A stretch of 64,000 nt of DNA from Roseimicrobium sp. ORNL1. GTDB taxonomy: Bacteria; Verrucomicrobiota; Verrucomicrobiia; Verrucomicrobiales; Verrucomicrobiaceae. The notes beneath the pieces were generated by a model. The model was not told the origin of the DNA and ran no database searches. It saw nothing but the letters and a program-made list of their open reading frames with translations. This document shows positions 1 through 64,000 of the stretch, in pieces (within the stretch, counting starts at the first letter, position 1; each line of letters starts with the position of its first letter). Made by a program: the position numbers and the translations under genes. Location: assembly GCF_011044495.1 (NCBI RefSeq), contig NZ_CP049143.1, forward strand, positions 4,526,001 through 4,590,000. Direction: 5' to 3'.

Positions 1-1
1 C

Positions 2-655
2 CTGAGCCCCAAGAATGTCTCGCGCATCTGTGGCGAGGCACTGCCGGCCAGCTACCGCAGCAAGCTCGAGCGCTTCCGCCACGGGCCGGGCGTGTTCAAG
101 GTGGACTACGCACTCAACGCACCGATTCCCTGGGCCAATGAAGAGTGCCGCAAGGCTGGCACCGTGCACGTGGGCGGCAACATGGCTGAGCTGGTCACCA
201 GCGAACGTGATGCCTGGGAAGGCAGGCTGAATGACGCGCCCTTCGTTCTGGTCGCACAGCCGAGCGTCCACGACGCGACACGCGCTCCCGCAGGCAAGCA
301 CGTCGTCTGGGCCTACTGCCATGTGCCGGCGAATTCCACGGAGGACCGGCTGGAGATCATCACGAAGCAAATTGAGCGATTCGCCCCCGGATTCCGCGAC
401 TGCATCATGGCACATCACACCATGAACTGCGCGGAAATGGAGGCCTACAATCCGAACTACATCGGCGGCGATGTCATCGGCGGTGTCACCGACTGGCGGC
501 AGCTTTTCACACGCCCGGTGGGAATGTTCGACCCGTATGCCACGCCGAACAGCAAAATCTTCCTCTGCTCCGCCTCCACGCCGCCCGGCGGGGGCGTGCA
601 TGGCATGTGCGGCTACTGGGCCGCAGAGAGTGTGGCGAAGCGCGTGAACAGGTAA
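2..655 (+). CDS. FAD-dependent oxidoreductase, phytoene-dehydrogenase-like, C-terminal part
   Basis: The reading frame is open from the first bases of the window, so only the last 217 residues of the protein are present and the true start lies upstream. Near the end is a segment with SASTPPGGGVHGMCGYWAA, the usual C-terminal FAD-contacting stretch of the COG1233 NAD(P)/FAD oxidoreductase (phytoene desaturase-like) family. Upstream residues such as the VFKVDYAL run also fit that family. Substrate cannot be told from this fragment. An internal ATG at 92 could be mistaken for a start, but the same frame reads through it with matching family sequence. Confidence 0.8.
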   Translation: MSPKNVSRICGEALPASYRSKLERFRHGPGVFKVDYALNAPIPWANEECRKAGTVHVGGNMAELVTSERDAWEGRLNDAPFVLVAQPSVHDATRAPAGKHVVWAYCHVPANSTEDRLEIITKQIERFAPGFRDCIMAHHTMNCAEMEAYNPNYIGGDVIGGVTDWRQLFTRPVGMFDPYATPNSKIFLCSASTPPGGGVHGMCGYWAAESVAKRVNR

Positions 656-730
656 AACCCTGAGGCTGACATCCAGTGGCGCAAGGAGGAGGGGAATTGA
701 CTTCCCCCCCACGGCGTGGCAAAATATTGG

Positions 731-1132
731 ATGTCAAAAACGCAGGTTCGAGATGAAGATGCCGCTGACAAGGCTGCTCGCATCCTTGACCTTGAGTTTG
801 ACAGACCGCGCAGTCTGACCGCGCTCTCTCTGGAGGTTGGTCTGAGCCCCACACAACTCAGCCGCGCGTTTCACTCGCGTCATGGAGTTACCATTCCGGG
901 CTATGTGCGCCGACTTAGAACGACCCTGGCATCACACCTTCTCTCCACCACCGACATGATGATCGGCGAGATCGGGCTGGCGGTGGGCTATCACAGCATG
1001 AGCGCGTTTGTCCGGGGGTTCACGCGCGAGAGCGGCAGGACCCCCAGCACCTTCCGTGCGGAGGCGCGTACGCAAACGGCGGCGGACAGGCAGGCCACTC
1101 TGGCAGGAGACGCACTGCCGGCCATTGCCTGA
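731..1132 (+). CDS. AraC-family DNA-binding domain protein (stand-alone)
   Basis: About 133 residues. The body matches the double helix-turn-helix of AraC/XylS regulators: a first HTH around SLTALSLEVGLSPTQLSRAF and a second around MIGEIGLAVGYHSMSAFVRGF, followed by the typical SGRTPSTFR ending. There is no room for the ligand-binding domain usual in this family, so it is either a minimal regulator or needs a partner. The start is uncertain: ATG at 731 or GTG at 716, neither with a clear ribosome-binding site. It sits between an oxidoreductase and the cupredoxin gene, and its target is unknown. Confidence 0.75.
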   Translation: MSKTQVRDEDAADKAARILDLEFDRPRSLTALSLEVGLSPTQLSRAFHSRHGVTIPGYVRRLRTTLASHLLSTTDMMIGEIGLAVGYHSMSAFVRGFTRESGRTPSTFRAEARTQTAADRQATLAGDALPAIA

Positions 1133-1197
1133 ACGCAGCCGCGCGTGGACATTTCTCCATGGTTGCGCCCGGATGCAGCTTCCAGTAGTCTGCGGCC

Positions 1198-1839
1198 ATG
1201 CTCCCCCCATGGACATGGCAGATTGTGGCTCTGACGCTGGCGATCATTCCGCAATGGCTGACAGCCCAGGCAACCATTGAAGGCACCGTGCCTGCCACGG
1301 GCGCAGCCATGTCCCCGCCCCCTTCGCCCAAGTATCAATTGAAGGCTGGCTCCGTAGCCCCCTCGCCCCGCCAGGTCGCGGTGGTGTATCTGGAGGGAAA
1401 CTTCGGATCCCGTGCGGGTAACAAGACCGTGACCTTCGGCCAGAAGGGGTACCAGTTCGATCCCGGTGTGATTGTGGTACAAACGGGCACGCGCGTGTCG
1501 TTTCCCAACTTCGACGACGACTACCACAACGTGTTCAGCTATTCCAAGACCAAGCGCTTCGACCTCGGGCGGTACCGCAAGGATGAGACACCGCCTGCGC
1601 TCGTCTTCGAAAAGCCCGGCATCGTGCGTCTCTATTGCGAGATCCACGAGCACATGCGCGGTGTGATCGTGGTGGTGGACACACCCCACTTCACCACCAC
1701 CACCGCGGAGGGAAAATTCAAACTCACCGGACTGCCTGCTGGCAACTATGTGCTGAAGGCGTGGTTGGATGACAAGACCACGCTGCAACAGCCAGTGACG
1801 CTGAAATCCGGTGTGCTCAAGGTGGACTTCAAGAAGTAG
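1198..1839 (+). CDS. Exported cupredoxin with carboxypeptidase-regulatory-like C-terminus
   Basis: 213 residues with a signal peptide ending near LTAQA (residues 20-25). A cupredoxin-like domain covers about residues 55-160. Candidate type-1 copper ligands are His110 (in DDDYHNVFS) and Cys147, His150 and Met153 (in YCEIHEHMRG), giving the usual Cys-x2-His-x2-Met spacing. The last 50 residues resemble a carboxypeptidase regulatory-like beta-sandwich (GKFKLTGLPAGNY). Such proteins are often labelled methylamine utilization protein, but no mau genes are present here. The membrane cyclase gene follows after about 60 bp, so a periplasmic copper or redox input to that enzyme is a reasonable inference, not shown. 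Confidence 0.72.
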   Translation: MLPPWTWQIVALTLAIIPQWLTAQATIEGTVPATGAAMSPPPSPKYQLKAGSVAPSPRQVAVVYLEGNFGSRAGNKTVTFGQKGYQFDPGVIVVQTGTRVSFPNFDDDYHNVFSYSKTKRFDLGRYRKDETPPALVFEKPGIVRLYCEIHEHMRGVIVVVDTPHFTTTTAEGKFKLTGLPAGNYVLKAWLDDKTTLQQPVTLKSGVLKVDFKK

Positions 1840-1901
1840 CACAACCTCGCACCACACTCCCTCCGGACTCGCGCGGGCGCAGTATCCCTCCCACCCCTCC
1901 A

Positions 1902-3827
1902 ATGCCCCTTCCGAAGCTCCGCTCCCCGTCATTCCGCACCAAGCTGATCGTCGCAATGACGCTGGTGGTGGCGGGAGTCACCGGGGCCACACTGTATGTG
2001 GCGAGCAAGCGGGTGCAGACCACCTACCAGCACCAGTTCGAGCAACAGTTTCAACAACAGCTCGCCTACTTCTCCGAGGTGCGTCTCCGCCAGCTCAATG
2101 ACCTGGTACGCAAGTGCGAAGCCCTGGGAAAGTCCGTGCGACTCGCCAGCGCCCTTGAGACCGCGATTGAGGACAATGACCCTGACTTCGTCTATGACAA
2201 CCTTAGCACCGAAATCGAAGTTCTTGCGAAGGCCACCGAAACCACGAATCCAGCCCTCACCAAACTGCGTGAGAACATGCGCCGGGAGCAGCCCGCCCGT
2301 TCCAACGCCCAGCGCGATCGGGAGCGGGATCGCTTCCAGAGCAATCTCTTCAACCTCGCGCTCGTCGATGCCGAGGGGCGGATCCTCGTGCCGGACAAGA
2401 AACGGGCAACCTTCATGTTCAAGCCGGACCTGAAGAATCGCACAGAGGTCTTTTCCATCTTCAAAGAGCACGCGGCCTCGGAAGTGCTGAAGGAACAGGA
2501 GATCGGCTACCTTCCCATGCGGAAGGAAACAGACAACGCGCAGCTCCGGGAGGTGATCCTGACTCCCATCATCAACCAGGGCTCAGGGGAAACCATTGGC
2601 GCGCTCATCATGGGATTCCCGGTGCGGGACTTTGGCGAGTCCGCCATGTACCAGTTCAGCGAAAAGGCGCTGCAGAGCGGCATCTGGCTGGGTGGACGCG
2701 TCTATTCCAAAACCATTCCCGACGACGTGCACGAAAGCGTTTCCTCGCGCATCAAGGATGTGCTCCAGCACAGTGACCTCTCCAGCAAGGACGTAATCAG
2801 CATCGAAGGTGTCCCGCACCGGCTCATCTACAAGGTGCTGAATCCGGAATCACTCTTTCCCCCCGCGGTGCAGGTGGGTCTCTACTCCATGAGCGAGGCA
2901 CTTGCGGAGCAAATGGACCTGCGCAGCAAGGCCTTGGGATTTGGCGTGGTGGCACTGTTGATCGGGGTCGGATTCATCTTCCTCATCTCGCACGGTTTCA
3001 GCAAGCCAATCGAGCAGCTCGTGGAGGGCACCCGCCGCATTCAAGAGGGTGACTACACGGTGAAAGTGCCCGTGACCACCCGGGATGAAATCGGCACGCT
3101 GGCCAAGTCCTTCAATGAGATGGCCGAGGAACTGGCCCTCAAGGAACGGTACAAGTCGGTGCTCGCCCAAGTAACAGACAAGCAGGTGGCGGAGGAACTC
3201 ATCAATGGCCGCCTGCCCTTGGGAGGGGAAGTGCGGCAGGTGAGTGTGCTCTTCTGTGATATCCGCGGTTTCACCGCACTGACGGAGAACATGCCACCCT
3301 CCGAAGTCATCGCCATGCTCAATGAACACATGAGTGCGATGAACCGAATCGTGTACCAGCACTATGGCGTGGTGGACAAGTTCGTGGGGGATCTCATCAT
3401 GGCCGTCTTCGGCGCACCGAAGTCCTACGGTAACGACGCGCTGCATGCCGTGAAGTGCGCCGTGCGCATGATGGAGGAACGCGTCAGGCTCAACACAACC
3501 TCGCAATACAAATTTGACGTAGGCATCGGGGTCGCCACTGGCGAGGTGGTTGCAGGACTGATGGGCTCCGACGACCGCCAGAACTACACGGTGCTGGGCG
3601 AGCGTGTGAACCTCGCCTCCCGCCTGTGCTCCAAGGCAAGCAGCGCCGAACTGCTCATTGACGACACCACCTATGCACAGCTCCCGGAAGGCTTCACCGT
3701 ACAGGCGACCGAGCCGCTTCCGCTCAAAGGCTTCAGCCTTCCCATGGCTGCGTACAGATTGATTTCCATGAGCGAGGAAGTGGGTGCTCCCCCCACCGGA
3801 CTCAGCACGGCCAAGCTTCATCATTGA
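1902..3827 (+). CDS. Membrane HAMP-class III adenylate/guanylate cyclase
   Basis: 641 residues. An N-terminal TM helix (about 14-32) is followed by a large periplasmic sensor region (about 33-340), a second TM helix (about 344-363), a HAMP domain (about 364-415) and a class III nucleotide cyclase domain (about 440-625). The catalytic domain shows the first metal site FCDIRGFT, the second metal-site Asp in DKFVGDLIMAVFG, and the transition-state Asn and Arg in VNLASRL. It should make cAMP or cGMP; the specificity is not certain from sequence. The genes on either side encode a periplasmic cupredoxin and an outer-membrane barrel, with short gaps (62 and 21 bp), so all three are probably one operon. 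Confidence 0.9.
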   Translation: MPLPKLRSPSFRTKLIVAMTLVVAGVTGATLYVASKRVQTTYQHQFEQQFQQQLAYFSEVRLRQLNDLVRKCEALGKSVRLASALETAIEDNDPDFVYDNLSTEIEVLAKATETTNPALTKLRENMRREQPARSNAQRDRERDRFQSNLFNLALVDAEGRILVPDKKRATFMFKPDLKNRTEVFSIFKEHAASEVLKEQEIGYLPMRKETDNAQLREVILTPIINQGSGETIGALIMGFPVRDFGESAMYQFSEKALQSGIWLGGRVYSKTIPDDVHESVSSRIKDVLQHSDLSSKDVISIEGVPHRLIYKVLNPESLFPPAVQVGLYSMSEALAEQMDLRSKALGFGVVALLIGVGFIFLISHGFSKPIEQLVEGTRRIQEGDYTVKVPVTTRDEIGTLAKSFNEMAEELALKERYKSVLAQVTDKQVAEELINGRLPLGGEVRQVSVLFCDIRGFTALTENMPPSEVIAMLNEHMSAMNRIVYQHYGVVDKFVGDLIMAVFGAPKSYGNDALHAVKCAVRMMEERVRLNTTSQYKFDVGIGVATGEVVAGLMGSDDRQNYTVLGERVNLASRLCSKASSAELLIDDTTYAQLPEGFTVQATEPLPLKGFSLPMAAYRLISMSEEVGAPPTGLSTAKLHH

Positions 3828-3848
3828 CTCTCCGCTCCCGTCACTCCC

Positions 3849-5057
3849 ATGAACCGGCGCTCACCTTTTCATACTTTGCTGTCCCTGGCCACATGGTGCG
3901 CATTCAGCGGAGGCATCTTCGCATTTGATCTCACGCCTGCAGACTCACCCGTGCATGCGAGCCTCCGGGGCACGCTGGATGCAGAGCTGTATGTCACAGA
4001 CTCCCCTGCCCCCGGCCTGCTCTTCAGCGATGACGAGGCTTTCTTCAATCCGCGTGCCACGCTCTTCCTGGATGTGAACTTTGGCAGCCATATCTTCGCC
4101 TCCCTGCAGGCGCGGTTTGATCGCGGCTTTGATCCCGGTGCGGCAGAAGACGGCGATGCGCGCCTGGATGAATACTTCGTCCGCTGGACGCCTCTCGATA
4201 CGCCCGTGGTGAATATCCAGGTTGGAAAGTTCTCCACGGTGTTTGGCAATTGGGTGCCTCGCCATCTCTCCTGGGACAATCCGTTCATCAATGCGCCCGT
4301 GCCCTATGAGAACGTCATCGGCATCACCGACCTCGCCGCCCCGCTGACGCGTGGCGCTTTCCTCAATCGCAAGAACCTGGCGGACAAGAAGCGCGAATGG
4401 CTGGTACCCATCTGGGGGCCATCCTATGCGCATGGTGCATCCGTGTTTGGCCGCATCGAGGAATTCGATTACGCTTTTGAAATCAAAAGTGCCAGCCTCT
4501 CCTCGCGACCCGCAGCATGGCAGGCGAGTGACACGGAGTTCGACGAACCTACCGTCACCGGACGCGTGGGCTGGCGACCAAATGCTTCCTGGAATCTGGG
4601 CACCAGCTTCAGCACCGGCGCCTACATGCAACCGGATCGCGACCTGAGCCTGCCAATTGGCACGGATCGCGGGGACTTCACACAGGACACCATCGGCTTC
4701 GATGTGAGCTATGCGCGACATCGCCTCGAGCTCTGGGGCGAACTCATCCTCTCCCGCTTCGAAGTGCCTCGCGTGGGCGATGCAGATACGCTCAGCTACT
4801 TCCTTGAAGCAAAATACAAGCTCACCGAGAGCCTCTTTCTCGCCGCGCGATGGAACCAGCAATTCTTCGATGATGTGGGTGATGGCCGTGGTGGCTCAAC
4901 ATCGTGGGATCGTGATCTGTACCGTGCAGATCTCGCTGTAGGTTATCGTTTCAATCGCAATGTGCAGACGAAGCTGCAGTACAGCTACGGCCGCGAAGGT
5001 GGTGAGAATGCGAATGCCGATCATCTGCTGGCGGCCCAGGTGACAGTGAGGTTCTAG
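3849..5057 (+). CDS. Outer-membrane beta-barrel (porin-like) protein
   Basis: 402 residues with a signal peptide ending near GGIFA (about residue 25). The mature part consists of alternating amphipathic strands rich in aromatic residues at strand ends, and the protein ends in VTVRF, a C-terminal Phe typical of outer-membrane barrels recognised by BAM. It resembles phosphate-selective or general porins of the OprP/OprO style without a clear substrate. It lies 21 bp after the cyclase gene and is probably cotranscribed with it and the cupredoxin gene. Confidence 0.75.
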   Translation: MNRRSPFHTLLSLATWCAFSGGIFAFDLTPADSPVHASLRGTLDAELYVTDSPAPGLLFSDDEAFFNPRATLFLDVNFGSHIFASLQARFDRGFDPGAAEDGDARLDEYFVRWTPLDTPVVNIQVGKFSTVFGNWVPRHLSWDNPFINAPVPYENVIGITDLAAPLTRGAFLNRKNLADKKREWLVPIWGPSYAHGASVFGRIEEFDYAFEIKSASLSSRPAAWQASDTEFDEPTVTGRVGWRPNASWNLGTSFSTGAYMQPDRDLSLPIGTDRGDFTQDTIGFDVSYARHRLELWGELILSRFEVPRVGDADTLSYFLEAKYKLTESLFLAARWNQQFFDDVGDGRGGSTSWDRDLYRADLAVGYRFNRNVQTKLQYSYGREGGENANADHLLAAQVTVRF

Positions 5058-5068
5058 TTTCCTTTCCC

Positions 5069-5497
5069 ATGAAGCCCTACCCACGCAGCGCCTATGATCG
5101 CACCAAAGGTCTCGTCTATTTCGCCCGCATGCTGGACAAGATTCGTCTGAAGGCGGCAAGACAGCTTCGTGAGGACTACTTCGAGAATCTTGGCGGTGGC
5201 TTTGATGGGCGATGCTGCCGCTTGCTGGGCATCGACTACGCCGCCTTCTGCGAGCGCGTACTCGCCGGTGGTACCGATGAGGAGGTTCTGGACTGGGCCT
5301 ATGCCCAGCGCGCACCGTTAACGGACGAGCAGCTTCTTGTGTGGAACAAGTTCATGGAAAAGCGCGGCTGGCGTGACGAGGATGACGGCTCCACGCAGGA
5401 ACTGGAAACCTACAAGGCCGGCAGCGGCCTGGCGCATCGTACGGACTTGGTGACGTTTTTTGACTACTACGAGGTGGATGAGAAGCGCAGGCAGTGA
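5069..5497 (+). CDS. DUF5069 domain protein
   Basis: 142 residues, no signal peptide or TM helix. The opening YPRSAYDRTKGLVYFARMLDKIRL and the conserved W-x-KFMEKRGW segment match the DUF5069 family found in Verrucomicrobia, Planctomycetes and a few others. No function is known. It begins 12 bp after the porin-like gene and may be read through from that operon. Confidence 0.8.
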   Translation: MKPYPRSAYDRTKGLVYFARMLDKIRLKAARQLREDYFENLGGGFDGRCCRLLGIDYAAFCERVLAGGTDEEVLDWAYAQRAPLTDEQLLVWNKFMEKRGWRDEDDGSTQELETYKAGSGLAHRTDLVTFFDYYEVDEKRRQ

Positions 5498-5553
5498 TTC
5501 CCCCGCGTCCTTCCGGCCGAAGCCAAAGCTAATTTTAGCACCTTTTCCATCTC

Positions 5554-6042
5554 ATGAGATCACCCCTCTTAATTTCCCTCCTTTCACTGGGCCTCCTTTC
5601 AGTCCCTCTTTTTTCTCAGGACACTGACCCTGCTGCTGATGGCGCAAAACTCCCCACCAACGTCGAAACAGTTGTCACGGGTGGCCATTGGGAACGCGGA
5701 GACCAAGATGGCACCTACCGGGTTATCATGCTCTTAGAGGGCTGGGAGCATCTCGCCAACCGGGTGCTGCTGCAATGGATTCGCTACGATCAAGACAAGC
5801 AGGAGATGCTCGTGGAGAAGACCGTGGCCATTGAGGAAATTCCTGTCGGGGCAGCTTGGCGCATTACTTCGGTGAATTTTGTAACACCAAAGGACTTGCC
5901 CGCCAAGGGCTCCAAGGCAACGGAAAAACAAGGACAGCTTCAACTCGTGCTTCAGGCGCACTCCGAGCGTGCAGGCAAGGCAACCTTTACAATCACACCC
6001 ACGACCGATCATCGGTATGCGTTTTTGGAAAGCCTGAAATGA
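5554..6042 (+). CDS. Secreted hypothetical protein
   Basis: 162 residues with a clear signal peptide (MRSPLLISLLSLGLLSVPLFSQ). The mature part is predicted mostly beta-rich with no motif I recognise. The ATG at 5554 gives a normal signal peptide. Local A/T-rich bases (CTAATTTTAGC) just upstream could hold a promoter element. Function unknown. Confidence 0.65.
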   Translation: MRSPLLISLLSLGLLSVPLFSQDTDPAADGAKLPTNVETVVTGGHWERGDQDGTYRVIMLLEGWEHLANRVLLQWIRYDQDKQEMLVEKTVAIEEIPVGAAWRITSVNFVTPKDLPAKGSKATEKQGQLQLVLQAHSERAGKATFTITPTTDHRYAFLESLK

Positions 6043-6066
6043 AGCCACACGCGTACTGACTCGTGC

Positions 6067-7104
6067 ATGCAGATTGGAATTGATAGTTTCGTCGCCATTG
6101 ACCCGGAGCACCAGCACGAGGGCTCCCCAAGTGCCGTGCAGCGCATGGCCAATATCCTGGAGGAAATCGAACTCGCCGACCGCGTGGGGCTGGATGACTT
6201 CGGCATCGGGGAGCACCACCGCACCGAGTATCTCGACTCGGCACCCGCGGTCATCCTGGCCGCCGCGGCAGCGCGCACGAAGCAGATTCGGTTGACCAGT
6301 GCCGTCACCGTGCTCAGTGCCGCGGACCCGGTCCGTGTGTTCCAGGAGTTCGCCACATTGGATCTCATTTCGAAGGGGCGCGCGGAGATGGTGGTGGGAC
6401 GCGGCTCCTTCACGGAAGCTTTTCCCCTCTTCGGCTTTGATGTGCGGGACTACGACTCACTCTTCGCGGAGAAGCTGGAGCTTCTGCTGCGCATCCGGGA
6501 AAACACTGAAATCACCTGGTCGGGAAAACATCGCGCGCCCTTGCAGGAGCAGGGCATCTATCCCCGCCCCCTGCAAACGCCGATTCCCATCTGGGTGGGT
6601 GTGGGGGGTACTCCGGCGTCCTTCGCGCGTGCCGGTGCGCTGGGCCTGCCGCTCGTAGTGGCCATCATTGGTGGTGAACCACATCGTTTCCGCCCGCTCA
6701 TCGATCTCTATCGTGAAGCTGGCGCCCGCGCAGGTCATCCACCGGAGAAGCTAAAGGTTGGCCTGCACATGATTGGTTTCATCGGCGAGACCTCTGCCCA
6801 GGCGAAGGATGATTTCTTCACCGGTTACAAGCGAGCCTTCGACAAGATCGGCGAGGAACGAGGCTGGCCCCGCACCACGCGCGCGCACTTCGAGGCTGGT
6901 TGCAGTCTGAAAGGCGCCCTCATGATTGGGGATGCGGAGTATGTGGCCTCGAAGATTCTCTACGTGAATGAGGCTCTCGGCGGCATCGCGCGGTTGAACT
7001 TCCAGATGACTGTCGCCACGGTCCCTCACGCACAGATGCTGAAGTCCATCGAGCTGCTGGGCACGAAGCTGGCACCCATCATCCGCGAAAAGCTGCCGGG
7101 CTAG
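6067..7104 (+). CDS. LLM-class flavin-dependent oxidoreductase (luciferase-like)
   Basis: 345 residues, cytoplasmic. The sequence follows the bacterial luciferase-like monooxygenase TIM barrel: N-terminal strand MQIGIDSF, the GIGEHH segment, TSAVTVLSAADPVRVFQEFATLD, then VGRGSFTEAFPLFG and VGVGGTPASFARAGALG for phosphate/FMN binding. It probably uses FMNH2 or F420 from a partner reductase; none is adjacent. The substrate is not predictable. It starts 24 bp after the preceding secreted-protein gene, and a tRNA-like fragment begins two bases after its stop codon. Confidence 0.85.
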   Translation: MQIGIDSFVAIDPEHQHEGSPSAVQRMANILEEIELADRVGLDDFGIGEHHRTEYLDSAPAVILAAAAARTKQIRLTSAVTVLSAADPVRVFQEFATLDLISKGRAEMVVGRGSFTEAFPLFGFDVRDYDSLFAEKLELLLRIRENTEITWSGKHRAPLQEQGIYPRPLQTPIPIWVGVGGTPASFARAGALGLPLVVAIIGGEPHRFRPLIDLYREAGARAGHPPEKLKVGLHMIGFIGETSAQAKDDFFTGYKRAFDKIGEERGWPRTTRAHFEAGCSLKGALMIGDAEYVASKILYVNEALGGIARLNFQMTVATVPHAQMLKSIELLGTKLAPIIREKLPG

Positions 7105-7105
7105 T

Positions 7106-7147
7106 ACGCGGTTAGCTCAGTGGTAGAGCACTACCTTGGCACGGTGG
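7106..7147 (+). pseudogene. tRNA 5' half (acceptor strand, D arm, anticodon arm) without a 3' half
   Basis: Positions 7113-7130 read TAGCTCAGTGGTAGAGCA, a perfect tRNA D-arm signature. They are followed by an anticodon arm with stem CTACC/GGTGG and a seven-base loop TTGGCAC, giving anticodon GGC. The acceptor-like bases before it (ACGCGGT) have no complementary ACCGCGT downstream, and no T arm of the GGTTCRA type follows. Instead there are short palindromes (7151-7186). The body resembles tRNA-Val or tRNA-Gly more than tRNA-Ala. It is most likely a tRNA remnant, although a divergent structured RNA cannot be excluded. Confidence 0.5.
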
Positions 7148-7149
7148 GT

Positions 7150-7186
7150 GTTCATGAACGTTGCAACAACGGGCAATTCAGCCCGT
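7150..7186. repeat. Three consecutive short palindromes after the tRNA fragment
   Basis: GTTCATGAAC (7150-7159) and GTTGCAAC (7160-7167) are exact self-complementary words. ACGGGC (7169-7174) and GCCCGT (7181-7186) form a 6-bp hairpin with loop AATTCA. They fill the space between the tRNA-like half and the epoxide hydrolase ATG at 7197, and could act as a processing signal or attenuator, or be a leftover insertion. Confidence 0.45.
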
Positions 7187-7196
7187 AGGCACCATC

Positions 7197-8453
7197 ATGA
7201 AGACGCTTCCGCTGACTTCGGCCACGCTGGTGGCCGTGGCGATGTTTTCCGCCACTTCATTGCACGGTGCAGACGCAGGGATTCGCCCCTTCACCATTCA
7301 GGTGGAGGACTCGGTGCTCAAAGATTTGAACGAACGCCTGGAGAAGACGCGCTGGCCGGACCAAATCCCCGGCTCCAAGTGGGATCACGGTCCAGATGTG
7401 GTGTGGATGCGCGAGCTCTGCGACTACTGGCGCACGAAGTATGATTGGCGCGCGGAGGAGAAGAAGCTCAATGCTCTGCCCCAATTCAAGACGGTCATTG
7501 ATGGCATCGACCTGCACTTCATCCATGTGAAGTCGAAGCATGCCAATGCCACACCACTGGTACTGGTGCATGGCTGGCCGGGGTCCGTGGTGGAATTCAT
7601 GAAAGTCATCGAGCCGCTGACGGACCCGGAGAAGCATGGCGGGAAGGCAGAAGACGCGTTTCACGTGGTCGCACCTTCGCTGCCGGGTTTCGGTTTCTCA
7701 AGCATGCCCAAGGAACCCGGCTGGTCCTCCAGTCGCATGGCAGAGGTGATTGCCAAGCTCATGGCCCGCCTCGGCTATGACAAGTACGGCGCGCAAGGCG
7801 GTGACTGGGGTGGTGGCATCGTGCGCTGGCTGGCCTCAGGCGATGGCGCCCATTGCATCGGCGCACACAGCAACTTCCCCGGCGGCAATCGCCCGACTGA
7901 GGAAGCGGAGGCCAAAAAAGACGTGACACAGGCTGAGCTGGATCGCCTGCAACAACGCAACGCGGAACTCGCTGACCACCGCGCCTACGGTTCCATCCAG
8001 GGAACCCGCCCGCTAGCACTCGGATATGGGCTTAACGACTCACCCGCCGGACTAGCCGCGTGGATCATCGACAAGTTCTGGGCCTGGAGCGACCACAAAG
8101 GCGACCTATCGAACAGCTATACCAAGGACGAACTGCTCACGAATATCATGGTGTATTGGGTGACGCAGTCCATGCCCTCCGCCACGCGCATCTATTACGA
8201 ATCCCAGCACAACCTACCCCGCCCTGCCACCATGTCGGAGTTTCAAGGAGGAGGAAAATCCGGACCCATCGGCTACGCCCTTTTCCCCAAGGAAATCAAT
8301 GTGCCACCTCGGGCCTGGGTCGCACGGAACTCGCCCACGATGATCCACTGGACGGAGATGCCGCGCGGCGGACACTTCGCCGCGATGGAGCAGCCTGACC
8401 TGCTCGTGCAGGATGTGCGTGTCTTCTTCGCCAAGGTGCGAGCCACGAAGTGA
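7197..8453 (+). CDS. Exported epoxide hydrolase (alpha/beta hydrolase with EHN domain)
   Basis: 418 residues. The start at 7197 gives a signal peptide MKTLPLTSATLVAVAMFSAT ending near residue 25; the frame is open to a TTG at 7161, but that adds a non-signal extension. An N-terminal EHN domain (about 29-120) precedes the alpha/beta hydrolase fold. Visible catalytic features are the oxyanion-hole HGWPGS (about 124), the nucleophile Asp in GGDWGG (about 203), a Tyr pair in IYYES (about 332) and the catalytic His in GGHFAAMEQP (about 391). It should hydrolyse epoxides to diols, here outside the cytoplasm, which is unusual compared with the cytosolic or ER forms. Confidence 0.85.
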   Translation: MKTLPLTSATLVAVAMFSATSLHGADAGIRPFTIQVEDSVLKDLNERLEKTRWPDQIPGSKWDHGPDVVWMRELCDYWRTKYDWRAEEKKLNALPQFKTVIDGIDLHFIHVKSKHANATPLVLVHGWPGSVVEFMKVIEPLTDPEKHGGKAEDAFHVVAPSLPGFGFSSMPKEPGWSSSRMAEVIAKLMARLGYDKYGAQGGDWGGGIVRWLASGDGAHCIGAHSNFPGGNRPTEEAEAKKDVTQAELDRLQQRNAELADHRAYGSIQGTRPLALGYGLNDSPAGLAAWIIDKFWAWSDHKGDLSNSYTKDELLTNIMVYWVTQSMPSATRIYYESQHNLPRPATMSEFQGGGKSGPIGYALFPKEINVPPRAWVARNSPTMIHWTEMPRGGHFAAMEQPDLLVQDVRVFFAKVRATK

Positions 8454-8520
8454 AAAGAAAAACACAACACAGGGAGGATAGTCCATGAAAAGAGAAACGC
8501 ACAGCCGCGTTACTCCTTGA

Positions 8521-9726
8521 ATGGACCGCCGTGATTTCCTGACCAGGACAACCTTCGCCGCCGCAGCAGCAGCCTCGCTCTCCATTCCGAGGACCACCCA
8601 CGCTGCCACTTCTAGTCTGCAACCTGCCCCTTCGTCGAACTGGGCCAAACGCACTCTCGTATACGAGCAGAAGATCACCGAGAACGCGCGCGTGCAGAGC
8701 TTCACCTCACCGGCAGAGCCGCTCTCCGGCGATGCGTGGCGTATCTGGATGTCCACCTCCGGCGCAAATCATCCCGACTTCAATGTGGGCTATCTCGAAG
8801 GTGTGCCCGGTGAAGAACTGAAGGTGCAATGGGCCGTGCTCTCCACCGGTGCGCCAGCCGATGCCCCCCTGTCCCTCGGCAATCTCCCCTCCGGATGGCA
8901 CCCGAAGCAGGGCGTGCATGTGCGCCTCAACGATGGCCGCCATCGCCTCTACTTCTGGGCGCATGGTGAGGGCATTGTGCGCTACCTCGCCGCAGACAGT
9001 GACGATGGACGTCGCTATACCGTCGTCAACCCCTTGCAGGCCTGCATCTACCACCCCGCGGATCGCGCGGTGGATGGCACTGAGGCAGTAAAGGCAGGCT
9101 TCTCCCGCATGGCGAAGCGCAAGGCCAACGTAGTGGCCGGCGAAACACTCGCTCCAGCAGCACTCATCACGAATGACGCCACGAATGTATACCAGCTTCC
9201 CGACGGCAGCTTCGAGTTGTACACCGCCGCACTCATGGAAGTGGGCAAGGACGACCCACGCTACATGCCACACGATAACATCCCCGGGCGCATCCGCGTG
9301 ATTGATCGCTTCACCAGCGAAGACGGCCTGCGTTGGGAAAATCGGAAACGCGTGATTCAGGCAGATGCTCAGGATCCCACCGATCTGCAACACTACTACC
9401 TCGCGATGACGCAAACGGAGAAAGGACGCATTGGCATGCTGGGCCACTACCGTCTGCAGGCACAGACCATGGACATCGAGTGGTGCCACTCCGAGGACGG
9501 CGTCACGTGGAACCGCCCCGCCCGCACCGGTTGGCTCCCCCGAAGCGAACCACACACGCTGCCCGACAGCTATGGCGTCTACGCGCCGCACAGCCTTGTA
9601 CAGCACAACGGCCGCTGGCATCTCTTCTACACCGGCACCAATGACGCACACAATCACAAGGACAGCCATGGTCCCTACCGCCGCGCCATCTTCCACACGA
9701 GCATCGAATCTCCGTGGGCGGTATAG
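8521..9726 (+). CDS. Tat-type exported glycosidase-like beta-propeller protein
   Basis: 401 residues. The start MDRRDFLTRTTFAAAAAASL is a twin-arginine-style leader. The mature protein has the repeating short-strand pattern and Asp/Trp-rich turns of five-bladed propellers of the GH43/GH32/GH68 type (for example IEWCHSEDGVTWNRPARTGW near residue 319 and WHLFYTGTND near 363). I cannot assign the catalytic acids with confidence, so enzyme class and substrate remain open. It lies 67 bp after the epoxide hydrolase on the same strand. Confidence 0.6.
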   Translation: MDRRDFLTRTTFAAAAAASLSIPRTTHAATSSLQPAPSSNWAKRTLVYEQKITENARVQSFTSPAEPLSGDAWRIWMSTSGANHPDFNVGYLEGVPGEELKVQWAVLSTGAPADAPLSLGNLPSGWHPKQGVHVRLNDGRHRLYFWAHGEGIVRYLAADSDDGRRYTVVNPLQACIYHPADRAVDGTEAVKAGFSRMAKRKANVVAGETLAPAALITNDATNVYQLPDGSFELYTAALMEVGKDDPRYMPHDNIPGRIRVIDRFTSEDGLRWENRKRVIQADAQDPTDLQHYYLAMTQTEKGRIGMLGHYRLQAQTMDIEWCHSEDGVTWNRPARTGWLPRSEPHTLPDSYGVYAPHSLVQHNGRWHLFYTGTNDAHNHKDSHGPYRRAIFHTSIESPWAV

Positions 9727-9833
9727 TCGGTGTCGGTGCGGTTCCTTGAAGATCCTGCGCCGGACTTCGTGGTGTGCCTGCGGACGACTTGCCGTATTGA
9801 CGTTGACAAAGTCACGCGCACACTTCCATCGCC

Positions 9834-10547
9834 ATGCCGGCCACCAATCTTCCGAGCCTATCCAAGTTTGAAGTTTCTCCAGAGGAATGCGTCAAGCACC
9901 AGGGCTTCTACCTTGCACCATCCGTTCTCACCCCAAGTGAATGCGCCGAACTCGTCGCCTACCTGGGTCCCACGTCCGGCCCCGGTCGCCGTGCCTTGCT
10001 GAAGGACGATCACGTTGCGTCACTGGCTCGCTCGGAAAAGCTCCTCGCTCTGGTCAGTCCCCACCTGCAGGGCAAACATGCGCCGCGCCCCGTGCGGGCC
10101 ATCTACTTCAACAAATCTCCCGACTCGAACTGGCTCGTGGCGTGGCATCAGGATCTGACCATCTGCGTTCAGAAGAAAGTCGATGTCGCAGGCTTCGGCC
10201 CATGGAGCGTAAAGGATGAGGTGCCACATGTACAGCCACCCATCGCGCTACTGGAGAACATGATCACCATCCGCCTGCATCTCGATGACACGGATGAAAC
10301 CAACGGCGCGCTGAAGGTTACGCCTGGTTCCCACACCGCGGACAGGCTCTCGCCGGATGCGATTCAGAACTGGCGTCAAAATACACCCGAGCATCTCTGC
10401 ACCGCGCATGCCGGAGACGCGCTTCTCATGCGCCCCCTCCTCCTTCACGCGTCCGGACGCTCCACCTCAGACAGACAACGCCGTGTACTCCACATCGAGT
10501 ACGCCGGTTATGACCTGCCCGCAGGCATGCAGTGGGCTGAGGGTTGA
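9834..10547 (+). CDS. Phytanoyl-CoA dioxygenase (PhyH) family protein
   Basis: 237 residues, cytoplasmic. The double-stranded beta-helix iron site is visible: His-x-Asp in WHQDLTI (about residues 104-106), the distal His in LLLHASGRS (about 203), and Arg residues after it for 2-oxoglutarate. LHLDDTDETNGALKVTPGSH is the typical PhyH core segment. It is expected to be an Fe(II)/2-oxoglutarate oxygenase; the substrate is unknown. It is separated by 107 bp from the glycosidase-like gene. Confidence 0.82.
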   Translation: MPATNLPSLSKFEVSPEECVKHQGFYLAPSVLTPSECAELVAYLGPTSGPGRRALLKDDHVASLARSEKLLALVSPHLQGKHAPRPVRAIYFNKSPDSNWLVAWHQDLTICVQKKVDVAGFGPWSVKDEVPHVQPPIALLENMITIRLHLDDTDETNGALKVTPGSHTADRLSPDAIQNWRQNTPEHLCTAHAGDALLMRPLLLHASGRSTSDRQRRVLHIEYAGYDLPAGMQWAEG

Positions 10548-10591
10548 TTCTTTGCTTGCACCCCACAGCCCGCACGCTGATCCATCTGGCC

Positions 10592-11035
10592 ATGGCTCAT
10601 GGAAGAAAACGTTCCTGCCTCGGTGGCATGCTGCTCGGGGCTCTCATGACTGTTGTGGTTGCAGCAATCGTTGTCTGGGCCGCTGGCATCACCCTTGTTG
10701 AGCCCGGACGTCCGCTATACATGGCGAGCGCCAAAGCCGCGACGTGGGAGTGGGCCAGATTGCCCGCGCTTCCTGCGGAGGCAAAAGGTTTCAAGCTCAC
10801 CACGGAGGGAGGCATGTTCACCAGAGGCTTCCGCGTGACTTTCTTCGGGGAGCCTCCGGTGACCGATGCATGGATAAAGTCCTGCCCCGGAGTGACGGAT
10901 CCCAAGTGCGAAAAGGAAGAACTCGACGGCGGCGGAATACGGTACACATACCCCGCGGGTGGAGGCGCCCTGCATGCCGAGATCGTGCATTTTCCCGGCA
11001 GAGGCACGGTAGAGATATACACTTGCTGGAGCTGA
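10592..11035 (+). CDS. Single-pass membrane-anchored hypothetical protein
   Basis: 147 residues from the ATG at 10592. A basic N-terminus (MAHGRKRS) precedes one long hydrophobic segment (about 10-33), then a soluble domain with paired cysteines (SCPGVTDPKCEKEE and a terminal YTCWS), suggesting a periplasmic disulfide-bonded domain. An upstream start at 10544 overlaps the PhyH stop but would add a non-signal extension. No family recognised. Confidence 0.55.
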   Translation: MAHGRKRSCLGGMLLGALMTVVVAAIVVWAAGITLVEPGRPLYMASAKAATWEWARLPALPAEAKGFKLTTEGGMFTRGFRVTFFGEPPVTDAWIKSCPGVTDPKCEKEELDGGGIRYTYPAGGGALHAEIVHFPGRGTVEIYTCWS

Positions 11036-11053
11036 TTCCCCACTCCTTCTCCG

Positions 11054-11434
11054 ATGCCAAATCCAGACGATCCTCCACCCATCACGGAAGGGCCCTACGT
11101 CCCTCCGGCAACCAATCCCTGGTATCGCTGGGTGGGGCTGGCAATCATCTTGGGTCTGCTTGCAAGGACCATGTCATATACTCGACCTGGTGCCGAATCC
11201 AGTTTGGAGGCTCACTCCATGGTGGCCGTGTCCCTGATGCTCCTCTTCAACCATCTTGCCTACGCGTTCCAATGGAAGAGACGCTGGCTCTCCCTCACAT
11301 GGAAGATTCTTGCCTGGTCATGGATCATGATTGGCGCATGCTGGATTGAATGGAGTTCGAGGCAGTGGCGAGAACGTGCCGCTCAGCAGAAGCAGTCCAG
11401 CGATGTCAGCACGCCTCTGGAAATTCACCACTGA
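11054..11434 (+). CDS. Small multi-pass membrane protein, hypothetical
   Basis: 126 residues with a short proline-rich N-terminus (MPNPDDPPPITEGPY) and about three hydrophobic segments (about 25-40, 55-75, 80-100), followed by a charged C-terminal tail. It starts 18 bp after the preceding gene, so both may form one unit. No recognised family. Confidence 0.5.
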   Translation: MPNPDDPPPITEGPYVPPATNPWYRWVGLAIILGLLARTMSYTRPGAESSLEAHSMVAVSLMLLFNHLAYAFQWKRRWLSLTWKILAWSWIMIGACWIEWSSRQWRERAAQQKQSSDVSTPLEIHH

Positions 11435-11535
11435 CTTTCCACTGTATTTTGCACCACAATCTGGGGCCACGTGGGAGTACTTTCGCCTCGCCATTTCCCA
11501 GCATCAGGAGTAATAATGGACTCGTACCCAACGAT

Positions 11536-12036
11536 ATGACGTTAGACCGTTCCATCCCCATTGAATCCGAGTGGCGCAGTGAATCCTGGGACATTGATGT
11601 CGATTCGGCCTTCGAGCATTTCGGTGGGAAGTCCAAGGAGGAGGCGATGGAACTTTTCCAGAAAGACGCCGCGCGCTACCAGGAAGACCTCCTCTACACC
11701 CCCTCCGCCTGCTTCCCGTACTATCTCGATGCCTGCATGACCTATCTGCGCTCCCGTGCGGCTGACGGTGATGCGGAAGGCGCCGCAGGATTCATCTCCC
11801 TCATCACCGAGCGCGCTCGTGAGAATCCGGATGAAGTCCGCGACCTCTGGCCCGAGATTTCCCCCACCCTGCGCCACATCGCGGTGAACCAGGAACATTT
11901 CGGTGCGGATGAGGAGAACTTTGGCAGTTTCCATGACCAAATCGAATCCATGTCGTGGATGGGCCTCTCGGTCGATGACGAGGAATCCGAATCGTACGAA
12001 TTCGAGGTGGAGGAAGAAAACGAGGAAGAGGATTGA
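11536..12036 (+). CDS. Acidic cytoplasmic hypothetical protein
   Basis: 166 residues from ATG 11536. The central part is helical with conserved-looking aromatic and acidic positions (LLYTPSACFPYYLDACMTYL), and the last 20 residues are almost all Glu/Asp. The frame is open to 11350, but that extension overlaps the preceding gene. The composition suggests a soluble adaptor or protein-binding role, but no family is recognised. Confidence 0.6.
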   Translation: MTLDRSIPIESEWRSESWDIDVDSAFEHFGGKSKEEAMELFQKDAARYQEDLLYTPSACFPYYLDACMTYLRSRAADGDAEGAAGFISLITERARENPDEVRDLWPEISPTLRHIAVNQEHFGADEENFGSFHDQIESMSWMGLSVDDEESESYEFEVEEENEEED

Positions 12037-12060
12037 AGACTGGTAGCCTGAGGCCATACC

Positions 12061-12498
12061 ATGCCCATCATGAAGCTTCTCCCGGTCTGCCTGCTGGCGC
12101 TCACGTGCACGCTTTCCACAGCGCTCGCTGAAGAGTCCCAGCCTCTGAGCTTTGAAGAAATTACGTCCATCTTCCACAAGGCCTTTGTGCTGCAGGGAAA
12201 GACAAGTGTCGCCAAGCTGGTCCAGCCAGACGCGGAACTTGATGAGGAACTGGACGCCCTCTTCCAAAACAAGCCCACCAAGGTGGAGCTCTATCCACCC
12301 ACGGATGAAGATGTAGGCAGCATCCGCCGGCATGATGGCCTGGACTGGCCTCACCGCCCCATCGCAAAGTTGTTCGTTACCACGGACGGCCCCAAGGGGA
12401 AGGACTTCACAGAAGCGTGGTTTACCGTAGGCCTTCACGAGGGCAAACCAGTTCTGATGACCAGGAATTTCCAGAAAATCCCGGACTGGCGGCGGTGA
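12061..12498 (+). CDS. Secreted hypothetical protein
   Basis: 145 residues. Signal peptide MPIMKLLPVCLLALTCTLST with cleavage near ALAEE; the ATG at 12070 is an equally good start. The mature part is about 120 residues, acidic in its first half (PDAELDEELDALF), with no motif I know. It follows the acidic-protein gene by 24 bp. Confidence 0.6.
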   Translation: MPIMKLLPVCLLALTCTLSTALAEESQPLSFEEITSIFHKAFVLQGKTSVAKLVQPDAELDEELDALFQNKPTKVELYPPTDEDVGSIRRHDGLDWPHRPIAKLFVTTDGPKGKDFTEAWFTVGLHEGKPVLMTRNFQKIPDWRR

Positions 12499-12544
12499 TT
12501 CCTCATTGCAAGGCCCGCTGCAATCTGCTTCCAATCGGCCCCGC

Positions 12545-13126
12545 ATGTCCCTCCTGGAATCCGTCTCCTCCCACCTCACCCCGTGCACCATCCGTGAATA
12601 CACTGCCGAGGACCTCCCGGCGTGTCTCAGGGTGTATCACTCCAATGAAGGCGTGTACTACCCCGCCGGGTGGGTGGAGCAGTTCACAAACTTCCTGGAG
12701 CGCGGCACTTCCTACTTCCTCGTCGTCGAGCACGAGAATGAAATCGTCGGCTGCGGCGGGCTGGAGCTGAGTGGGCATGGCCCCTGGGCGCGGCTCATCT
12801 ACGGTATGATTCACCAGGACCGGCAGAAGAAGGGACTGGGGACCACGCTTCTGGCGGCGCGTCTTTCCCTGCTGGAGCCGGAGGGCCAGCCGGTGCAGGC
12901 ACTGCTTCGTTCAGGCACCAAGGCGGCTTCATTCTACGACCGCTTCGGCTTCGCGCTGCAAAGCGTGGCACAGAACCACTACGGCCCCGGAGAACACGGC
13001 GGCAATCTGGAACTCACCATCACTCCGGAGGAAGTTGACGCCCTGCGCGCCGCCTTGGTAGAGCGGCAGGTGAACCTCGTGATCAATGACTTGCCTGCGG
13101 ACGAAACCGTTGCCGAAGAGGAATGA
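12545..13126 (+). CDS. GNAT-family N-acetyltransferase
   Basis: 193 residues from ATG 12545 (an in-frame ATG at 12506 is less likely). The acetyl-CoA motif is seen in IHQDRQKKGLGTTLLAARL, with strand motifs FLVVEHENEIVGCGGLEL before it and FYDRFGF after it. The acceptor substrate is unknown. The acidic C-terminal extension (ADETVAEEE) is not part of the core fold. Confidence 0.82.
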   Translation: MSLLESVSSHLTPCTIREYTAEDLPACLRVYHSNEGVYYPAGWVEQFTNFLERGTSYFLVVEHENEIVGCGGLELSGHGPWARLIYGMIHQDRQKKGLGTTLLAARLSLLEPEGQPVQALLRSGTKAASFYDRFGFALQSVAQNHYGPGEHGGNLELTITPEEVDALRAALVERQVNLVINDLPADETVAEEE

Positions 13127-13177
13127 CCGTCAGGCAGGCTGAAATCTTTCCCCACCCTCCAGCGTTCTCCTTTTCCC

Positions 13178-14614
13178 ATGAAGCCTGCCCCCGTCTCACG
13201 CCGTCACTTTCTCCATGCAGCCCTCGCCGGCACCGCCCTGTCCCAGGGGCACCTGACCAGCGCGGAGACGACGGAGGCCCCCAAGAGCGGCTCGCCGGAA
13301 AACACCTTCCACGATCCGGCGCGAGACATCCCCCTCGCGGATGATGCGGACGTCATCGTGTGCGGCGCAGGCCCGGCCGGTGTGAGCGCCGCCATCGTGG
13401 CTGCACGCGCCGGGGCACGGGTGCGCTTGTTTGAATGGAGGGGCTGCCTCGGTGGCGTGTGGACGGCCGGGTTGCTGGGCTACTTCCTCGACTTCGACAA
13501 GCCAGGCTTCGCCAAGGAACTGCGCGAGAAACTCGATGCCCGCGGGGCGCGCAATGGCTCCAAGGCCTCTGCTTTCTGCTACGATCCCGAAGCTCTGAAG
13601 CTGCTGCTGGAAGAGCTCTGCGTGGAGGCCGGTGTGAAGTTCCAGTTCCACACGCGTGTGGCCGCCGCCTTCCGCGAGGGCAACAAGCTCACGACCATCG
13701 TCACCGACTCCAAGTCAGGACGTCAGGCATGGCGTGCCCCGGTGTTCATCGATACCACGGGCGATGGTGACCTCGGAGCGCTGGCGGGTTGTTCGTTCGA
13801 GATCGGCGAGGCCAAGGATTGCCCCTGCCAGCCCATGTCTCTCAACGCCCTGCTGGTGGTGAAGGACGCAGAAGCGTTGCGCGAGTACGTGCGCTTTGGC
13901 AAGGCACTCCCCGGCGAGAACTCCAACAGCGACAAGAAGGAGCGCATCCGCGAAATCATTGAGAAGACCGGCCACTTCCCCTCCTACAGCAGGCCCACCC
14001 TGTGGCAGGTGAAGGACAACCTCCTCTTCGCCATGCTGAATCACGAGTATGGCGTGAAGCCTTTCGATGCGGCCGAAGTCACCGCTGCCACGGTGCGCGC
14101 CCGAGCGGAGATGAACAAGATGGTGAATGGCCTTCGCGCGCTCGGCGGGCCGTGGGAGGGCATCCAGCTTGTAGCCACCGCGGAGCAGATCGGTGTGCGC
14201 GACGGACGCCGCATCGCAGGCCGCTTCACCGTGCTCAAAGATGACCTCATCAAGGGCGTAAGGCATGAAGACGGTGTGACGCGTGTGACCTTTGGCGTGG
14301 ACATCCATGCCACCAATGCGGATCACAATAGAAAGGGATCCGCCACCATGCCCACGAACATCAAGGTGAAGCCGTATGACATTCCCCTGCGCGCCCTCAT
14401 CGCGAAGGATGTGGATGGCCTCATGATGGCCGGGCGCTGCATCAGCGGGGATTTCATCTCGCACTCCAGTTATCGCGTCACGGGAAATTCCGTGGCCATG
14501 GGAGAAGCAGCGGGTGTCACGGCAGCCATTGCCGCTCTCTCGAAGCGCCCCCCACACGAGGTGGCCTGGAGCGAAAGCGCGGCCAAGCTCGCCGCCATGG
14601 GTCTGCGGGCGTGA
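13178..14614 (+). CDS. Tat-exported FAD-dependent oxidoreductase
   Basis: 478 residues. The leader MKPAPVSRRHFLHAALAGTA has an RR-x-FL motif typical of Tat substrates. The FAD-binding glycine motif is GAGPAG (63-68), and the C-terminal FAD segment is LMMAGRCISGDFISHSSYRV followed by GNSVAMGEAAG. This matches the FAD_oxidored family common in Verrucomicrobia and Planctomycetes, often found with polysaccharide genes. The substrate is unknown. It abuts the following beta-helix gene. Confidence 0.82.
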   Translation: MKPAPVSRRHFLHAALAGTALSQGHLTSAETTEAPKSGSPENTFHDPARDIPLADDADVIVCGAGPAGVSAAIVAARAGARVRLFEWRGCLGGVWTAGLLGYFLDFDKPGFAKELREKLDARGARNGSKASAFCYDPEALKLLLEELCVEAGVKFQFHTRVAAAFREGNKLTTIVTDSKSGRQAWRAPVFIDTTGDGDLGALAGCSFEIGEAKDCPCQPMSLNALLVVKDAEALREYVRFGKALPGENSNSDKKERIREIIEKTGHFPSYSRPTLWQVKDNLLFAMLNHEYGVKPFDAAEVTAATVRARAEMNKMVNGLRALGGPWEGIQLVATAEQIGVRDGRRIAGRFTVLKDDLIKGVRHEDGVTRVTFGVDIHATNADHNRKGSATMPTNIKVKPYDIPLRALIAKDVDGLMMAGRCISGDFISHSSYRVTGNSVAMGEAAGVTAAIAALSKRPPHEVAWSESAAKLAAMGLRA

Positions 14615-14664
14615 TGCACTCTCCCATCAGTGGGCTTGTTACATTCCACCCTGCACGTCTCGCC

Positions 14665-15657
14665 ATGCGCCGGCTCGCCGCTCTCCTGCTTTCTGGCCTG
14701 CTTGGCATCGTGGGATCCACGGTTCTGCATGCGGCACCGAAACCCGTCGGCACGCAAGGTCATGTAGGCTGCGTGGAGAACCCAAAGCGCGTCGAGCGGC
14801 CGGAGATCACCGAGCCGGGGGTCTATGAAAACTATCTCGTGGACAGCAACTGGGCGGGCGGCAATCGTGTCAAGATCACCGCCGACAACGTGACGCTGCG
14901 CAATTGCGAAATCCGCAACGCTTCAGGGAACGGTATCGGTGTCTTTGGCAAACAGGTCGTCATTGAGAACTGCCTCATCCATCATTTGCTCGCGGGCAGC
15001 TTCAAGGACCAGAAGGACGCGCATGGCATCACGGGGAGCTGGGGCCGCCTGGTGATCCGCAACTGCGACATCTCGTACGTTTCCGGCGATTGTGTCCAGT
15101 TCGATCCAGATCGGAAGCAGAGCGGCACAGTGACCATCGAAGATTGCAATCTCTGGACTGGCCCGCTGCCCGATTCGGCTGCCGGGTTTGCCAAAGGTGA
15201 ACGCCCGGGCGAGAACGCTGTGGATACCAAGACGCCTCCTGACGGTGAGCGTTGCAAGCTGGTGATCCGCAACTGCCACCTGCACGGCTGGAACCAGCCC
15301 GCCGCGATCCAGAATGCGGCGGCTCTGAACTTAAAGGAGAACGTAGATGCCGAAGTGATCCACTGCGTGGCAAGTGACAACGAAATCGCCTTCCGCGTGC
15401 GGGGGCCTGGTAAGCGTGGCGGCGCCCACGTGAATCTCATCGAATGCGCTATCTATGACTCCGGCGCCGGCATCAGGATCGAAGACGCCATCGAGCATCT
15501 GGAAATCCGTGGTCTGATGATGGGACAAGGTGTGCTAGAGAAGGTGCGAGTCGCCGGGGCCAAACCTGCTGCCGCCACAACGAACGGTAAGGCTTCGCTT
15601 CCCGCTCCACCGCTGAAGGATTTGCTGCAACACGGATTCACCAGCGAATCCAAGTGA
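14665..15657 (+). CDS. Exported right-handed parallel beta-helix protein
   Basis: 330 residues from ATG 14665, which begins a good signal peptide (MRRLAALLLSGLLGIVGSTV, cleavage near LHA). The open frame extends to a GTG at 14611 overlapping the previous stop. The mature part is built of repeated I-x-N-C and VIRNC-type rungs (RNCEIRNASGNGIGVFG, IENCLIHHL, IRNCDISYVSGDCVQF), as in PbH1-repeat polysaccharide lyases and related proteins. A catalytic site is not identifiable. The gene pairing suggests shared function with the upstream oxidoreductase. Confidence 0.72.
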   Translation: MRRLAALLLSGLLGIVGSTVLHAAPKPVGTQGHVGCVENPKRVERPEITEPGVYENYLVDSNWAGGNRVKITADNVTLRNCEIRNASGNGIGVFGKQVVIENCLIHHLLAGSFKDQKDAHGITGSWGRLVIRNCDISYVSGDCVQFDPDRKQSGTVTIEDCNLWTGPLPDSAAGFAKGERPGENAVDTKTPPDGERCKLVIRNCHLHGWNQPAAIQNAAALNLKENVDAEVIHCVASDNEIAFRVRGPGKRGGAHVNLIECAIYDSGAGIRIEDAIEHLEIRGLMMGQGVLEKVRVAGAKPAAATTNGKASLPAPPLKDLLQHGFTSESK

Positions 15658-15810
15658 CTGATCGCCAACTCGTCTCACGCCGGTGTCACTTCCGCTCGAT
15701 ACCGTAGCCCCAGTCTGCCAATACCGTATTTCACCGGTCTTTTCTCCACGGAGGACTGTGGAATCGTGACCCCTGCCAGCATCACTGGCATGTCACGTTC
15801 CCATCCTCAG

Positions 15811-17505
15811 ATGAAAAAGAATACTTCACTGTCTCATCGCAACATCCTCGCGCGTCTCTTCGCCAGACTGTCGTGGAGCATGGTCGTCCTCTTTGCCCTC
15901 GCACTACAGGCGAAGGAAGCGCCCGAGCCTTTCTATGAAGGGCTGGGCAGCTACAAGATGAAGGTCACCACCAAGTCACCGGACGCGCAAAAGTACTTCG
16001 ACCAGGGCCTGGCCTTCCTTCATGCCTTCAACCATGGAGCCGCCATCCGTTCGTTCCGTGAAGCGGCAAAGCATGACCCCGCCTGCGCCATGGCTCACTG
16101 GGGTATCTCCTACGCCCACGGTCCGCACATCAACTTCCCCCTGGTGCCACCAGACGCTGCCGAAGTGGCGTGGAAGGAATTGCAGCTCGCACAACAGCAC
16201 GCTGCAAAGGCGACACCCTTCGAGCAGCAGCTCATCTCTGCCCTGGGTCAACGCTATGCGAACCCACAACCTGCAGACCGCGCACCGCTGGATCTGGCTT
16301 ATGCCAATGCCATGCGTGAAGTCTGGAAAGGCTATCCGGACAATGCTGACGCCGGCACCTTCTTCGCTGAGGCGATGATGAACCTGCGCCCCTGGGACCA
16401 GTGGACACCGGAAGGCGCTGAGCAACCCGGCACGGCCGAAATCATCGCCACGCTGGATCGCGTGATCACACTCAATCCGAATCACCCCCTCGCCAATCAC
16501 CTCTACATCCACGCGGTGGAGGCATCGCAAGAGCCCGGCCTCGCCGATGCCGCTGCGGAACGCCTGCGCGCCTTGCAACCCGGTGTGGCGCACAATGTGC
16601 ACATGCCCTCGCACATCGATGTGCGTCGCGGCCGCTGGCAGCAGGCGATTGATTCCAATCTCAAGGCAGTGGCAGCCGATCAGGCCTACCGCAAGAAGGC
16701 CGGCCCACCCACGGGCATGCTGAACATGTACGTCGCGCACAACCGGCACATGCTCTCCTATGCCGCGATGATGACCGGCCAGAGCGAGCTCGCCATGAAA
16801 CACATTCGCGCCATGGTGGCGGAAACACCCGCGGAGTTCCTCAAGGTGTATGCGAGCATGGTGGAAGGCTATGCCGCCATGCCCATGGAAGTAATGATTC
16901 GCTTTGGCCGGTGGGATGACATCCTCGCCGAGCCGGAGAAGTATGAGGACTACATGCCTTTCTCCCGTGCCATCCACTCCAGCGCACGTGCCATCGCTTA
17001 TGCTGCAAAAGGGGACACCGTTGCGGCGCGCAGGGAGCAGGCCATCTACCTGAAGCGCGTTGAGTTGGTGGCGAAAGATGCCTACTTCGGCAATAACCTC
17101 GCGCAATCCATCCTGGCCGTGACCACACCCATGGTGGAGGGAGAAATCCTCGTGCGTGAAGGCAAGGTGGATGAGGGTCTCGCTGCCCTGCGTGCCGCGG
17201 TGAAAGCAGAAGACGCCCTGCGCTACGATGAACCTCCCGGCTGGCTCGTGCCTGTGCGCCATCCCCTTGGTGCCAGCCTCATGAAAGCAGGCCGCTTCGC
17301 CGAAGCAGAGCAGGTATACCGCGAAGACCTGAAGCGCCTGCCGGAGAATGGCTGGTCCCTCCGTGGTCTTGCGCAAAGCCTCCGTGCCCAGTCAAAAGAG
17401 AGCGAGGCAGATGAAGTGGAAGCCCTGTTCCGAAAAGTCTGGGTGAAGGCTGACACGGAAATCCCCAGCTCGTGCATGTGCCAGAAACTGACCGCTGGGA
17501 ATTAG
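15811..17505 (+). CDS. Exported TPR-repeat protein with conserved His and C-terminal Cys pair
   Basis: 564 residues from ATG 15811; ATG 15790 and GTG 15766 are in frame. The N-terminal leader is long and basic (MKKNTSLSHRNILARLFARL) followed by a hydrophobic stretch. Helical TPR-like pairs cover most of the chain, with conserved motifs YFDQGLAFLHAFNHGAAIRSF, NHLYIHAVEAS, VHMPSHIDVRRGRW and YVAHNRHMLSYAAMM. The protein ends in SSCMCQK, a Cys-x-Cys that this family tends to keep. The His clusters plus terminal Cys pair suggest metal binding, an inference only. Confidence 0.7.
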   Translation: MKKNTSLSHRNILARLFARLSWSMVVLFALALQAKEAPEPFYEGLGSYKMKVTTKSPDAQKYFDQGLAFLHAFNHGAAIRSFREAAKHDPACAMAHWGISYAHGPHINFPLVPPDAAEVAWKELQLAQQHAAKATPFEQQLISALGQRYANPQPADRAPLDLAYANAMREVWKGYPDNADAGTFFAEAMMNLRPWDQWTPEGAEQPGTAEIIATLDRVITLNPNHPLANHLYIHAVEASQEPGLADAAAERLRALQPGVAHNVHMPSHIDVRRGRWQQAIDSNLKAVAADQAYRKKAGPPTGMLNMYVAHNRHMLSYAAMMTGQSELAMKHIRAMVAETPAEFLKVYASMVEGYAAMPMEVMIRFGRWDDILAEPEKYEDYMPFSRAIHSSARAIAYAAKGDTVAARREQAIYLKRVELVAKDAYFGNNLAQSILAVTTPMVEGEILVREGKVDEGLAALRAAVKAEDALRYDEPPGWLVPVRHPLGASLMKAGRFAEAEQVYREDLKRLPENGWSLRGLAQSLRAQSKESEADEVEALFRKVWVKADTEIPSSCMCQKLTAGN

Positions 17506-17530
17506 CAAACAACAGGCAGCGTTCCCTCAG

Positions 17531-17569
17531 GCCGGCTCTCCAAGCGTGATTCACGTGGAGAGAGCCGGC
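17531..17569. terminator. Bidirectional hairpin between convergent genes
   Basis: GCCGGCTCTC (17531-17540) pairs exactly with GAGAGCCGGC (17560-17569), a 10-bp stem placed between the end of the TPR gene (plus) and the end of the DUF2721 gene (minus). There is no long T-run, so efficiency is uncertain. Confidence 0.65.
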
Positions 17570-17577
17570 GTCTCATT

Positions 17578-17976
17578 TCACCGCTTGCTCCCCTCAATAT
17601 CCCGCAAGTTCACATCCAGTGCGCCCACCGAGATCTGAATCTCCCACGCGGAAACCACCAGCGACGCAATCATCAATAGCAAGCTCGCACCGAAGACGCA
17701 CTTCCCCGCCGGTATCCAATCAAGGAACAAGCAGAACATGGCCACGGTGCACAACAGGATACTAATAACCCCGAGAAGCTGCATGGTGCGGATCATCTTC
17801 AACCGGGTGCGAATGTTCTGGATCTGGCGCACAATGCCTTCGTCGGGTGCGGCCTTGTGAGAGGCATGGAGTGAGCGCACCACCGTTGCGAGTCCCAGAA
17901 AGCGATTCGTGTAAGCCAGCAGAAGCAGCGAGATGGCGGGAAAGAGCAATGCGGGGGTGGATAGGGTAATCTCCAT
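17578..17976 (-). CDS. DUF2721 family membrane protein
   Basis: 132 residues from ATG 17976. Three hydrophobic segments, with the family signature LLLLAYTNRFLGLATVVRSL near the N-terminus and the IRTRLKMIR segment before TM2. Function unknown. The frame extends to 18069, overlapping the sulfatase gene end at 18020, but the shorter start fits the family. It is the last gene of the minus-strand run and may be cotranscribed with the sulfatases. Confidence 0.8.
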   Translation of the reverse strand: MEITLSTPALLFPAISLLLLAYTNRFLGLATVVRSLHASHKAAPDEGIVRQIQNIRTRLKMIRTMQLLGVISILLCTVAMFCLFLDWIPAGKCVFGASLLLMIASLVVSAWEIQISVGALDVNLRDIEGSKR

Positions 17977-18019
17977 GGACCGCTGAAACTCCGCTCCATT
18001 GGGCAGCTGGTCAAGCGCA

Positions 18020-19507
18020 CTACTTCCCGGCCACTGCTGGCACCTCCATGGGGAAGATTGCGTTCCCACTCACTTCCTTCTTCAGCACCTCCTCCGCTTG
18101 CTGAATCACCTCCGCGCTGCTCACTGCAATGTCGTTCTTCTCTGAGCGATCCGCCGCGATGTCGTACACCTCCCAGCCACCGGGCTTCTTCGTCTTCAGT
18201 CCCTGGCGCACGGCTTTCTTGTCACCGATACGTACAGCAATCTGGCCCATGTACTCGGGAAACACCCACACCATCGGCTTTGTGTGTGCCACTGTCTTAC
18301 CGCCGATGATGGCGGGCCAAAGGCTCTCGCCATCCAATCCCTCGGGTTTGGTAAGACCCACCGCATCACACAACGTCGGGAACCAGTCCGCGAAGTAGCC
18401 GGGTGAGTCATTCACCACGCCCGCGGGAATTTTCCCCGGCAGACGCGCGATCATCGGCACCCGGATGCCGCCTTCATACACGCTTCCCTTGAAGCCCCGG
18501 AGGTCCGCCGTGCTGTTGAAGAACTTTGCATCTGCACCGCCCACATGAAACTTGGAATCCGCACTGCGCCCATGAGTGGTGCCATTGTCGCTGGTGAAAA
18601 CAATGAGTGTGTGTTCAGCGACGCCCGCCTTGTCCAGGGAATCCATCACGCGACCAACATAGCTGTCGAGGTCGGAGATCATGGCCGCATATCCCGCATG
18701 CGGACGCGGATGCGGCACATAGCCATTCTCTCCGCGGTAAGGTTCCTGATCCCACTCCTTGGGGAACTTTTCCACACTCTCCTTCGGTGGATGCATGGAG
18801 ACGTGCGGCTCGATGAAAGCGAGGTACAGGAAGAAGGGCTTCTTCGCACTATCCGCGATGAACTTCTCCGCTTCGGCAATCATGAGCTTGGGCGCGTATG
18901 TCTCGCCAATCCACTCCTCCAGCTTCACCTCCCCCTCCGGCTGCTTCGCATGACCGGGTATGGGCTTCTGGTTGATGATGACCTTCTCCGCATTCCGCCA
19001 AAGGTGGTCTGGATAATAACTGTGCGCCACGGACTGGCAGTTGTAACCAAAGAAGAGATCAAAGCCCTTCGTGTTCGGGTCACCCGTGCTGCCCACGGGA
19101 CCGAGTCCCCACTTCCCCATGGCCCCGGTGGCATAACCAGCCTCACGGAAGACCTGCGCAATTGTCCGCGCCTTCTCCGAAATGGGATACTGCCCCTCCT
19201 CATACTGCGGCAGGAGTTTCTTCGCTTGCATGTTCCCGCGAATCTCCGCATGTCCGAGATGCTTGCCTGTCATGAGCACGCAACGCGAGGGCGCGCATAC
19301 CGGTGCTCCGGAGTAGTGCTCCGTGAAGCGGCTGCCCTGCTTCGCGAGCTTGTCGAGATTTGGCGTGGGTATCTTCTCCTGCCCGTAGCAGCCCAGTTCT
19401 CCCCAGCCGAGGTCATCCGCGATGATGAAGACCACGTTCAACTTCTCAGCTGCATGGGATGCAACGGTCGTGGCGAGGAAGCAACAGAGGGCGAGAATAC
19501 GTTTCAT
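18020..19507 (-). CDS. Exported sulfatase (CAPSR type)
   Basis: 495 residues from ATG 19507. Signal peptide MKRILALCCFLATTVASHAA. Metal-binding Asp31-Asp32 in IIADDLGWGELGC, active-site Cys71 in CAPSR (71-75) followed by LMTGKH, and the second metal site in TSDNGTTHG. Cys71 should be converted to formylglycine by a maturing enzyme encoded elsewhere. The layout resembles arylsulfatase A-like family members of the S1 class. Its ATG overlaps the stop of the upstream sulfatase gene by four bases (ATGA), so translation is probably coupled. Unlike most of its neighbours, it has no Lys/Gly-rich tail. Confidence 0.93.
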   Translation of the reverse strand: MKRILALCCFLATTVASHAAEKLNVVFIIADDLGWGELGCYGQEKIPTPNLDKLAKQGSRFTEHYSGAPVCAPSRCVLMTGKHLGHAEIRGNMQAKKLLPQYEEGQYPISEKARTIAQVFREAGYATGAMGKWGLGPVGSTGDPNTKGFDLFFGYNCQSVAHSYYPDHLWRNAEKVIINQKPIPGHAKQPEGEVKLEEWIGETYAPKLMIAEAEKFIADSAKKPFFLYLAFIEPHVSMHPPKESVEKFPKEWDQEPYRGENGYVPHPRPHAGYAAMISDLDSYVGRVMDSLDKAGVAEHTLIVFTSDNGTTHGRSADSKFHVGGADAKFFNSTADLRGFKGSVYEGGIRVPMIARLPGKIPAGVVNDSPGYFADWFPTLCDAVGLTKPEGLDGESLWPAIIGGKTVAHTKPMVWVFPEYMGQIAVRIGDKKAVRQGLKTKKPGGWEVYDIAADRSEKNDIAVSSAEVIQQAEEVLKKEVSGNAIFPMEVPAVAGK

Positions 19508-21027
19508 GGCTGCGTGGGAACGGCGGGTGCTGCATCCTTCTTGCCGCCAGGCTTCTTCCCCGGGGCATTCTTGCGATAGCCGCGCTGATCCATGGGTGGC
19601 AGCGCGCCACCCATGGCATCCATATCCTGATTGCACAGGGCGCGCATTTCCTTGAGCGCATCGGTCTGGGCGGGATCCGCCGCCAAATTCTTCAGCTCGT
19701 CCCTGTCCGCCTTCAGATCATAGAGCAGTTCGTTGGAAGGCGCAGGCTGGTCGATGTAGCGCGCATACATGTAGCGCTGGCCTCGCACCCCCTCCCAGGT
19801 GAGCGTGGGTGCGAGGTCGAGGTGCTCGCAGAAGAAGTGGTCACGCCAGGCTGCGGGCTTTTCCCCGCGAACCAGAGGCGCGAGACTGCTGCCTTGATAG
19901 CCTGCAGGCCTCGCGACTCCCGCCCAATCAAGGAAGGTCGTGGCGAGATCCACGTTCAGTGCCATTTCATCCAGCACACGTCCACGCCTCTCCTTCGGCA
20001 CACGCGGATCATAGATGACCATGGGCACACGCAGGGACTCGTCATAGTGCGACCACTTCCCCTGGAAGCCACGGTCGCCGAGGTAGTAGCCATTGTCCGC
20101 CGTGTAGACGATGATGGTGTTGTCATCGAGACCCGCCTCCTTCAAGGCCTGAAGCACGCGAGCGACGCCCTTGTCGATGCCACTGATCATGCGGAAGTAC
20201 GCGCGTACGTTCGTCTGGAATCTCTCTGGCGTGTCATAGCCCCAGAAGAAGCGTTCGCGATTGATGGACTGCTTCAGGAACTCTGGCTGGCTCTCATAAA
20301 TGGCAGGTGCACCGAGACGTGGCGCTGGTATCTCCGTGTCCTCATACATGCCATCCGTGGAGAGCGGCCAGGGATAATGGCCGATTCCGGGACGCTTGTC
20401 GCCATCCTCGGCATGGGCAGCATTGAACCACAGGTTCAAGCAGAAGGGCTGGTCCTTCGGCTGTGACTTGATGAACTCGATGCCGCGATCACAAATGATA
20501 TCCGTCTCATGCCGCCTCGTGCCATCTGGCATCGTCTTGAAATACGGGTTCCTGCCGATGGCCTCGTACACATCATACTGCTCCTCCGGTTTGAAACCTG
20601 GTGGCATGATCATGTGCCACTTGCCGAAATGACCCGTGCGATAGCCCGCCTTGTGCAATTCCACCGGAAACGCCGTTGCCAGCGATTCCGGTTTCACCGT
20701 CGGGACTAAGTCATGCATGGCATGCGTGCGAGCCCACTGGCCGGTGAGCACCGTGGCACGGCTTACCCAGCAGACCGAAGTGGTGACAAATGCATTCTGA
20801 AAACGCACCCCCTCTGCTGCCAGCGCATCGATGGCCGGCGTCTTGACGATCGGGTGCCCCGCACAGCCAAGCGTGTCATACCGCTGATCGTCCGCGAAGA
20901 GAAAGAGAATGTTGGGTCGTTTTGCCTTCGCGGCCGAAGTATCGGCGGGCGATTGGGCGTGCACTCCCACGCTGCCCAGCACAAGTGCAACAGCGAGGAA
21001 ATGAAGATGAGGGAAGCGAGAGTTCAT
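19504..21027 (-). CDS. Exported sulfatase with atypical CWVSR active-site motif and Lys/Gly tail
   Basis: 507 residues. Signal peptide ends near GVHAQ (about 25). Asp46-Asp47 in LFADDQRYDTLGC are the metal ligands; the active-site Cys86 lies in CWVSRATVLTGQ. The usual motif is Cys-x-Pro/Ala-x-Arg; here the third position is Val. TADNGYYLGDRGFQGKW carries the second metal site. The last 25 residues include PGKKPGGKKDAAPA, a basic low-complexity tail. It starts 24 bp after the preceding sulfatase gene. Probably active, but maturation of the variant motif should be verified. Confidence 0.9.
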   Translation of the reverse strand: MNSRFPHLHFLAVALVLGSVGVHAQSPADTSAAKAKRPNILFLFADDQRYDTLGCAGHPIVKTPAIDALAAEGVRFQNAFVTTSVCWVSRATVLTGQWARTHAMHDLVPTVKPESLATAFPVELHKAGYRTGHFGKWHMIMPPGFKPEEQYDVYEAIGRNPYFKTMPDGTRRHETDIICDRGIEFIKSQPKDQPFCLNLWFNAAHAEDGDKRPGIGHYPWPLSTDGMYEDTEIPAPRLGAPAIYESQPEFLKQSINRERFFWGYDTPERFQTNVRAYFRMISGIDKGVARVLQALKEAGLDDNTIIVYTADNGYYLGDRGFQGKWSHYDESLRVPMVIYDPRVPKERRGRVLDEMALNVDLATTFLDWAGVARPAGYQGSSLAPLVRGEKPAAWRDHFFCEHLDLAPTLTWEGVRGQRYMYARYIDQPAPSNELLYDLKADRDELKNLAADPAQTDALKEMRALCNQDMDAMGGALPPMDQRGYRKNAPGKKPGGKKDAAPAVPTQP

Positions 21028-21051
21028 GGAAATTGCTGATGCGATGCGGAA

Positions 21052-22905
21052 TCAATCCACCAGTGTGAGCGTCACACGCCGCACATCCATCACGGATTTT
21101 CCGGGAATCTCCACTGCTCGCAGTGTGAGCGGCCCCAGGCCTTCGGTGAGTTTCATTTTGCCGAGGTTCAGCGAGTGGAACTCCTTCATCTGGGATTCGC
21201 CATCAGGACGTGGCAGCGTGTCTTGATTTGTGTTCAGCGGAGGATCCCATCCCGGTGTTACCTTGCCCGTGTGGGTATTGCCATTGAAGCTGAGTTCCAC
21301 CGTGGCCCCCGCATCGGCCTCCGGGCACGTGTAGTCGATGGTCACCTCATAAGTTCCCGTCGTATGCACGTCCAGCAGCCACACCATGCTGTCCTCCTTG
21401 CTGAGCCAATTCACAAAGTAGGAGCAGTTCGGAGCATTGCTACTGCGGCGAACTTCGCCCCTGGGATCACCATCGCGCGCCGGCAGCATGGTGATGGGAA
21501 ACTCACGATACCCGACGGGGATGGGACGCGGGTCCACCGCGTTCCCACCTCCCTTCTTGCCTCCACCCTTGGGGCGATTCGGCTGGGCTTGTGCCTGGGC
21601 CTGCATCTGTGTTTTGGGCTTGAGTGCAGGCGCCGAATCTGAGCCAAACATCTCGACGCGCCATGCCTTCACCGCTTCCTTGAGCTTGGTGGCCAGCATC
21701 GGTTCCTTGTCGTTGATGGGTGTCGTCTGTCCAGGATCGGCCGTCATGTCGTAGAGATGGCCCGCGTTATCCAGGCGATGCGTCTGCGTACGCACACTGA
21801 CCTGTCCGCCCCAGGTTGAGAAGATGCTGCGGTCCACCCACTCCACCTTCTCACGCTTCAGCAGCGGTGAGAGGTCGCGACCATCCAGTGGCTTGTCCCC
21901 CACTCTTTTCACACCCGCCAGGGACGTGAGCGTGGGCAGCAAATCAATCGCGCCGCTGATGTAGGAAACCGTATGCCCCTGCGGCAGCTTCCCAGGCCAG
22001 CTGATGTAACACACCGAACGCACCCCGCCTTCATCCGTGTTACTCTTCTTCCCCTTCATGCCACCGGTCCAGCGATGGGTATTCGGGCCGTTATCGGAGA
22101 AGTACAGCACGATGGTATTCTCCGAGAGCTTGAGGTCTTTCAGCTTTGCGAGCACACGGCCCACGTTCATGTCTTGATTGGCCAGCATGGCATGCACACA
22201 CCGCGTCTCCTCCACCTCTTCCTGGTCTTCAGCAGTGGCGCGTTGGGTGATTTCCTTATCCTTGAACTCCTCCCAATTCTTCGGCGGCGCGGACCACGGT
22301 GAGTGCGGTGTGGTGAAGGGGATGTAGCAGAGGAAGGGCTTCTCCTTGTTCTTCTCAATGAAGCCTATCGCTCGATTCGTACACACATCCACGATGTATC
22401 CCTTCGTGCGGATCATGCGTCCGTTCTCCTCCAGCGGCGCATCGACGTACTCACCCCAATGGCCGGAGCTGTGGCCGAAGTATTCATCAAACCCACGCGC
22501 CATGGGGTGGTAGGGCCACTGGGTGCCATTGTGCCACTTGCCGAACGCGCCAGTCGCATAGCCCGCTGCTTTGAAGGCATCTGCCACCGTCTTCTCTGAA
22601 AGGTCCAGTCGCTCCTGCCCTGTGGACACGCCTTTCACGCCGCCTCGTGGATGATATCTCCCGGTGAGAAACTCTGCGCGCGTGGGCGAGCACACCGGAC
22701 AGACGAAGAAGCGATCCATCGACACGCCACCTTCCGCGATGGAATCAATATTCGGCGTCGTCGCCGCCTTGTTTCCCGAGTGGCCATAGTCCCCCCACCC
22801 CGCATCGTCTGCGAGGAAGATGACGAGATTCGGTTTCTGCTCCGCCGCATGGGACATCGAAACACCCACGAACAGCATGAAGGTGAGGGCGAGGAAACGT
22901 TTCAT
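21052..22905 (-). CDS. Exported sulfatase with C-terminal carbohydrate-binding-like module
   Basis: 617 residues from ATG 22905, which begins the signal peptide MKRFLALTFMLFVGVSMSHA. Metal ligands Asp33-Asp34, active-site Cys72 in CSPTR (72-76), second metal site in FSDNGPNTHRW. After the sulfatase domain (about 20-440) there is a linker of Gln-Ala and Lys-Gly repeats (QMQAQAQAQPNRPKGGGKKG), then a beta-rich module (about 470-617) containing TGTYEVTIDYTCPEADAGATVE, as in DUF5077/CBM-like domains attached to sulfatases and DUF1080 proteins. The module probably binds the polymer substrate. Confidence 0.92.
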   Translation of the reverse strand: MKRFLALTFMLFVGVSMSHAAEQKPNLVIFLADDAGWGDYGHSGNKAATTPNIDSIAEGGVSMDRFFVCPVCSPTRAEFLTGRYHPRGGVKGVSTGQERLDLSEKTVADAFKAAGYATGAFGKWHNGTQWPYHPMARGFDEYFGHSSGHWGEYVDAPLEENGRMIRTKGYIVDVCTNRAIGFIEKNKEKPFLCYIPFTTPHSPWSAPPKNWEEFKDKEITQRATAEDQEEVEETRCVHAMLANQDMNVGRVLAKLKDLKLSENTIVLYFSDNGPNTHRWTGGMKGKKSNTDEGGVRSVCYISWPGKLPQGHTVSYISGAIDLLPTLTSLAGVKRVGDKPLDGRDLSPLLKREKVEWVDRSIFSTWGGQVSVRTQTHRLDNAGHLYDMTADPGQTTPINDKEPMLATKLKEAVKAWRVEMFGSDSAPALKPKTQMQAQAQAQPNRPKGGGKKGGGNAVDPRPIPVGYREFPITMLPARDGDPRGEVRRSSNAPNCSYFVNWLSKEDSMVWLLDVHTTGTYEVTIDYTCPEADAGATVELSFNGNTHTGKVTPGWDPPLNTNQDTLPRPDGESQMKEFHSLNLGKMKLTEGLGPLTLRAVEIPGKSVMDVRRVTLTLVD

Positions 22906-22963
22906 AAGCGAGGAAGGGGAACGAATGACCATGGGATTCCTGGATGCGGCGACGCCACTATTG

Positions 22964-24451
22964 TCACTCTTCAGCATCCTTCTTCGGAGCAGCTGTGGCC
23001 TTGCCCTTGCCGCCTTGTTTCTTGGCGGGAGTATTGAGATGCGTCATGGGCTTCTCCATGGCCTTCATCGCGGCCATGCCATCTGGAGTGAGCAGCGGAT
23101 CCTGCGTGGACTTCTGCCAGTCCACCAGGGCCGCCTGCAGGCGCTTCAGCGTCTCCGCATGCTCGGGCATGGCCGCGAGGTTCTTCCACTCCCACGGGTC
23201 TGCTTTCAGATCATACAACTCATACTCCGGAGGATCTGCAGCGAGTTCAAAGAGCTTGCCCACATCGGTGCCCGCAAATTTCTCACTGCGCGCCATCGCC
23301 AACGCCGCATCGCCATCGATACCCGAGTTCGGCATGGCCCGTCCGGCACGCAGGTTGCGAATCAGCTTGTACTGCGCATCGCGAATGGTACGGCGCGGAA
23401 AGAATGGGATGGACCCGTGGAAATGAAACTCCGTGGCGAGGTACTGCCGGTTCTGGGTGGCGTCCAATGTGCTACGAAGCGAGCGCCCCTGGACATTCTC
23501 CGGAATCGTTTGGCCAGTAGCATCCAGAATGGTGGGCAGCAGGTCCACGGTGCCCACGAGCGCCGGTGTACGCTCGCCGGGAGTGAAGACCCCAGGCCAC
23601 AACGCCAGCATCGGCACCTTCACCCCACCCTCGTAGCACGAAGTCTTACCACGGACAAAGGGAGGACCATGATCTCCCACGAAGAGCACGAGGGTGTTGT
23701 TCATCTTGCCCGAGGCTTCCAGTTCACCCAGCAGCAACCCCAACCCCGCATCGATACGTGTCACCGCATTGTAGTACTGCGTCACACGTTCCAACTGCTC
23801 CTGCGTATCGATCTTCTGGAATGGAAATGGCGGCACCTCACCCACTTTCAAGGGCGTCTCCGGGACACCCTGGTACTGCGTGGGAAAGGCCTCCTGCGGA
23901 GGGCGCGGACTACGGCCCATCACATGCGGATCCGCAAAGTTCACCATGAAGAAGAAGGGCTCCTTCGTCTCCCGCATGTACGCACCAGCAACCTTTGCGA
24001 CATTCTTCACATCGCGCATGTCCGACTTCAGACGCTGGTCAAAGGGGAAGCTATCCTCCGGTGCCACGTGCAGCTTCCCGAGGATGGCGGTGCTGTAGCC
24101 GGCCTTCTTCAGTAGCGCGGGAATGGTCTGCGCGCGCAACGGCTCATGCAAAGCGAAGCCGCCATTCACCAGACCATACTGCCCATTCGCATGAGGATAG
24201 ATGCCGGTGAACATGGCACTGCGCGAGGGACTGCATGAGGCCTGCGCCACATACGCGTTCTCAAAGAGACGACCCTTCTTAGCCATGGCATCGATGTTCG
24301 GCGTGCGCGCCACCTTGTCCCCATAGCAACCCACCTGCACCCCAAGGTCATCAGAGGTGATGAGCAGGACATTAAGCTTCGGATTCTCCGCGGCGGATGC
24401 TTGAAGCCATGCGCCAAGCAGGGTCAGCGCGAGCAGGAAGGTGCGTTTCAT
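22964..24451 (-). CDS. Exported sulfatase, heparan N-sulfatase-like (CSPSR type), with Lys/Gly tail
   Basis: 495 residues from ATG 24451 (MKRTFLLALTLLGAWLQASA); an ATG four codons earlier is also possible. Metal ligands Asp34-Asp35 in ITSDDLGVQVGCYG, active-site Cys73 in CSPSR (73-77), followed by FTGIYPHANGQYG. The VGDHGPP segment near residue 245 holds the second metal site. The general layout recalls the SGSH (N-sulfoglucosamine sulfohydrolase) branch of S1 sulfatases, which would hint at N- or O-sulfated glycans, but the assignment is tentative. The tail contains KKQGGKGKATAAPKK. Confidence 0.92.
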   Translation of the reverse strand: MKRTFLLALTLLGAWLQASAAENPKLNVLLITSDDLGVQVGCYGDKVARTPNIDAMAKKGRLFENAYVAQASCSPSRSAMFTGIYPHANGQYGLVNGGFALHEPLRAQTIPALLKKAGYSTAILGKLHVAPEDSFPFDQRLKSDMRDVKNVAKVAGAYMRETKEPFFFMVNFADPHVMGRSPRPPQEAFPTQYQGVPETPLKVGEVPPFPFQKIDTQEQLERVTQYYNAVTRIDAGLGLLLGELEASGKMNNTLVLFVGDHGPPFVRGKTSCYEGGVKVPMLALWPGVFTPGERTPALVGTVDLLPTILDATGQTIPENVQGRSLRSTLDATQNRQYLATEFHFHGSIPFFPRRTIRDAQYKLIRNLRAGRAMPNSGIDGDAALAMARSEKFAGTDVGKLFELAADPPEYELYDLKADPWEWKNLAAMPEHAETLKRLQAALVDWQKSTQDPLLTPDGMAAMKAMEKPMTHLNTPAKKQGGKGKATAAPKKDAEE

Positions 24452-24498
24452 AAGAGGTGGCAAAAGGAAAAGAATTCGATGCAGGATATGGGTTGCGA

Positions 24499-26487
24499 CT
24501 AGAAGAGCCGGATGGCACGCGTACCTGCAGCGCCCTGCTCCTTCGCTTCCAGTCCGGCAAGTGATTGCTTGTCCGGCTTGTATACGCCGACCTTTACCGT
24601 GTATTTTCCCGGGGCATACACGCGAGGTTGGAAGCGATTTCCCTGCGTACGCACGGTGTAGAGCACTTCACCGCTGGCCTCCGCGATGACCTGCACCACA
24701 GGGTCTTTCACGTCTTCGAAGACCAGCTCAGGGAGGTATCCCTGCAACTTGCGCCCGTCATTCTGGTCCATGTCTACGGTGATGGGCCAACCGGGGAACT
24801 GGGCCTTGTCGCCCAGCTTCGCATCGGAGAAGCGCGGCCAGCATTCGAAAACGATCTTGCGCTTCGACTTCTGGAAACGCACCAACCCATAACCATCTGC
24901 CCTCTGCTTTTCATCGACGATGTCCGGTGGGTTCGCATACGCCATCATGGAGATGCGGTTGCCGAGGCCGTCCTTGAAGTCACCCGTCCATGGCAGCGGA
25001 CTACCTGGCACGGGATTCGGACCAGGCTGCTCATCGAGCGGATGCCACCAGCGGCCGTAGATGGTATTCACCAGTGCCGGACTCGTGAAGGCGTACGGGC
25101 CGTCCCCAAAGTCATCAATGCCATTCTTCACCGTGACAGCGAGGTGCTGGTCACCGCAAAGATGCACCGCCCACGCGCGGCGAATCTCCTCCAGTGCGCG
25201 ATTGCGTGGCGTCTGCGGCCAGCCGTTGCAATCGAGATCTGCGAGCAGGCGGTCATCCCGCTTCCCGTGCATATGCACCGCTCCGCAAAAGGCGGTCTGC
25301 GAGAGCACCGCCTTCATTTCGCTGCCGGTCCAGTCTTGCGCCCACTCGCGCAAAAACTTCTCCTGACGTTCGCCCAGCAATTGCAGTCCAGGCAGGTCAA
25401 TCGTCTTCGGATCGTACGCGGGATCATTGATGTGGTCAGGACGCGGGCCCATCTGCGGAATCTTGCCCGCAGGACCCGACTTGAACTTGCGGTCCTCCAA
25501 AATCGCGAAGTCCACGCCACCCACGGTCAATCTGGTATAATACACCGTGATACCCCGCTCCACCGGCGTAGGGTCCACGGGATCCGGCAGGTTCCAGGAT
25601 TGCTGGCGCTGCACCTGATTCACATACTCCACGGGGTACATATACCCGCCATCGGCATTCCCCTTCAGCGTAGAGAGCTTGCCGTTCTCCCCCCAGAGAT
25701 TCGGATGTCCCACATCATGATCGTCCGGGATGCAGATGGTGGGACGATCTTTCATGATGTCCCGGAACTGCAGGCCAAACTCAATCCAGCCCGCCGTGTG
25801 CTCCGTGTGCCGATACGTCTGGTCTCCCGCGAAGAAGAGCAAGTCCGGGTCCTGTAGTTTCAGATTCTCGATAATCTCCGGTCGCAGGCCCGTGGTGCGG
25901 CTGGAGTTACAGGACATGTTCGCCACCACAATCTCGTCCTTGTCCGTGGGATCGCGGCGGACGAGTCCCTCGTACGCAGCATCCTTGCCGTGGCGCACGC
26001 GATACGGTACACTCTTCGTCGCATCCCATTTCTCCATGCGGAAGTGCGCACTCCATCCAGGATACAGCACCGGTGCCTTCGCAATCTCCTTCCACTTCTC
26101 GTCCTCGCCCTTCACCTCCAGTCTCGCCTCACGGGACTCGTCCGGCTTCAGCGGGTAAAGCTGCGCGGTCATCTTCAGCACATCGTTCTGATGCGTGTAG
26201 ATGGCAAAGGCCACGACATCCTTGCGCGGCACGTCCATGGGCGGAGGCTGGCTGGCCCGCGCCTGTGGGCGCGCATTTTGATTGCGCGGGCCTCCCGCTG
26301 CCCCCTTTGCCCACCACTCACCCGTAGCCAGCGAGTCCAGTTGTGGAAACTCCGCGCCAAAGGGCTGCGCTACCTCAGCAGCCAGCGCCCCTCCCGCACC
26401 TCCCAGCGCCGCGCTCCCCAAGCCCACCGCAGTGAGTTTCAATGCGTCGCGGCGAGAAAGAGAGCGTGAGGACTTCTTGGGCTTCAT
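24499..26487 (-). CDS. Tat-exported PhoD-like metallophosphatase
   Basis: 662 residues. The leader contains SRSLSRRDALKLTAVGLGSA, a twin-arginine signal followed by an Ala/Gly-rich h-region. Metal-site motifs of the PhoD/alkaline phosphatase D family are visible: LLFFAGDQTYRHTEH (about 215-225), CIPDDHDVGHPN (about 250), and HLCGDQHLAVTV further on. An N-terminal insert rich in Gln, Pro and Arg (GGPRNQNARPQARASQPPP) precedes the domain. Expected to cleave phosphomono- or diesters outside the cytoplasm. It leads a block whose other genes are sulfatases, with a 47-bp gap to the next, so phosphate and sulfate removal are probably coordinated. Confidence 0.88.
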   Translation of the reverse strand: MKPKKSSRSLSRRDALKLTAVGLGSAALGGAGGALAAEVAQPFGAEFPQLDSLATGEWWAKGAAGGPRNQNARPQARASQPPPMDVPRKDVVAFAIYTHQNDVLKMTAQLYPLKPDESREARLEVKGEDEKWKEIAKAPVLYPGWSAHFRMEKWDATKSVPYRVRHGKDAAYEGLVRRDPTDKDEIVVANMSCNSSRTTGLRPEIIENLKLQDPDLLFFAGDQTYRHTEHTAGWIEFGLQFRDIMKDRPTICIPDDHDVGHPNLWGENGKLSTLKGNADGGYMYPVEYVNQVQRQQSWNLPDPVDPTPVERGITVYYTRLTVGGVDFAILEDRKFKSGPAGKIPQMGPRPDHINDPAYDPKTIDLPGLQLLGERQEKFLREWAQDWTGSEMKAVLSQTAFCGAVHMHGKRDDRLLADLDCNGWPQTPRNRALEEIRRAWAVHLCGDQHLAVTVKNGIDDFGDGPYAFTSPALVNTIYGRWWHPLDEQPGPNPVPGSPLPWTGDFKDGLGNRISMMAYANPPDIVDEKQRADGYGLVRFQKSKRKIVFECWPRFSDAKLGDKAQFPGWPITVDMDQNDGRKLQGYLPELVFEDVKDPVVQVIAEASGEVLYTVRTQGNRFQPRVYAPGKYTVKVGVYKPDKQSLAGLEAKEQGAAGTRAIRLF

Positions 26488-26537
26488 GGGAAACTTCGGA
26501 AACGTGCGCCCGCACGCCAGATTTCAAGAAAAGACAG

Positions 26538-26697
26538 TAGTCCGCCGATCCTCGGCGGTCAGTGGGCGAATGCCCCCAGGACTCAGCAATCACTCCCAGC
26601 AATGCAAAGTGAGAAATGCAAAATGAAAACTCTAAGTGGATCCGCCCCTCAGTCACTTTTCATTTTGCACCTTTCATTTCTCATTTTGCATTTCACG
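26538..26697. repeat. Intergenic inverted-repeat element, copy 1
   Basis: Within the 240-bp gap before the PhoD-like gene are two parts: a palindrome TAGTCCGCC...GGCGGTCAGTGG (26538-26565) and an imperfect inverted repeat whose arms run TGCAAAGTGAGAAATGC (from 26603) and GAAATGAAAGGTGCAAAATG-type sequence read from the opposite strand (to 26690). A second copy with the same order is found at 30997-31154. It may be a MITE-like or REP-like element, or a shared regulatory/terminator unit. Confidence 0.75.
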
Positions 26698-26727
26698 GAG
26701 CACGTTCTCCCCCCTGGCAGATGCTTC

Positions 26728-29364
26728 CTACTTCCCAACATACGTCACCCACAACGGCGAAGACCACGCCATGTTCCCATCCGTCTGCTCAATGCGCAGG
26801 TAGTAGCGGTTCTCACCCTTCAGTGGCTCGGCATCGGTCCAGGTGGCTCTCACCTCGCGATCCTTCCCCTCGATCGCGTGATAGTTCTGCTCATTGCGTA
26901 CCACCGTCACCCGCTTGATGGGTGCAGTACCAGCGATGCTAAACGTAAGTGCGGGCTTTTCTTTCAACTTAAACACGTCGCCCATGAGGTGCTCGCCACA
27001 GCTCAGCTCTACAAAAATCTTGTCCGTGGCCGCGCAAGTGCGCCTCGCCTTGAACCCTGCAATAATGCCCTCCCGCGTGAACTCTTCCACATATACACCG
27101 CCGAAGGAAGTATGCGTGGCAATGTGATCACTCGATGCGAAGACGCTCAGCTTGTAACCTTCCGCGAGTGCCTTCTGATACACGCCATTATTCAGAGCCA
27201 TCGCACCTTTGGTTCCTGCTTCAAAATTCGTGATCGGCTCCGGCGGCATGGGCTGGTTCTTTGGCTCCAGCTTCGCGGGTGTGTACGCTTCATTCTTGCG
27301 CAAACCCACGGTGGGTTGCGGGGCACCGAGCCCTTCGTAGCTCAGCCGCGCACCCTGGAAAATTTCCACCGTGTTCTCATAGGTGTTGTCGATGCCATCT
27401 TTGTACTTCGTCCAGTCCGTGCCCATCCCTGTGGCGCCCGTGTGACTGATGACGGCGCAGGGCTGATTGTACCGCTTCAAGATATCCCACAACTCAGTGG
27501 GAAGGATGGGCTGGATGCCCGCCGCCACAGGAAGCTTCTCCTGCCACTGCGACTCGCGATAAAAGGCGCGATTGATGTACACCACGGGGCCGCCCCGCTT
27601 CGCGAAGACAATGTTGCGATGGCCCCACGGGAACGGCTGCTCCCGCTCATAGGCGTACAGAGACGCAAAACTCCCCGGCGCAAAGAACACATCCACATGC
27701 CGCTGCGTATGCCACCACTCATACGAGTCATACTTCTTGCCCACATCCGTGTGATCAGAGGTTCCCAGGAAATCCAGACCTGCAAGGTCATATGCATACC
27801 GATACGCCTCCATCACACAACCGTCGAAGGCAGTGCGGCAGTTCGAGATATCCGTGTGCCGGTGCAAGTCGCCCCACACGAGCCGATACGTCTTGCTGCC
27901 CACCTTCCACGTGTGATGCTCCGTAAGCGGGCGCGGCGGCGTGGACTCATTGAGATACGGCTCCATCTCCGGCGTACGCGCCACTTCTGCCTCAGGCTCC
28001 GCTGGAAGCGTGGCGAGTTCTGCATCCGTCTTCACCGAGCCCACATACACACCGGCTACGCCACACTCCTTTCCCGCGCGTTTGTCAGAGGGCCACGCCA
28101 TCCAGAGACCACCACGAGGCCCGAGGAACATTTCCTGATGTCGGTCCTGTCCCATGGTGCTGTCCGGCAGAGCAGCCGGCACGCTCCATGCCTTCGTCTC
28201 CGGCGTGTACCGCAGCAGCATGCCACGCCACATCCCGCTGGTGAAGTAGCGGCAGGCAATCCACACCTGCCCTTCACGCACCAGTACGGAGGGAACATTG
28301 ATGGCATAACCGGGACTCGGATCCGGCGCAGGTGTGGGGCGACCATTATGCGGGACCGGCACCTCCGCGAAAGTTTCCGCAGCAATGTCATACCGGCCCA
28401 GCAGCAGACGCTTCTGCGCATTGAAACCCATGGCATTCTCATGGCCGCGCGAATCCAGACCCCACTGACGACGTCCACGCTCGGCAGCAATCCATAAACC
28501 TCCACTGCCATCCGAGCTGACAGAGGCGCGTGCTTCATATTCAGGAGTCTCCAGCAGCACGCGATCCTTCACCTCTCCACTGAGGCTCACATGCGCCAGA
28601 CGCAGGTTGAATTCACTACCCGCGGAGTTGTCATAGGCGATCCATGCGCCCTCATCATCCGTGAAGGCCAGACGCGGCTCCCAGTTCCCACCTCCCTTCG
28701 CTGTTGAGACGCGTACCGGTTCGCTCCATTTCGCATCTTTCGTCGACCAATGCCGCGTCCAGATTTGCGAGGCACCCGGCTTCACTTCCTGCCACGTCAC
28801 CCACACGCGACCTGAGGCATCCGTTCCCGTATCCGCAAAGCTCGCGCCGGCATTCGTGTATGAGGCAAGTTCGATTTCACCTTCCAGCGCACCTTTCGCA
28901 AAACGTCGCGCCCGCAAGGTCATGATGTCCTTTGCATTCACCTGCGCCCAGATACACCATACACCACCCGCTCCGTCTGCCGTGATGGTGGGCTGGTGCA
29001 GCACACCTGGCTGCGACACCACCGCTTGCTGCGTGAACTGACGCCCCTCGCGCTTCGCGAGATTCAGCGTGTCCGCCACGCCATCGTGTTCGATGTACGT
29101 CACCCAAAGTCCACCGCTTTTATCGATACACACATCCGGAAAGTCGCGATGCAGCTTCGGGTCAACGCTGGAGAGTCGATTGGAGAGCGGCGCAATGAGT
29201 TCGGGCTGGGTGATCGCGGGACGATTAGCGTTGTTGGCACGAGTCTTCCTGGGCTTCGTCTCTCCAGGAACCTCATCATTGGAAGGCGCCGGCGCCGCTT
29301 CCTGCCCCAGTAGTGTCAGGAAGGCCAGCAGCGGAAGTGGCGAGAGAAGCAGCGCGACTTTCAT
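26728..29364 (-). CDS. Exported DUF3604 (PHP-like) protein with N-terminal propeller
   Basis: 878 residues. Signal peptide MKVALLLSPLPLLAFLTLLG. Residues about 60-460 look like a beta-propeller of repeated short strands (GGLWVTYIEHDG, GGVWCIWAQVN, GRVWVTWQE, GGLWIAAERG). The C-terminal half is the DUF3604 domain, starting with the metal-binding WGDLHRHTDIS (about 500) and including FLGTSDHTDVG, VISHTGATGMG and FASSDHIATHTSFGG, the His/Asp pattern of PHP-type metallohydrolases. Reaction unknown. It starts 40 bp after the upstream sulfatase gene and is probably cotranscribed with it, so a role on the same substrate is likely. Confidence 0.85.
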   Translation of the reverse strand: MKVALLLSPLPLLAFLTLLGQEAAPAPSNDEVPGETKPRKTRANNANRPAITQPELIAPLSNRLSSVDPKLHRDFPDVCIDKSGGLWVTYIEHDGVADTLNLAKREGRQFTQQAVVSQPGVLHQPTITADGAGGVWCIWAQVNAKDIMTLRARRFAKGALEGEIELASYTNAGASFADTGTDASGRVWVTWQEVKPGASQIWTRHWSTKDAKWSEPVRVSTAKGGGNWEPRLAFTDDEGAWIAYDNSAGSEFNLRLAHVSLSGEVKDRVLLETPEYEARASVSSDGSGGLWIAAERGRRQWGLDSRGHENAMGFNAQKRLLLGRYDIAAETFAEVPVPHNGRPTPAPDPSPGYAINVPSVLVREGQVWIACRYFTSGMWRGMLLRYTPETKAWSVPAALPDSTMGQDRHQEMFLGPRGGLWMAWPSDKRAGKECGVAGVYVGSVKTDAELATLPAEPEAEVARTPEMEPYLNESTPPRPLTEHHTWKVGSKTYRLVWGDLHRHTDISNCRTAFDGCVMEAYRYAYDLAGLDFLGTSDHTDVGKKYDSYEWWHTQRHVDVFFAPGSFASLYAYEREQPFPWGHRNIVFAKRGGPVVYINRAFYRESQWQEKLPVAAGIQPILPTELWDILKRYNQPCAVISHTGATGMGTDWTKYKDGIDNTYENTVEIFQGARLSYEGLGAPQPTVGLRKNEAYTPAKLEPKNQPMPPEPITNFEAGTKGAMALNNGVYQKALAEGYKLSVFASSDHIATHTSFGGVYVEEFTREGIIAGFKARRTCAATDKIFVELSCGEHLMGDVFKLKEKPALTFSIAGTAPIKRVTVVRNEQNYHAIEGKDREVRATWTDAEPLKGENRYYLRIEQTDGNMAWSSPLWVTYVGK

Positions 29365-29404
29365 GCGGTGGTAACGCCGAAGAACACAGCTTCTTCCGCT
29401 TACC

Positions 29405-30928
29405 TCAGGGCTCCGTCAGATTCGGCGCCCACATCGCTCCCTCCTTGTCGATTACTGGCGTCTTGCCATCCGCTGGGAAGCTGCTTTTCACAGCCCCCCG
29501 GAGTTGCATCGAAAGTTCCTCGACCATCTTCGCTTGATTCGGATCATTTGCGAGATTCGTGAGCTCCTTTGGGTCTGTTTCATGGTCGTACAACTCGCGT
29601 CCCTTGTTGCCCTCATCCCACTCGGTGTAGCGCCAGCGGTCGGTGCGCAGGCTGTAGCCAAAGAAGCGGTTCCCGTTGTCACCCGCCGCAGCACTCGCGC
29701 CCGCACGTTTGAATCCACCGCCTCGCACCACCTGCGTGAGCGCCCAGCCGCGGCCCTTCACATTGGGATCCTGCAACATGCCCACGAGGCTTTGGCCCTG
29801 GATATTCGCCGGCGCCTTCACACCGCAGAGTTCTGTGAGAGTAGGATACAAATCAAGATGACTCACCGGCGACTTCGCCACCCCGCCCTTCGTGGCACCC
29901 GGCGCCACAATGAGAAGCGGTACACGCGCACTGCCTTCGAAGACGCTCTGCTTTTGCCACAAACCGTGCTCACCCATATGATAGCCATGGTCGCTGGTGA
30001 AAACGATGATCGTATTCTCTGAAAGCCCCAAGCGGTCGAGCGCATCCACCACCCGACCCACCTGGGTATCCATGAAGCTGATGCTCGCATAGTACGCCTG
30101 CAGCGTCTGCCGGCGGAGGTCATCCGTGAGCTTATCCTGCTCCTTCTTGTAGCTGCCCAAGGCAGGAGGCGGAAGATCCGCCTGGTCTTCTTTCACACCC
30201 TGCACCACGGGCATCTCGGCCTCGGGATACATTTCGAAGTATGGCGTCTTCGGAGAGACGTAGGGTGTATGCGGACGGAAGAAACCAACCGCAAGGAAGA
30301 AGGGCTGGTCCTTCTCTTTGGCACATCTCTCCAACACCCACTCTGCATCCTTCGCGGCGAGTCCATCCGTGTGAAACTCATCGCTCTTCGGCGAGGCATA
30401 CCAACTCAACGTGCCACCGAAGTTTCCGGGGACGAGCGAGAATATCTTCGCCTGATCCTCCAGTCTGTCCACCCCGGCGCGATTAATCTCCATGTCCCAT
30501 GATCCGGGATCATCATGTCCATTCGTGCCGATGGAGTTGGGCACATTGTAATGATACAGTTTCCCGATGCGAGTAGCGAAGTACCCATCAAGGCGGAACG
30601 CCTGCGGCAGGCTCCACTGCTTCGGAATGGTCTGACGGAAGATCTGGCCGTTGGAAAGGATGCCCGTGCTGTTCGGATACAATCCCGTGAGCATCGAGTT
30701 CCGGCTCGGCCCACACAGAGGGAAGGTGCAATACGCGCGATCAAAGCGCACGCCCCGTGACGCGAGCTTGTCGATATTCGGCGTCTTCGCACGCGGATCT
30801 CCGTAGCAGCCGAGGTAGTTGTTCAGGTCGTCGGAGATGAGGAAGAGGACATTCGGCTTCTGAGCCTGAGCGCGCGGAGCGAACGGAAACAGCGCTGACA
30901 ACAAAAGGATGGCGAGGAGGGTGCGCAT
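29405..30928 (-). CDS. Exported sulfatase, iduronate-2-sulfatase-like (CGPSR type)
   Basis: 507 residues from ATG 30928 (MRTLLAILLLSALFPFAPRA). Metal ligands Asp33-Asp34 in LISDDLNNYLGCYG, active-site Cys72 in CGPSR (72-76), then NSMLTGLYP. The segments VGFFRPHTPYVSPKTPYF and DHGYHMGEHGLWQKQS are characteristic of the iduronate-2-sulfatase-like branch (S1_7-like). Suggested activity: exo-2-O-desulfation of a uronic acid-containing polymer, inferred from family only. It has no Lys/Gly tail. Repeat element copy 2 lies just upstream. Confidence 0.92.
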   Translation of the reverse strand: MRTLLAILLLSALFPFAPRAQAQKPNVLFLISDDLNNYLGCYGDPRAKTPNIDKLASRGVRFDRAYCTFPLCGPSRNSMLTGLYPNSTGILSNGQIFRQTIPKQWSLPQAFRLDGYFATRIGKLYHYNVPNSIGTNGHDDPGSWDMEINRAGVDRLEDQAKIFSLVPGNFGGTLSWYASPKSDEFHTDGLAAKDAEWVLERCAKEKDQPFFLAVGFFRPHTPYVSPKTPYFEMYPEAEMPVVQGVKEDQADLPPPALGSYKKEQDKLTDDLRRQTLQAYYASISFMDTQVGRVVDALDRLGLSENTIIVFTSDHGYHMGEHGLWQKQSVFEGSARVPLLIVAPGATKGGVAKSPVSHLDLYPTLTELCGVKAPANIQGQSLVGMLQDPNVKGRGWALTQVVRGGGFKRAGASAAAGDNGNRFFGYSLRTDRWRYTEWDEGNKGRELYDHETDPKELTNLANDPNQAKMVEELSMQLRGAVKSSFPADGKTPVIDKEGAMWAPNLTEP

Positions 30929-30996
30929 GACGTGACAGTGTGGAGGAATCGAGAGGCCTTGAAACGAAGAAACGGTGAGGATCTTGCCAGGGAATG

Positions 30997-31154
30997 TAGT
31001 CCGCCAAGTAATCAACGGTCAGTGGACAAAGTGCTATCGGATCGGGCAGTGGAATCCACCAATGCAAAGTGAGAACTGCAAAATGAAAAATGCAAAGTGG
31101 TTGGAGTCTTCGTCATTTTCCATTTTGCATCTTTCATTTCTCACTTTGCATTTT
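30997..31154. repeat. Intergenic inverted-repeat element, copy 2
   Basis: TAGTCCGCC...CGGTCAGTGG (30997-31025) is a partly decayed version of the palindrome in copy 1, followed by ATGCAAAGTGAGAACTGC (from 31062) and the matching inverted arm ending in CTCACTTTGCATTTT (31140-31154). The two copies share order and spacing, and both lie in the only gaps over 200 bp inside the sulfatase block. Confidence 0.75.
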
Positions 31155-31174
31155 CTCGGTATCCCTCGGCTCGA

Positions 31175-32875
31175 CTATTCCTGCGCCGCCGCCTTCTTCC
31201 CTTTTCCCTTCCCTCTCGCACCCGCCCCGGCGCCTCCCCTGCCCTCGGCATCATCAATAGGACCCGCCAGCGGTGGCTTCTCAAAGTAGGCGCCGTCATC
31301 CACCAGGCGAGGATCACCGGTGCGCCTCAGCTCATCCATGAGACGCTTTTCCAAGTCAGCCTTCACCTGCGCGAATGCAGGATCATCCGCCACGTTCTTC
31401 GTCTCATCAGGATCATACTTCAGGTCGTAGAGCTCATACTTGGGCCGCTTGCCGAAGACCCAGTTGAAATGCGCCTTCCACTCTGGCGTGTTGCGCACAC
31501 TTACCAGCCAGGCCTTGGTGGGGCCAGAGTCATCATCAGGCAGGGTCACGCGAGTGTTCTCAGTCACTTCTTCCCTCGTGGGCTCCTGCTCGCCTTCGCC
31601 CAAACCGTAGGGGTCACCCAGCGGCCAGCGCTCGGGGTGGAAATTCACGATCAACACATGGTCCTTCGTGCGGATGGCGCGCTGGGGATAGGGCGCATAG
31701 TCGGCGCGAGCATTCTCCACGTGCCGCTCGCGGCCGGTGATCACATAGGTCCGCTTATCATCCACGAGTCCACCCTTGTCTGACTTCAGTACATTCCAAA
31801 GACTGCGACCGGTCATCACCTCAGGGACAGCCACTCCACCGGCTTCGAGAAAGGTAGGAGCAAGGTCAGGCAGAAGAACGAAATCGTCCACCACACGCCC
31901 CCCCTTCACACCGGCACCGGCAATGATCAGGGTCACATTCGTCCCGAAGCCATAGAGGTTGCACTTCCCGTGCGGAAACCCCGGGGCGCCATGGTCACCG
32001 CTGATTACGATGAGTGTATTCTCCGCCTCACCACTCTTCTCCAACTCTTCCATCAACTGTCCCACCGTCGCATCCCACGCAGCGATCTCGCCGAAGTAGT
32101 CTGCGAGATCTTCACGCACTTCCGGCACATCCGGAAGGAAGGCCGGCATCTTACCCTTCAAGGTGTCCGGCTCAATGCCCCACAGCGCTTTACCATTCCC
32201 CTTGATCCACTTGCGATGCACGTTCGTGGGGCCGAACCAGAAGCAGAAGGGCTTGTCACCGTCACGTGCCGCGAGGAAGTCGTGAAAATTCTGACGTGCC
32301 TCCGCATAGAGTTCCTGCTTGGCCTCGTCGAGCGGCTTCCCCTTGGCCACCATCTCGGTGACATTCTCGGAGAAGTTGTTGATACGGCCACCAGCCTTCT
32401 GGTACGCATACTCCTGCTTTCCATAGGGCGCGTCAGCGGGCGTTCCGGGGCCCCAGACCTTGTATGATTTCCCGATGTGATACCCCGCATCGCGCAACAT
32501 CAGCGGGTAAGCTGGAATTTTTTCATCCCACACTGCGCCACGGAGAATGGCACCTCGACCGGTACGCCAGAAGTACTGGCCGGAGAGCAGCGAGGAACGG
32601 CAGGGCGTGCATGAGGGTGAGTTCACATGCGCGTTGCGGAAGAGTACACCACGCTTTGCAATCTTATCGATATTAGGCGTGCGAACCACATCATTGATGC
32701 CTCCCTTGCCTTCCACCTCGGCGAAGATGCTGGCGTATTTGCCCCAGTCATCCGCGAAGAAAAAAAGGATATTGGGTCGCTTCGCTTTGCCACTCTCGGC
32801 GGCGTGACCATACATCGGCACGAGAAACGCGCTTGCGAGCAGCACGAGGAGGAAATGGAGTCGATGAAAATTCAT
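31175..32875 (-). CDS. Exported sulfatase with CTPCR motif and Lys/Gly tail
   Basis: 566 residues. Signal peptide [20 protein letters not shown], cleavage near GHAA. Metal ligands Asp42-Asp43 in [12 protein letters not shown], and active-site Cys89 in CTPCR (89-93), so a second Cys occupies the usual Ser/Thr position. The second metal site is [16 protein letters not shown]. The sulfatase fold resembles those of S1 members with the [17 protein letters not shown] ending. The final 22 residues are [17 protein letters not shown] plus a short Ala/Gln/Glu end. It follows the next upstream sulfatase gene by 30 bp. Confidence 0.92.
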
Positions 32876-32905
32876 GGTGAGAGTAAGTCTGCGTGCTTGA
32901 GAATC

Positions 32906-34333
32906 TTAAGAGTCCGTCGCTGGCGCTGGTGCGCTCTCGCTCTTCTTGCCCTGGCCTTTACCTTTGTTCTTGCCCTTGCCTTTCGCATTGGGATTCCCCG
33001 GATTCGGAGCTCCGGTCTCTGCGAATGTTTTGTCCAACTCTGCGGGACGCACATCGCTGAATTGGTCGAGCACTTTCTGCAGCTTGGCCGCAGCAGCGGC
33101 GGCATCTCCTTGTAGCTCGGAAACCTTCACCGGATTCTTCTCATCAACGTCGCCAGCCAAGTCGAAGAAGTTTCCGTTCTTGTAAAGCTTGTACCGCTGG
33201 TCGAAGGCGCACTCACGCACCGTCATGTCATTCGACTGGCGTGGTGAGTACCACATATAAAGCCACTCGCGCGGAGTCCCCTTCTCCCCGCGCAACTGAG
33301 GCAAGAAGCTCACGCCGTCCAGTGCACCCGGCACCGTCACGCCTGTCGCTTCACAGAGTGTGGGCAGGAAATCCGTGCTGCTGACGAGGTCCTTGTTGAC
33401 CCGTCCCTCCTTGATGACGGCAGGCCAGCTTGCGATGAAGGGAACATGCGTGCCGCGTGCGGTGGTGTTGCCCTTGCCGCCTGGATAGCCAGCTCCCTTG
33501 AATTGCGAGTTCACGCCCTTGCCTGTGCCATTGTCTCCGAGGAAGAGCACCAGGGTGTTTTCACGGAGACCCAATTCATCCAGCTTCGCGAGAACCTGAC
33601 CAATCATCTTGTCCATGTATGCGGTCATGTCCGCGAAGTGCTTCACGCCCTTCTTCGCCTGTTCACCGTTAGTGGTCGGGTCCCAGTCCGCACTGTCCGG
33701 CGTGGGCTGGAAGGGATCATGCGTGAGCATCATCGGATAATACAGGAAAAAGGGCTTCTCCTTGTGCCGCGTGATGAAATCGAGCGCGAAGTCATTCACC
33801 AGCTTCGGCCCATACTCACCATTGGCGAAATCCTTCTCCACGCCATTGTACTCCAGCCCTGGGTTCGCGTAGCGCGGTGGACGACGCGTGTGCTGCCAGA
33901 GGCACGATTCATCAAAGCCAAAGTGCTGCGGCAACTCCTTCCCACGACCGAGCTGCCACTTCCCACAGATGCCCGTGGCATAGCCCGCGTCCTTCAGCAG
34001 GTTCGCAAAGGTCTTTTCGTTTGTCAGCAGCGTGCCAAAATTCAGGTAGTTCCGCACGTTGTACTTCCCAGTCATGAGCTGCACTCGGGTGGGCGTGCAG
34101 AGCGGCTGCACATGGCACTGCTCGAAACGCACACCATTCGCAGCGAGCTTGTCCAGCACAGGTGTCTTGTACGACTCACCTCCATTCGCCGTCACACACT
34201 CATACCCGAAATCATCCGCCATGATGAGGACGATGTTGGGCTTGGCGGCATCAGCCTGCGCCAGGACAACCAGCGCCATCCACAGGGTGACGGCGGCTCT
34301 GAAAATTTTGACAGGAGCGTGATTGAAGAACAC
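32906..34333 (-). CDS. Exported sulfatase (CTPTR type) with Lys/Gly tail
   Basis: About 475 residues with the start placed at GTG 34333, which gives a full signal peptide (basic KIFR then AAVTLWMALVVLAQADA). ATG 34279 would leave only 11 residues before the cleavage site, and the open frame runs to 34519, overlapping the gene on the other strand. Metal ligands Asp40-Asp41, active-site Cys79 in CTPTR, second metal site FLGDNGTGKG. The C-terminus is AKGKGKNKGKGQGKKSESAP. First gene of the sulfatase run; the intergenic space to the divergent lipoprotein gene probably contains the promoters. Confidence 0.9.
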   Translation of the reverse strand: MFFNHAPVKIFRAAVTLWMALVVLAQADAAKPNIVLIMADDFGYECVTANGGESYKTPVLDKLAANGVRFEQCHVQPLCTPTRVQLMTGKYNVRNYLNFGTLLTNEKTFANLLKDAGYATGICGKWQLGRGKELPQHFGFDESCLWQHTRRPPRYANPGLEYNGVEKDFANGEYGPKLVNDFALDFITRHKEKPFFLYYPMMLTHDPFQPTPDSADWDPTTNGEQAKKGVKHFADMTAYMDKMIGQVLAKLDELGLRENTLVLFLGDNGTGKGVNSQFKGAGYPGGKGNTTARGTHVPFIASWPAVIKEGRVNKDLVSSTDFLPTLCEATGVTVPGALDGVSFLPQLRGEKGTPREWLYMWYSPRQSNDMTVRECAFDQRYKLYKNGNFFDLAGDVDEKNPVKVSELQGDAAAAAAKLQKVLDQFSDVRPAELDKTFAETGAPNPGNPNAKGKGKNKGKGQGKKSESAPAPATDS

Positions 34334-34448
34334 GCCGCTCACAACGCAGCAACGGCAGCGAGCTTGCGGAAAGTTTTGGGGAATTGCCAGAGAAGCCAAA
34401 CCGCGAGAAATGTGTGCTCCGCCCCTCCATTTCCTGGTACGGTTCCGC

Positions 34449-34796
34449 ATGTCTCTCTCCCAGACACAGGTGGTCGGCTTGCTTACGATGTTCACGGCGC
34501 TGCTGGCGCCCTGCTGCACCCCACCGGAGAAGCCGGCGTCTTCTCATTCGGAAACGCGCACAGCGCCGTCGGATCCCTCCATCGGCACCGCCACGATGCG
34601 TGAGGATGGCACCATCGAAATGCAACTCCGCGCAGAGGCAGAGTCTGACCGCGGCAAGGGAAGCGGCATCAAGGGAGATGCGCTCATCAAGTATGCACCG
34701 GGGGACCCACACTATGACGAAGTCCTGAAGCACCTCGGCGGGCTCAAGAAAGGCGAGACCAAACCGGTACCGCCGTGGCCGGAGAAGAAGAGTTAG
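34449..34796 (+). CDS. Small lipoprotein-like hypothetical protein
   Basis: 115 residues from ATG 34449. The N-terminus MSLSQTQVVGLLTMFTALLA is followed by PCC, a plausible lipobox-like region with the lipidated Cys near residue 22. The rest is short and charged with TIEMQLRAEAES and a motif YAPGDPHYDEVLKHLGGLKKGE. No family recognised. It diverges from the sulfatase block. Confidence 0.6.
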   Translation: MSLSQTQVVGLLTMFTALLAPCCTPPEKPASSHSETRTAPSDPSIGTATMREDGTIEMQLRAEAESDRGKGSGIKGDALIKYAPGDPHYDEVLKHLGGLKKGETKPVPPWPEKKS

Positions 34797-34854
34797 CTGC
34801 AACCGGCGGGTTGGAAAACTCGCCGGAGCTGTCCGGTCAGGAGACCCGACTTCC

Positions 34855-36309
34855 TTAGAGCTTCGGTGCGCGGTGCTTGTGCCACTCGGTGGACTGCTCA
34901 TAGGCATGAGCGGCACGCAGTAGCGTGACTTCGTCCAGCGGCTTGGCGGTGAGGTGCAGGCCCACGGGGAGTTCCACACCTTCATGCTGGATCATGCCGC
35001 ACGGTACGCTGATGGCGGGCAGGCCGGCGAGATTGGCAGGAATGGTGAAGAGATCCTCCAGATACAAGGAGAGCGGATCGTCACGAAATGCACCAAGCTT
35101 GAACGGCGGCACCGGAGTGGTGGGAGACACCACAAGATCCACCTTCTCAAACGCCTCCGTGAAGTCACGACGCACCAGGGTGCGCGCCTTCTGCGCCTTC
35201 ACGTAGTAGGCATCGTAGTAGCCCGAACTCAGCACATAGGTGCCCAGCAGGATGCGGCGCTTCACCTCAGGGCCGAAGCCTTCCGCACGGGTCTTCACGT
35301 AGTGGTCGAAGAGTTCCGTGGTGCCTTCGGCGCGATGCCCATACCGCACGCCATCGAAGCGGGCGAGGTTCGCTGAAGCTTCCGCCGGAGCCACGATGTA
35401 ATACGTCGCAATGCCGATATCCGTGTGTGGCAGCGAGATGTCCACGATGGTGGCGCCGAGCGACTCGAGCTGCTTCACCGCCTTGTCCACTGCTTCACGG
35501 ATGCCAGGATGAATCCCATCCACAAAATGCTCCTTCGCAATGCCAATACGCAGGCCCTTGAGATCCTGGCCCAGTGCGGAGGTGAAGTCAGGCACGTCCG
35601 CCTTCAGCGACGTGCTGTCGCGTACATCGTGACCACAGAGATGATTGAGCACGAGCGCGGCATCTTCCACCGTCTTCGTAATGGGACCGATCTGATCCAG
35701 CGACGATGCGAAGGCCACCAAGCCGTAGCGCGAAACGCGCCCATACGTGGGCTTGATGCCCACATTCCCGCAGAAGGCCGCCGGCTGGCGAATCGAGCCA
35801 CCCGTGTCCGAGCCCAGCGCGGCAAGCGCAATATTCGCCCCCACCGCTGCTGCCGAGCCACCGCTGGAGCCGCCTGGTACGCGGGACGTGTCCCATGGAT
35901 TGCGCGCAGGGAAGAAGGCCGAGTTCTCCGTGGAGGAGCCCATGGCGAATTCATCCATATTCGCACGGCCAAAAGGAATCGCGCCACCTTTGCGCAGCAG
36001 GTCGACGCTCGCAGCGTTGTAGGGAGCGGTGTAGTTCTCCGCGAGGAACTTCGACCCGCAGGTGCAGGGCTGGCCCTTCACATTGATGTTGTCCTTCACC
36101 GCGATGGGGATGCCACCGAGTGGCAGGGAGAGATCCGCCGTCTCCGCTTCCTTCAGCGCTGCTTCCACATCATAGGAGATGTAGGCACCCAGCGCTTCAT
36201 TCGCCTTCTCCATGCCCTGATGCAGATCCTCGATGATATCCGCAGGCGTGATGTCTCCGCTTTTAAGCTGCTGGCGAAGCTGGGCGATGGTGGATTCTGA
36301 GAGGGACAC
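34855..36309 (-). CDS. gatA: Glutamyl-tRNA(Gln)/aspartyl-tRNA(Asn) amidotransferase subunit A
   Basis: 484 residues, full family length. The amidase-signature triad is visible: Lys72 in GIPIAVKDNINVKG, the cis-Ser in PGGSSGGSAAAV (148-149) and nucleophile Ser172 in SDTGGSIRQPA. It hydrolyses glutamine to supply ammonia for transamidation of misacylated tRNA with GatB and GatC. gatC lies 59 bp upstream on the same strand; gatB is not in the window. GatCAB presence implies that Gln-tRNA and/or Asn-tRNA is made by the indirect route. Confidence 0.96.
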   Translation of the reverse strand: MSLSESTIAQLRQQLKSGDITPADIIEDLHQGMEKANEALGAYISYDVEAALKEAETADLSLPLGGIPIAVKDNINVKGQPCTCGSKFLAENYTAPYNAASVDLLRKGGAIPFGRANMDEFAMGSSTENSAFFPARNPWDTSRVPGGSSGGSAAAVGANIALAALGSDTGGSIRQPAAFCGNVGIKPTYGRVSRYGLVAFASSLDQIGPITKTVEDAALVLNHLCGHDVRDSTSLKADVPDFTSALGQDLKGLRIGIAKEHFVDGIHPGIREAVDKAVKQLESLGATIVDISLPHTDIGIATYYIVAPAEASANLARFDGVRYGHRAEGTTELFDHYVKTRAEGFGPEVKRRILLGTYVLSSGYYDAYYVKAQKARTLVRRDFTEAFEKVDLVVSPTTPVPPFKLGAFRDDPLSLYLEDLFTIPANLAGLPAISVPCGMIQHEGVELPVGLHLTAKPLDEVTLLRAAHAYEQSTEWHKHRAPKL

Positions 36310-36368
36310 TAAGGTGAAGGGATAAGTGAAAAGGAAAAAGAGAAAAGGGAGGCTGCGAGTGGGACAGG

Positions 36369-36662
36369 CTACTCTTCCACCACGCGGGTAATGAGGAACT
36401 GGCCCTGGGCTTTGCGTGGGGCGTTGGAAAGGGCAGCTTCGGCGCCGAAGCCGTCACGCGGGATGTCTTCGCGCCACACGTCAAACACAGGCATGGCGTG
36501 GGCGGTAGGTTCCACGGAGGCGAGATCCGCATGCGCCTCCAGCACCTTCATGTAATCCAGAATGCCCGCGATTTGGGACTGGTATCGCGCCGTCTCCTCC
36601 TCGGTGAGTTGAAGGCGGGCGAGCTTGGCGGTGTGCTGGATGTTGATTTCTGTCGGCGACAT
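36369..36662 (-). CDS. gatC: Amidotransferase subunit C
   Basis: 97 residues. The sequence MSPTEINIQHTAKLARLQLT and the EPTAHAMPVFDVWREDIP region match GatC, the small helical subunit that holds GatA and GatB together. It precedes gatA on the minus strand, the usual order in many bacteria. The gap to gatA is A-rich and has no clear terminator, so the two are probably cotranscribed. Confidence 0.93.
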   Translation of the reverse strand: MSPTEINIQHTAKLARLQLTEEETARYQSQIAGILDYMKVLEAHADLASVEPTAHAMPVFDVWREDIPRDGFGAEAALSNAPRKAQGQFLITRVVEE

Positions 36663-36747
36663 GACGGGGGCAAAGGAGACGCTGCGGGAGCAAAGTCAAA
36701 CGAACAGGAAAACGGGGTGACAGAGCGCAGGTGGAGATACAAAATGA

Positions 36748-36784
36748 AAAGACACGGAAACTCTGTTCAGTCCTCCGTGTCTTT
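36748..36784. repeat. Intergenic hairpin repeat (disease-free spacer of the CACGGAG family)
   Basis: AAAGACACGGA (36748-36758) pairs with TCCGTGTCTTT (36774-36784), an 11-bp perfect stem with a 15-base loop. The adjacent CTCTGTGTCTCCGTG extends the same repeat sequence. The stretch lies between the M42 peptidase gene end and gatC start, and could end transcription from gatC-side promoters or be a dispersed REP-like sequence. Confidence 0.65.
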
Positions 36785-36835
36785 GTGACTCTGTGTCTCC
36801 GTGTTGAATCCCAGCGCGTCGGGAGGACGACGGAC

Positions 36836-37846
36836 CTAGGCCGTCATTTCCTCGTACTTCGCGTTGCCGATTTCGAGGTACTTCTTGTACTCCTTCATGC
36901 GGAGATTCACGCGCTCTTCGAGGGTGCGCTCGCCGAGGCCGTCATGCTTGGTGGCGACGAGGGCGACAATGAGATTGATCATCTGCTTTACGTCCTCAAT
37001 GTGCACGTGCTCGGAGACGATGTTCTGGTCGTCGTCCAGGTTGTGGTAGTTGCCAAGAGGCACGCTCAAGCCCACGCTGCGAATGCCGCAGGCCTGCAGG
37101 GCGGTGGCTTCACAGGCACCGGCGTCGAGCAGGCAGCGCTGCACACGAATCCCCTGCTCCGCTGCGGTACGCATGAGTACATTGATGAGTTCGTGATCGA
37201 AGACGGAAAGGCGGTCGCCCACACGGACAATCGGGCCATCACCCATCTCCGCGCCGTTCACCGGGCGGCTGGTCTCCAGAGAGAGGAAGACGGCATCTTT
37301 GCCAAAGGGCCAGTGCTTGCCGAGGTGCCAGGCACCGAGGAAGCCCACTTCCTCCGCACGGGTAAAGGCAGCATGCACCGTGGCATCAAGGCCGAGGCGA
37401 GACAGCTCTTTGAACACCGCTACGATAATCGCGCAGCCCACCACGTCATCACAGGCAGCGGCGTGGACCTTGCCATCTTCAAAGACGACAGGAAAACCCC
37501 ATGGCGCCATATCGCCGCTTTCCTTGCGCAGGGCAATGTTCTCCTTCTTCTCCACGAGATTCTTCGGCACGCCGCCCAGGAACTCCCATTCATCCGTCTT
37601 GCCTGGCACCTTCACCCACGCGGGGTGGTCCATGTGCGCGCCCAGTGCCCACACCGGTGTGGACTTGTGTTTGCCCTTGCGGTAGGTGGCCAGCAGGTTG
37701 CCGAACGCATCCGTGGAGAGCTCGACGTTGGGCACGTCCAGCAGGTACTGTTCAATCTGCGCCCGCACATGATACTCATGGAACGGCGCCGTGGGTTGAT
37801 TGAGGAGCTTCTTGAGGATAGAGGTCAGCGTGTCTGCCATGGGCAC
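36836..37846 (-). CDS. M42/M20-type metallo-aminopeptidase
   Basis: 336 residues, cytoplasmic. Metal-binding pattern of the M42/M28 clan: LGAHMDHPAWV (first His/Asp), ACDDVVGCAI (bridging Asp), TRAEEVGFLGA (Glu-Glu catalytic pair), SLETSRP and the late His in LGNYHNLDD. Expected to be a cocatalytic zinc or cobalt aminopeptidase. The start is ATG 37846, or ATG two codons later. The gene is divergent from the acyltransferase at 37882 with only 35 bp between, so their promoters overlap. Confidence 0.85.
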   Translation of the reverse strand: MPMADTLTSILKKLLNQPTAPFHEYHVRAQIEQYLLDVPNVELSTDAFGNLLATYRKGKHKSTPVWALGAHMDHPAWVKVPGKTDEWEFLGGVPKNLVEKKENIALRKESGDMAPWGFPVVFEDGKVHAAACDDVVGCAIIVAVFKELSRLGLDATVHAAFTRAEEVGFLGAWHLGKHWPFGKDAVFLSLETSRPVNGAEMGDGPIVRVGDRLSVFDHELINVLMRTAAEQGIRVQRCLLDAGACEATALQACGIRSVGLSVPLGNYHNLDDDQNIVSEHVHIEDVKQMINLIVALVATKHDGLGERTLEERVNLRMKEYKKYLEIGNAKYEEMTA

Positions 37847-37881
37847 ACTGTAACTCGTTTTCGCACACTACCAAACGCCAC

Positions 37882-38844
37882 GTGAAGAAGATTCGTCATG
37901 TACTGGAGACCCGGCTCGTCCATCTCGCCACCTGGCTGCTGCCCCGACTCTCCCGCCGGTCGATTCTTCTCCTGAGCAATACCGTCGGCGCCATCGCCTA
38001 TTTTTTTGATGCCCGGGGGCGGGAAACCGCCCACGAAAACCTCCGCGTGGCCTTCGCCCGGGAGGGCATCACCCCCGGGCAAATCTCCCGCATCACCCTC
38101 GGCTCCTACCAGACCTTCGCCCGCACGTTCTTCGACCTCTTCTGGTCGCTGCGCCTGACCAGGGAGAACTACACGGAGTATCTGAAAGTCACCTTTGCCG
38201 ACCCCAGTTCGGAGGCCGTCGCCCGGGAAAAGGGCGCCATCTGGGTGACGCCGCACTTTGGAAACTTCGAACTCGTGAGCCTGGCCATGGGGTTCCGGGG
38301 TTTCGCCTGGACGGTGGTGGCGCAGGATTTCAAGAATCCCGCCCTCACCACCATCTTCAAGCGGCTGCGGGAGGGCAGCGGGCACACCATCATCCCGCAG
38401 GAGGGTGCCATGCTCCGTCTGGTGAAGGAACTGAAGCGCAAAGGCCACGCCGCCCTGCTCACAGACCTGACCATCCGGCCCAACAAGACCGCCGCCGCGA
38501 TTGATTGTTTTGGCTTGAAAACATGCGTTACCACGCTGCACGCCAGTCTCTCACGCCGGTTGGAGCTGCCTATTATCGCTGGTGTTTGTATTCCCATGCC
38601 GGACGGCACTTACCAAGTGGAAGCCGAGCCCCACTTTGAACCGGAAAAGTTCACCAGCAATGCCGCCCTGACCCAGGCCGTGTGGGACAAATTTGAGCAG
38701 CAAATCCGCAGGCACCCCGAAGCCTGGATGTGGATGTACAAGCACTGGCGCTACCTCCCGGGCCTGGACCAGGACCCGAAGTACCCCGCCTACGCGAACC
38801 CCAGCAAGCCCTTCCGTGAGCTGCTGGCGGAGAGTCACAGGTGA
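37882..38844 (+). CDS. Lipid A biosynthesis acyltransferase-like protein (LpxL/HtrB family)
   Basis: 320 residues starting at GTG 37882. An N-terminal hydrophobic region (about 25-42) anchors it at the inner membrane. The acyltransferase motif His-x4-Glu is in THPHFGNFEL-like TPHFGNFEL (about residue 124), followed by LLTDLTIRPNKTAAAIDCFG and EAWMWMYKHWRYLPG at the end, typical of LpxL/LpxM. It should add a secondary acyl chain to lipid A. A separate acpP lies about 400 bp downstream on the opposite strand. Confidence 0.88.
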   Translation: MKKIRHVLETRLVHLATWLLPRLSRRSILLLSNTVGAIAYFFDARGRETAHENLRVAFAREGITPGQISRITLGSYQTFARTFFDLFWSLRLTRENYTEYLKVTFADPSSEAVAREKGAIWVTPHFGNFELVSLAMGFRGFAWTVVAQDFKNPALTTIFKRLREGSGHTIIPQEGAMLRLVKELKRKGHAALLTDLTIRPNKTAAAIDCFGLKTCVTTLHASLSRRLELPIIAGVCIPMPDGTYQVEAEPHFEPEKFTSNAALTQAVWDKFEQQIRRHPEAWMWMYKHWRYLPGLDQDPKYPAYANPSKPFRELLAESHR

Positions 38845-38859
38845 TGCGGCGCAGAAGGT

Positions 38860-39104
38860 AATGGCCGCAAAAGAACGCAGAGAACGCAAAAGGGAGGCGG
38901 CCTAAGTGGGGTAGCGCACTTTGAAGGCCATTTCGGATTAACCGCAGGGCACTTCCTTCCGAATCCCACTTGTGCCTTTTACGTCTCTTTGCGGCTATCC
39001 TTCGCCGGTCTCCAAACACCCGCGAACCAAAAAGCCACACCGCCCCTCCAACCGCACCCAGCACCCGTTCCTTTTGCGTTCTCTGCGTTCTTTTGCGGCC
39101 ATTC
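38860..39104. repeat. Inverted pair of GGCCGCAAAAGAACGCAGAG-type repeats
   Basis: Copy a (38860-38895) reads AATGGCCGCAAAAGAACGCA and onward; copy b (39071-39104) is its inverted complement, ending in CTTTTGCGGCCATT. A shorter degenerate inverted match (CTTTTACGTCTCTTTGCGGC) lies near 38972. A third copy of the same sequence is at 63827-63862. The 365-bp gap between the acyltransferase and acpP consists mostly of this composite and holds no credible gene. Confidence 0.8.
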
Positions 39105-39146
39105 CTTCCTGGCTTGCATGCCCCTGATCTCTCTTCCCGAGCACGC

Positions 39147-39172
39147 AAAAAGGCACGGTTACCCGTGCCTTT
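39147..39172 (-). terminator. Rho-independent terminator of acpP
   Basis: Read on the minus strand, AAAGGCACGG and CCGTGCCTTT form a 10-bp stem around a GTAA tetraloop, followed directly by a T-run. It lies 38 bp past the acpP stop codon, in correct orientation. Confidence 0.88.
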
Positions 39173-39209
39173 CGCGTACAAATAAATCTGAACTGAGGAG
39201 CGAGTCGCC

Positions 39210-39452
39210 TTATTCGGCGTTCTCTTCCACATAGCGGATGACGTCCGCCACGGAGAGAAGCTTCTCAGCTTCTTCATCCGGCACGTCGATGCCGAACTCT
39301 TCTTCGAAGGCCATCACCAGCTCCACCGTATCCAGTGAATCGGCGCCGAGATCTTCGATGAACTTCGCCTCGGGAGTCACCTGCTCGGGATTCACGCCGA
39401 GCTGCTCGACGATGATGTCCCGTACTTTGTCTGAAATATTGCTGTCTGCCAT
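39210..39452 (-). CDS. acpP: Acyl carrier protein
   Basis: 80 residues, acidic. The phosphopantetheine attachment Ser is in [19 protein letters not shown] (Ser39). It carries acyl chains in fatty acid synthesis and supplies acyl donors to enzymes such as LpxL. No fab genes are next to it; the gene has its own terminator and a 125-bp upstream region that separates it from the neighbouring membrane protein. Confidence 0.96.
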
Positions 39453-39577
39453 GGTCGGTGGATAAGGTTGCTTGAGTGGCGGGGAGCTTTAGGGTCAGCG
39501 CCCGTTTTCGCAACAGGAAAAATGCGATTTTTTGGAACTCATTTTTGTCCAGTAAAACCCCAATCCTGAAGCGGGAA

Positions 39578-40345
39578 TCACGCGGCGCCGTGCGGCGGAG
39601 TCGGTTGTTCCGCGGACACCTCGGAAGCTTCCTCTTCTGGCGCGGCGACTTTCTCAATGAGTTCCCCCTTGAACTGCTCCATCAAACGGTCGAGCACCCG
39701 GCCCGCTCCATCGTATTTCAGGTCGTCGATGACCACTCGGTGCTCTGCCCCCTCCCCACCCTCCCGGTAGTACACGTAGGCCAGGGCCTTGATGTCCCAC
39801 TTCCGCTTGTCGAGTTTGTACACATCCTTGTACTGCACCACCTTGCCATTGGGCATGACCATGTGGTCGGCGTGGCCCACGAAGCGCTTGTTGTGGTTCA
39901 GCAGGACAATGATGCCCACCACCGCAGCGGCCACGATCATGGCACCGCCCCAGTAAAACTGCTCGCGAATCTCCTCCGGCGTGTAGTGCTTTGGATTCTC
40001 CGGCCAGCCCCGCGGTGCGGCATAGTCGCTCCAGCGCGGCTGCTCCAGGTCTGGCTTGATGATCCAGCCCTTCAGGCGGGCGTCCTTGACCCAAGCCTTG
40101 GCAGCATCCGGCCCTTTGGCCAGGGCGTCATCATAGTCCTTCAAGACTTCGTGCTCGAATCGCGCCTTGGCTTCAGCAGCCTCGTTGGCCTTCGGGTAAC
40201 CAACGCGGCCGTCGTAGATGAAGTACAGTCCCATGCCCACCATCAGCAATGCCAGCAGCCCCATGCGCCGGTAAAACCAAGGCGACACCGGACAAACAAT
40301 GACGTCAGGTTTTGCGGAAGTCGACGAGTCGCTCATCCGGACCAT
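39578..40345 (-). CDS. Two-TM membrane hypothetical protein
   Basis: 255 residues (ATG 40336, three codons in, is an equal start). TM helices at about 28-45 and 130-150; the first is followed by a charged coiled-coil-like stretch (NEAAEAKARFEHEVLKDYDD). The C-terminal part after TM2 is soluble (MVMPNGKVVQYKDVYKLDKRKW) and ends in an acidic Pro-rich tail. No family recognised; similar membrane proteins are common in Verrucomicrobia. Confidence 0.6.
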   Translation of the reverse strand: MVRMSDSSTSAKPDVIVCPVSPWFYRRMGLLALLMVGMGLYFIYDGRVGYPKANEAAEAKARFEHEVLKDYDDALAKGPDAAKAWVKDARLKGWIIKPDLEQPRWSDYAAPRGWPENPKHYTPEEIREQFYWGGAMIVAAAVVGIIVLLNHNKRFVGHADHMVMPNGKVVQYKDVYKLDKRKWDIKALAYVYYREGGEGAEHRVVIDDLKYDGAGRVLDRLMEQFKGELIEKVAAPEEEASEVSAEQPTPPHGAA

Positions 40346-40464
40346 TCAAATCGTAATCGCCTCATCGCGCAAGGACAGGCGCGTCATGAGGCGGAAATTC
40401 CACCTTGATCACGGCATTGGACGGGATCGCGGAGCAGACATTGCCCCACCACTGGTGCAACTAC

Positions 40465-40479
40465 GGACAAATTTTGTCC
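40465..40479. promoter_or_regulatory. Palindrome GGACAAA-T-TTTGTCC, possible operator
   Basis: A perfect 7-bp inverted repeat around a single central base in the 332-bp divergent gap between the two-TM protein (minus) and the YdjY-type protein (plus). Position and symmetry suit a dimeric repressor site, but no regulator is known. The rest of the gap holds no convincing gene; a TATACT close to the ATG at 40678 may be a -10 element. Confidence 0.4.
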
Positions 40480-40677
40480 ATACAGACCGAAGCGCGACCA
40501 AGGCACACTATTATAACACGCTCATCCAGTGATGTTTAAGATACAACACCATGCCTCTCTTCCACCATCCCTTGCATACCATCTGTACCCAAAACGTGAA
40601 CGAATCCACCTTGCCGGTCCTCAAACTTGGATCGTTCACTCCTTTCCGCTTCATCGGGAATTCGTTATACTCGTAGG

Positions 40678-41496
40678 ATGGCTACCATCCGCACCATTGT
40701 TCACGTTGTGTCCGCAGCCTGCCTCGCGCAGGCTGTTGTCCTGCCTGTTTACGGGCAGGAAGAGCCACCGAAGCAGCCCACCGTGACCACCACCCCTCAA
40801 GGGGCAAAGGTCGCCGCTGACCTCACTGAGGCCGCGAAAAAGCGCATCAAGAAGGTGGGTGAAAACGAGTACGAACTCGGCCCCATCAAGATCAACAGTG
40901 AGAAACGCGAAGTGCGCGTGCCAGCCCAGGTGAACATGACCGAAGGCATCCTGGAATACGCGCTGGTACACGAGCACGGGAAGACTCACGAAAGCCTGCT
41001 GCGCACCACAGCGAGCCCCACGGAACTGAATGTCGCCCTGCTGCTCTCCCACTTCGAGCCGCACCTCAAGGACGCCGCCAAGTTCCTCGCGGAGCCCAGC
41101 GAGCAGGTGAAAGCCCGCATGGCCCAGCCCATGGAGCACGAGGGGGCAAACCACATGCGCCTGACCCTTGAGTGGAAGGACGCCTCTGGAAAGCTCCAGA
41201 CCGCACCCATCAGCGCGTGGATTCGCGACAAGCAAACCGGCAAGCCCGCCACGCCATCCGAATGGATCTACACCGGCTCCTTCATCAGCCAGACGGGATT
41301 CGCCGCCGAGCATGACGGCTCGCACATCGCGATCTACTTCGACCTGATCTCACTCGTGAATTTCCCGGACAAGAACAACGCCAGCGACGAGAACTGGCTG
41401 GTGGAATCCTCCGCCATACCGCCGGTGGATACCCCGGTGACCCTGGTTTTTTCCCACGTGTCACCAGCGGACGCCTCCTCGACGAAGACACAATAG
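40678..41496 (+). CDS. Exported YdjY-domain protein
   Basis: 272 residues from ATG 40678 (signal peptide MATIRTIVHVVSAACLAQAV, cleavage near VYGQ). The domain resembles YdjY: the core PIKINSEKREVRVPAQVNMT and EYALVHEHGKTHESLL segments are diagnostic, followed by a beta-sandwich-like region. Its function is unknown; YdjY domains occur in exported proteins of Planctomycetes and Verrucomicrobia. The following prenyltransferase-like gene starts 30 bp later, so they probably form an operon. Confidence 0.75.
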   Translation: MATIRTIVHVVSAACLAQAVVLPVYGQEEPPKQPTVTTTPQGAKVAADLTEAAKKRIKKVGENEYELGPIKINSEKREVRVPAQVNMTEGILEYALVHEHGKTHESLLRTTASPTELNVALLLSHFEPHLKDAAKFLAEPSEQVKARMAQPMEHEGANHMRLTLEWKDASGKLQTAPISAWIRDKQTGKPATPSEWIYTGSFISQTGFAAEHDGSHIAIYFDLISLVNFPDKNNASDENWLVESSAIPPVDTPVTLVFSHVSPADASSTKTQ

Positions 41497-41526
41497 CCCC
41501 TCCATTTCTTCATTCTCTCATCCAAC

Positions 41527-42702
41527 ATGAAACGCCGCCACCTCCTCACCTCCGCGCTGACCGCCTCCCTGGCGCTCTGCACCAGTCTCCCTGCGCAGGA
41601 CAAAAATGCGTCCCTGCGCCAGGAACTCGACATCGCGATCAGCAAGGGCCTGAACTTCCTGAAGCAGCAGCAGAACAAGGAGGACGGCTCCTGGAGCACT
41701 CCGGAAGAGCCTGCCATCACCGGCTTGGTGCTCACCGCCTTCATGGGAGATCCCTCACGCAGGCCCACGGATGCCATCCTCCCCGAAGTGGAGAAAGGCT
41801 ACCAGTTCCTGCTCAGCAAGGTGAAGCCGGATGGCGGCATCTACAGCCAGGGCCGCGCGAACTACAACACCTCCATCGCACTGACCGCCCTCACTGTAAA
41901 TCCGAAGCCCGAGTATGAGAAGACCATCCTGGACGCACGCAAGTTCGTCGTGGGTCAGCAGAATGACTTCGGTGAAAAGGGAGTGACGGACAACGAATTC
42001 GACGGCGGCATCGGCTACGGCAAACCCAGCGCGGACAAGCCCCCGCGCGCGGACCTTTCCAACACGCACTTCGCGGTCGAGGCGCTGTACTATTCGAAGA
42101 AGCTCTTCGAAGACAAGGCGACCCCTGAAGACAAGAAGAACGAGCTGAACTGGGGCGCCGCCATCAAGTTCATCGAGCGCTGCCAGAACCTGCCCGCGAG
42201 CAACGACCAGAAATGGGCTAGCGATGATGCGAAGAACAAGGGCGGGTTTGTCTACGAGCCCGGCGTCAGCAAATCACCGGAGGAAATCAAACTCCCCGAT
42301 GGTCGCGTTGCGATGCGCTCATACGGCAGCATCAGCTACGCTGGCATGCTCAGCTTCATCTACGCCGGCCTCACCACGGATGATCCCCGCGTGAAGGCCG
42401 CGCTGCAGTGGCTCGGTGAAAACTACACGCTCGAAGAGAACCCCGGCATGGGCCAGGAAGGTCTCTACTACTACTACCACACCATGGCCAAGGCACTCAC
42501 CGTAGCCGGACTAGATGAGCTGAAGACCAAGGACGGCAAGTCCGTCGACTGGCGTGTGGAGCTCGGCCGTCATCTGCTGAATAACCAGAAGCCCGATGGC
42601 TCCTGGCTGAACCCCACCGGCCGCTGGATGGAGAATGACCCCGTGCTGGTGACCGCGTACACGCTGCTGGCACTCCAGCACGTGCATCGTGCGCTGAAAT
42701 AA
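41527..42702 (+). CDS. Exported prenyltransferase/squalene-oxidase-repeat protein
   Basis: 391 residues with signal peptide MKRRHLLTSALTASLALCTS. QW-like repeats typical of squalene-cyclase-type alpha-alpha barrels are visible: QQNKEDGSWSTPEEPAITGL, SAAALQWLGENY-like runs, and NQKPDGSWLNPTGRW near the end. No DxDD-type catalytic motif is seen, so it is unlikely to be a cyclase and may instead bind a lipid or protein partner. A strong terminator follows. Confidence 0.75.
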   Translation: MKRRHLLTSALTASLALCTSLPAQDKNASLRQELDIAISKGLNFLKQQQNKEDGSWSTPEEPAITGLVLTAFMGDPSRRPTDAILPEVEKGYQFLLSKVKPDGGIYSQGRANYNTSIALTALTVNPKPEYEKTILDARKFVVGQQNDFGEKGVTDNEFDGGIGYGKPSADKPPRADLSNTHFAVEALYYSKKLFEDKATPEDKKNELNWGAAIKFIERCQNLPASNDQKWASDDAKNKGGFVYEPGVSKSPEEIKLPDGRVAMRSYGSISYAGMLSFIYAGLTTDDPRVKAALQWLGENYTLEENPGMGQEGLYYYYHTMAKALTVAGLDELKTKDGKSVDWRVELGRHLLNNQKPDGSWLNPTGRWMENDPVLVTAYTLLALQHVHRALK

Positions 42703-42748
42703 GGGAGCGCGAGCGCGTTTGCGGTCGTTGAGCGATTGTTTGCAATGG

Positions 42749-42787
42749 TTGAGCAGTGGTCGAGAGGCCACTGCTCAATTTGTTTTT
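42749..42787 (+). terminator. Rho-independent terminator
   Basis: TTGAGCAGTGG (42749-42759) pairs with CCACTGCTCAA (42768-42778), an 11-bp perfect stem with an 8-base loop, then TTTGTTTTT. It ends the YdjY/prenyltransferase-like unit. Confidence 0.9.
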
Positions 42788-42927
42788 GGAGTGGTCTCCG
42801 GAAGGAAGCTGGGTGTGGCAGGCACATGACAACACCCATCCCCTGCCCGCGTGGCTGCCCTCCTGACGCCAGCCCACTCACATCATTGACAAGCCCCACC
42901 AGACTGGCATGTGATGCCCCCGCTTGA

Positions 42928-44466
42928 ATGGGAATGACATTGCATATTGCCGCCACGATGCATACCGGTGCCAGCCCTGAGGAAAATCACCCTGTCCTAA
43001 GTAGGCAGGCCACCAAGGATAGCCGCCACACGCTCCTCCTGAGCGCTGGATTGGCCACAGTCATCCTCACCCTCGCCATCCTCAACATGTGCGTGCGGAA
43101 TCTCCCGTGGCACCTGGACGACTACGATCAATCAAAGCAAGCCTACGTCTCTTTTGAAATGGTGGAACGCGGGGACTGGTTCCTGCAGCACACCCCCCGG
43201 CAGGGCATCGCCACCAAGCCGCCACTCATGGGCTGGATCTCGGCGGGCCTGTACTACCTCACGCATTGGTGGGAGATCTCGTGGCGCATCCCCTCCCTGG
43301 TGTCCGCGCTGGTCCTGCTGTTCCTCCTGAAGCGTGAGGGTGACAAACGTTTCGCCGTGCCCGTGGGCATCCTCGTGGCGGCGGTGTTTGCGTTGAATCT
43401 GCTCGCGCCCCGCGTCGCCACACTGGTGCGCACGGATATGATGCTCACTCTGGCCATCTTCATCCCTGGCTGGATCATCTGGAGGAAGATTCTCTCCCGG
43501 ACCGAATGGACCACGGCTGAGCGCTGGGCCATCTTTGCCTCCGTGCTGGCCGGTGTACTCACGAAGGGGCCTGTGCTGTATGCCTTCCTGCTGCCCGGCG
43601 TCATCGCTTTCCTGTTTCTCGACAAAGAAAACCGCAAGTACGTGTGGTGCGGCTGGTGGCCATGGGTCATTCCCCTCGCCGTCTTCCTCGTTTGGGTCGG
43701 CGCGAATATCGCCAACCAGGAGTTCTACGACCAGGTGGTGAAGAAGGAATTCATGGGGCGCTTCACCTCCGGGGAGAAGGCCGTGCACCGCTCGCAGCCG
43801 GTGTATTACTACATCCTGCACCTCACAACGCGCTGTGCCCCGTGGAGCCTGCTGCTCCTGGTGCTGCTGGCGAAGAAGCAGACCCGCGTCTGGCTGCGCG
43901 CGAATTCCGGCACACTGTGGCTGCTATGCTGGGCCTTTGCCGCGCTGCTCTTCATGTCGATCATTCCTTCCAAGCGCACGGACCGCATCTTCCCCATCAT
44001 CCCGCCCCTATCGCTCGCGCTGGGCGCCATGTGCGCCATGTGGATCGAGCGCGGCGCGCACTGGGGAAAGTGGAGCGCCGCGAAGTGGTTCACCGCCGTC
44101 ATCTGGCTGGCCCTTGTGACCTCTCTTGGATACACCGCCGCGAACATGTACGACCAGTACCGCCAGCCCACGGATGCCACGGCACGTTTCGGCGAGAACG
44201 TGCGTGCCCATGCTGCGCCGGGCAAGCTACGCATCGCCGCCACACCCGAGGGACACGAGGCCACGCTGCTCTATCTGCGCATTCCTGAGTTCACCCCCCT
44301 CTCGAAAGCCATACGCGACCTCTCTCACGGAGACGTGGATCTGCTTGTCCTCAGTCGGAAGGAGTACGACCACGCTGCAGACAAGGACAAGTGGGAAGTT
44401 CTGGAGACGCTGGACGTGACAGAGTCCAAGGACACGTATGTGTGTGTGAAGCGGAAGGGGACGTGA
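42928..44466 (+). CDS. ArnT/PMT-type membrane glycosyltransferase
   Basis: 512 residues, with about ten TM segments after residue 38. The first periplasmic loop carries the acidic pair WHLDDYDQSK and TKPPLMGWISAGLYYL, the GT-C signature of PMT-2/ArnT enzymes that use polyprenyl-phosphate-linked sugars. The soluble C-terminal portion starts near residue 410. Later ATGs at 42934 and 42958 are possible starts. It probably transfers a sugar to lipid A or a surface protein/glycan. Confidence 0.85.
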   Translation: MGMTLHIAATMHTGASPEENHPVLSRQATKDSRHTLLLSAGLATVILTLAILNMCVRNLPWHLDDYDQSKQAYVSFEMVERGDWFLQHTPRQGIATKPPLMGWISAGLYYLTHWWEISWRIPSLVSALVLLFLLKREGDKRFAVPVGILVAAVFALNLLAPRVATLVRTDMMLTLAIFIPGWIIWRKILSRTEWTTAERWAIFASVLAGVLTKGPVLYAFLLPGVIAFLFLDKENRKYVWCGWWPWVIPLAVFLVWVGANIANQEFYDQVVKKEFMGRFTSGEKAVHRSQPVYYYILHLTTRCAPWSLLLLVLLAKKQTRVWLRANSGTLWLLCWAFAALLFMSIIPSKRTDRIFPIIPPLSLALGAMCAMWIERGAHWGKWSAAKWFTAVIWLALVTSLGYTAANMYDQYRQPTDATARFGENVRAHAAPGKLRIAATPEGHEATLLYLRIPEFTPLSKAIRDLSHGDVDLLVLSRKEYDHAADKDKWEVLETLDVTESKDTYVCVKRKGT

Positions 44467-44511
44467 TCGGTATTGAAGGCCTTGGCCTCCCCAATCCATA
44501 TCCGAGCTTTC

Positions 44512-45027
44512 TCAAGATCCTACGCAGCCATTGTCCCGTGTCCAATAAGTCTGCTTGTGCGCAAAAGACTCCAGCTCCTGCCGAATGCAGTCGGCCGCTC
44601 GTCGCGTAGGATGCACCGAAATCTCGTACTCCGTCCCATGATCATCCTGGCGGATCACGCTGAATCTCCGGGGCGCACCGTGCCAATCCTCAAAGCCACC
44701 CGTGACCTCTCGATCAATCCGCCACGTGATGCAGTCTGCGAAGGGGAGATGGTGAAAAATATGTTCAATCTCAGGAGCATCGGCATGGATGGTACATACG
44801 TGACCATCGGGCGCGTCCAGGTGGCGCACGATCAGCACCGTGAGTCCGCAGGGGTAACGATAATCCCAGCATTCACAGGGACCAGCTTCGTCTTCTTCAG
44901 CATCTGTGAGGCGGTGCGGCGGTCCGAGCCGGCGGTGGACTTCCTCTGCAGGGAGATCAAACGTCAGGAGAGCCCGACCATTCTCTGAGTGCACCGGCTT
45001 GAGTTTTGTGACGTTCAGCATGGGCAT
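44512..45027 (-). CDS. Hypothetical protein
   Basis: 171 residues from ATG 45027 (the frame is open to 45102, and ATG 45021 is also possible). Soluble, mixed composition with motifs DLPAEEVHRRLGPP, CECWDYRYPCGLTVLIVRHL and WHGAPRRFSV. No signal peptide or family recognised. The coding sequence is convergent with the glycosyltransferase gene end, 46 bp away. Confidence 0.5.
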   Translation of the reverse strand: MPMLNVTKLKPVHSENGRALLTFDLPAEEVHRRLGPPHRLTDAEEDEAGPCECWDYRYPCGLTVLIVRHLDAPDGHVCTIHADAPEIEHIFHHLPFADCITWRIDREVTGGFEDWHGAPRRFSVIRQDDHGTEYEISVHPTRRAADCIRQELESFAHKQTYWTRDNGCVGS

Positions 45028-45123
45028 TTCTTGAGGGGTCTTTATTATCAGTAGGATATCAGATCCTGTTGCATTTGAGAATCGTGCTCGCAAAGTCCGC
45101 AAATTTTTCTATCCTCGGCCACG

Positions 45124-45852
45124 ATGTTCTCTTCGGTCTCCAACGGAATTATCTCTCGCTGCTGGTCCCGCCAGTTCGGCTGGGACGAAGCTGACGGCCC
45201 CCTCTGGTCGAAACCCGCCCGCCTGCTACCCCACGGTGGAGATTTCGAGGATTATCATGGTGTGATGGCAATGGATGCGCTGAGCGGTTCCGTCGTCTCA
45301 GTTCCCCAGGCTCTACAGTCAGAACTGGGCCCTGCATTGCTGGATTCCAGCGCGGCTCCCACCGTGAATGCAACGCGACTTTCCCCGGACTTGATTTCCG
45401 ATATCATCGGACCTGTCTTCATCGGATACGCGGAAGTGGTGACGGGAGTTCCACACCATCCCGTGCAATTGCTCGGGACAAAGGACACGGAACACCTTGC
45501 AGCACTTGAGGCGGCATGTGATGCCACGGAATGGGATCACGGCGGCAGCGTCATGGGTGAGGCTGCAGTGATGTGTGGCATCTTTGTGGATGGGACATTG
45601 GCATCGCTCGCCGGCTATGAAGTCTGGGACAGCACGATCGCACACATCTCCGTCATCACGCACCCTGAGCATCGTGGCAAGGGGTACGGCCACAGCGCCG
45701 TGGCATTTCTCGCCAAACACGCCGCCTGGAAAAAGCTCTTCCCGCAATACCGCACGCTGCAGGAAAACAAGCCGTCGATGGCCATCGCCCAGTCCCTTGG
45801 CTTTGAGTTCTTCGCCACCTCAGTGGCCGTGCGGCTGAAGCGCGGCGAGTAA
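45124..45852 (+). CDS. GNAT-family acetyltransferase
   Basis: 242 residues. The N-terminal half is a weakly conserved substrate-side domain; the C-terminal half (about 145-240) is a GNAT fold with SVITHPEHRGKGYGHSAVAFLA as the acetyl-CoA motif and a final AIAQSLGFEF strand. The long N-terminal part differs from simple GNATs. Substrate unknown. Confidence 0.78.
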   Translation: MFSSVSNGIISRCWSRQFGWDEADGPLWSKPARLLPHGGDFEDYHGVMAMDALSGSVVSVPQALQSELGPALLDSSAAPTVNATRLSPDLISDIIGPVFIGYAEVVTGVPHHPVQLLGTKDTEHLAALEAACDATEWDHGGSVMGEAAVMCGIFVDGTLASLAGYEVWDSTIAHISVITHPEHRGKGYGHSAVAFLAKHAAWKKLFPQYRTLQENKPSMAIAQSLGFEFFATSVAVRLKRGE

Positions 45853-45896
45853 AGAAACAACCAAAGCAGATACTGCTGCTGCGTCTCAGGTCATCA

Positions 45897-46439
45897 CTAC
45901 GGCTGGCTGCCGAGCCAGAGAAGGCCCATGACAGACATCCCGTCGCGGATGGTGCCGTTGCGCGCGAGCTCAATGGCCTCCTCCAGCGGCATGCGTTTCA
46001 CCTGAATCTTCTCCGTGGGTTCGGGCTGGGCTTCGGTAAAGGAAAGGCCGCGCGCCGTGAAGATGTAGGCGACTTCATCCGTCACCGAATTGGAGAGTTG
46101 CACGCCATCCAGGATCATCTCAAAGCTCTCTGCGATGATGCCGGTCTCCTCCAGGAGTTCACGGCGGGCGCAATCAATCAGCTCCTCCCCCTCCGGACAG
46201 CCGCCTTCGGGAATCTCCCACTCATAGGTGTGGTGCGTATACCGATACTGGCCCACGAGCCACGTGTAGCCCTCCTCATCCACCGGAATGACACCCACGG
46301 CGCGATTCTTGTATTCCACTACTCCGTAGATTCCGCGGCCACCGGAGGGATTGAGGACCTGGTCCTCCCGCACGCGAATCCACGGATTATCATACGCCAC
46401 ACGCGTTTCCAGCGTCGTCCAGGGATTTTGAATGCTCAT
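45897..46439 (-). CDS. NUDIX hydrolase, ADP-ribose pyrophosphatase-like
   Basis: 180 residues, cytoplasmic. The Nudix box is intact: GGCPEGEELIDCARRELLEE then TGI, following the G-x5-E-x7-R-E-U-x-E-E-x-G-U pattern. GVVEYKNRAVGVIPVDEEG and YRYTHHTYEWEIPEGG match the ADP-ribose pyrophosphatase/NDP-sugar branch. Probably a housecleaning enzyme. It diverges from the secreted-protein gene at 46626. Confidence 0.88.
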   Translation of the reverse strand: MSIQNPWTTLETRVAYDNPWIRVREDQVLNPSGGRGIYGVVEYKNRAVGVIPVDEEGYTWLVGQYRYTHHTYEWEIPEGGCPEGEELIDCARRELLEETGIIAESFEMILDGVQLSNSVTDEVAYIFTARGLSFTEAQPEPTEKIQVKRMPLEEAIELARNGTIRDGMSVMGLLWLGSQP

Positions 46440-46625
46440 GCTGTCAGGGGTGATGGTGGAACTGTGACGTCATTGTAACGGAGCGCACCGCCTGTTCAAG
46501 CGAGGGTTTCTTTGGTTCTCCGCAGAGTAGTGCGTCCATTTTCTCCAACAACAGGAAGAGTTTCACTTTCAACAAATCGACTGAAGGCCCTATGTTTGGA
46601 TGCCAGTGTTTCATCACTCCATCCC

Positions 46626-47036
46626 ATGAATGCGTCCACCTCATTTCGAGTCGTTCTTCTGTTGTTGGCCCTCTCGCTCTCATCGCCGGCATTCGCTGAT
46701 ACCAAGGCACCAGCAGGCGTGGATCCCTCACAAACCTCCACGGATGCAGACTACGGCCACTCCAAAGAGAAGCCGGTCAAGGTGGGAGACAAAGACCCCT
46801 TGAAGGGACCCCGAGCGGAGCGTGACTACCTGGATACGCTGCGCGATGACGATGGCAAGCCTGTGCGTTACAGTCGCATCGGGAGCTTCGGGGCAGGACC
46901 CGACGGCCACATCATCGACGGCTACAACGTGGAAACATCGACCGGGAAGAAGTTCGTCATCTACATCGATATGTACCACCCGGAAAGTGACCCAGTGAAA
47001 CAACCGGCACCCACAGGTCTATGGAAGGCCAAGTAA
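46626..47036 (+). CDS. Secreted small hypothetical protein
   Basis: 136 residues from ATG 46626, which starts a signal peptide (MNASTSFRVVLLLLALSLSS, cleavage near AFADT). The mature protein is polar, with repeated Asp/Lys-rich stretches (KPVKVGDKDPLKGPRAERDYLD) and a small beta-rich end (FVIYIDMYHPES). The frame continues upstream to 46512, but without a signal. No family recognised. Confidence 0.6.
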   Translation: MNASTSFRVVLLLLALSLSSPAFADTKAPAGVDPSQTSTDADYGHSKEKPVKVGDKDPLKGPRAERDYLDTLRDDDGKPVRYSRIGSFGAGPDGHIIDGYNVETSTGKKFVIYIDMYHPESDPVKQPAPTGLWKAK

Positions 47037-47057
47037 GGGGCAACGGCGCCCCCAACC

Positions 47058-48008
47058 CTACCGCGTCTTCGCCTTCGCAAACGTCTCCTTCACGCCCGGC
47101 ACATTCACCAGAAGGATCAGCGCGGCGAAGATGTGGTACCAGAAGTCGAGCTGCATGAGCCGGCTGATGCTCAGGTGCATGATGATGATCAGAATGCCGT
47201 AGAAGAAGGCCCAGCGACGCCCCAGGACGATGAGGAAGGCGCAGAGCTCAATAAGCAGACCCGCGCCGAAGAAGAGTCTCGCAAGCGTGGGATGATCGTT
47301 CATCAGACCGACCACCGAAGTGAGCGCCGCAGGAACGGGCTCCAGCGTATCGTAATACGCAGACCAGTTCGTCTTCTGCAATTCCAGCGCAAGACCGGGC
47401 ACCACATTCCCGAACCACTTCCAGTCCGAGTTATTCAGCTTCACCCAGCCGCACACCACATACGCTGCGGCAAAGATGACGAGAGAAACATAGATGGCGC
47501 GTCGATGGATCCTGTCCTCCGGCATGAGCCAGGTGAGCGTGGGCCCGCGTTTCCCCATGGCGAGCGGCACGGCATACACGAGAAACTGACCGAGCAGGAT
47601 CATGGCCACGAGTTGCGTGCTGTGATTGTGCGCGCCCTGGGAAGCATTCAGCGCACCGATGCCCAGCGTGAAGAAGAGCGCCGGAAGTAATCCCACCACC
47701 GGCAGCATGCTGCACACATAAGCAATCAAGCCCAGGATGGTGATGATCTGCCAGAGCACCAGTGGCTTGAGATGGATGAGGAAATCCAGCGAGAAAAGCC
47801 GGGCCAGCCCCACGGCATCTTCATCGTTCGTCTTCACGGAATGCAGGTTCCCCGTCTCCCACTTGATGGCAAAGAACACCAGCACGGCGAAGAACAGACG
47901 CATCAGAGTCATCTCCAGCGGGCCAAACTGGAATCGATCGGAGCCTGAGGAGTCGCGACGAAGGTGCAAATCAGAGGGAGGGGTGAGCGTGCGGGACAAA
48001 GAGGACAT
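47058..48008 (-). CDS. HTTM-domain membrane protein
   Basis: 316 residues with about eight hydrophobic helices, separated by conserved polar segments (GALNASQGAHNHSTQLVAM, AAYVVCGWVKLNNSDWKWF, FFGAGLLIELCAFL). This fits the HTTM domain of vitamin K-dependent gamma-carboxylase-like membrane proteins. No carboxylase activity is implied. The small partner at 48178-48678 lies upstream on the same strand, and the pair probably works together. Confidence 0.75.
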   Translation of the reverse strand: MSSLSRTLTPPSDLHLRRDSSGSDRFQFGPLEMTLMRLFFAVLVFFAIKWETGNLHSVKTNDEDAVGLARLFSLDFLIHLKPLVLWQIITILGLIAYVCSMLPVVGLLPALFFTLGIGALNASQGAHNHSTQLVAMILLGQFLVYAVPLAMGKRGPTLTWLMPEDRIHRRAIYVSLVIFAAAYVVCGWVKLNNSDWKWFGNVVPGLALELQKTNWSAYYDTLEPVPAALTSVVGLMNDHPTLARLFFGAGLLIELCAFLIVLGRRWAFFYGILIIIMHLSISRLMQLDFWYHIFAALILLVNVPGVKETFAKAKTR

Positions 48009-48018
48009 TTTCAGGGAA

Positions 48019-48141
48019 CAGTATTCAGTAAGCAGTAGTCAGTAGCTGCTGGATTTGCAGTGTGGCCAGTCGTTGGTCGCTTGTGGATTGGACATCAGTT
48101 TCAGGAACTCGTGCCGGTCAGTGTCTGATTACTGAATACTG
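48019..48141. repeat. CAGTATTCAGTAA inverted repeats
   Basis: CAGTATTCAGTAA (48019-48031) and its exact complement TTACTGAATACTG (48129-48141) flank about 97 bp between the HTTM gene and its small partner. The near-match continues outward on both sides. Long-range pairing could fold the mRNA of the unit; alternatively these are dispersed intergenic repeats. Confidence 0.65.
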
Positions 48142-48177
48142 GACACTGACTGCTCACGCTTTCCCCACGCCATCACT

Positions 48178-48678
48178 TTAGGCCCCCACAGCAACCTTCT
48201 TCTCGGCGATGAGCTGCGGGGTGCTTTCCACAATTTTGTCGCCTTCGGCGCGGAAGACTTTGTAATAGAAGCGGAGACTCTCGGTTCCAGCCGGTAGCTT
48301 CTCCTCCTTCAGCTTGGGCATGAGTTTGGCGGTCATTTTCTCGCCGGCGGCCTGGCGTTCCTCGGGCTTGGCATCCCGGGAGTCGCGCTTGTTGTCAGCA
48401 TTGGTGATCTTGGCCAGTTCGTTGATGAAGGTCTTCTTCTGTGTGCTGGTCTTCGTGCCGAAGAGTGTGTGGAAGGGCAGCACCTCATCCTTCTGGTTGG
48501 TCACATAGAGCACGTCCGACTCCGCATCCAGGTGGGAGTACATGGGGAAGTCGGTGAATGGGTACTGCTCACCCCACTTGTCCTTCGACCAGAAGGAAAG
48601 GAAGATGGTCACGAGCAGGACGTGGCGGAAAGGGAAGCGGCGCCAGTAGGCGACCAGCGTCTGGAGAAAGGGGGGCAT
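48178..48678 (-). CDS. Hypothetical protein, partner of HTTM protein
   Basis: 166 residues from ATG 48678. One N-terminal membrane-spanning segment (FPFRHVLLVTIFLSFW), then a soluble domain with conserved-looking YPFTDFPMYSHLDAESDVLYV and a long helical charged part (RDAKPEERQAAGEKMTAKLM). The open frame continues upstream to 48921, but that part is antisense to tRNA-Thr and must not be counted. Encoded just upstream of the HTTM gene. Confidence 0.7.
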   Translation of the reverse strand: MPPFLQTLVAYWRRFPFRHVLLVTIFLSFWSKDKWGEQYPFTDFPMYSHLDAESDVLYVTNQKDEVLPFHTLFGTKTSTQKKTFINELAKITNADNKRDSRDAKPEERQAAGEKMTAKLMPKLKEEKLPAGTESLRFYYKVFRAEGDKIVESTPQLIAEKKVAVGA

Positions 48679-48842
48679 GCGGCGTGCACTCAACCGCAAA
48701 GCAGGACGGGTGCCAGTCGAAACTTGCGTAAGGCAGGTCCTTTTTGCCTCCGGCTGCAAGAAACTGGATGACAAATGGCACGCAGCCCCTATATGGTTTC
48801 CGTCCCAGCCCAAGGCATTGGCATTGTGGCATAGGTGGCCAC

Positions 48843-48917
48843 GCCGAAGTAGCTCAGAGGTAGAGCAGCGCATTCGTAATGCGCGGGTCGCGGGTTCAAT
48901 TCCCGCCTTCGGCTCCA
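48843..48917 (+). tRNA. tRNA-Thr (anticodon CGU)
   Basis: A complete cloverleaf: acceptor GCCGAAG/CTTCGGC, D arm AGCTCAGAGGTAGAGC, anticodon stem GCGCA/TGCGC with loop TTCGTAA (CGU anticodon), T arm GCGGGTTCAATTCCCGC, discriminator T, and an encoded CCA end (48915-48917). It reads threonine ACG codons. Confidence 0.97.
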
Positions 48918-49037
48918 TCAAGGATGCAGCGAGCTCTCTCCTGACCCAATTAGTTGCCGGGCAGCACCAACCCGGCGGAGGTCAGGTCTTTGGCCCTGCG
49001 GCAAATATCGCGTTCCGAACAAGGTCGACCGCCCTTG

Positions 49038-49232
49038 TCAGCTCGAAGGCCGCTCCTTCAGAATCTTCTCAAGCTGCATCTGAGCCATGATGAGATTGTC
49101 CAGGATCTTTGCCTCCTCCAGCACCCACGAAAGAGACCTGTCCTCAGACGACCGGTGCTTCGCGAGTTGCCGCTTGAGCACCTCGACCAATTTCTTGAGA
49201 TTTTCTGGATCCTGAAGAGGATTCGCGCGCAT
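49038..49232 (-). CDS. Small coiled-coil hypothetical protein
   Basis: 64 residues, starting at ATG 49232 with a strong ribosome-binding site (GGAGGGG) eight bases upstream. The sequence is almost entirely helical with heptad-like Leu/Ile spacing (LKKLVEVLKRQLAKH, ILDNLIMAQMQLEKIL). A longer open frame to 49556 has no start as good. Function unknown. Confidence 0.6.
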   Translation of the reverse strand: MRANPLQDPENLKKLVEVLKRQLAKHRSSEDRSLSWVLEEAKILDNLIMAQMQLEKILKERPSS

Positions 49233-49724
49233 TGAGGATCCCCTCCGGGGGAAAAATGTCAGCCATCTATAGCTGCTAATCGCTCCGGAGACCACCTTCC
49301 TGTAGAAGAATCTTGAAGAGAAGAGCAAAAGGCGAATTGCAGGATGCGAACTGCAGCGGCGCCCTTCCATGAGCACCCGGTGAGGCGAAGCTGGACTTGG
49401 ATGTGGTCTCATATGAATGACACCCATCCCAAACAATCTACCTGGACCGCCGGGATGGGCATCATTGATGGATCCCCCATGGTCCAACGCCTGACTTTGG
49501 CGCAGCAATACATCTTTTGTATGAAGAGGCTTCCAACAAAATCGACACCAAGTCACTCCTATCCCAGCCCCAAGGTACCCGGAGAATTTTCGACGTCTGT
49601 GCTGCGACTGCCGCTGAGGCGCTCCTTTAGATCCACTTGCTCCCCGCGGATTCTCATGTCCCGGAGTCGATTTCTGTCGCTCTGGGCATGCGCCTGCATG
49701 TTATAGTTTCTGCATCCCACACGC
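49233..49724. other. 492-bp gap without a supported gene
   Basis: Open frames on either strand here are short, with low-complexity or shifted translations lacking signal or family features. I see no RNA structure beyond short palindromes. The region ahead of 49725 probably carries the prepilin peptidase promoter. Confidence 0.5.
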
Positions 49725-50945
49725 ATGATCCGTCCTGAATCCGTCGAACTGCTCATCCATTTCATCCTCTTCTTCCTCGGTGCCGGGATTGGCTCCTTTT
49801 TGAACGTGGTCATCTACCGCGTGCCTCTGGGGATTTCCGTCAACAACCCGAAGCGTTCCTTTTGCCCCATCTGCAAGAAGCAGATCCCCTGGTACCGGAA
49901 CCTGCCCCTCATCACATGGCTCGTACAGCGTGGGAAGTGCGCGGAATGCGGCACTCGCATTCCGTTCCGCTACTTCTTCGTGGAACTGCTCACCGGCCTG
50001 CTCTTCTACGCCGTGTTCCGGCATGTGATGGCAGAGGCCATCGTGGCATGGGGCTATCCGCAGATGTGGAATCACCTGCATGTCTGGGGCCCTGTCGTCG
50101 TGGTATTCTGGATTTTTGCCTCGCTACTGGTGGCAGGGACATTCATCGACATCGACCACTATATCCTGCCGCACAGCATCACTCTTGGCGGGTTGATGGT
50201 GGGCTTGCTGTCGGCCTTCCTCGTGCCCGCGATCGTGCCTGCCATCATGGTGGGAGAAGGCTTTCAAGTCCCGATCCCTGAACGCGGCAAGGCCATCCTG
50301 ATCTCCTTCACCAGCGCCTGCGTCGGCCTGGGGCTGCTCTGGGCAGTGGTGGAGCTTGGGAAAATCGCCTTCGGCCGGAGGAAGCTGAAGTTTGAAGGCG
50401 CCCGCCAGTGGAACATCTCCCAGCCAAATGAGAACGAGGCTCCCATCTTCACCGCCGGTGACGAGACGCTTTCGTACAACGACATCTTCACGCGCCCTTC
50501 GGATCGTCTCATCATCATCGTTGAATCGGTGACGGTGAATGATCGCACCTTCGGCAAAGGCAAAGTCGAGGTGCACGTGGAGACCATCCACGTGATTCCA
50601 GATGATGGCGAGAAGGTGATCTACAAGCTCGAGGAGGTGAAGAAAATCGAGGGCCTCACCACGGAGATCGTGATCCCACGGGAGGCCATGGGCTTTGGCG
50701 ATGTGCTGCTCATCGCCATGATCGGAAGCTTCCTTGGCTGGCAGGCGGTGATCTTCACCATTGTGGCGGCTTCCATGCTCGGCAGCGTGTTTGCAATCGT
50801 ATCGCGTTTGGCAGGCCATACGGAATGGAGTGCCAAAATTCCCTTCGGCCCGTACCTCGCTGCCGGCGCCATGATCTGGCTCTTCTATGGTCCGCAGTTT
50901 GTGAGCTGGTACCTTACACGAGCGGGATTCAAGGAGTACGCATGA
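49725..50945 (+). CDS. pilD: Prepilin peptidase (type IV leader peptidase) with large insertion
   Basis: 406 residues, membrane. An N-terminal methylation-type domain has paired cysteines C47-C50 (CPIC) and C72-C75 (CAEC) for zinc. The two catalytic aspartates are in GTFIDIDHYILP (Asp142, Asp144) and GFGDVLLIAMIG (about Asp326). Between the catalytic TM blocks a soluble insertion of about 110 residues (about 205-315) is present, with mixed beta composition (DRLIIIVESVTVND). It cleaves the leader from type IV pilins/pseudopilins; no pilin genes are adjacent. Confidence 0.9.
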   Translation: MIRPESVELLIHFILFFLGAGIGSFLNVVIYRVPLGISVNNPKRSFCPICKKQIPWYRNLPLITWLVQRGKCAECGTRIPFRYFFVELLTGLLFYAVFRHVMAEAIVAWGYPQMWNHLHVWGPVVVVFWIFASLLVAGTFIDIDHYILPHSITLGGLMVGLLSAFLVPAIVPAIMVGEGFQVPIPERGKAILISFTSACVGLGLLWAVVELGKIAFGRRKLKFEGARQWNISQPNENEAPIFTAGDETLSYNDIFTRPSDRLIIIVESVTVNDRTFGKGKVEVHVETIHVIPDDGEKVIYKLEEVKKIEGLTTEIVIPREAMGFGDVLLIAMIGSFLGWQAVIFTIVAASMLGSVFAIVSRLAGHTEWSAKIPFGPYLAAGAMIWLFYGPQFVSWYLTRAGFKEYA

Positions 50946-51068
50946 AATGCATCTGGGCTCGTGACCAGACTGACGGTACCGCAGAAAGCGGCATTACTGC
51001 AACCGCGTCACTTTGGATGGTGGGAACCTGAGAACTCACCTGCGCAGAACTTCCCCTCATGCAGAAAC

Positions 51069-51713
51069 TCAGTCCGCCCAGATCAGTTCCATGCACCCGT
51101 CTTCGGATTGATGGCGCCCATCGGACTTCGCAGTGAACGTGGGCTTCACCACGGGCTTGGTGTCCGGCGTCTTGGTCGTTTTAAGATGCTTGTGCTGCTC
51201 CATCTCTTCAGGAGACCAGACCTCCCAGTCCGGTGGCACGCCGGGAAGATCTTCGAAAAACTTCCGGCGCACGTCACGCGTCTTTTGGCTGAGCAATTCA
51301 TGCATCTCGAGCTGGCAGGTCTCGCAAATCATCAGCGAGTCCAGCATGCGCAATCCCGCGCCCAGCATGGTGATCACAAAATCCTGATCCGGCACCACTT
51401 CCCGCTTCACACCGCAGAAGGCGCAGGCGGAGATGCTGGTCGCATCCTGCCGCATGTGCTCGTTCTGGTGCCTCATGAGGTTCGCCTTCGACTCCTCGGA
51501 AAACTCCTCCAGCAGGGCATCGCGACACGGCTCACAGAAGCAATACTCAAAGACGCACTCGCCCTTGCGGAATGCCTTGTTGATCTGGTAGCTGGCAAAG
51601 GTGCTCAGCGCCTCGCCACACCGCGAGCAGGTCTGAAAGGGCCGCTCCTCGTACTCAGAATGAAACTCACGCGGGATGGGAACGCCGGGTTCCGGTTGGG
51701 AATTCTCAGACAT
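51069..51713 (-). CDS. Zinc-ribbon-rich hypothetical protein
   Basis: 214 residues, soluble. Cys pairs recall zinc ribbons: TCSRCG, YCFCEPC, CAFCG and CETCQ. Between them are helical stretches and a KREVVPDQDFVITML segment. The C-terminal 50 residues are charged and Lys/Thr-rich (KHLKTTKTPDTKPVVKP). Possible metal-bound nucleic acid or protein adaptor; no family recognised. Confidence 0.6.
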   Translation of the reverse strand: MSENSQPEPGVPIPREFHSEYEERPFQTCSRCGEALSTFASYQINKAFRKGECVFEYCFCEPCRDALLEEFSEESKANLMRHQNEHMRQDATSISACAFCGVKREVVPDQDFVITMLGAGLRMLDSLMICETCQLEMHELLSQKTRDVRRKFFEDLPGVPPDWEVWSPEEMEQHKHLKTTKTPDTKPVVKPTFTAKSDGRHQSEDGCMELIWAD

Positions 51714-51834
51714 GGCAGCAAAGGTTCGTCAAAGACGAGGGTAAAGATGAACCGGAAGCGTTTGCTAGGGAAGAGGAAGTTTGAGCGGCGATCCGGCGTT
51801 GTCTGTCGTTTGCTAATCTGTATTGGACACCATC

Positions 51835-53034
51835 ATGACATTCTCTGTTTCGAATCACAACCCCGCTCTTGCCGTACTTTTTAGGTGCAGACTCGCGCAG
51901 AAGGCCGTGTCGGCCCTCCTTGTGGCGGGTTTGGCTGTCACCGCTGCGGCACAGGACTGGCCGGTGGCTCGTGGCAATGCCCCAATGACAGGCAACTCGG
52001 CCACAAAGCTGAATTTTCCTTTGGAACTGGCGTGGACCTTTGCCGCGGGGGACAAGGCAAAACGCGAGGGCGTCATCGCGGAGTCCGTGGTGCAGGGCGG
52101 CCGGGTGTACGTGGGCAGCCAGAGCGGGCGCTTCTACAGCCTGGACCTCGTCAGTGGCAAGGAACTCTGGAAGGTGGAGAAAAAAGGCGCCTTCGAGGGG
52201 AATGCCGGATTCGCCGGAGACCTTGTCATCGCCGGCTGTGTGGATGGCTTCGTCTATGCCTGGAACAAGAGCGATGGCAAGGAGGTCTGGAAGTTCGAGA
52301 CGGACGGCGAAGTCCACGCCGGCGTGAACATCTGGACCGGTCCGGATGGCAAGCTCCGCGCCCTGGTGGGCAGCTATGACAACAAGCTCTACTGCCTGGA
52401 TGCCGCCACCGGCGCCAAACTCTGGGAATACGAGACCGCCAACTACGTGAACGGTGCCGCGGCCATTTTCGACGGCAAGACGGCCTTCGGCGGCTGCGAC
52501 GGCACGCTCTACATCCTGGACATGGAGAAGGGCACCGAGGTGAAAAAGATCGAAATCGGCGCCTACATCGGCAACAACATCGCCGTGGACAAGGGGGTGG
52601 CCTACATCACCCACTACGGCAACAAGGTGGTGGCCTACGCCCTCTCCGACGGCGCCAAGCTCTGGGAATACGGCGACCGCGACTTCCCTTACTATGCCGC
52701 TGCCGCCGTGACGGACGGCTGGGTGGTGGCCGCTGGTCGGGACAAGCGCGTGCGCGGCTTGGAGCGGCAGAAGGGCGAGGAGAAGTGGGTCTTCCGCACC
52801 CGCGGCGATGTGGACAGCTCCCCCCTCATCTGCGCCGGGGCCACGGTCCTCTTTGGCAGCAATGACGGATTTTTTTACGCAGCAAATCTGTCCACAGGTG
52901 AGGAGACCTGGCGGTATGAGGTAGGTGCCCCTGTCAAAACCGCCCCGGCGGTAGCCGGTGACTTTGTGCTCATTGGCGCTGACGACGGGAACATCTACTG
53001 CTTCAAGAATGGAAAAGCTGCTGAATCGAAATAA
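51835..53034 (+). CDS. Exported PQQ-type beta-propeller protein
   Basis: 399 residues from ATG 51835 (ATG 51823 is in frame). A signal peptide ends near TAAAQ. Repeated blades of about 40 residues are seen, each with a VYVGSQSGRFYSLDLVSGKELW-style module (also FVYAWNKSDGKEVWKFE, KLYCLDAATGAKLWEYE, TLYILDMEKGTE, VRGLERQKGEEKWVF, FYAANLSTGEETWRYE, IYCF). This is BamB/PQQ-like propeller architecture. It may be an envelope scaffold; the lack of the quinoprotein active-site residues argues against a dehydrogenase. Confidence 0.8.
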   Translation: MTFSVSNHNPALAVLFRCRLAQKAVSALLVAGLAVTAAAQDWPVARGNAPMTGNSATKLNFPLELAWTFAAGDKAKREGVIAESVVQGGRVYVGSQSGRFYSLDLVSGKELWKVEKKGAFEGNAGFAGDLVIAGCVDGFVYAWNKSDGKEVWKFETDGEVHAGVNIWTGPDGKLRALVGSYDNKLYCLDAATGAKLWEYETANYVNGAAAIFDGKTAFGGCDGTLYILDMEKGTEVKKIEIGAYIGNNIAVDKGVAYITHYGNKVVAYALSDGAKLWEYGDRDFPYYAAAAVTDGWVVAAGRDKRVRGLERQKGEEKWVFRTRGDVDSSPLICAGATVLFGSNDGFFYAANLSTGEETWRYEVGAPVKTAPAVAGDFVLIGADDGNIYCFKNGKAAESK

Positions 53035-53125
53035 CCTGACGCGCAATTCACTCCCGCCCTGCCCCGTTTTGTTTTAGATCCTGCTCACCTCGCCTACCCC
53101 TCTCACCCGGCTTTTCCCCCCTCGC

Positions 53126-54475
53126 ATGTCTGCTGTCGACGAAATCCCCCTGACCCACCTTTCCGACAAGAAGTCCCACCACGCCACGGAGGCAGGGAAC
53201 TACTTTGTGGCGAACTACCCGCCCTTCTCCTTCTGGCAGAAGGAACAGGCCTTCGCCGTGGAAAAGGTGCTGGACTCCCCTGCTCCCAAGGACATCCCGC
53301 TGGGACTGTACTTCCACATCCCCTTCTGCCGGAAGCGCTGCCACTTCTGCTACTTCCGCGTGTACACGGACAAGAACGCATCCGAAATCCGCCGCTACAT
53401 CCACGCGGGCATGGAGGAGTTCACCCGGTATGCGGCGCGCCCGTATCTGCAGGGCCGCAAGCCGCTCTTCGTCTACTTTGGCGGCGGCACTCCCTCCTAC
53501 CTCTCGGTACCGCAGCTCCAGGAACTCACCAACCGCATGAAGGATCTCATGCCGTGGGACGAGGCCCAGGAAGTTGCCTTCGAAGCCGAGCCCGGCACGC
53601 TGAATGAGAAGAAGCTGGAAGCCATCCGCGAGATTGGCGTGACCCGACTGAGCCTCGGCGTCGAGCACTTCGAAGATCACATCCTGGAGTCGAATGGTCG
53701 CGCGCACCGCAGCGGTGAAATCGACCGCGCCTACCGCTTCGCCCGCAGCCTGGGCTTTGAGCACATCAACATCGACCTCATCGCGGGGATGATGAATGAC
53801 ACCACCGAGTTGTGGCAGAAGGCCGTGGCGAAGGCGGTGGAAATGCAGCCCGACTGCGTGACCATCTACCAGATGGAGGTGCCGTATAACACCGGCATCT
53901 ACAAGCAGATGAAGGAAGAGGGCAAGGTCACCGCGCCCGTGGCCGACTGGGAAACGAAGCGCGCGTGGGTATCGTACGCCTTCGATGAATTTGTGAAGGC
54001 CGGCTACACCGTGACCAGCGCGTACACCGTGGTGAAGAACCCCGACAAGATCAAATTTGTGTACCGCGATGCACTATGGGAAGGCGCCGACCTCCTGCCT
54101 CTCGGTGTCGCCTCCTTCGGTCACCTCGGTGGTATCCACCTGCAGAACCAGGCGGACATCCTGCCGTACATCGATACGATTGAGAAAGGCGGCAGCGCCA
54201 TCTTCCGCGCCTATGCCACCAGCCCTGATGAACGCTTCATCCGCGAGTTCATCCTGAAGCTGAAGCTGGGCCAGTCCCGCCCCAGTTACTACAAGGCCAA
54301 GTTCGGCGAGGACGTGCTGACGCGCTTCGCTCCGCAGCTGAACTGGCTGGTGCAGGAGGGCTTCGCCGTCATTGGCGACGACCTGATCACCCTCACGCGT
54401 GATGGCCTCTTGCAGGTGGATCGTCTGCTGCACGAGTTCTTCATGCCGCACCACCGCCACGCTCGTTACACGTAA
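53126..54475 (+). CDS. Radical SAM protein, HemW/coproporphyrinogen III oxidase-like
   Basis: 449 residues, cytoplasmic. The SAM cluster motif is C68-x3-C72-x2-C75 in HIPFCRKRCHFCYF, with YFGGGTPSYLS (SAM-binding Gly-rich motif) and the FEAEPGTLNEKKL and RLSLGVEHFEDHIL segments of the HemN/HemW group. The fourth Cys seen in true HemN is absent. The following gene encodes a chorismate-lyase-like protein. Possible roles include heme trafficking or quinone-related chemistry, but substrate assignment is open. Confidence 0.85.
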   Translation: MSAVDEIPLTHLSDKKSHHATEAGNYFVANYPPFSFWQKEQAFAVEKVLDSPAPKDIPLGLYFHIPFCRKRCHFCYFRVYTDKNASEIRRYIHAGMEEFTRYAARPYLQGRKPLFVYFGGGTPSYLSVPQLQELTNRMKDLMPWDEAQEVAFEAEPGTLNEKKLEAIREIGVTRLSLGVEHFEDHILESNGRAHRSGEIDRAYRFARSLGFEHINIDLIAGMMNDTTELWQKAVAKAVEMQPDCVTIYQMEVPYNTGIYKQMKEEGKVTAPVADWETKRAWVSYAFDEFVKAGYTVTSAYTVVKNPDKIKFVYRDALWEGADLLPLGVASFGHLGGIHLQNQADILPYIDTIEKGGSAIFRAYATSPDERFIREFILKLKLGQSRPSYYKAKFGEDVLTRFAPQLNWLVQEGFAVIGDDLITLTRDGLLQVDRLLHEFFMPHHRHARYT

Positions 54476-54485
54476 TGATGTATCG

Positions 54486-54510
54486 CATCCCATCACGTAA
54501 TGATGGGATG
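54486..54510. terminator. Hairpin between rSAM and UbiC-like genes
   Basis: CATCCCATCA (54486-54495) pairs exactly with TGATGGGATG (54501-54510) around a CGTAA loop. No T-run follows, so it may attenuate or stabilise rather than terminate. The words ACGTAATGATG occur twice here, once over the rSAM stop codon. Confidence 0.5.
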
Positions 54511-54604
54511 GGATGCAAGATGATGCCAAGTGAGTTCGTCTGATGGAATAGCGCCCGACCTGATGTCCCAGCCGGAACCTCCAACCCGCCACCCGGAAGC
54601 CACC

Positions 54605-55207
54605 ATGACCCCCGCCGTACTGGACCAGCCCGCTGCCTCCGCATCATCGGCTTCGTCAGCCGCGACGACGGACATCCTTGCACCGCTTCGCTTTTTCTAT
54701 GGATTGGGAAGCGAGAGTCCGCGCGTGACCTTTCTGGATCCGGACGAGATGCCCGAGCCCGCCCATCACCTGTTGGTGCATCAGAGCGACATGACCGGTC
54801 GCCTGCGTGACTATCATCACAGCGAGATCACCCTCGATGTGCATGCGAAGTCGCGCATTGGAAATTACCTCGTGCGAGCCTCCGTCTTGAAGAGCAAGAG
54901 CGAAGGCATGCCTGTGGAGTTTGGCGCCATTGGCATCCACCTGGATGGCTTCGATGACGGCGCTCGCGAATTGATTCTGGAGGGCAAAGTTCCCCTCGGC
55001 GGCATCATCACGCAACGCGGCATCGGTCACCTCAGCCGTCCCTGCGGCTACTTCCGCATCGAGATCGATCATCGCCTCGCCACCCTGCTGGGAGGCTGGG
55101 AGGGACAGACCCTGTATGGCAGGTGCAATACCCTCCATCACGCCGACGGCTCCGCCCTCGCCGAGGTAGTCGAAGTGCTGCCGGCGGAAAGAGTGGGAAG
55201 GGAGTAA
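54605..55207 (+). CDS. Chorismate lyase-like protein (UbiC fold)
   Basis: 200 residues from ATG 54605, which has a GGAAG site six bases upstream; GTG 54530 and ATG 54563 are in frame. The pattern PAHHLLVHQSDMTGRLRDYHH, GMPVEFGAIGIHLDGFDD and VPLGGIITQRGIG, together with a final LYGRCNTL-x-ADG segment, resembles UbiC/chorismate-pyruvate lyase-like folds. It might convert chorismate to 4-hydroxybenzoate, or have another substrate. The preceding gene is the HemW-like radical SAM protein. Confidence 0.65.
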   Translation: MTPAVLDQPAASASSASSAATTDILAPLRFFYGLGSESPRVTFLDPDEMPEPAHHLLVHQSDMTGRLRDYHHSEITLDVHAKSRIGNYLVRASVLKSKSEGMPVEFGAIGIHLDGFDDGARELILEGKVPLGGIITQRGIGHLSRPCGYFRIEIDHRLATLLGGWEGQTLYGRCNTLHHADGSALAEVVEVLPAERVGRE

Positions 55208-55421
55208 CGGCCCAGCCGCATTCGCATCCGATTGGTGCAGCCATCCACCGGCCTACCGCCGGTCGTATGCTCCTATTGACAAGGCTTTGGCTCACGGGCT
55301 GGCCACCAGGGGACAATCGTCACAAAAAATCATGGGCTGGAACGCGCGATGCCTTGCTGATTAGTGGACGCTCCGAAAAAAACAGGAGTCGCCCCCACGG
55401 AAACCAAAACTGAAACCAGCC

Positions 55422-55682
55422 ATGAAAATGAAATGCACGCTGTTGCTTACTGCCATGGCAGTAGGCGGCACCCTATCGACGGCACAAGCCGGTCCTGATC
55501 TGCAAATCCAAGAGCAGCGCAGAAACATTGCTCAACGTCAGGAACATACCCACACGGTGACCGCCGGCCAGGGCGGAGCCGTCACGTTCACCTGGGTGGC
55601 ATCCTCGTCTGGCAAAGGCGGTACGGTCATCAGCAATCCTGCGACCACAAACGTCGCCGTGTCGAAGTCCAGGACAAAATAA
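55422..55682 (+). CDS. Small secreted protein
   Basis: 86 residues: signal peptide MKMKCTLLLTAMAVGGTLST (cleavage near AQAGP), then 60 residues of which the C-terminal half is Gly/Ser/Thr-rich beta-like sequence (VTAGQGGAVTFTWVASSSGKGGTVISN). No family recognised. The start is supported by the clear leader. Confidence 0.55.
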   Translation: MKMKCTLLLTAMAVGGTLSTAQAGPDLQIQEQRRNIAQRQEHTHTVTAGQGGAVTFTWVASSSGKGGTVISNPATTNVAVSKSRTK

Positions 55683-55756
55683 TCTGGGAACCGAGTCGTG
55701 CTGAAAGGTGCGGCATGTGCAGGGATTCAAGTGGCACCTCGACTGCTACCCGTCCC

Positions 55757-56470
55757 TCACCTGCCGCCCTCCAGCACCTCCAGCAGCGCTGTTCTGGTCA
55801 TCGGGTCCAATCCGTCCACCGCTTGCATGATCTCTTCCAATGACGGCTGAAGCCACGCCGGCCGGAAGAACGCCCAGATACTGCTGATGAGGAGCATGAA
55901 TACGATGCCGTAAAGCCCGCCCGCCAGGGAAGCCAGCAATGCGGATAGCACCCCGTTAGAATTGCCCGCCACCGCGGGGCCCGGCCAATCCTGGACTTGG
56001 GGAGTCACCTTTCCCAGATCCAGCGCCGCGACTTCCGGCGATGGATTTTTCTTCAGGAACTCAATGGTAGCCATGTAGAAATGCATCTGAACGCGAAGCA
56101 GTTCACGCACGAGCTCCTCATCCGTCCCGGTGCCGGTGACTTTGATGATGTTTGTGCCCTTCGCACACTCCGCGTTGATCGAGATTATCATGAATTCGAC
56201 TTCTGGATGCAACTCGGCGACTGCCACCTTGGCCTTGTTCAGCCTCACGGCGGATTCGAGCATGAACACATGCTCCATGATCACAGACTCCTCGGGCATG
56301 GTTCCATCCGGCATCGCGAGAAGAACCCTGCCCGTCGTCACGAAGCCGCTCCCCTGGATTTCATTCTGGGTGTACACCACCGGCCCTATGATAGCGGCAA
56401 AGAGAAACGGCACCCACCACATGCGGGCGATGATTTTGCGGAACGCTTTGCTGAAGCTTCGGGTCTGCAT
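55757..56470 (-). CDS. Wzz-like two-TM protein, third tandem paralog
   Basis: 237 residues from ATG 56470 (the frame extends to 56584 without a leader). TM helices at about 14-32 and 185-205, with a periplasmic domain between them. It shares with the two upstream genes the N-terminal SRSKAFR-type basic start, a GRVLLAMPDGTMPEESVIMEHV-like strand, and the C-terminal FRPAWLQPSLEEIMQAVDGL segment. This fits a polysaccharide co-polymerase (Wzz) or chain-length-regulator architecture, assigned tentatively. Confidence 0.65.
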   Translation of the reverse strand: MQTRSFSKAFRKIIARMWWVPFLFAAIIGPVVYTQNEIQGSGFVTTGRVLLAMPDGTMPEESVIMEHVFMLESAVRLNKAKVAVAELHPEVEFMIISINAECAKGTNIIKVTGTGTDEELVRELLRVQMHFYMATIEFLKKNPSPEVAALDLGKVTPQVQDWPGPAVAGNSNGVLSALLASLAGGLYGIVFMLLISSIWAFFRPAWLQPSLEEIMQAVDGLDPMTRTALLEVLEGGR

Positions 56471-56504
56471 GAATGAAGCAGGGACTTTCTTAAAAAACCA
56501 TGTC

Positions 56505-57242
56505 TCAAGCGGCAAAGTCGCCGGACATTTCACTGCCAACCCGCTCTTTGAGCCACGCCACCAGCACGGCATGACTGGTGGCATCCAATCCAGCCGAGGC
56601 TTTCACGATCTCGTCCAGGGAGGGCTGCGTGCTCGCGGGGCGGAAAAGTGCCCACACACCGCTGATGAGGAACATGAGCACCATACCTGCCATCCCTCCA
56701 CCGACCACAATCAGAACCATGGGCGCGGTGAACTCTCTTCGTTTTTCAACCGCCGGACCTGCCAGTTCAAGAATCATGGGAACAGCCTTCCGGTTCAGCT
56801 TCTCGCCTGCAGGTGACGGCCTGCGGTGCATGTTTTCCACCGTCGCAATATAAGCTGCCAGACCCTCGTTCAGGTAGATCTGCGTGCTACGCCCCTCGGA
56901 TCCGGTAGCGGTGACATGGATGAGACCGCCTTTCCCATCGGTGACTTTGAGATGGTTCTTGGGCGGTGTCTGATCCGGCTCCTGTTCCTTGGTGCGCGTC
57001 GCGGCTTGTTCCGCGACGGTGGAAGATGTCAGAAGCGAGACGTGCGCCTGAATGACTGCCTCATCTGGCGCTTCTCCGCCGGGCAAGGTCACGATAATCT
57101 TGCCCAAGGCCACCCACTCTTCGGGCTGGTTTTTGTAGTAGTGGTGCCACCATCCTCCACCCACGACTACCACGAGCAAAGGAAGCCACCACGTCCAGAG
57201 GATCGCGTTGCGGAAAGCTTTGCTGCGGCTGCGGGGATACAT
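56505..57242 (-). CDS. Wzz-like two-TM protein, second tandem paralog
   Basis: 245 residues from ATG 57242 (MYPRSRSKAFRNAILWTWWL). The same topology as its neighbours: TM1 near 14-32, TM2 near 185-208 in LIVVGGGMAGMVLMFLISGV, followed by FRPASTQPSLDEIVKASAGLD. The gene is 34 bp upstream of the third paralog, and all three are probably one transcript read towards lower coordinates. Confidence 0.7.
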   Translation of the reverse strand: MYPRSRSKAFRNAILWTWWLPLLVVVVGGGWWHHYYKNQPEEWVALGKIIVTLPGGEAPDEAVIQAHVSLLTSSTVAEQAATRTKEQEPDQTPPKNHLKVTDGKGGLIHVTATGSEGRSTQIYLNEGLAAYIATVENMHRRPSPAGEKLNRKAVPMILELAGPAVEKRREFTAPMVLIVVGGGMAGMVLMFLISGVWALFRPASTQPSLDEIVKASAGLDATSHAVLVAWLKERVGSEMSGDFAA

Positions 57243-57315
57243 GAGTGAGTGCTCAGGACACCGTGGCGAAAAAAATGAGATAGGCAAGCAGGGCATTCAG
57301 GCAGGATAAGCCACC

Positions 57316-57948
57316 TCACTGCGGGATCCTGGCGGGACGGATCCATACCCACAATCCGCAAAGCACGAGCGTGCTCACGAAGCCGATGACACCCGCCGGA
57401 ATGGCCGCAAAGAAAAGTGCGGCGAGAACCGGATGATTCTGCTGCTCGATAGCCGGCTCTGCCTGCTTGAGAATCGTCGGAGACGCCTTCAGAATCAGTT
57501 CATCTCCGGGCCGCGGGTCCAGGCGCACCCACTTGACGATGTTGAGGTAGGTATTCATGCCCTCATCTAGGAAAGTCTCCACAGGCTTTGCATCCAGTCC
57601 GCTGGCACGTGCAACGAGCACACCATCCTCTCCACTGCTGGCCCTGATGACAGGTCCCGATTGCTGGAACGAGTGAAGGTCAGGATAAGCCTCCTTCACC
57701 TTGGCTTTGGCTGACTCGGCGACGGTAGAAGACTGGAGAATTTTGACATGCGCTTCCATGGTACTTTTGTCGGGCACCCCACCGTCGGCAAGGGTCAGAC
57801 GAATCGTCGCAAAGGTCAGCCAGTCATTGGGCTGATTCATCTCAGGGACGTACTTCACCGCTCCGGCCACGACAGCCACCACCAAGGGGAGCCACCACGT
57901 CCAGAGGAGCGCGTTGCGGAAGGCTTGGCTGCGACTGCGGGAATACAT
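57316..57948 (-). CDS. Wzz-like two-TM protein, first tandem paralog
   Basis: 210 residues from ATG 57948 (MYSRSRSQAFRNALLWTWWL), the first of the three. The domain order matches the others, but this copy stops at WVWIRPARIPQ, without the PSLDEI...GLD tail. The reading frame continues upstream through the ileS start on the opposite strand, and that part is not coding on this strand. Confidence 0.7.
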   Translation of the reverse strand: MYSRSRSQAFRNALLWTWWLPLVVAVVAGAVKYVPEMNQPNDWLTFATIRLTLADGGVPDKSTMEAHVKILQSSTVAESAKAKVKEAYPDLHSFQQSGPVIRASSGEDGVLVARASGLDAKPVETFLDEGMNTYLNIVKWVRLDPRPGDELILKASPTILKQAEPAIEQQNHPVLAALFFAAIPAGVIGFVSTLVLCGLWVWIRPARIPQ

Positions 57949-58107
57949 GCGTAAGTGAGCCAGACACCGTGGCGAAAAACACGCCTCGGGCAAGGGTCGC
58001 TCGGGCGAAAGAGTCACCCCATGTCGCACCTCGCCGCATTTGCCTTTCCCCCAAAGTCCGCTAGGCTCACCACCCACCATTTTCCCCGGCGTGCCGGACA
58101 AAACCTG

Positions 58108-60897
<2,790 letters not shown>

Positions 60898-60923
60898 GGC
60901 TTACCGTCCAGACCAGGACGCGA

Positions 60924-60946
60924 GGACCACAGCGGTACTGTGGTCC
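60924..60946. terminator. Hairpin between ileS and the convergent gene
   Basis: GGACCACAG (60924-60932) pairs with CTGTGGTCC (60938-60946) around a CGGTA loop, a perfect 9-bp stem placed between convergent ileS (plus) and the 60979 gene (minus). The T-run is short (CTTC), so efficiency is uncertain. Confidence 0.65.
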
Positions 60947-60978
60947 CTTCGCCGTGCCGTCTTCTATTGAGATACCTC

Positions 60979-61710
60979 TCAGCGATACCGGGTGAATCCT
61001 TGCATGCCTGAGCGAAACGGGTTTTCCAAGGATATACCCAGGCGATCAAGGGAGTTACTCAGACGGTTTGCAGCCGCGCTCATGCGATTCATGGCCTCAA
61101 TTTTTTCAATCTCCTGGAGCTGGCGCATCTCCTCCGCCGCGGCAGCATCGTTGCCTTGCTGGCGATAGAGCCATGCATTGTACTCGTGCGCGAACTTGGA
61201 AGCCTTCAAGTCAAAGCGACCTGACCTGATGCCCTCAAGCATGGAAGCCTGCTCTTCCCGCTTTTTGGTCACCTCGCGGTCCAGTGAACTGATCTGATAA
61301 CTCCACATGGCAATCCACCGCGACTTTACATCCGCCTGGGTGACCGGCTTCCCGACGGCCGGCTTGGAGCCTTCCGCTTCCGCTTCCCTTAACACTGCCT
61401 TTTCCGACTCGACCTTGGCCTGACGCTCAGCAGTTGCGTTCTCCATCTGAGCTCGGTGCTCCTGTGCCTTTGCTGGATCAAAGGCGAGCTTCTCCTGGAT
61501 TTCCTTTGGCAGAGCCTCGTAAGGCACTTTTATCAAGCCACCGTCATGGCTGAAGCGAACGCCGTCCGGCTCCACCTTGGTGGCTCGAAGGTTGGTGTAT
61601 GTCTTCTGCGCAATGCCGACCCCCAGCTTCAATTCAGGCAGCGTGATGTCAGGCGGTTGCCCTACTAGCGTGGTGGTGAGAAGACACAGCACAAAGCTTA
61701 TTCTTTTCAT
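60979..61710 (-). CDS. Secreted hypothetical protein
   Basis: 243 residues from ATG 61710, which starts the signal peptide (MKRISFVLCLLTTTLVGQPP). The mature part begins with a small domain (TYTNLRATKVEPDGVRFSHD then GGLIKVPYEALPKEIQEKL), a motif repeated in many Verrucomicrobia secreted proteins, then a long helical region rich in Glu/Lys/Ala and a C-terminal MSAAANRLSNSLDRLGISLE stretch. Function unknown. Confidence 0.65.
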   Translation of the reverse strand: MKRISFVLCLLTTTLVGQPPDITLPELKLGVGIAQKTYTNLRATKVEPDGVRFSHDGGLIKVPYEALPKEIQEKLAFDPAKAQEHRAQMENATAERQAKVESEKAVLREAEAEGSKPAVGKPVTQADVKSRWIAMWSYQISSLDREVTKKREEQASMLEGIRSGRFDLKASKFAHEYNAWLYRQQGNDAAAAEEMRQLQEIEKIEAMNRMSAAANRLSNSLDRLGISLENPFRSGMQGFTRYR

Positions 61711-61912
61711 GAGCGAAGAATATCTTTTCTCTTTGCCTGCCCACAACTGAATTACTTTGCGATACAGTAAATTTTTACGCATCCCGCGCCCGTCCTTCTG
61801 AGCAGCACCGCATCCCTCATTTGGGAGGGGTGTAAAAGGAAGGATCCTGCGCTCAGGGACATCACAGGTCGACCTGAAGGACCGGCAGACTCATTCCGCT
61901 TCACGCATACAA

Positions 61913-61948
61913 AAAAGCGGTGCGAGGCTCTCACCGTCGCACCGCTCA
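61913..61948 (-). terminator. Rho-independent terminator of the DUF1080 gene
   Basis: On the minus strand AGCGGTGCGA and TCGCACCGCT form a 10-bp stem followed by a run of six T. It lies just past the stop codon of the DUF1080 protein. Confidence 0.9.
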
Positions 61949-61972
61949 CAGTCGTATCGTCGCACCGGCCCG

Positions 61973-63154
61973 TTACTTCTTCTTATCCCACTCGTGCTCT
62001 TTCACGATGGCGGCGATGTCAGAGGTCGCGGCGAAGTTGTCCGGCAGCAGCTTGAACTTCTTCATGTACTGCAGCGCGTTGTGCACCTGCAGGACTTCAC
62101 CCTTCTTGGACTCAATCTTGTCGGCCGGCACAGCCTTGATGCTGGCGACGTAGCCACTGGCGAGCTTGGTGCTTTCATCCAAGGCTGCTGCGTCCTGCTG
62201 GTAGCAGAGGGACTCCATGAGGCCGAGCATCTTCTCCTTGCCTTCAAGCTTCGCGGCTTTCTCGCGAACGCCCTTGGCGATTTCAGCGCGCTTCGCAGCG
62301 GTGGCTTCTTCGCTCATCACGCTCGTGTCGCCACCTTCGATGGCGCGCTTCGGCAGCGGGCGGTACCAGATGTTGCGATAGCGCACGGGGTTGCCGTGGT
62401 CCTGGAGCTTGAGGGGTCCCTTCTCGGGGAAGGCGCGGTCCTTCGTACGCGCCTTGTGACCGCCGCCACCCTGCAGCGGGGTGTGGTCCTGCACGAGCAC
62501 ACCGTTCACGAACACGGTCAGGTAGCCGGGATCCACGAGTTGGTCACCCTTGTACACGGGACGACGGAAGACGATGTCATACGCCTGCCACTCACCCGGT
62601 TTGCGCAGCGGGTTGGCCATGGGCGGATTCACGCCGTACACGGAGCCGGCGAAGCCGTCCGCGTAGGTGGGGTTTTCATAGTTGTCCAGCACCTGCACTT
62701 CCACCTGGCCCATGAGGAAGACGCCACTGTTGCCGCGGCCCTGGCTGTTGCCTTCCACCTTGCTGGGGGCGGACCATTCCACGTGGAGCTGGCAGTCGCC
62801 GAACTCGAGCTTGCTGCGCACGTAACCGGAGCCGGGCACGCACTGGAGGGAGCCGTCTTTCACTTCCCACTTCGTTGCCTCGGAGGGATTCTTGTCCGAG
62901 ACCCAGTTCACGATGGCGGACTCAGAACCGTCAAAGAGCACAATGGCGTCCGCTGGCGGCTTGCCCGGGACTTCCTGTGAGCTGAAAGTGCCCGGCTCCA
63001 CGCGGGCCGGCTGGGGACGATTCATGTCATGGATGGCCCAGGGATGCGTGGCATCCGGAGGGTCACCGTAGAATCCACCATCGGCTTGGAGGGACATGGT
63101 CAGTGTAGGCAGCGCCGTGACGGTCGCGGCCAGGATGAAGAGTGCGCGTTTCAT
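61973..63154 (-). CDS. Exported DUF1080 (3-keto-disaccharide hydrolase-like) protein
   Basis: 393 residues from ATG 63154 (MKRALFILAATVTALPTLTM). The DUF1080 jelly-roll domain is recognised by LFDGSESAIVNWV, SGYVRSKLEFGDCQLHVEW, GRGNSGVFLMGQVEVQVLD and GEWQAYDIVFR segments. Proteins of this family are exported and bind or cleave disaccharides and glycosides in PVC bacteria. C-terminal about 100 residues are helical and acidic (EATAAKRAEIAKGVREKAAK). It may act on the same glycans as the sulfatases, although the genes are far apart. Confidence 0.85.
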   Translation of the reverse strand: MKRALFILAATVTALPTLTMSLQADGGFYGDPPDATHPWAIHDMNRPQPARVEPGTFSSQEVPGKPPADAIVLFDGSESAIVNWVSDKNPSEATKWEVKDGSLQCVPGSGYVRSKLEFGDCQLHVEWSAPSKVEGNSQGRGNSGVFLMGQVEVQVLDNYENPTYADGFAGSVYGVNPPMANPLRKPGEWQAYDIVFRRPVYKGDQLVDPGYLTVFVNGVLVQDHTPLQGGGGHKARTKDRAFPEKGPLKLQDHGNPVRYRNIWYRPLPKRAIEGGDTSVMSEEATAAKRAEIAKGVREKAAKLEGKEKMLGLMESLCYQQDAAALDESTKLASGYVASIKAVPADKIESKKGEVLQVHNALQYMKKFKLLPDNFAATSDIAAIVKEHEWDKKK

Positions 63155-63263
63155 GGAATGAATCGGGGGACGAGCGTGATGACTGGTGACAAAGGAACCG
63201 GTCACATCAAAGCGCCTCCAAGCCCGCGTGAGGGGAACGAGGAGGCACCTGATGAAACCGGGA

Positions 63264-63284
63264 TGGAAAAGCCGCTCCGAGCGG
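63264..63284 (-). terminator. Terminator downstream of the YlbF-like gene
   Basis: On the minus strand AGCCGCT and AGCGGCT form a 7-bp stem with loop CGG, followed by TTTT. It lies about 33 bp past the stop codon at 63317. Confidence 0.7.
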
Positions 63285-63316
63285 CTGATTTCTATCGATC
63301 AAAACGTCACCGCCGA

Positions 63317-63727
63317 TCAATGGCAGCCGCAGCCGGAGCCGCAGCCACCGCTGCTGGACATTTCCTCGGCGGTGGGCACGCGGCCCTTTTCAAGCGTCTT
63401 GGAGACATGCTTGTTCACCATGTTCGCGATGCGCTGGAGCACCTGCTGGGCCTCCTGGAAGCTCTGGATGCCGGGATGGCTGTCGGCCTTCTCCTGAAGG
63501 TCCTCATAAACGCCGACTTCTTCGTCCGAGATGATTTCGCCGGCACGATGGCGGCGCTCAAGGTCATGCGAGGTGGTGGCGACTTCGCGGTATAGATTCA
63601 CCGCTTCCTCGTCAGCGAGGAACGTTTCCGCATTGGCGCGGGCGACCTTTACTTCCTCATCAGCGGCGATGGCTTCGCAGAGGTTTTGCAGTTGTTCTTC
63701 AATGGCAGAGGTGGCGATGGCGGTCAT
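63317..63727 (-). CDS. YlbF-family regulator-like protein with Cys/Gly tail
   Basis: 136 residues. The helical body (CEAIAADEEVKVARANAETF, EAVNLYREVATTSHDLERRH, SFQEAQQVLQRIANMVNKHV) fits the YlbF/YmcA superfamily, which in Firmicutes works with RNase Y. The last 12 residues are SSGGCGSGCGCH, with three Cys and one His, a probable metal-binding or oligomer-linking tail that the family core lacks. The neighbour upstream at 61973 encodes the DUF1080 protein. Confidence 0.75.
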   Translation of the reverse strand: MTAIATSAIEEQLQNLCEAIAADEEVKVARANAETFLADEEAVNLYREVATTSHDLERRHRAGEIISDEEVGVYEDLQEKADSHPGIQSFQEAQQVLQRIANMVNKHVSKTLEKGRVPTAEEMSSSGGCGSGCGCH

Positions 63728-63826
63728 AATCTGGACAGGCTAAGATACTCCGGCGGGAATGCGAATGCGTTTCCACGGAAAATCGCGGGGCACGCCCCCG
63801 CTGGCTGGATGCAAAAGCCTGAGTGG

Positions 63827-63862
63827 AATGGCCGCAAAAGAACGCAGAGAACGCAAAGGGGA
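63827..63862. repeat. Third copy of the GGCCGCAAAAGAACGCAGAG repeat
   Basis: AATGGCCGCAAAAGAACGCA and onward matches the element at 38860-38895 almost base for base (35 of 36 visible positions by eye). It lies in the 273-bp end region of the window, where I see no gene. Confidence 0.8.
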
Positions 63863-64000
63863 AGCGGCTGGTGGAGGCCTGGGCATGCCTCGATTTTTTC
63901 TGCACGTTTGCACATCTGACTGCATGTTAAGCGACCAGCCCTGTCTTTTACGATGTCCACGTCCGCCTTTTACGATTCATTGACTCCTTACTACCACCTC

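Follow-up and report, generated by a model that had tools for sequence, protein, structure and literature searches.

The window, by which we mean the whole 64,000-nucleotide stretch of DNA from Roseimicrobium sp. ORNL1 that was analysed, contains three genes whose products are a cupredoxin (CUP), a receptor-type nucleotide cyclase (CYC) and a predicted porin (OMP):

1198-1839, + strand: CUP, cupredoxin (ORF, 213 aa)
1902-3827, + strand: CYC, receptor-cyclase (ORF, 641 aa)
3849-5057, + strand: OMP, outer-membrane porin (ORF, 402 aa)

All three genes lie on the + strand, with gaps of 62 bp between CUP and CYC and 21 bp between CYC and OMP, and an earlier note that described them as closely spaced was correct to the base. 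Separate transcription would have been indicated, according to that note, by promoters or terminators dividing the genes. A pattern scan of both gaps revealed no promoter-like or terminator-like site; the scan totals equalled the shuffle expectation, so this absence is weak evidence. In the same genome, CUP and OMP each occur once, there are eight cyclase matches, and HAMP matches were counted by hand in only 15 genes. Two further genes were considered as members of the module and rejected. For the AraC gene (716-1132), tblastn near the trio in loci L040-L054 returned only one distant ORF, in L051, and for the DUF5069 gene (5069-5497) it returned no relative in the loci.

Predicted properties of CUP, CYC and OMP

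CUP is made up of a cupredoxin domain and a C-terminal carboxypeptidase-regulatory-like domain. By eye, its N-terminus resembles a signal peptide, and the primary structure contains a complete type-1 copper ligand set (His, Cys, His and Met, at H110, C147, H150 and M153) with a C-x2-H-x2-M spacing that we take to be amicyanin-like. Every profile match fell below its curated cut-off: Pfam Cupredoxin_1 (17.0 versus 27.0), Copper-bind (15.6 versus 21.2) and CarboxypepD_reg, and the NCBIfam halocyanin and amicyanin models. What identifies CUP is therefore its ligand set together with the alignment of the family; these, with the N-terminus, uphold the exported cupredoxin with a full ligand set of the earlier note. 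The A/B, C/D/E and plasmid sets, which were gathered partly through the ligand motifs themselves, comprise 123 CUPs; all of them keep the type-1 ligands, and copper binding is predicted. A sequence search of solved structures gave two weak matches, and an alignment of CUPs of all types showed conservation too low for use in scanning.

CYC has, in order, an N-terminal transmembrane (TM) helix, a dCache-like periplasmic sensor, a second TM helix (TM2), a HAMP domain (362-411) and a class III nucleotide cyclase domain (Guanylate_cyc, 445-620). The last two are well above the Pfam cut-off (107 bits versus 21.9 for the catalytic domain, PF00211) and, taken with the sensor model, bear out the two-TM cyclase receptor with a periplasmic sensor that had been proposed. 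The nearest solved chains to the cyclase domain are 6fht, 2w01 and 3r5g. Its metal-binding Asp pair, its transition-state Asn and Arg and its substrate residues are in register with those of CyaB/CyaB2, a likeness to the CHASE/Cache-HAMP class III adenylate cyclases Nostoc CyaB2 and Pseudomonas CyaB. To our knowledge, none of the known cyclases of that type has cupredoxin and porin genes as neighbours. CYC has the Lys/Thr substrate residues of Pseudomonas CyaB, which suggest cAMP as the product, and on this basis it is predicted to be an adenylate rather than a guanylate cyclase.

The sensor was modelled as a dCache-like fold between the two TM helices (pLDDT 86.6). Its best structural match is the LuxQ periplasmic domain (Z 13.1, 203 residues at 4.4 Å); other dCache domains score Z 10-12 and the 2hj9 complex entry Z 11.8. 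Since the lead of LuxQ is only about 1 Z, the match is tied with general dCache receptors. A sequence search of solved structures with the sensor found nothing. Two conserved sensor residues, R80 and E104, lie near the distal end of a long sensor helix. R80 is Arg in 87 of 89 trio sensors, the remaining two being gaps, and in none of five sensor-cyclases that lack CUP and OMP.

The model of OMP (pLDDT 92.2) is a 16-strand barrel by manual count with a porin fold, which agrees with the outer-membrane barrel expected as the third gene product. Among the structures listed in the fold comparison, OprP/OprO is the closest solved fold (OprP, Z 29.3 over 307 residues; OmpK36, Z 25). OMP resembles these phosphate-type porins in predicted fold and strand number, but it is only 16% identical to OprP and has no Pfam family, porin or otherwise, above cut-off (Porin_O_P was absent among the matches listed); the sequence search of solved structures gave chance-level matches only. 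Judged from its model, OMP is more likely to be a porin-like channel or an envelope anchor than the dedicated route for a signal or substrate suggested earlier.

Conservation of the trio and exchange of the output domain

CUP relatives (377) were found via two motifs, one of them containing three of the copper ligands, and the best 80, ranked by similarity to the window CUP, were named; counts from this motif-found set therefore overstate conservation for the family as a whole. Within the best 80 of 377, the sensor is directly downstream of CUP at 78 loci (strict rule) and the same-strand order CUP-sensor-OMP is present at 56, while at 17 the porin position lies beyond the contig end. Three of the 80 (L128, L144 and L147) have CUP and the receptor and room for OMP but do not have it, and L050, L053 and L054 have CUP and OMP without the receptor, so neither end partner is obligatory. 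Loci L040-L095 supplied the local models, whose matches there are accordingly circular; L097-L176 are new except L098, L112 and L163, which are the same contigs as L040, L041 and L047 and are inside the 80 but out of the trees and residue counts. Genes in unannotated loci were called by a simple in-house procedure.

Co-occurrence of the three families elsewhere, which the earlier note had asked about, is also evident in 387 genomes of the phylum, where OMP has 17 strong matches (>400 bits), 16 of them clustered with CUP; the sole exception is an N-truncated remnant. Strong sensor matches (>300 bits) in the phylum genomes lie at CUP clusters in 12 of 12 cases. Because the order is conserved across many genomes, a chance neighbourhood of the three genes was rejected. 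CUP had no adjacent receptor in 11 of 51 fetched phylum regions, several times beside cytochrome-oxidase-like gene runs. The barrel is absent from some relatives. Family sensors also occur without CUP and OMP (L193-L197 and two kinase copies, L198 and L199, which still have R80), indicating that the receptor can work alone.

Among relatives the sensor is retained and the output enzyme is exchanged, for a histidine kinase, a kinase-receiver hybrid, GGDEF-EAL, a Ser/Thr kinase or a chemotaxis signalling domain. The description of the trio as a cyclase cassette is thus too narrow, the cyclase being one of several exchangeable outputs. By parsimony, the CUP tree holds at least seven output changes among 56 receptor-linked rows, on a weakly resolved topology in which 26 of the 65 inner branches are unresolved and several rows are long. 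For types A/B, the parsimony minimum on a CUP+OMP tree is only two (at least one) cyclase/kinase changes. A barrel usually accompanies the other outputs, and its family varies (Alginate_exp in L076, DUF3034 in Proteobacteria); 18 of 20 type C/D loci have a co-directional upstream gene with an aromatic F at its end.

The existence of CUP-OMP pairs without a receptor, and of receptors without CUP and OMP, is consistent with a receptor that senses a small ligand alone and controls the synthesis or activity of porin and cupredoxin, both then being outputs (an uptake or electron-transfer pair) rather than inputs. dCache domains bind small ligands directly, many such domains are among the structural matches of the sensor, and the kinase versions have an OmpR-type regulator within the cluster. 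However, CUP is kept where the output is a cyclase, GGDEF-EAL, a Ser/Thr kinase or chemotaxis, and in most of these versions the local models recognised no local transcription factor; the window trio has none, and a chemotaxis output is no usual gene regulation. We consider this explanation rather unlikely.

Redox neighbours of CUP relatives and the copper-homeostasis alternative

A MauG-type di-haem peroxidase and cytochrome P460 are found beside CUP relatives in L085 and L087 (MauG also in L088), cbb3 oxidase or SCO genes adjoin those in L204 and L096, and a secreted truncated globin is linked to relatives in other branches. CUP might accordingly shuttle electrons for a redox enzyme of the envelope, with the receptor monitoring pathway load and the porin admitting substrate. 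The window trio has no redox enzyme, though, none turned up between the three genes at the A/B loci, and the redox-enzyme-linked CUPs belong to other branches of the CUP tree, which makes this role improbable for the trio.

We also considered whether the trio is a Cop/Cus-type operon for copper homeostasis whose output happens to be unusual. Three regulators of kinase-type relatives have the heavy-metal CopR/CusR subfamily as their best NCBIfam match (TIGR01387), but at 206.5-209.8 bits they are below the cut-off of 279.2 and only 3-18 bits above PhoB, on which ground a copper-resistance operon was rejected. The three kinases score 122.9-126.2 against TIGR01386 (cut-off 292.55) and match PhoR/PnpS equally or better. 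The scanned proteins included no recognisable CopA, CopB or Cus component, and no copper-handling gene was present among the proteins annotated in the analysis. An operon of this kind is very improbable here.

A putative trans-envelope sensing module

The best reading, to which we give a probability of about 0.5, is a trans-envelope module in which CUP serves the receptor from the periplasm, as a co-receptor or as a reporter of redox state or copper. Its starting points are the observed gene order and conservation, the folds, the exchangeable output and the conserved copper ligands; from these we infer the contact, the copper or redox signal and the role of the porin. The distribution of R80 between trio sensors and sensor-cyclases lacking CUP and OMP, and the redox proteins linked to CUPs in other branches, also speak for this reading. 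CUP, CYC and OMP would form one operon. The porin would admit a solute or a reductant/oxidant, or anchor the module at the outer membrane, and the copper loading or redox state of the secreted type-1 copper protein would alter its contact with the inner-membrane receptor; this contact would be made on the dCache domain, probably around R80/E104 towards the distal tip of the long sensor helix. The signal would then pass from dCache through TM2 and HAMP to a cyclase dimer and cAMP; in relatives, the same input would be wired to a histidine kinase, a kinase-receiver hybrid, GGDEF-EAL, a Ser/Thr kinase or chemotaxis.

Receptors with a separate periplasmic partner are established: LuxQ works through the periplasmic protein LuxP, and TorT-TorS is another example. 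As with LuxP-LuxQ, the trio encodes a periplasmic protein beside a dCache-like receptor, for whose sensor LuxQ is the top structural match by a small margin. Unlike LuxP-LuxQ, the partner is a type-1 copper protein and not of the sugar-binding type, an outer-membrane barrel is also encoded, and the outputs extend beyond the histidine kinase. More tentatively, the barrel and the copper protein may be the plug-in input unit of a widespread, unnamed class of trans-envelope sensors with dCache/CHASE4-type receptors and interchangeable outputs (cAMP, phosphorelay, c-di-GMP, Ser/Thr kinase and chemotaxis), the copper centre being the redox- or copper-sensitive element. If so, bacteria would be using a copper protein to feed in a signal and not to carry electrons, and a single input would serve most of the transmembrane output types now known. 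It would also offer a functional hypothesis for many proteins annotated as hypothetical or 'methylamine utilization protein', and a testable case of outer-membrane, periplasmic and inner-membrane proteins evolving as a unit while the output swaps.

A literature search of titles and abstract openings of open-access journal papers found no such module described. One report places a cupredoxin beside copA, an arrangement that differs from the trio (PMC8478169). Burkholderiales have a comparable arrangement, in which a cupredoxin relative directly precedes a Cache-HAMP-GGDEF-EAL receptor, with DUF3034 upstream; these loci, apparently unstudied, differ from the trio in their c-di-GMP output, a secreted truncated globin and another barrel family. 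The Proteobacterial CUP relatives carry the annotation 'methylamine utilization protein', as does this Burkholderiales cupredoxin.

A cupredoxin, a receptor cyclase and a porin in one gene run

The earlier note had proposed that an exported cupredoxin, a HAMP cyclase and an outer-membrane barrel form a cassette at 1198-5057 of the window. The three open reading frames are arranged as claimed, the first two 62 bp apart and the last two 21 bp apart.

1198-1839, + strand: CUP, exported, cupredoxin domain followed by a carboxypeptidase-regulatory-like domain
1902-3827, + strand: CYC, receptor with HAMP and class III cyclase domain, Pfam well over cut-off
3849-5057, + strand: OMP, modelled 16-strand porin

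A pattern scan, which is weak evidence, revealed no terminator-like sites in either gap. Because every Pfam score of CUP fell under the cut-off, the protein was assigned from its type-1 copper ligands (H110, C147, H150 and M153, located in the family alignment) and from the alignment itself. The solved chains nearest to the cyclase domain of CYC are Nostoc CyaB2 and Pseudomonas CyaB, and its catalytic residues line up with theirs. Pfam gives no family for OMP; its assignment as a barrel is backed by predicted structure. The model is a confident 16-strand porin for which Foldseek ranked general porins first (best E 3e-15), and a second fold comparison placed OprP/OprO at the top (Z 29.3, 307 residues, 2.9 A) and OmpK36 lower (Z 25.1).

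An AraC-type protein of only 138 aa (the DNA-binding part) is encoded at 716-1132, directly 5' of CUP; no AraC-type gene was seen upstream of the trio in the relatives examined. Beyond the window, C1:4641296-4645039 of the same genome is a single open frame, described as 2397 aa, with about 14 HAMP repeats.

Conservation of the trio

That the three families occur together elsewhere was borne out by searches with CUP, OMP and the sensor (the periplasmic half of the receptor) in 387 genomes of the phylum and in named genomes. CUP matched 41 of the 387 genomes, at 56 places. Beyond the window itself, we examined the surroundings of these places in 51 regions, leaving out three further weak places, and called receptor neighbours by tblastn, Pfam and local models. 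A receptor lies directly 3' of CUP in 35/51 regions and one gene beyond its immediate neighbour in two (loci L085 and L087); three hold a CUP-OMP pair without a receptor (L050, L053 and L054), and in 11 no adjacent receptor was found. Among the 23 receptors outside the window-like types A and B, 10 were checked against Pfam and the remainder were called from local models.

An OMP profile had any match in 32/387 genomes. The matches above 400 bits numbered 17, in 16 genomes, and 16 of them cluster with CUP; in L052, one additional ORF separates the kinase and OMP. The sole exception, in genome G013, is N-terminally shortened and occupies the pilus-gene neighbourhood in which the full trio stands in L048; it is therefore read as a remnant. 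A sensor profile matched in 17/387 genomes. All 12 matches above 300 bits are at CUP-OMP clusters, and seven weaker ones (115-269 bits) do not adjoin CUP: the five in L193-L197 are sensor-cyclases, and the two in L198 and L199 are kinase copies. At about 6019-6718 of L198 (genome G181), sensor and OMP fragments overlap in what looks like a decayed second trio copy.

In named genomes, CUP patterns matched 441 stretches; confirmation left 377, and in the best 80 of them neighbours were called by a strict distance rule. Among these best 80 of 377, CUP is followed by a sensor in 78 and the sensor by a porin in 56; L151, one of the two uncounted for the sensor, has an overlapping sensor-like ORF. 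The contig stops within 3.6 kb past CUP in 17 of the 80. As for the remaining seven, L110 and L164 have a porin and a split sensor ORF, the porin precedes the regulator in L115, L141 has CUP-OMP with the sensor on the opposite strand elsewhere, and no porin was found in L128, L144 or L147. The outputs of the receptors comprised 48 kinases, 23 cyclases and 9 not assigned. Among the isolates are Verrucomicrobium sp. BvORR034, Verrucomicrobium sp. BvORR106 and Chthoniobacter flavus Ellin428. Metagenome bins L099, L100, L114, L147 and L150 carry typical Verrucomicrobial trio loci, and their labels, Akkermansia muciniphila or Klebsiella pneumoniae, are probably wrong.

Exchange of outputs and barrels

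The sensor half can be aligned across cyclase and kinase versions of the receptor. Pfam places HisKA/HATPase_c instead of the cyclase in L041-L047, L049 and L052, and a kinase-receiver in L048. Outside types A and B, CUP stands between an outer-membrane-like gene and a dCache_3/CHASE4-HAMP receptor, whose output is a kinase-receiver (L055, L056, L062 and L067, by Pfam), a cyclase (L059, L060, L069 and L077) or a Ser/Thr kinase (L076 and L078). In L085 and L087 the order is MauG-type peroxidase, CUP, cytochrome P460 and CHASE4 chemotaxis receptor; in L088, too, a related cupredoxin has a MauG-type di-haem cytochrome c peroxidase as its neighbour. On the weakly resolved CUP tree (68 rows), six output types plus "none" required 10 changes, and the 56 receptor-linked rows required 7; these become 9 and 6 if chemotaxis is not a separate type. 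A CUP+OMP tree of types A and B gave 2 cyclase/kinase changes, and at least 1.

In four kinase-type loci, the gene after the trio encodes Ig-like domains (L042:12674-14293, L044:4675-6588, L045:3482-5065 and L046:12157-15144, the last also with NHL repeats); these are candidate regulated surface proteins.

In type C and D loci, the gene preceding CUP is co-directional in 20/20 and ends in F in 18/20; it ends in L in L057 and is unlike a barrel in L073. L076 has an Alginate_exp barrel 5' of CUP, and L077 and L078 show no barrel upstream. Fifty Proteobacterial plasmid records also matched CUP, of which 11 were examined, 10 with annotation. An EAL receptor lies directly 3' of CUP in 7/10, and DUF3034 plus a truncated globin directly 5' in 6/10 and divergently in a seventh, L093. 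No receptor follows CUP in rhizobial plasmids L096 and L204; Sinorhizobium accounts for 32/50 records, and the single one examined is without the module. In L095 the receptor is dCache_3-HAMP-GGDEF-EAL, the globin has a signal-peptide-like start, and the DUF3034 protein has a signal-like start and a C-terminal F. From the C-terminal F, Alginate_exp and DUF3034 upstream of CUP, we infer that an outer-membrane barrel recurs beside CUP though its family changes, a reading that outside the window type draws on termini and Pfam.

Burkholderiales plasmids L091, L094, L095, L200, L202 and L203 share one run of DUF3034, secreted truncated globin, cupredoxin and EAL receptor, the receptor of L094 being reduced to a cache-domain fragment.

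Copper site, sensor and a putative co-receptor

All four ligands are present in 93/93 type A/B, 24/24 type C/D/E and 6/6 plasmid CUPs, counted with three duplicates removed and including L066 and L096, neither receptor- nor porin-linked. H110 is missing in one of 12 more distant CUPs, and a second CUP in L066 is degenerate, with most ligands missing. The sensor model (pLDDT 86.6) matches dCache domains; a second fold comparison ranked LuxQ first (Z 13.1), by a small margin over other dCache domains (10-12). Sensor position 80 is R in 87/89 trio sensors (2 gaps); among the sensors without CUP/OMP, both kinase copies have R there and 0/5 sensor-cyclases do. Position 104 is E in 83/89 trio sensors versus 1/7 sensors without CUP/OMP. 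Since the rows share descent, this pattern is a pointer rather than a test.

Most likely the cupredoxin would act as a co-receptor in the periplasm and set receptor activity through its copper or redox state, with the porin serving for solute entry or as an anchor, although the receptor family does not obligatorily need CUP or OMP. We found no account of such a module in the open-access literature. The proposed way of working is that of known accessory-protein receptors, but the module adds a copper protein, an outer-membrane barrel and exchangeable outputs, and is possibly more than a variation on them.

As to the signal of the putative co-receptor, redox is more likely than copper level, because globin, di-haem peroxidase, P460 and oxidase genes adjoin the CUPs of other branches. 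The regulators of kinase versions lean to the heavy-metal branch, yet score under its cut-off. L079, L080 and L081 hold a separate cupredoxin branch in gene runs that resemble cytochrome oxidase clusters, as judged from position and N-termini.
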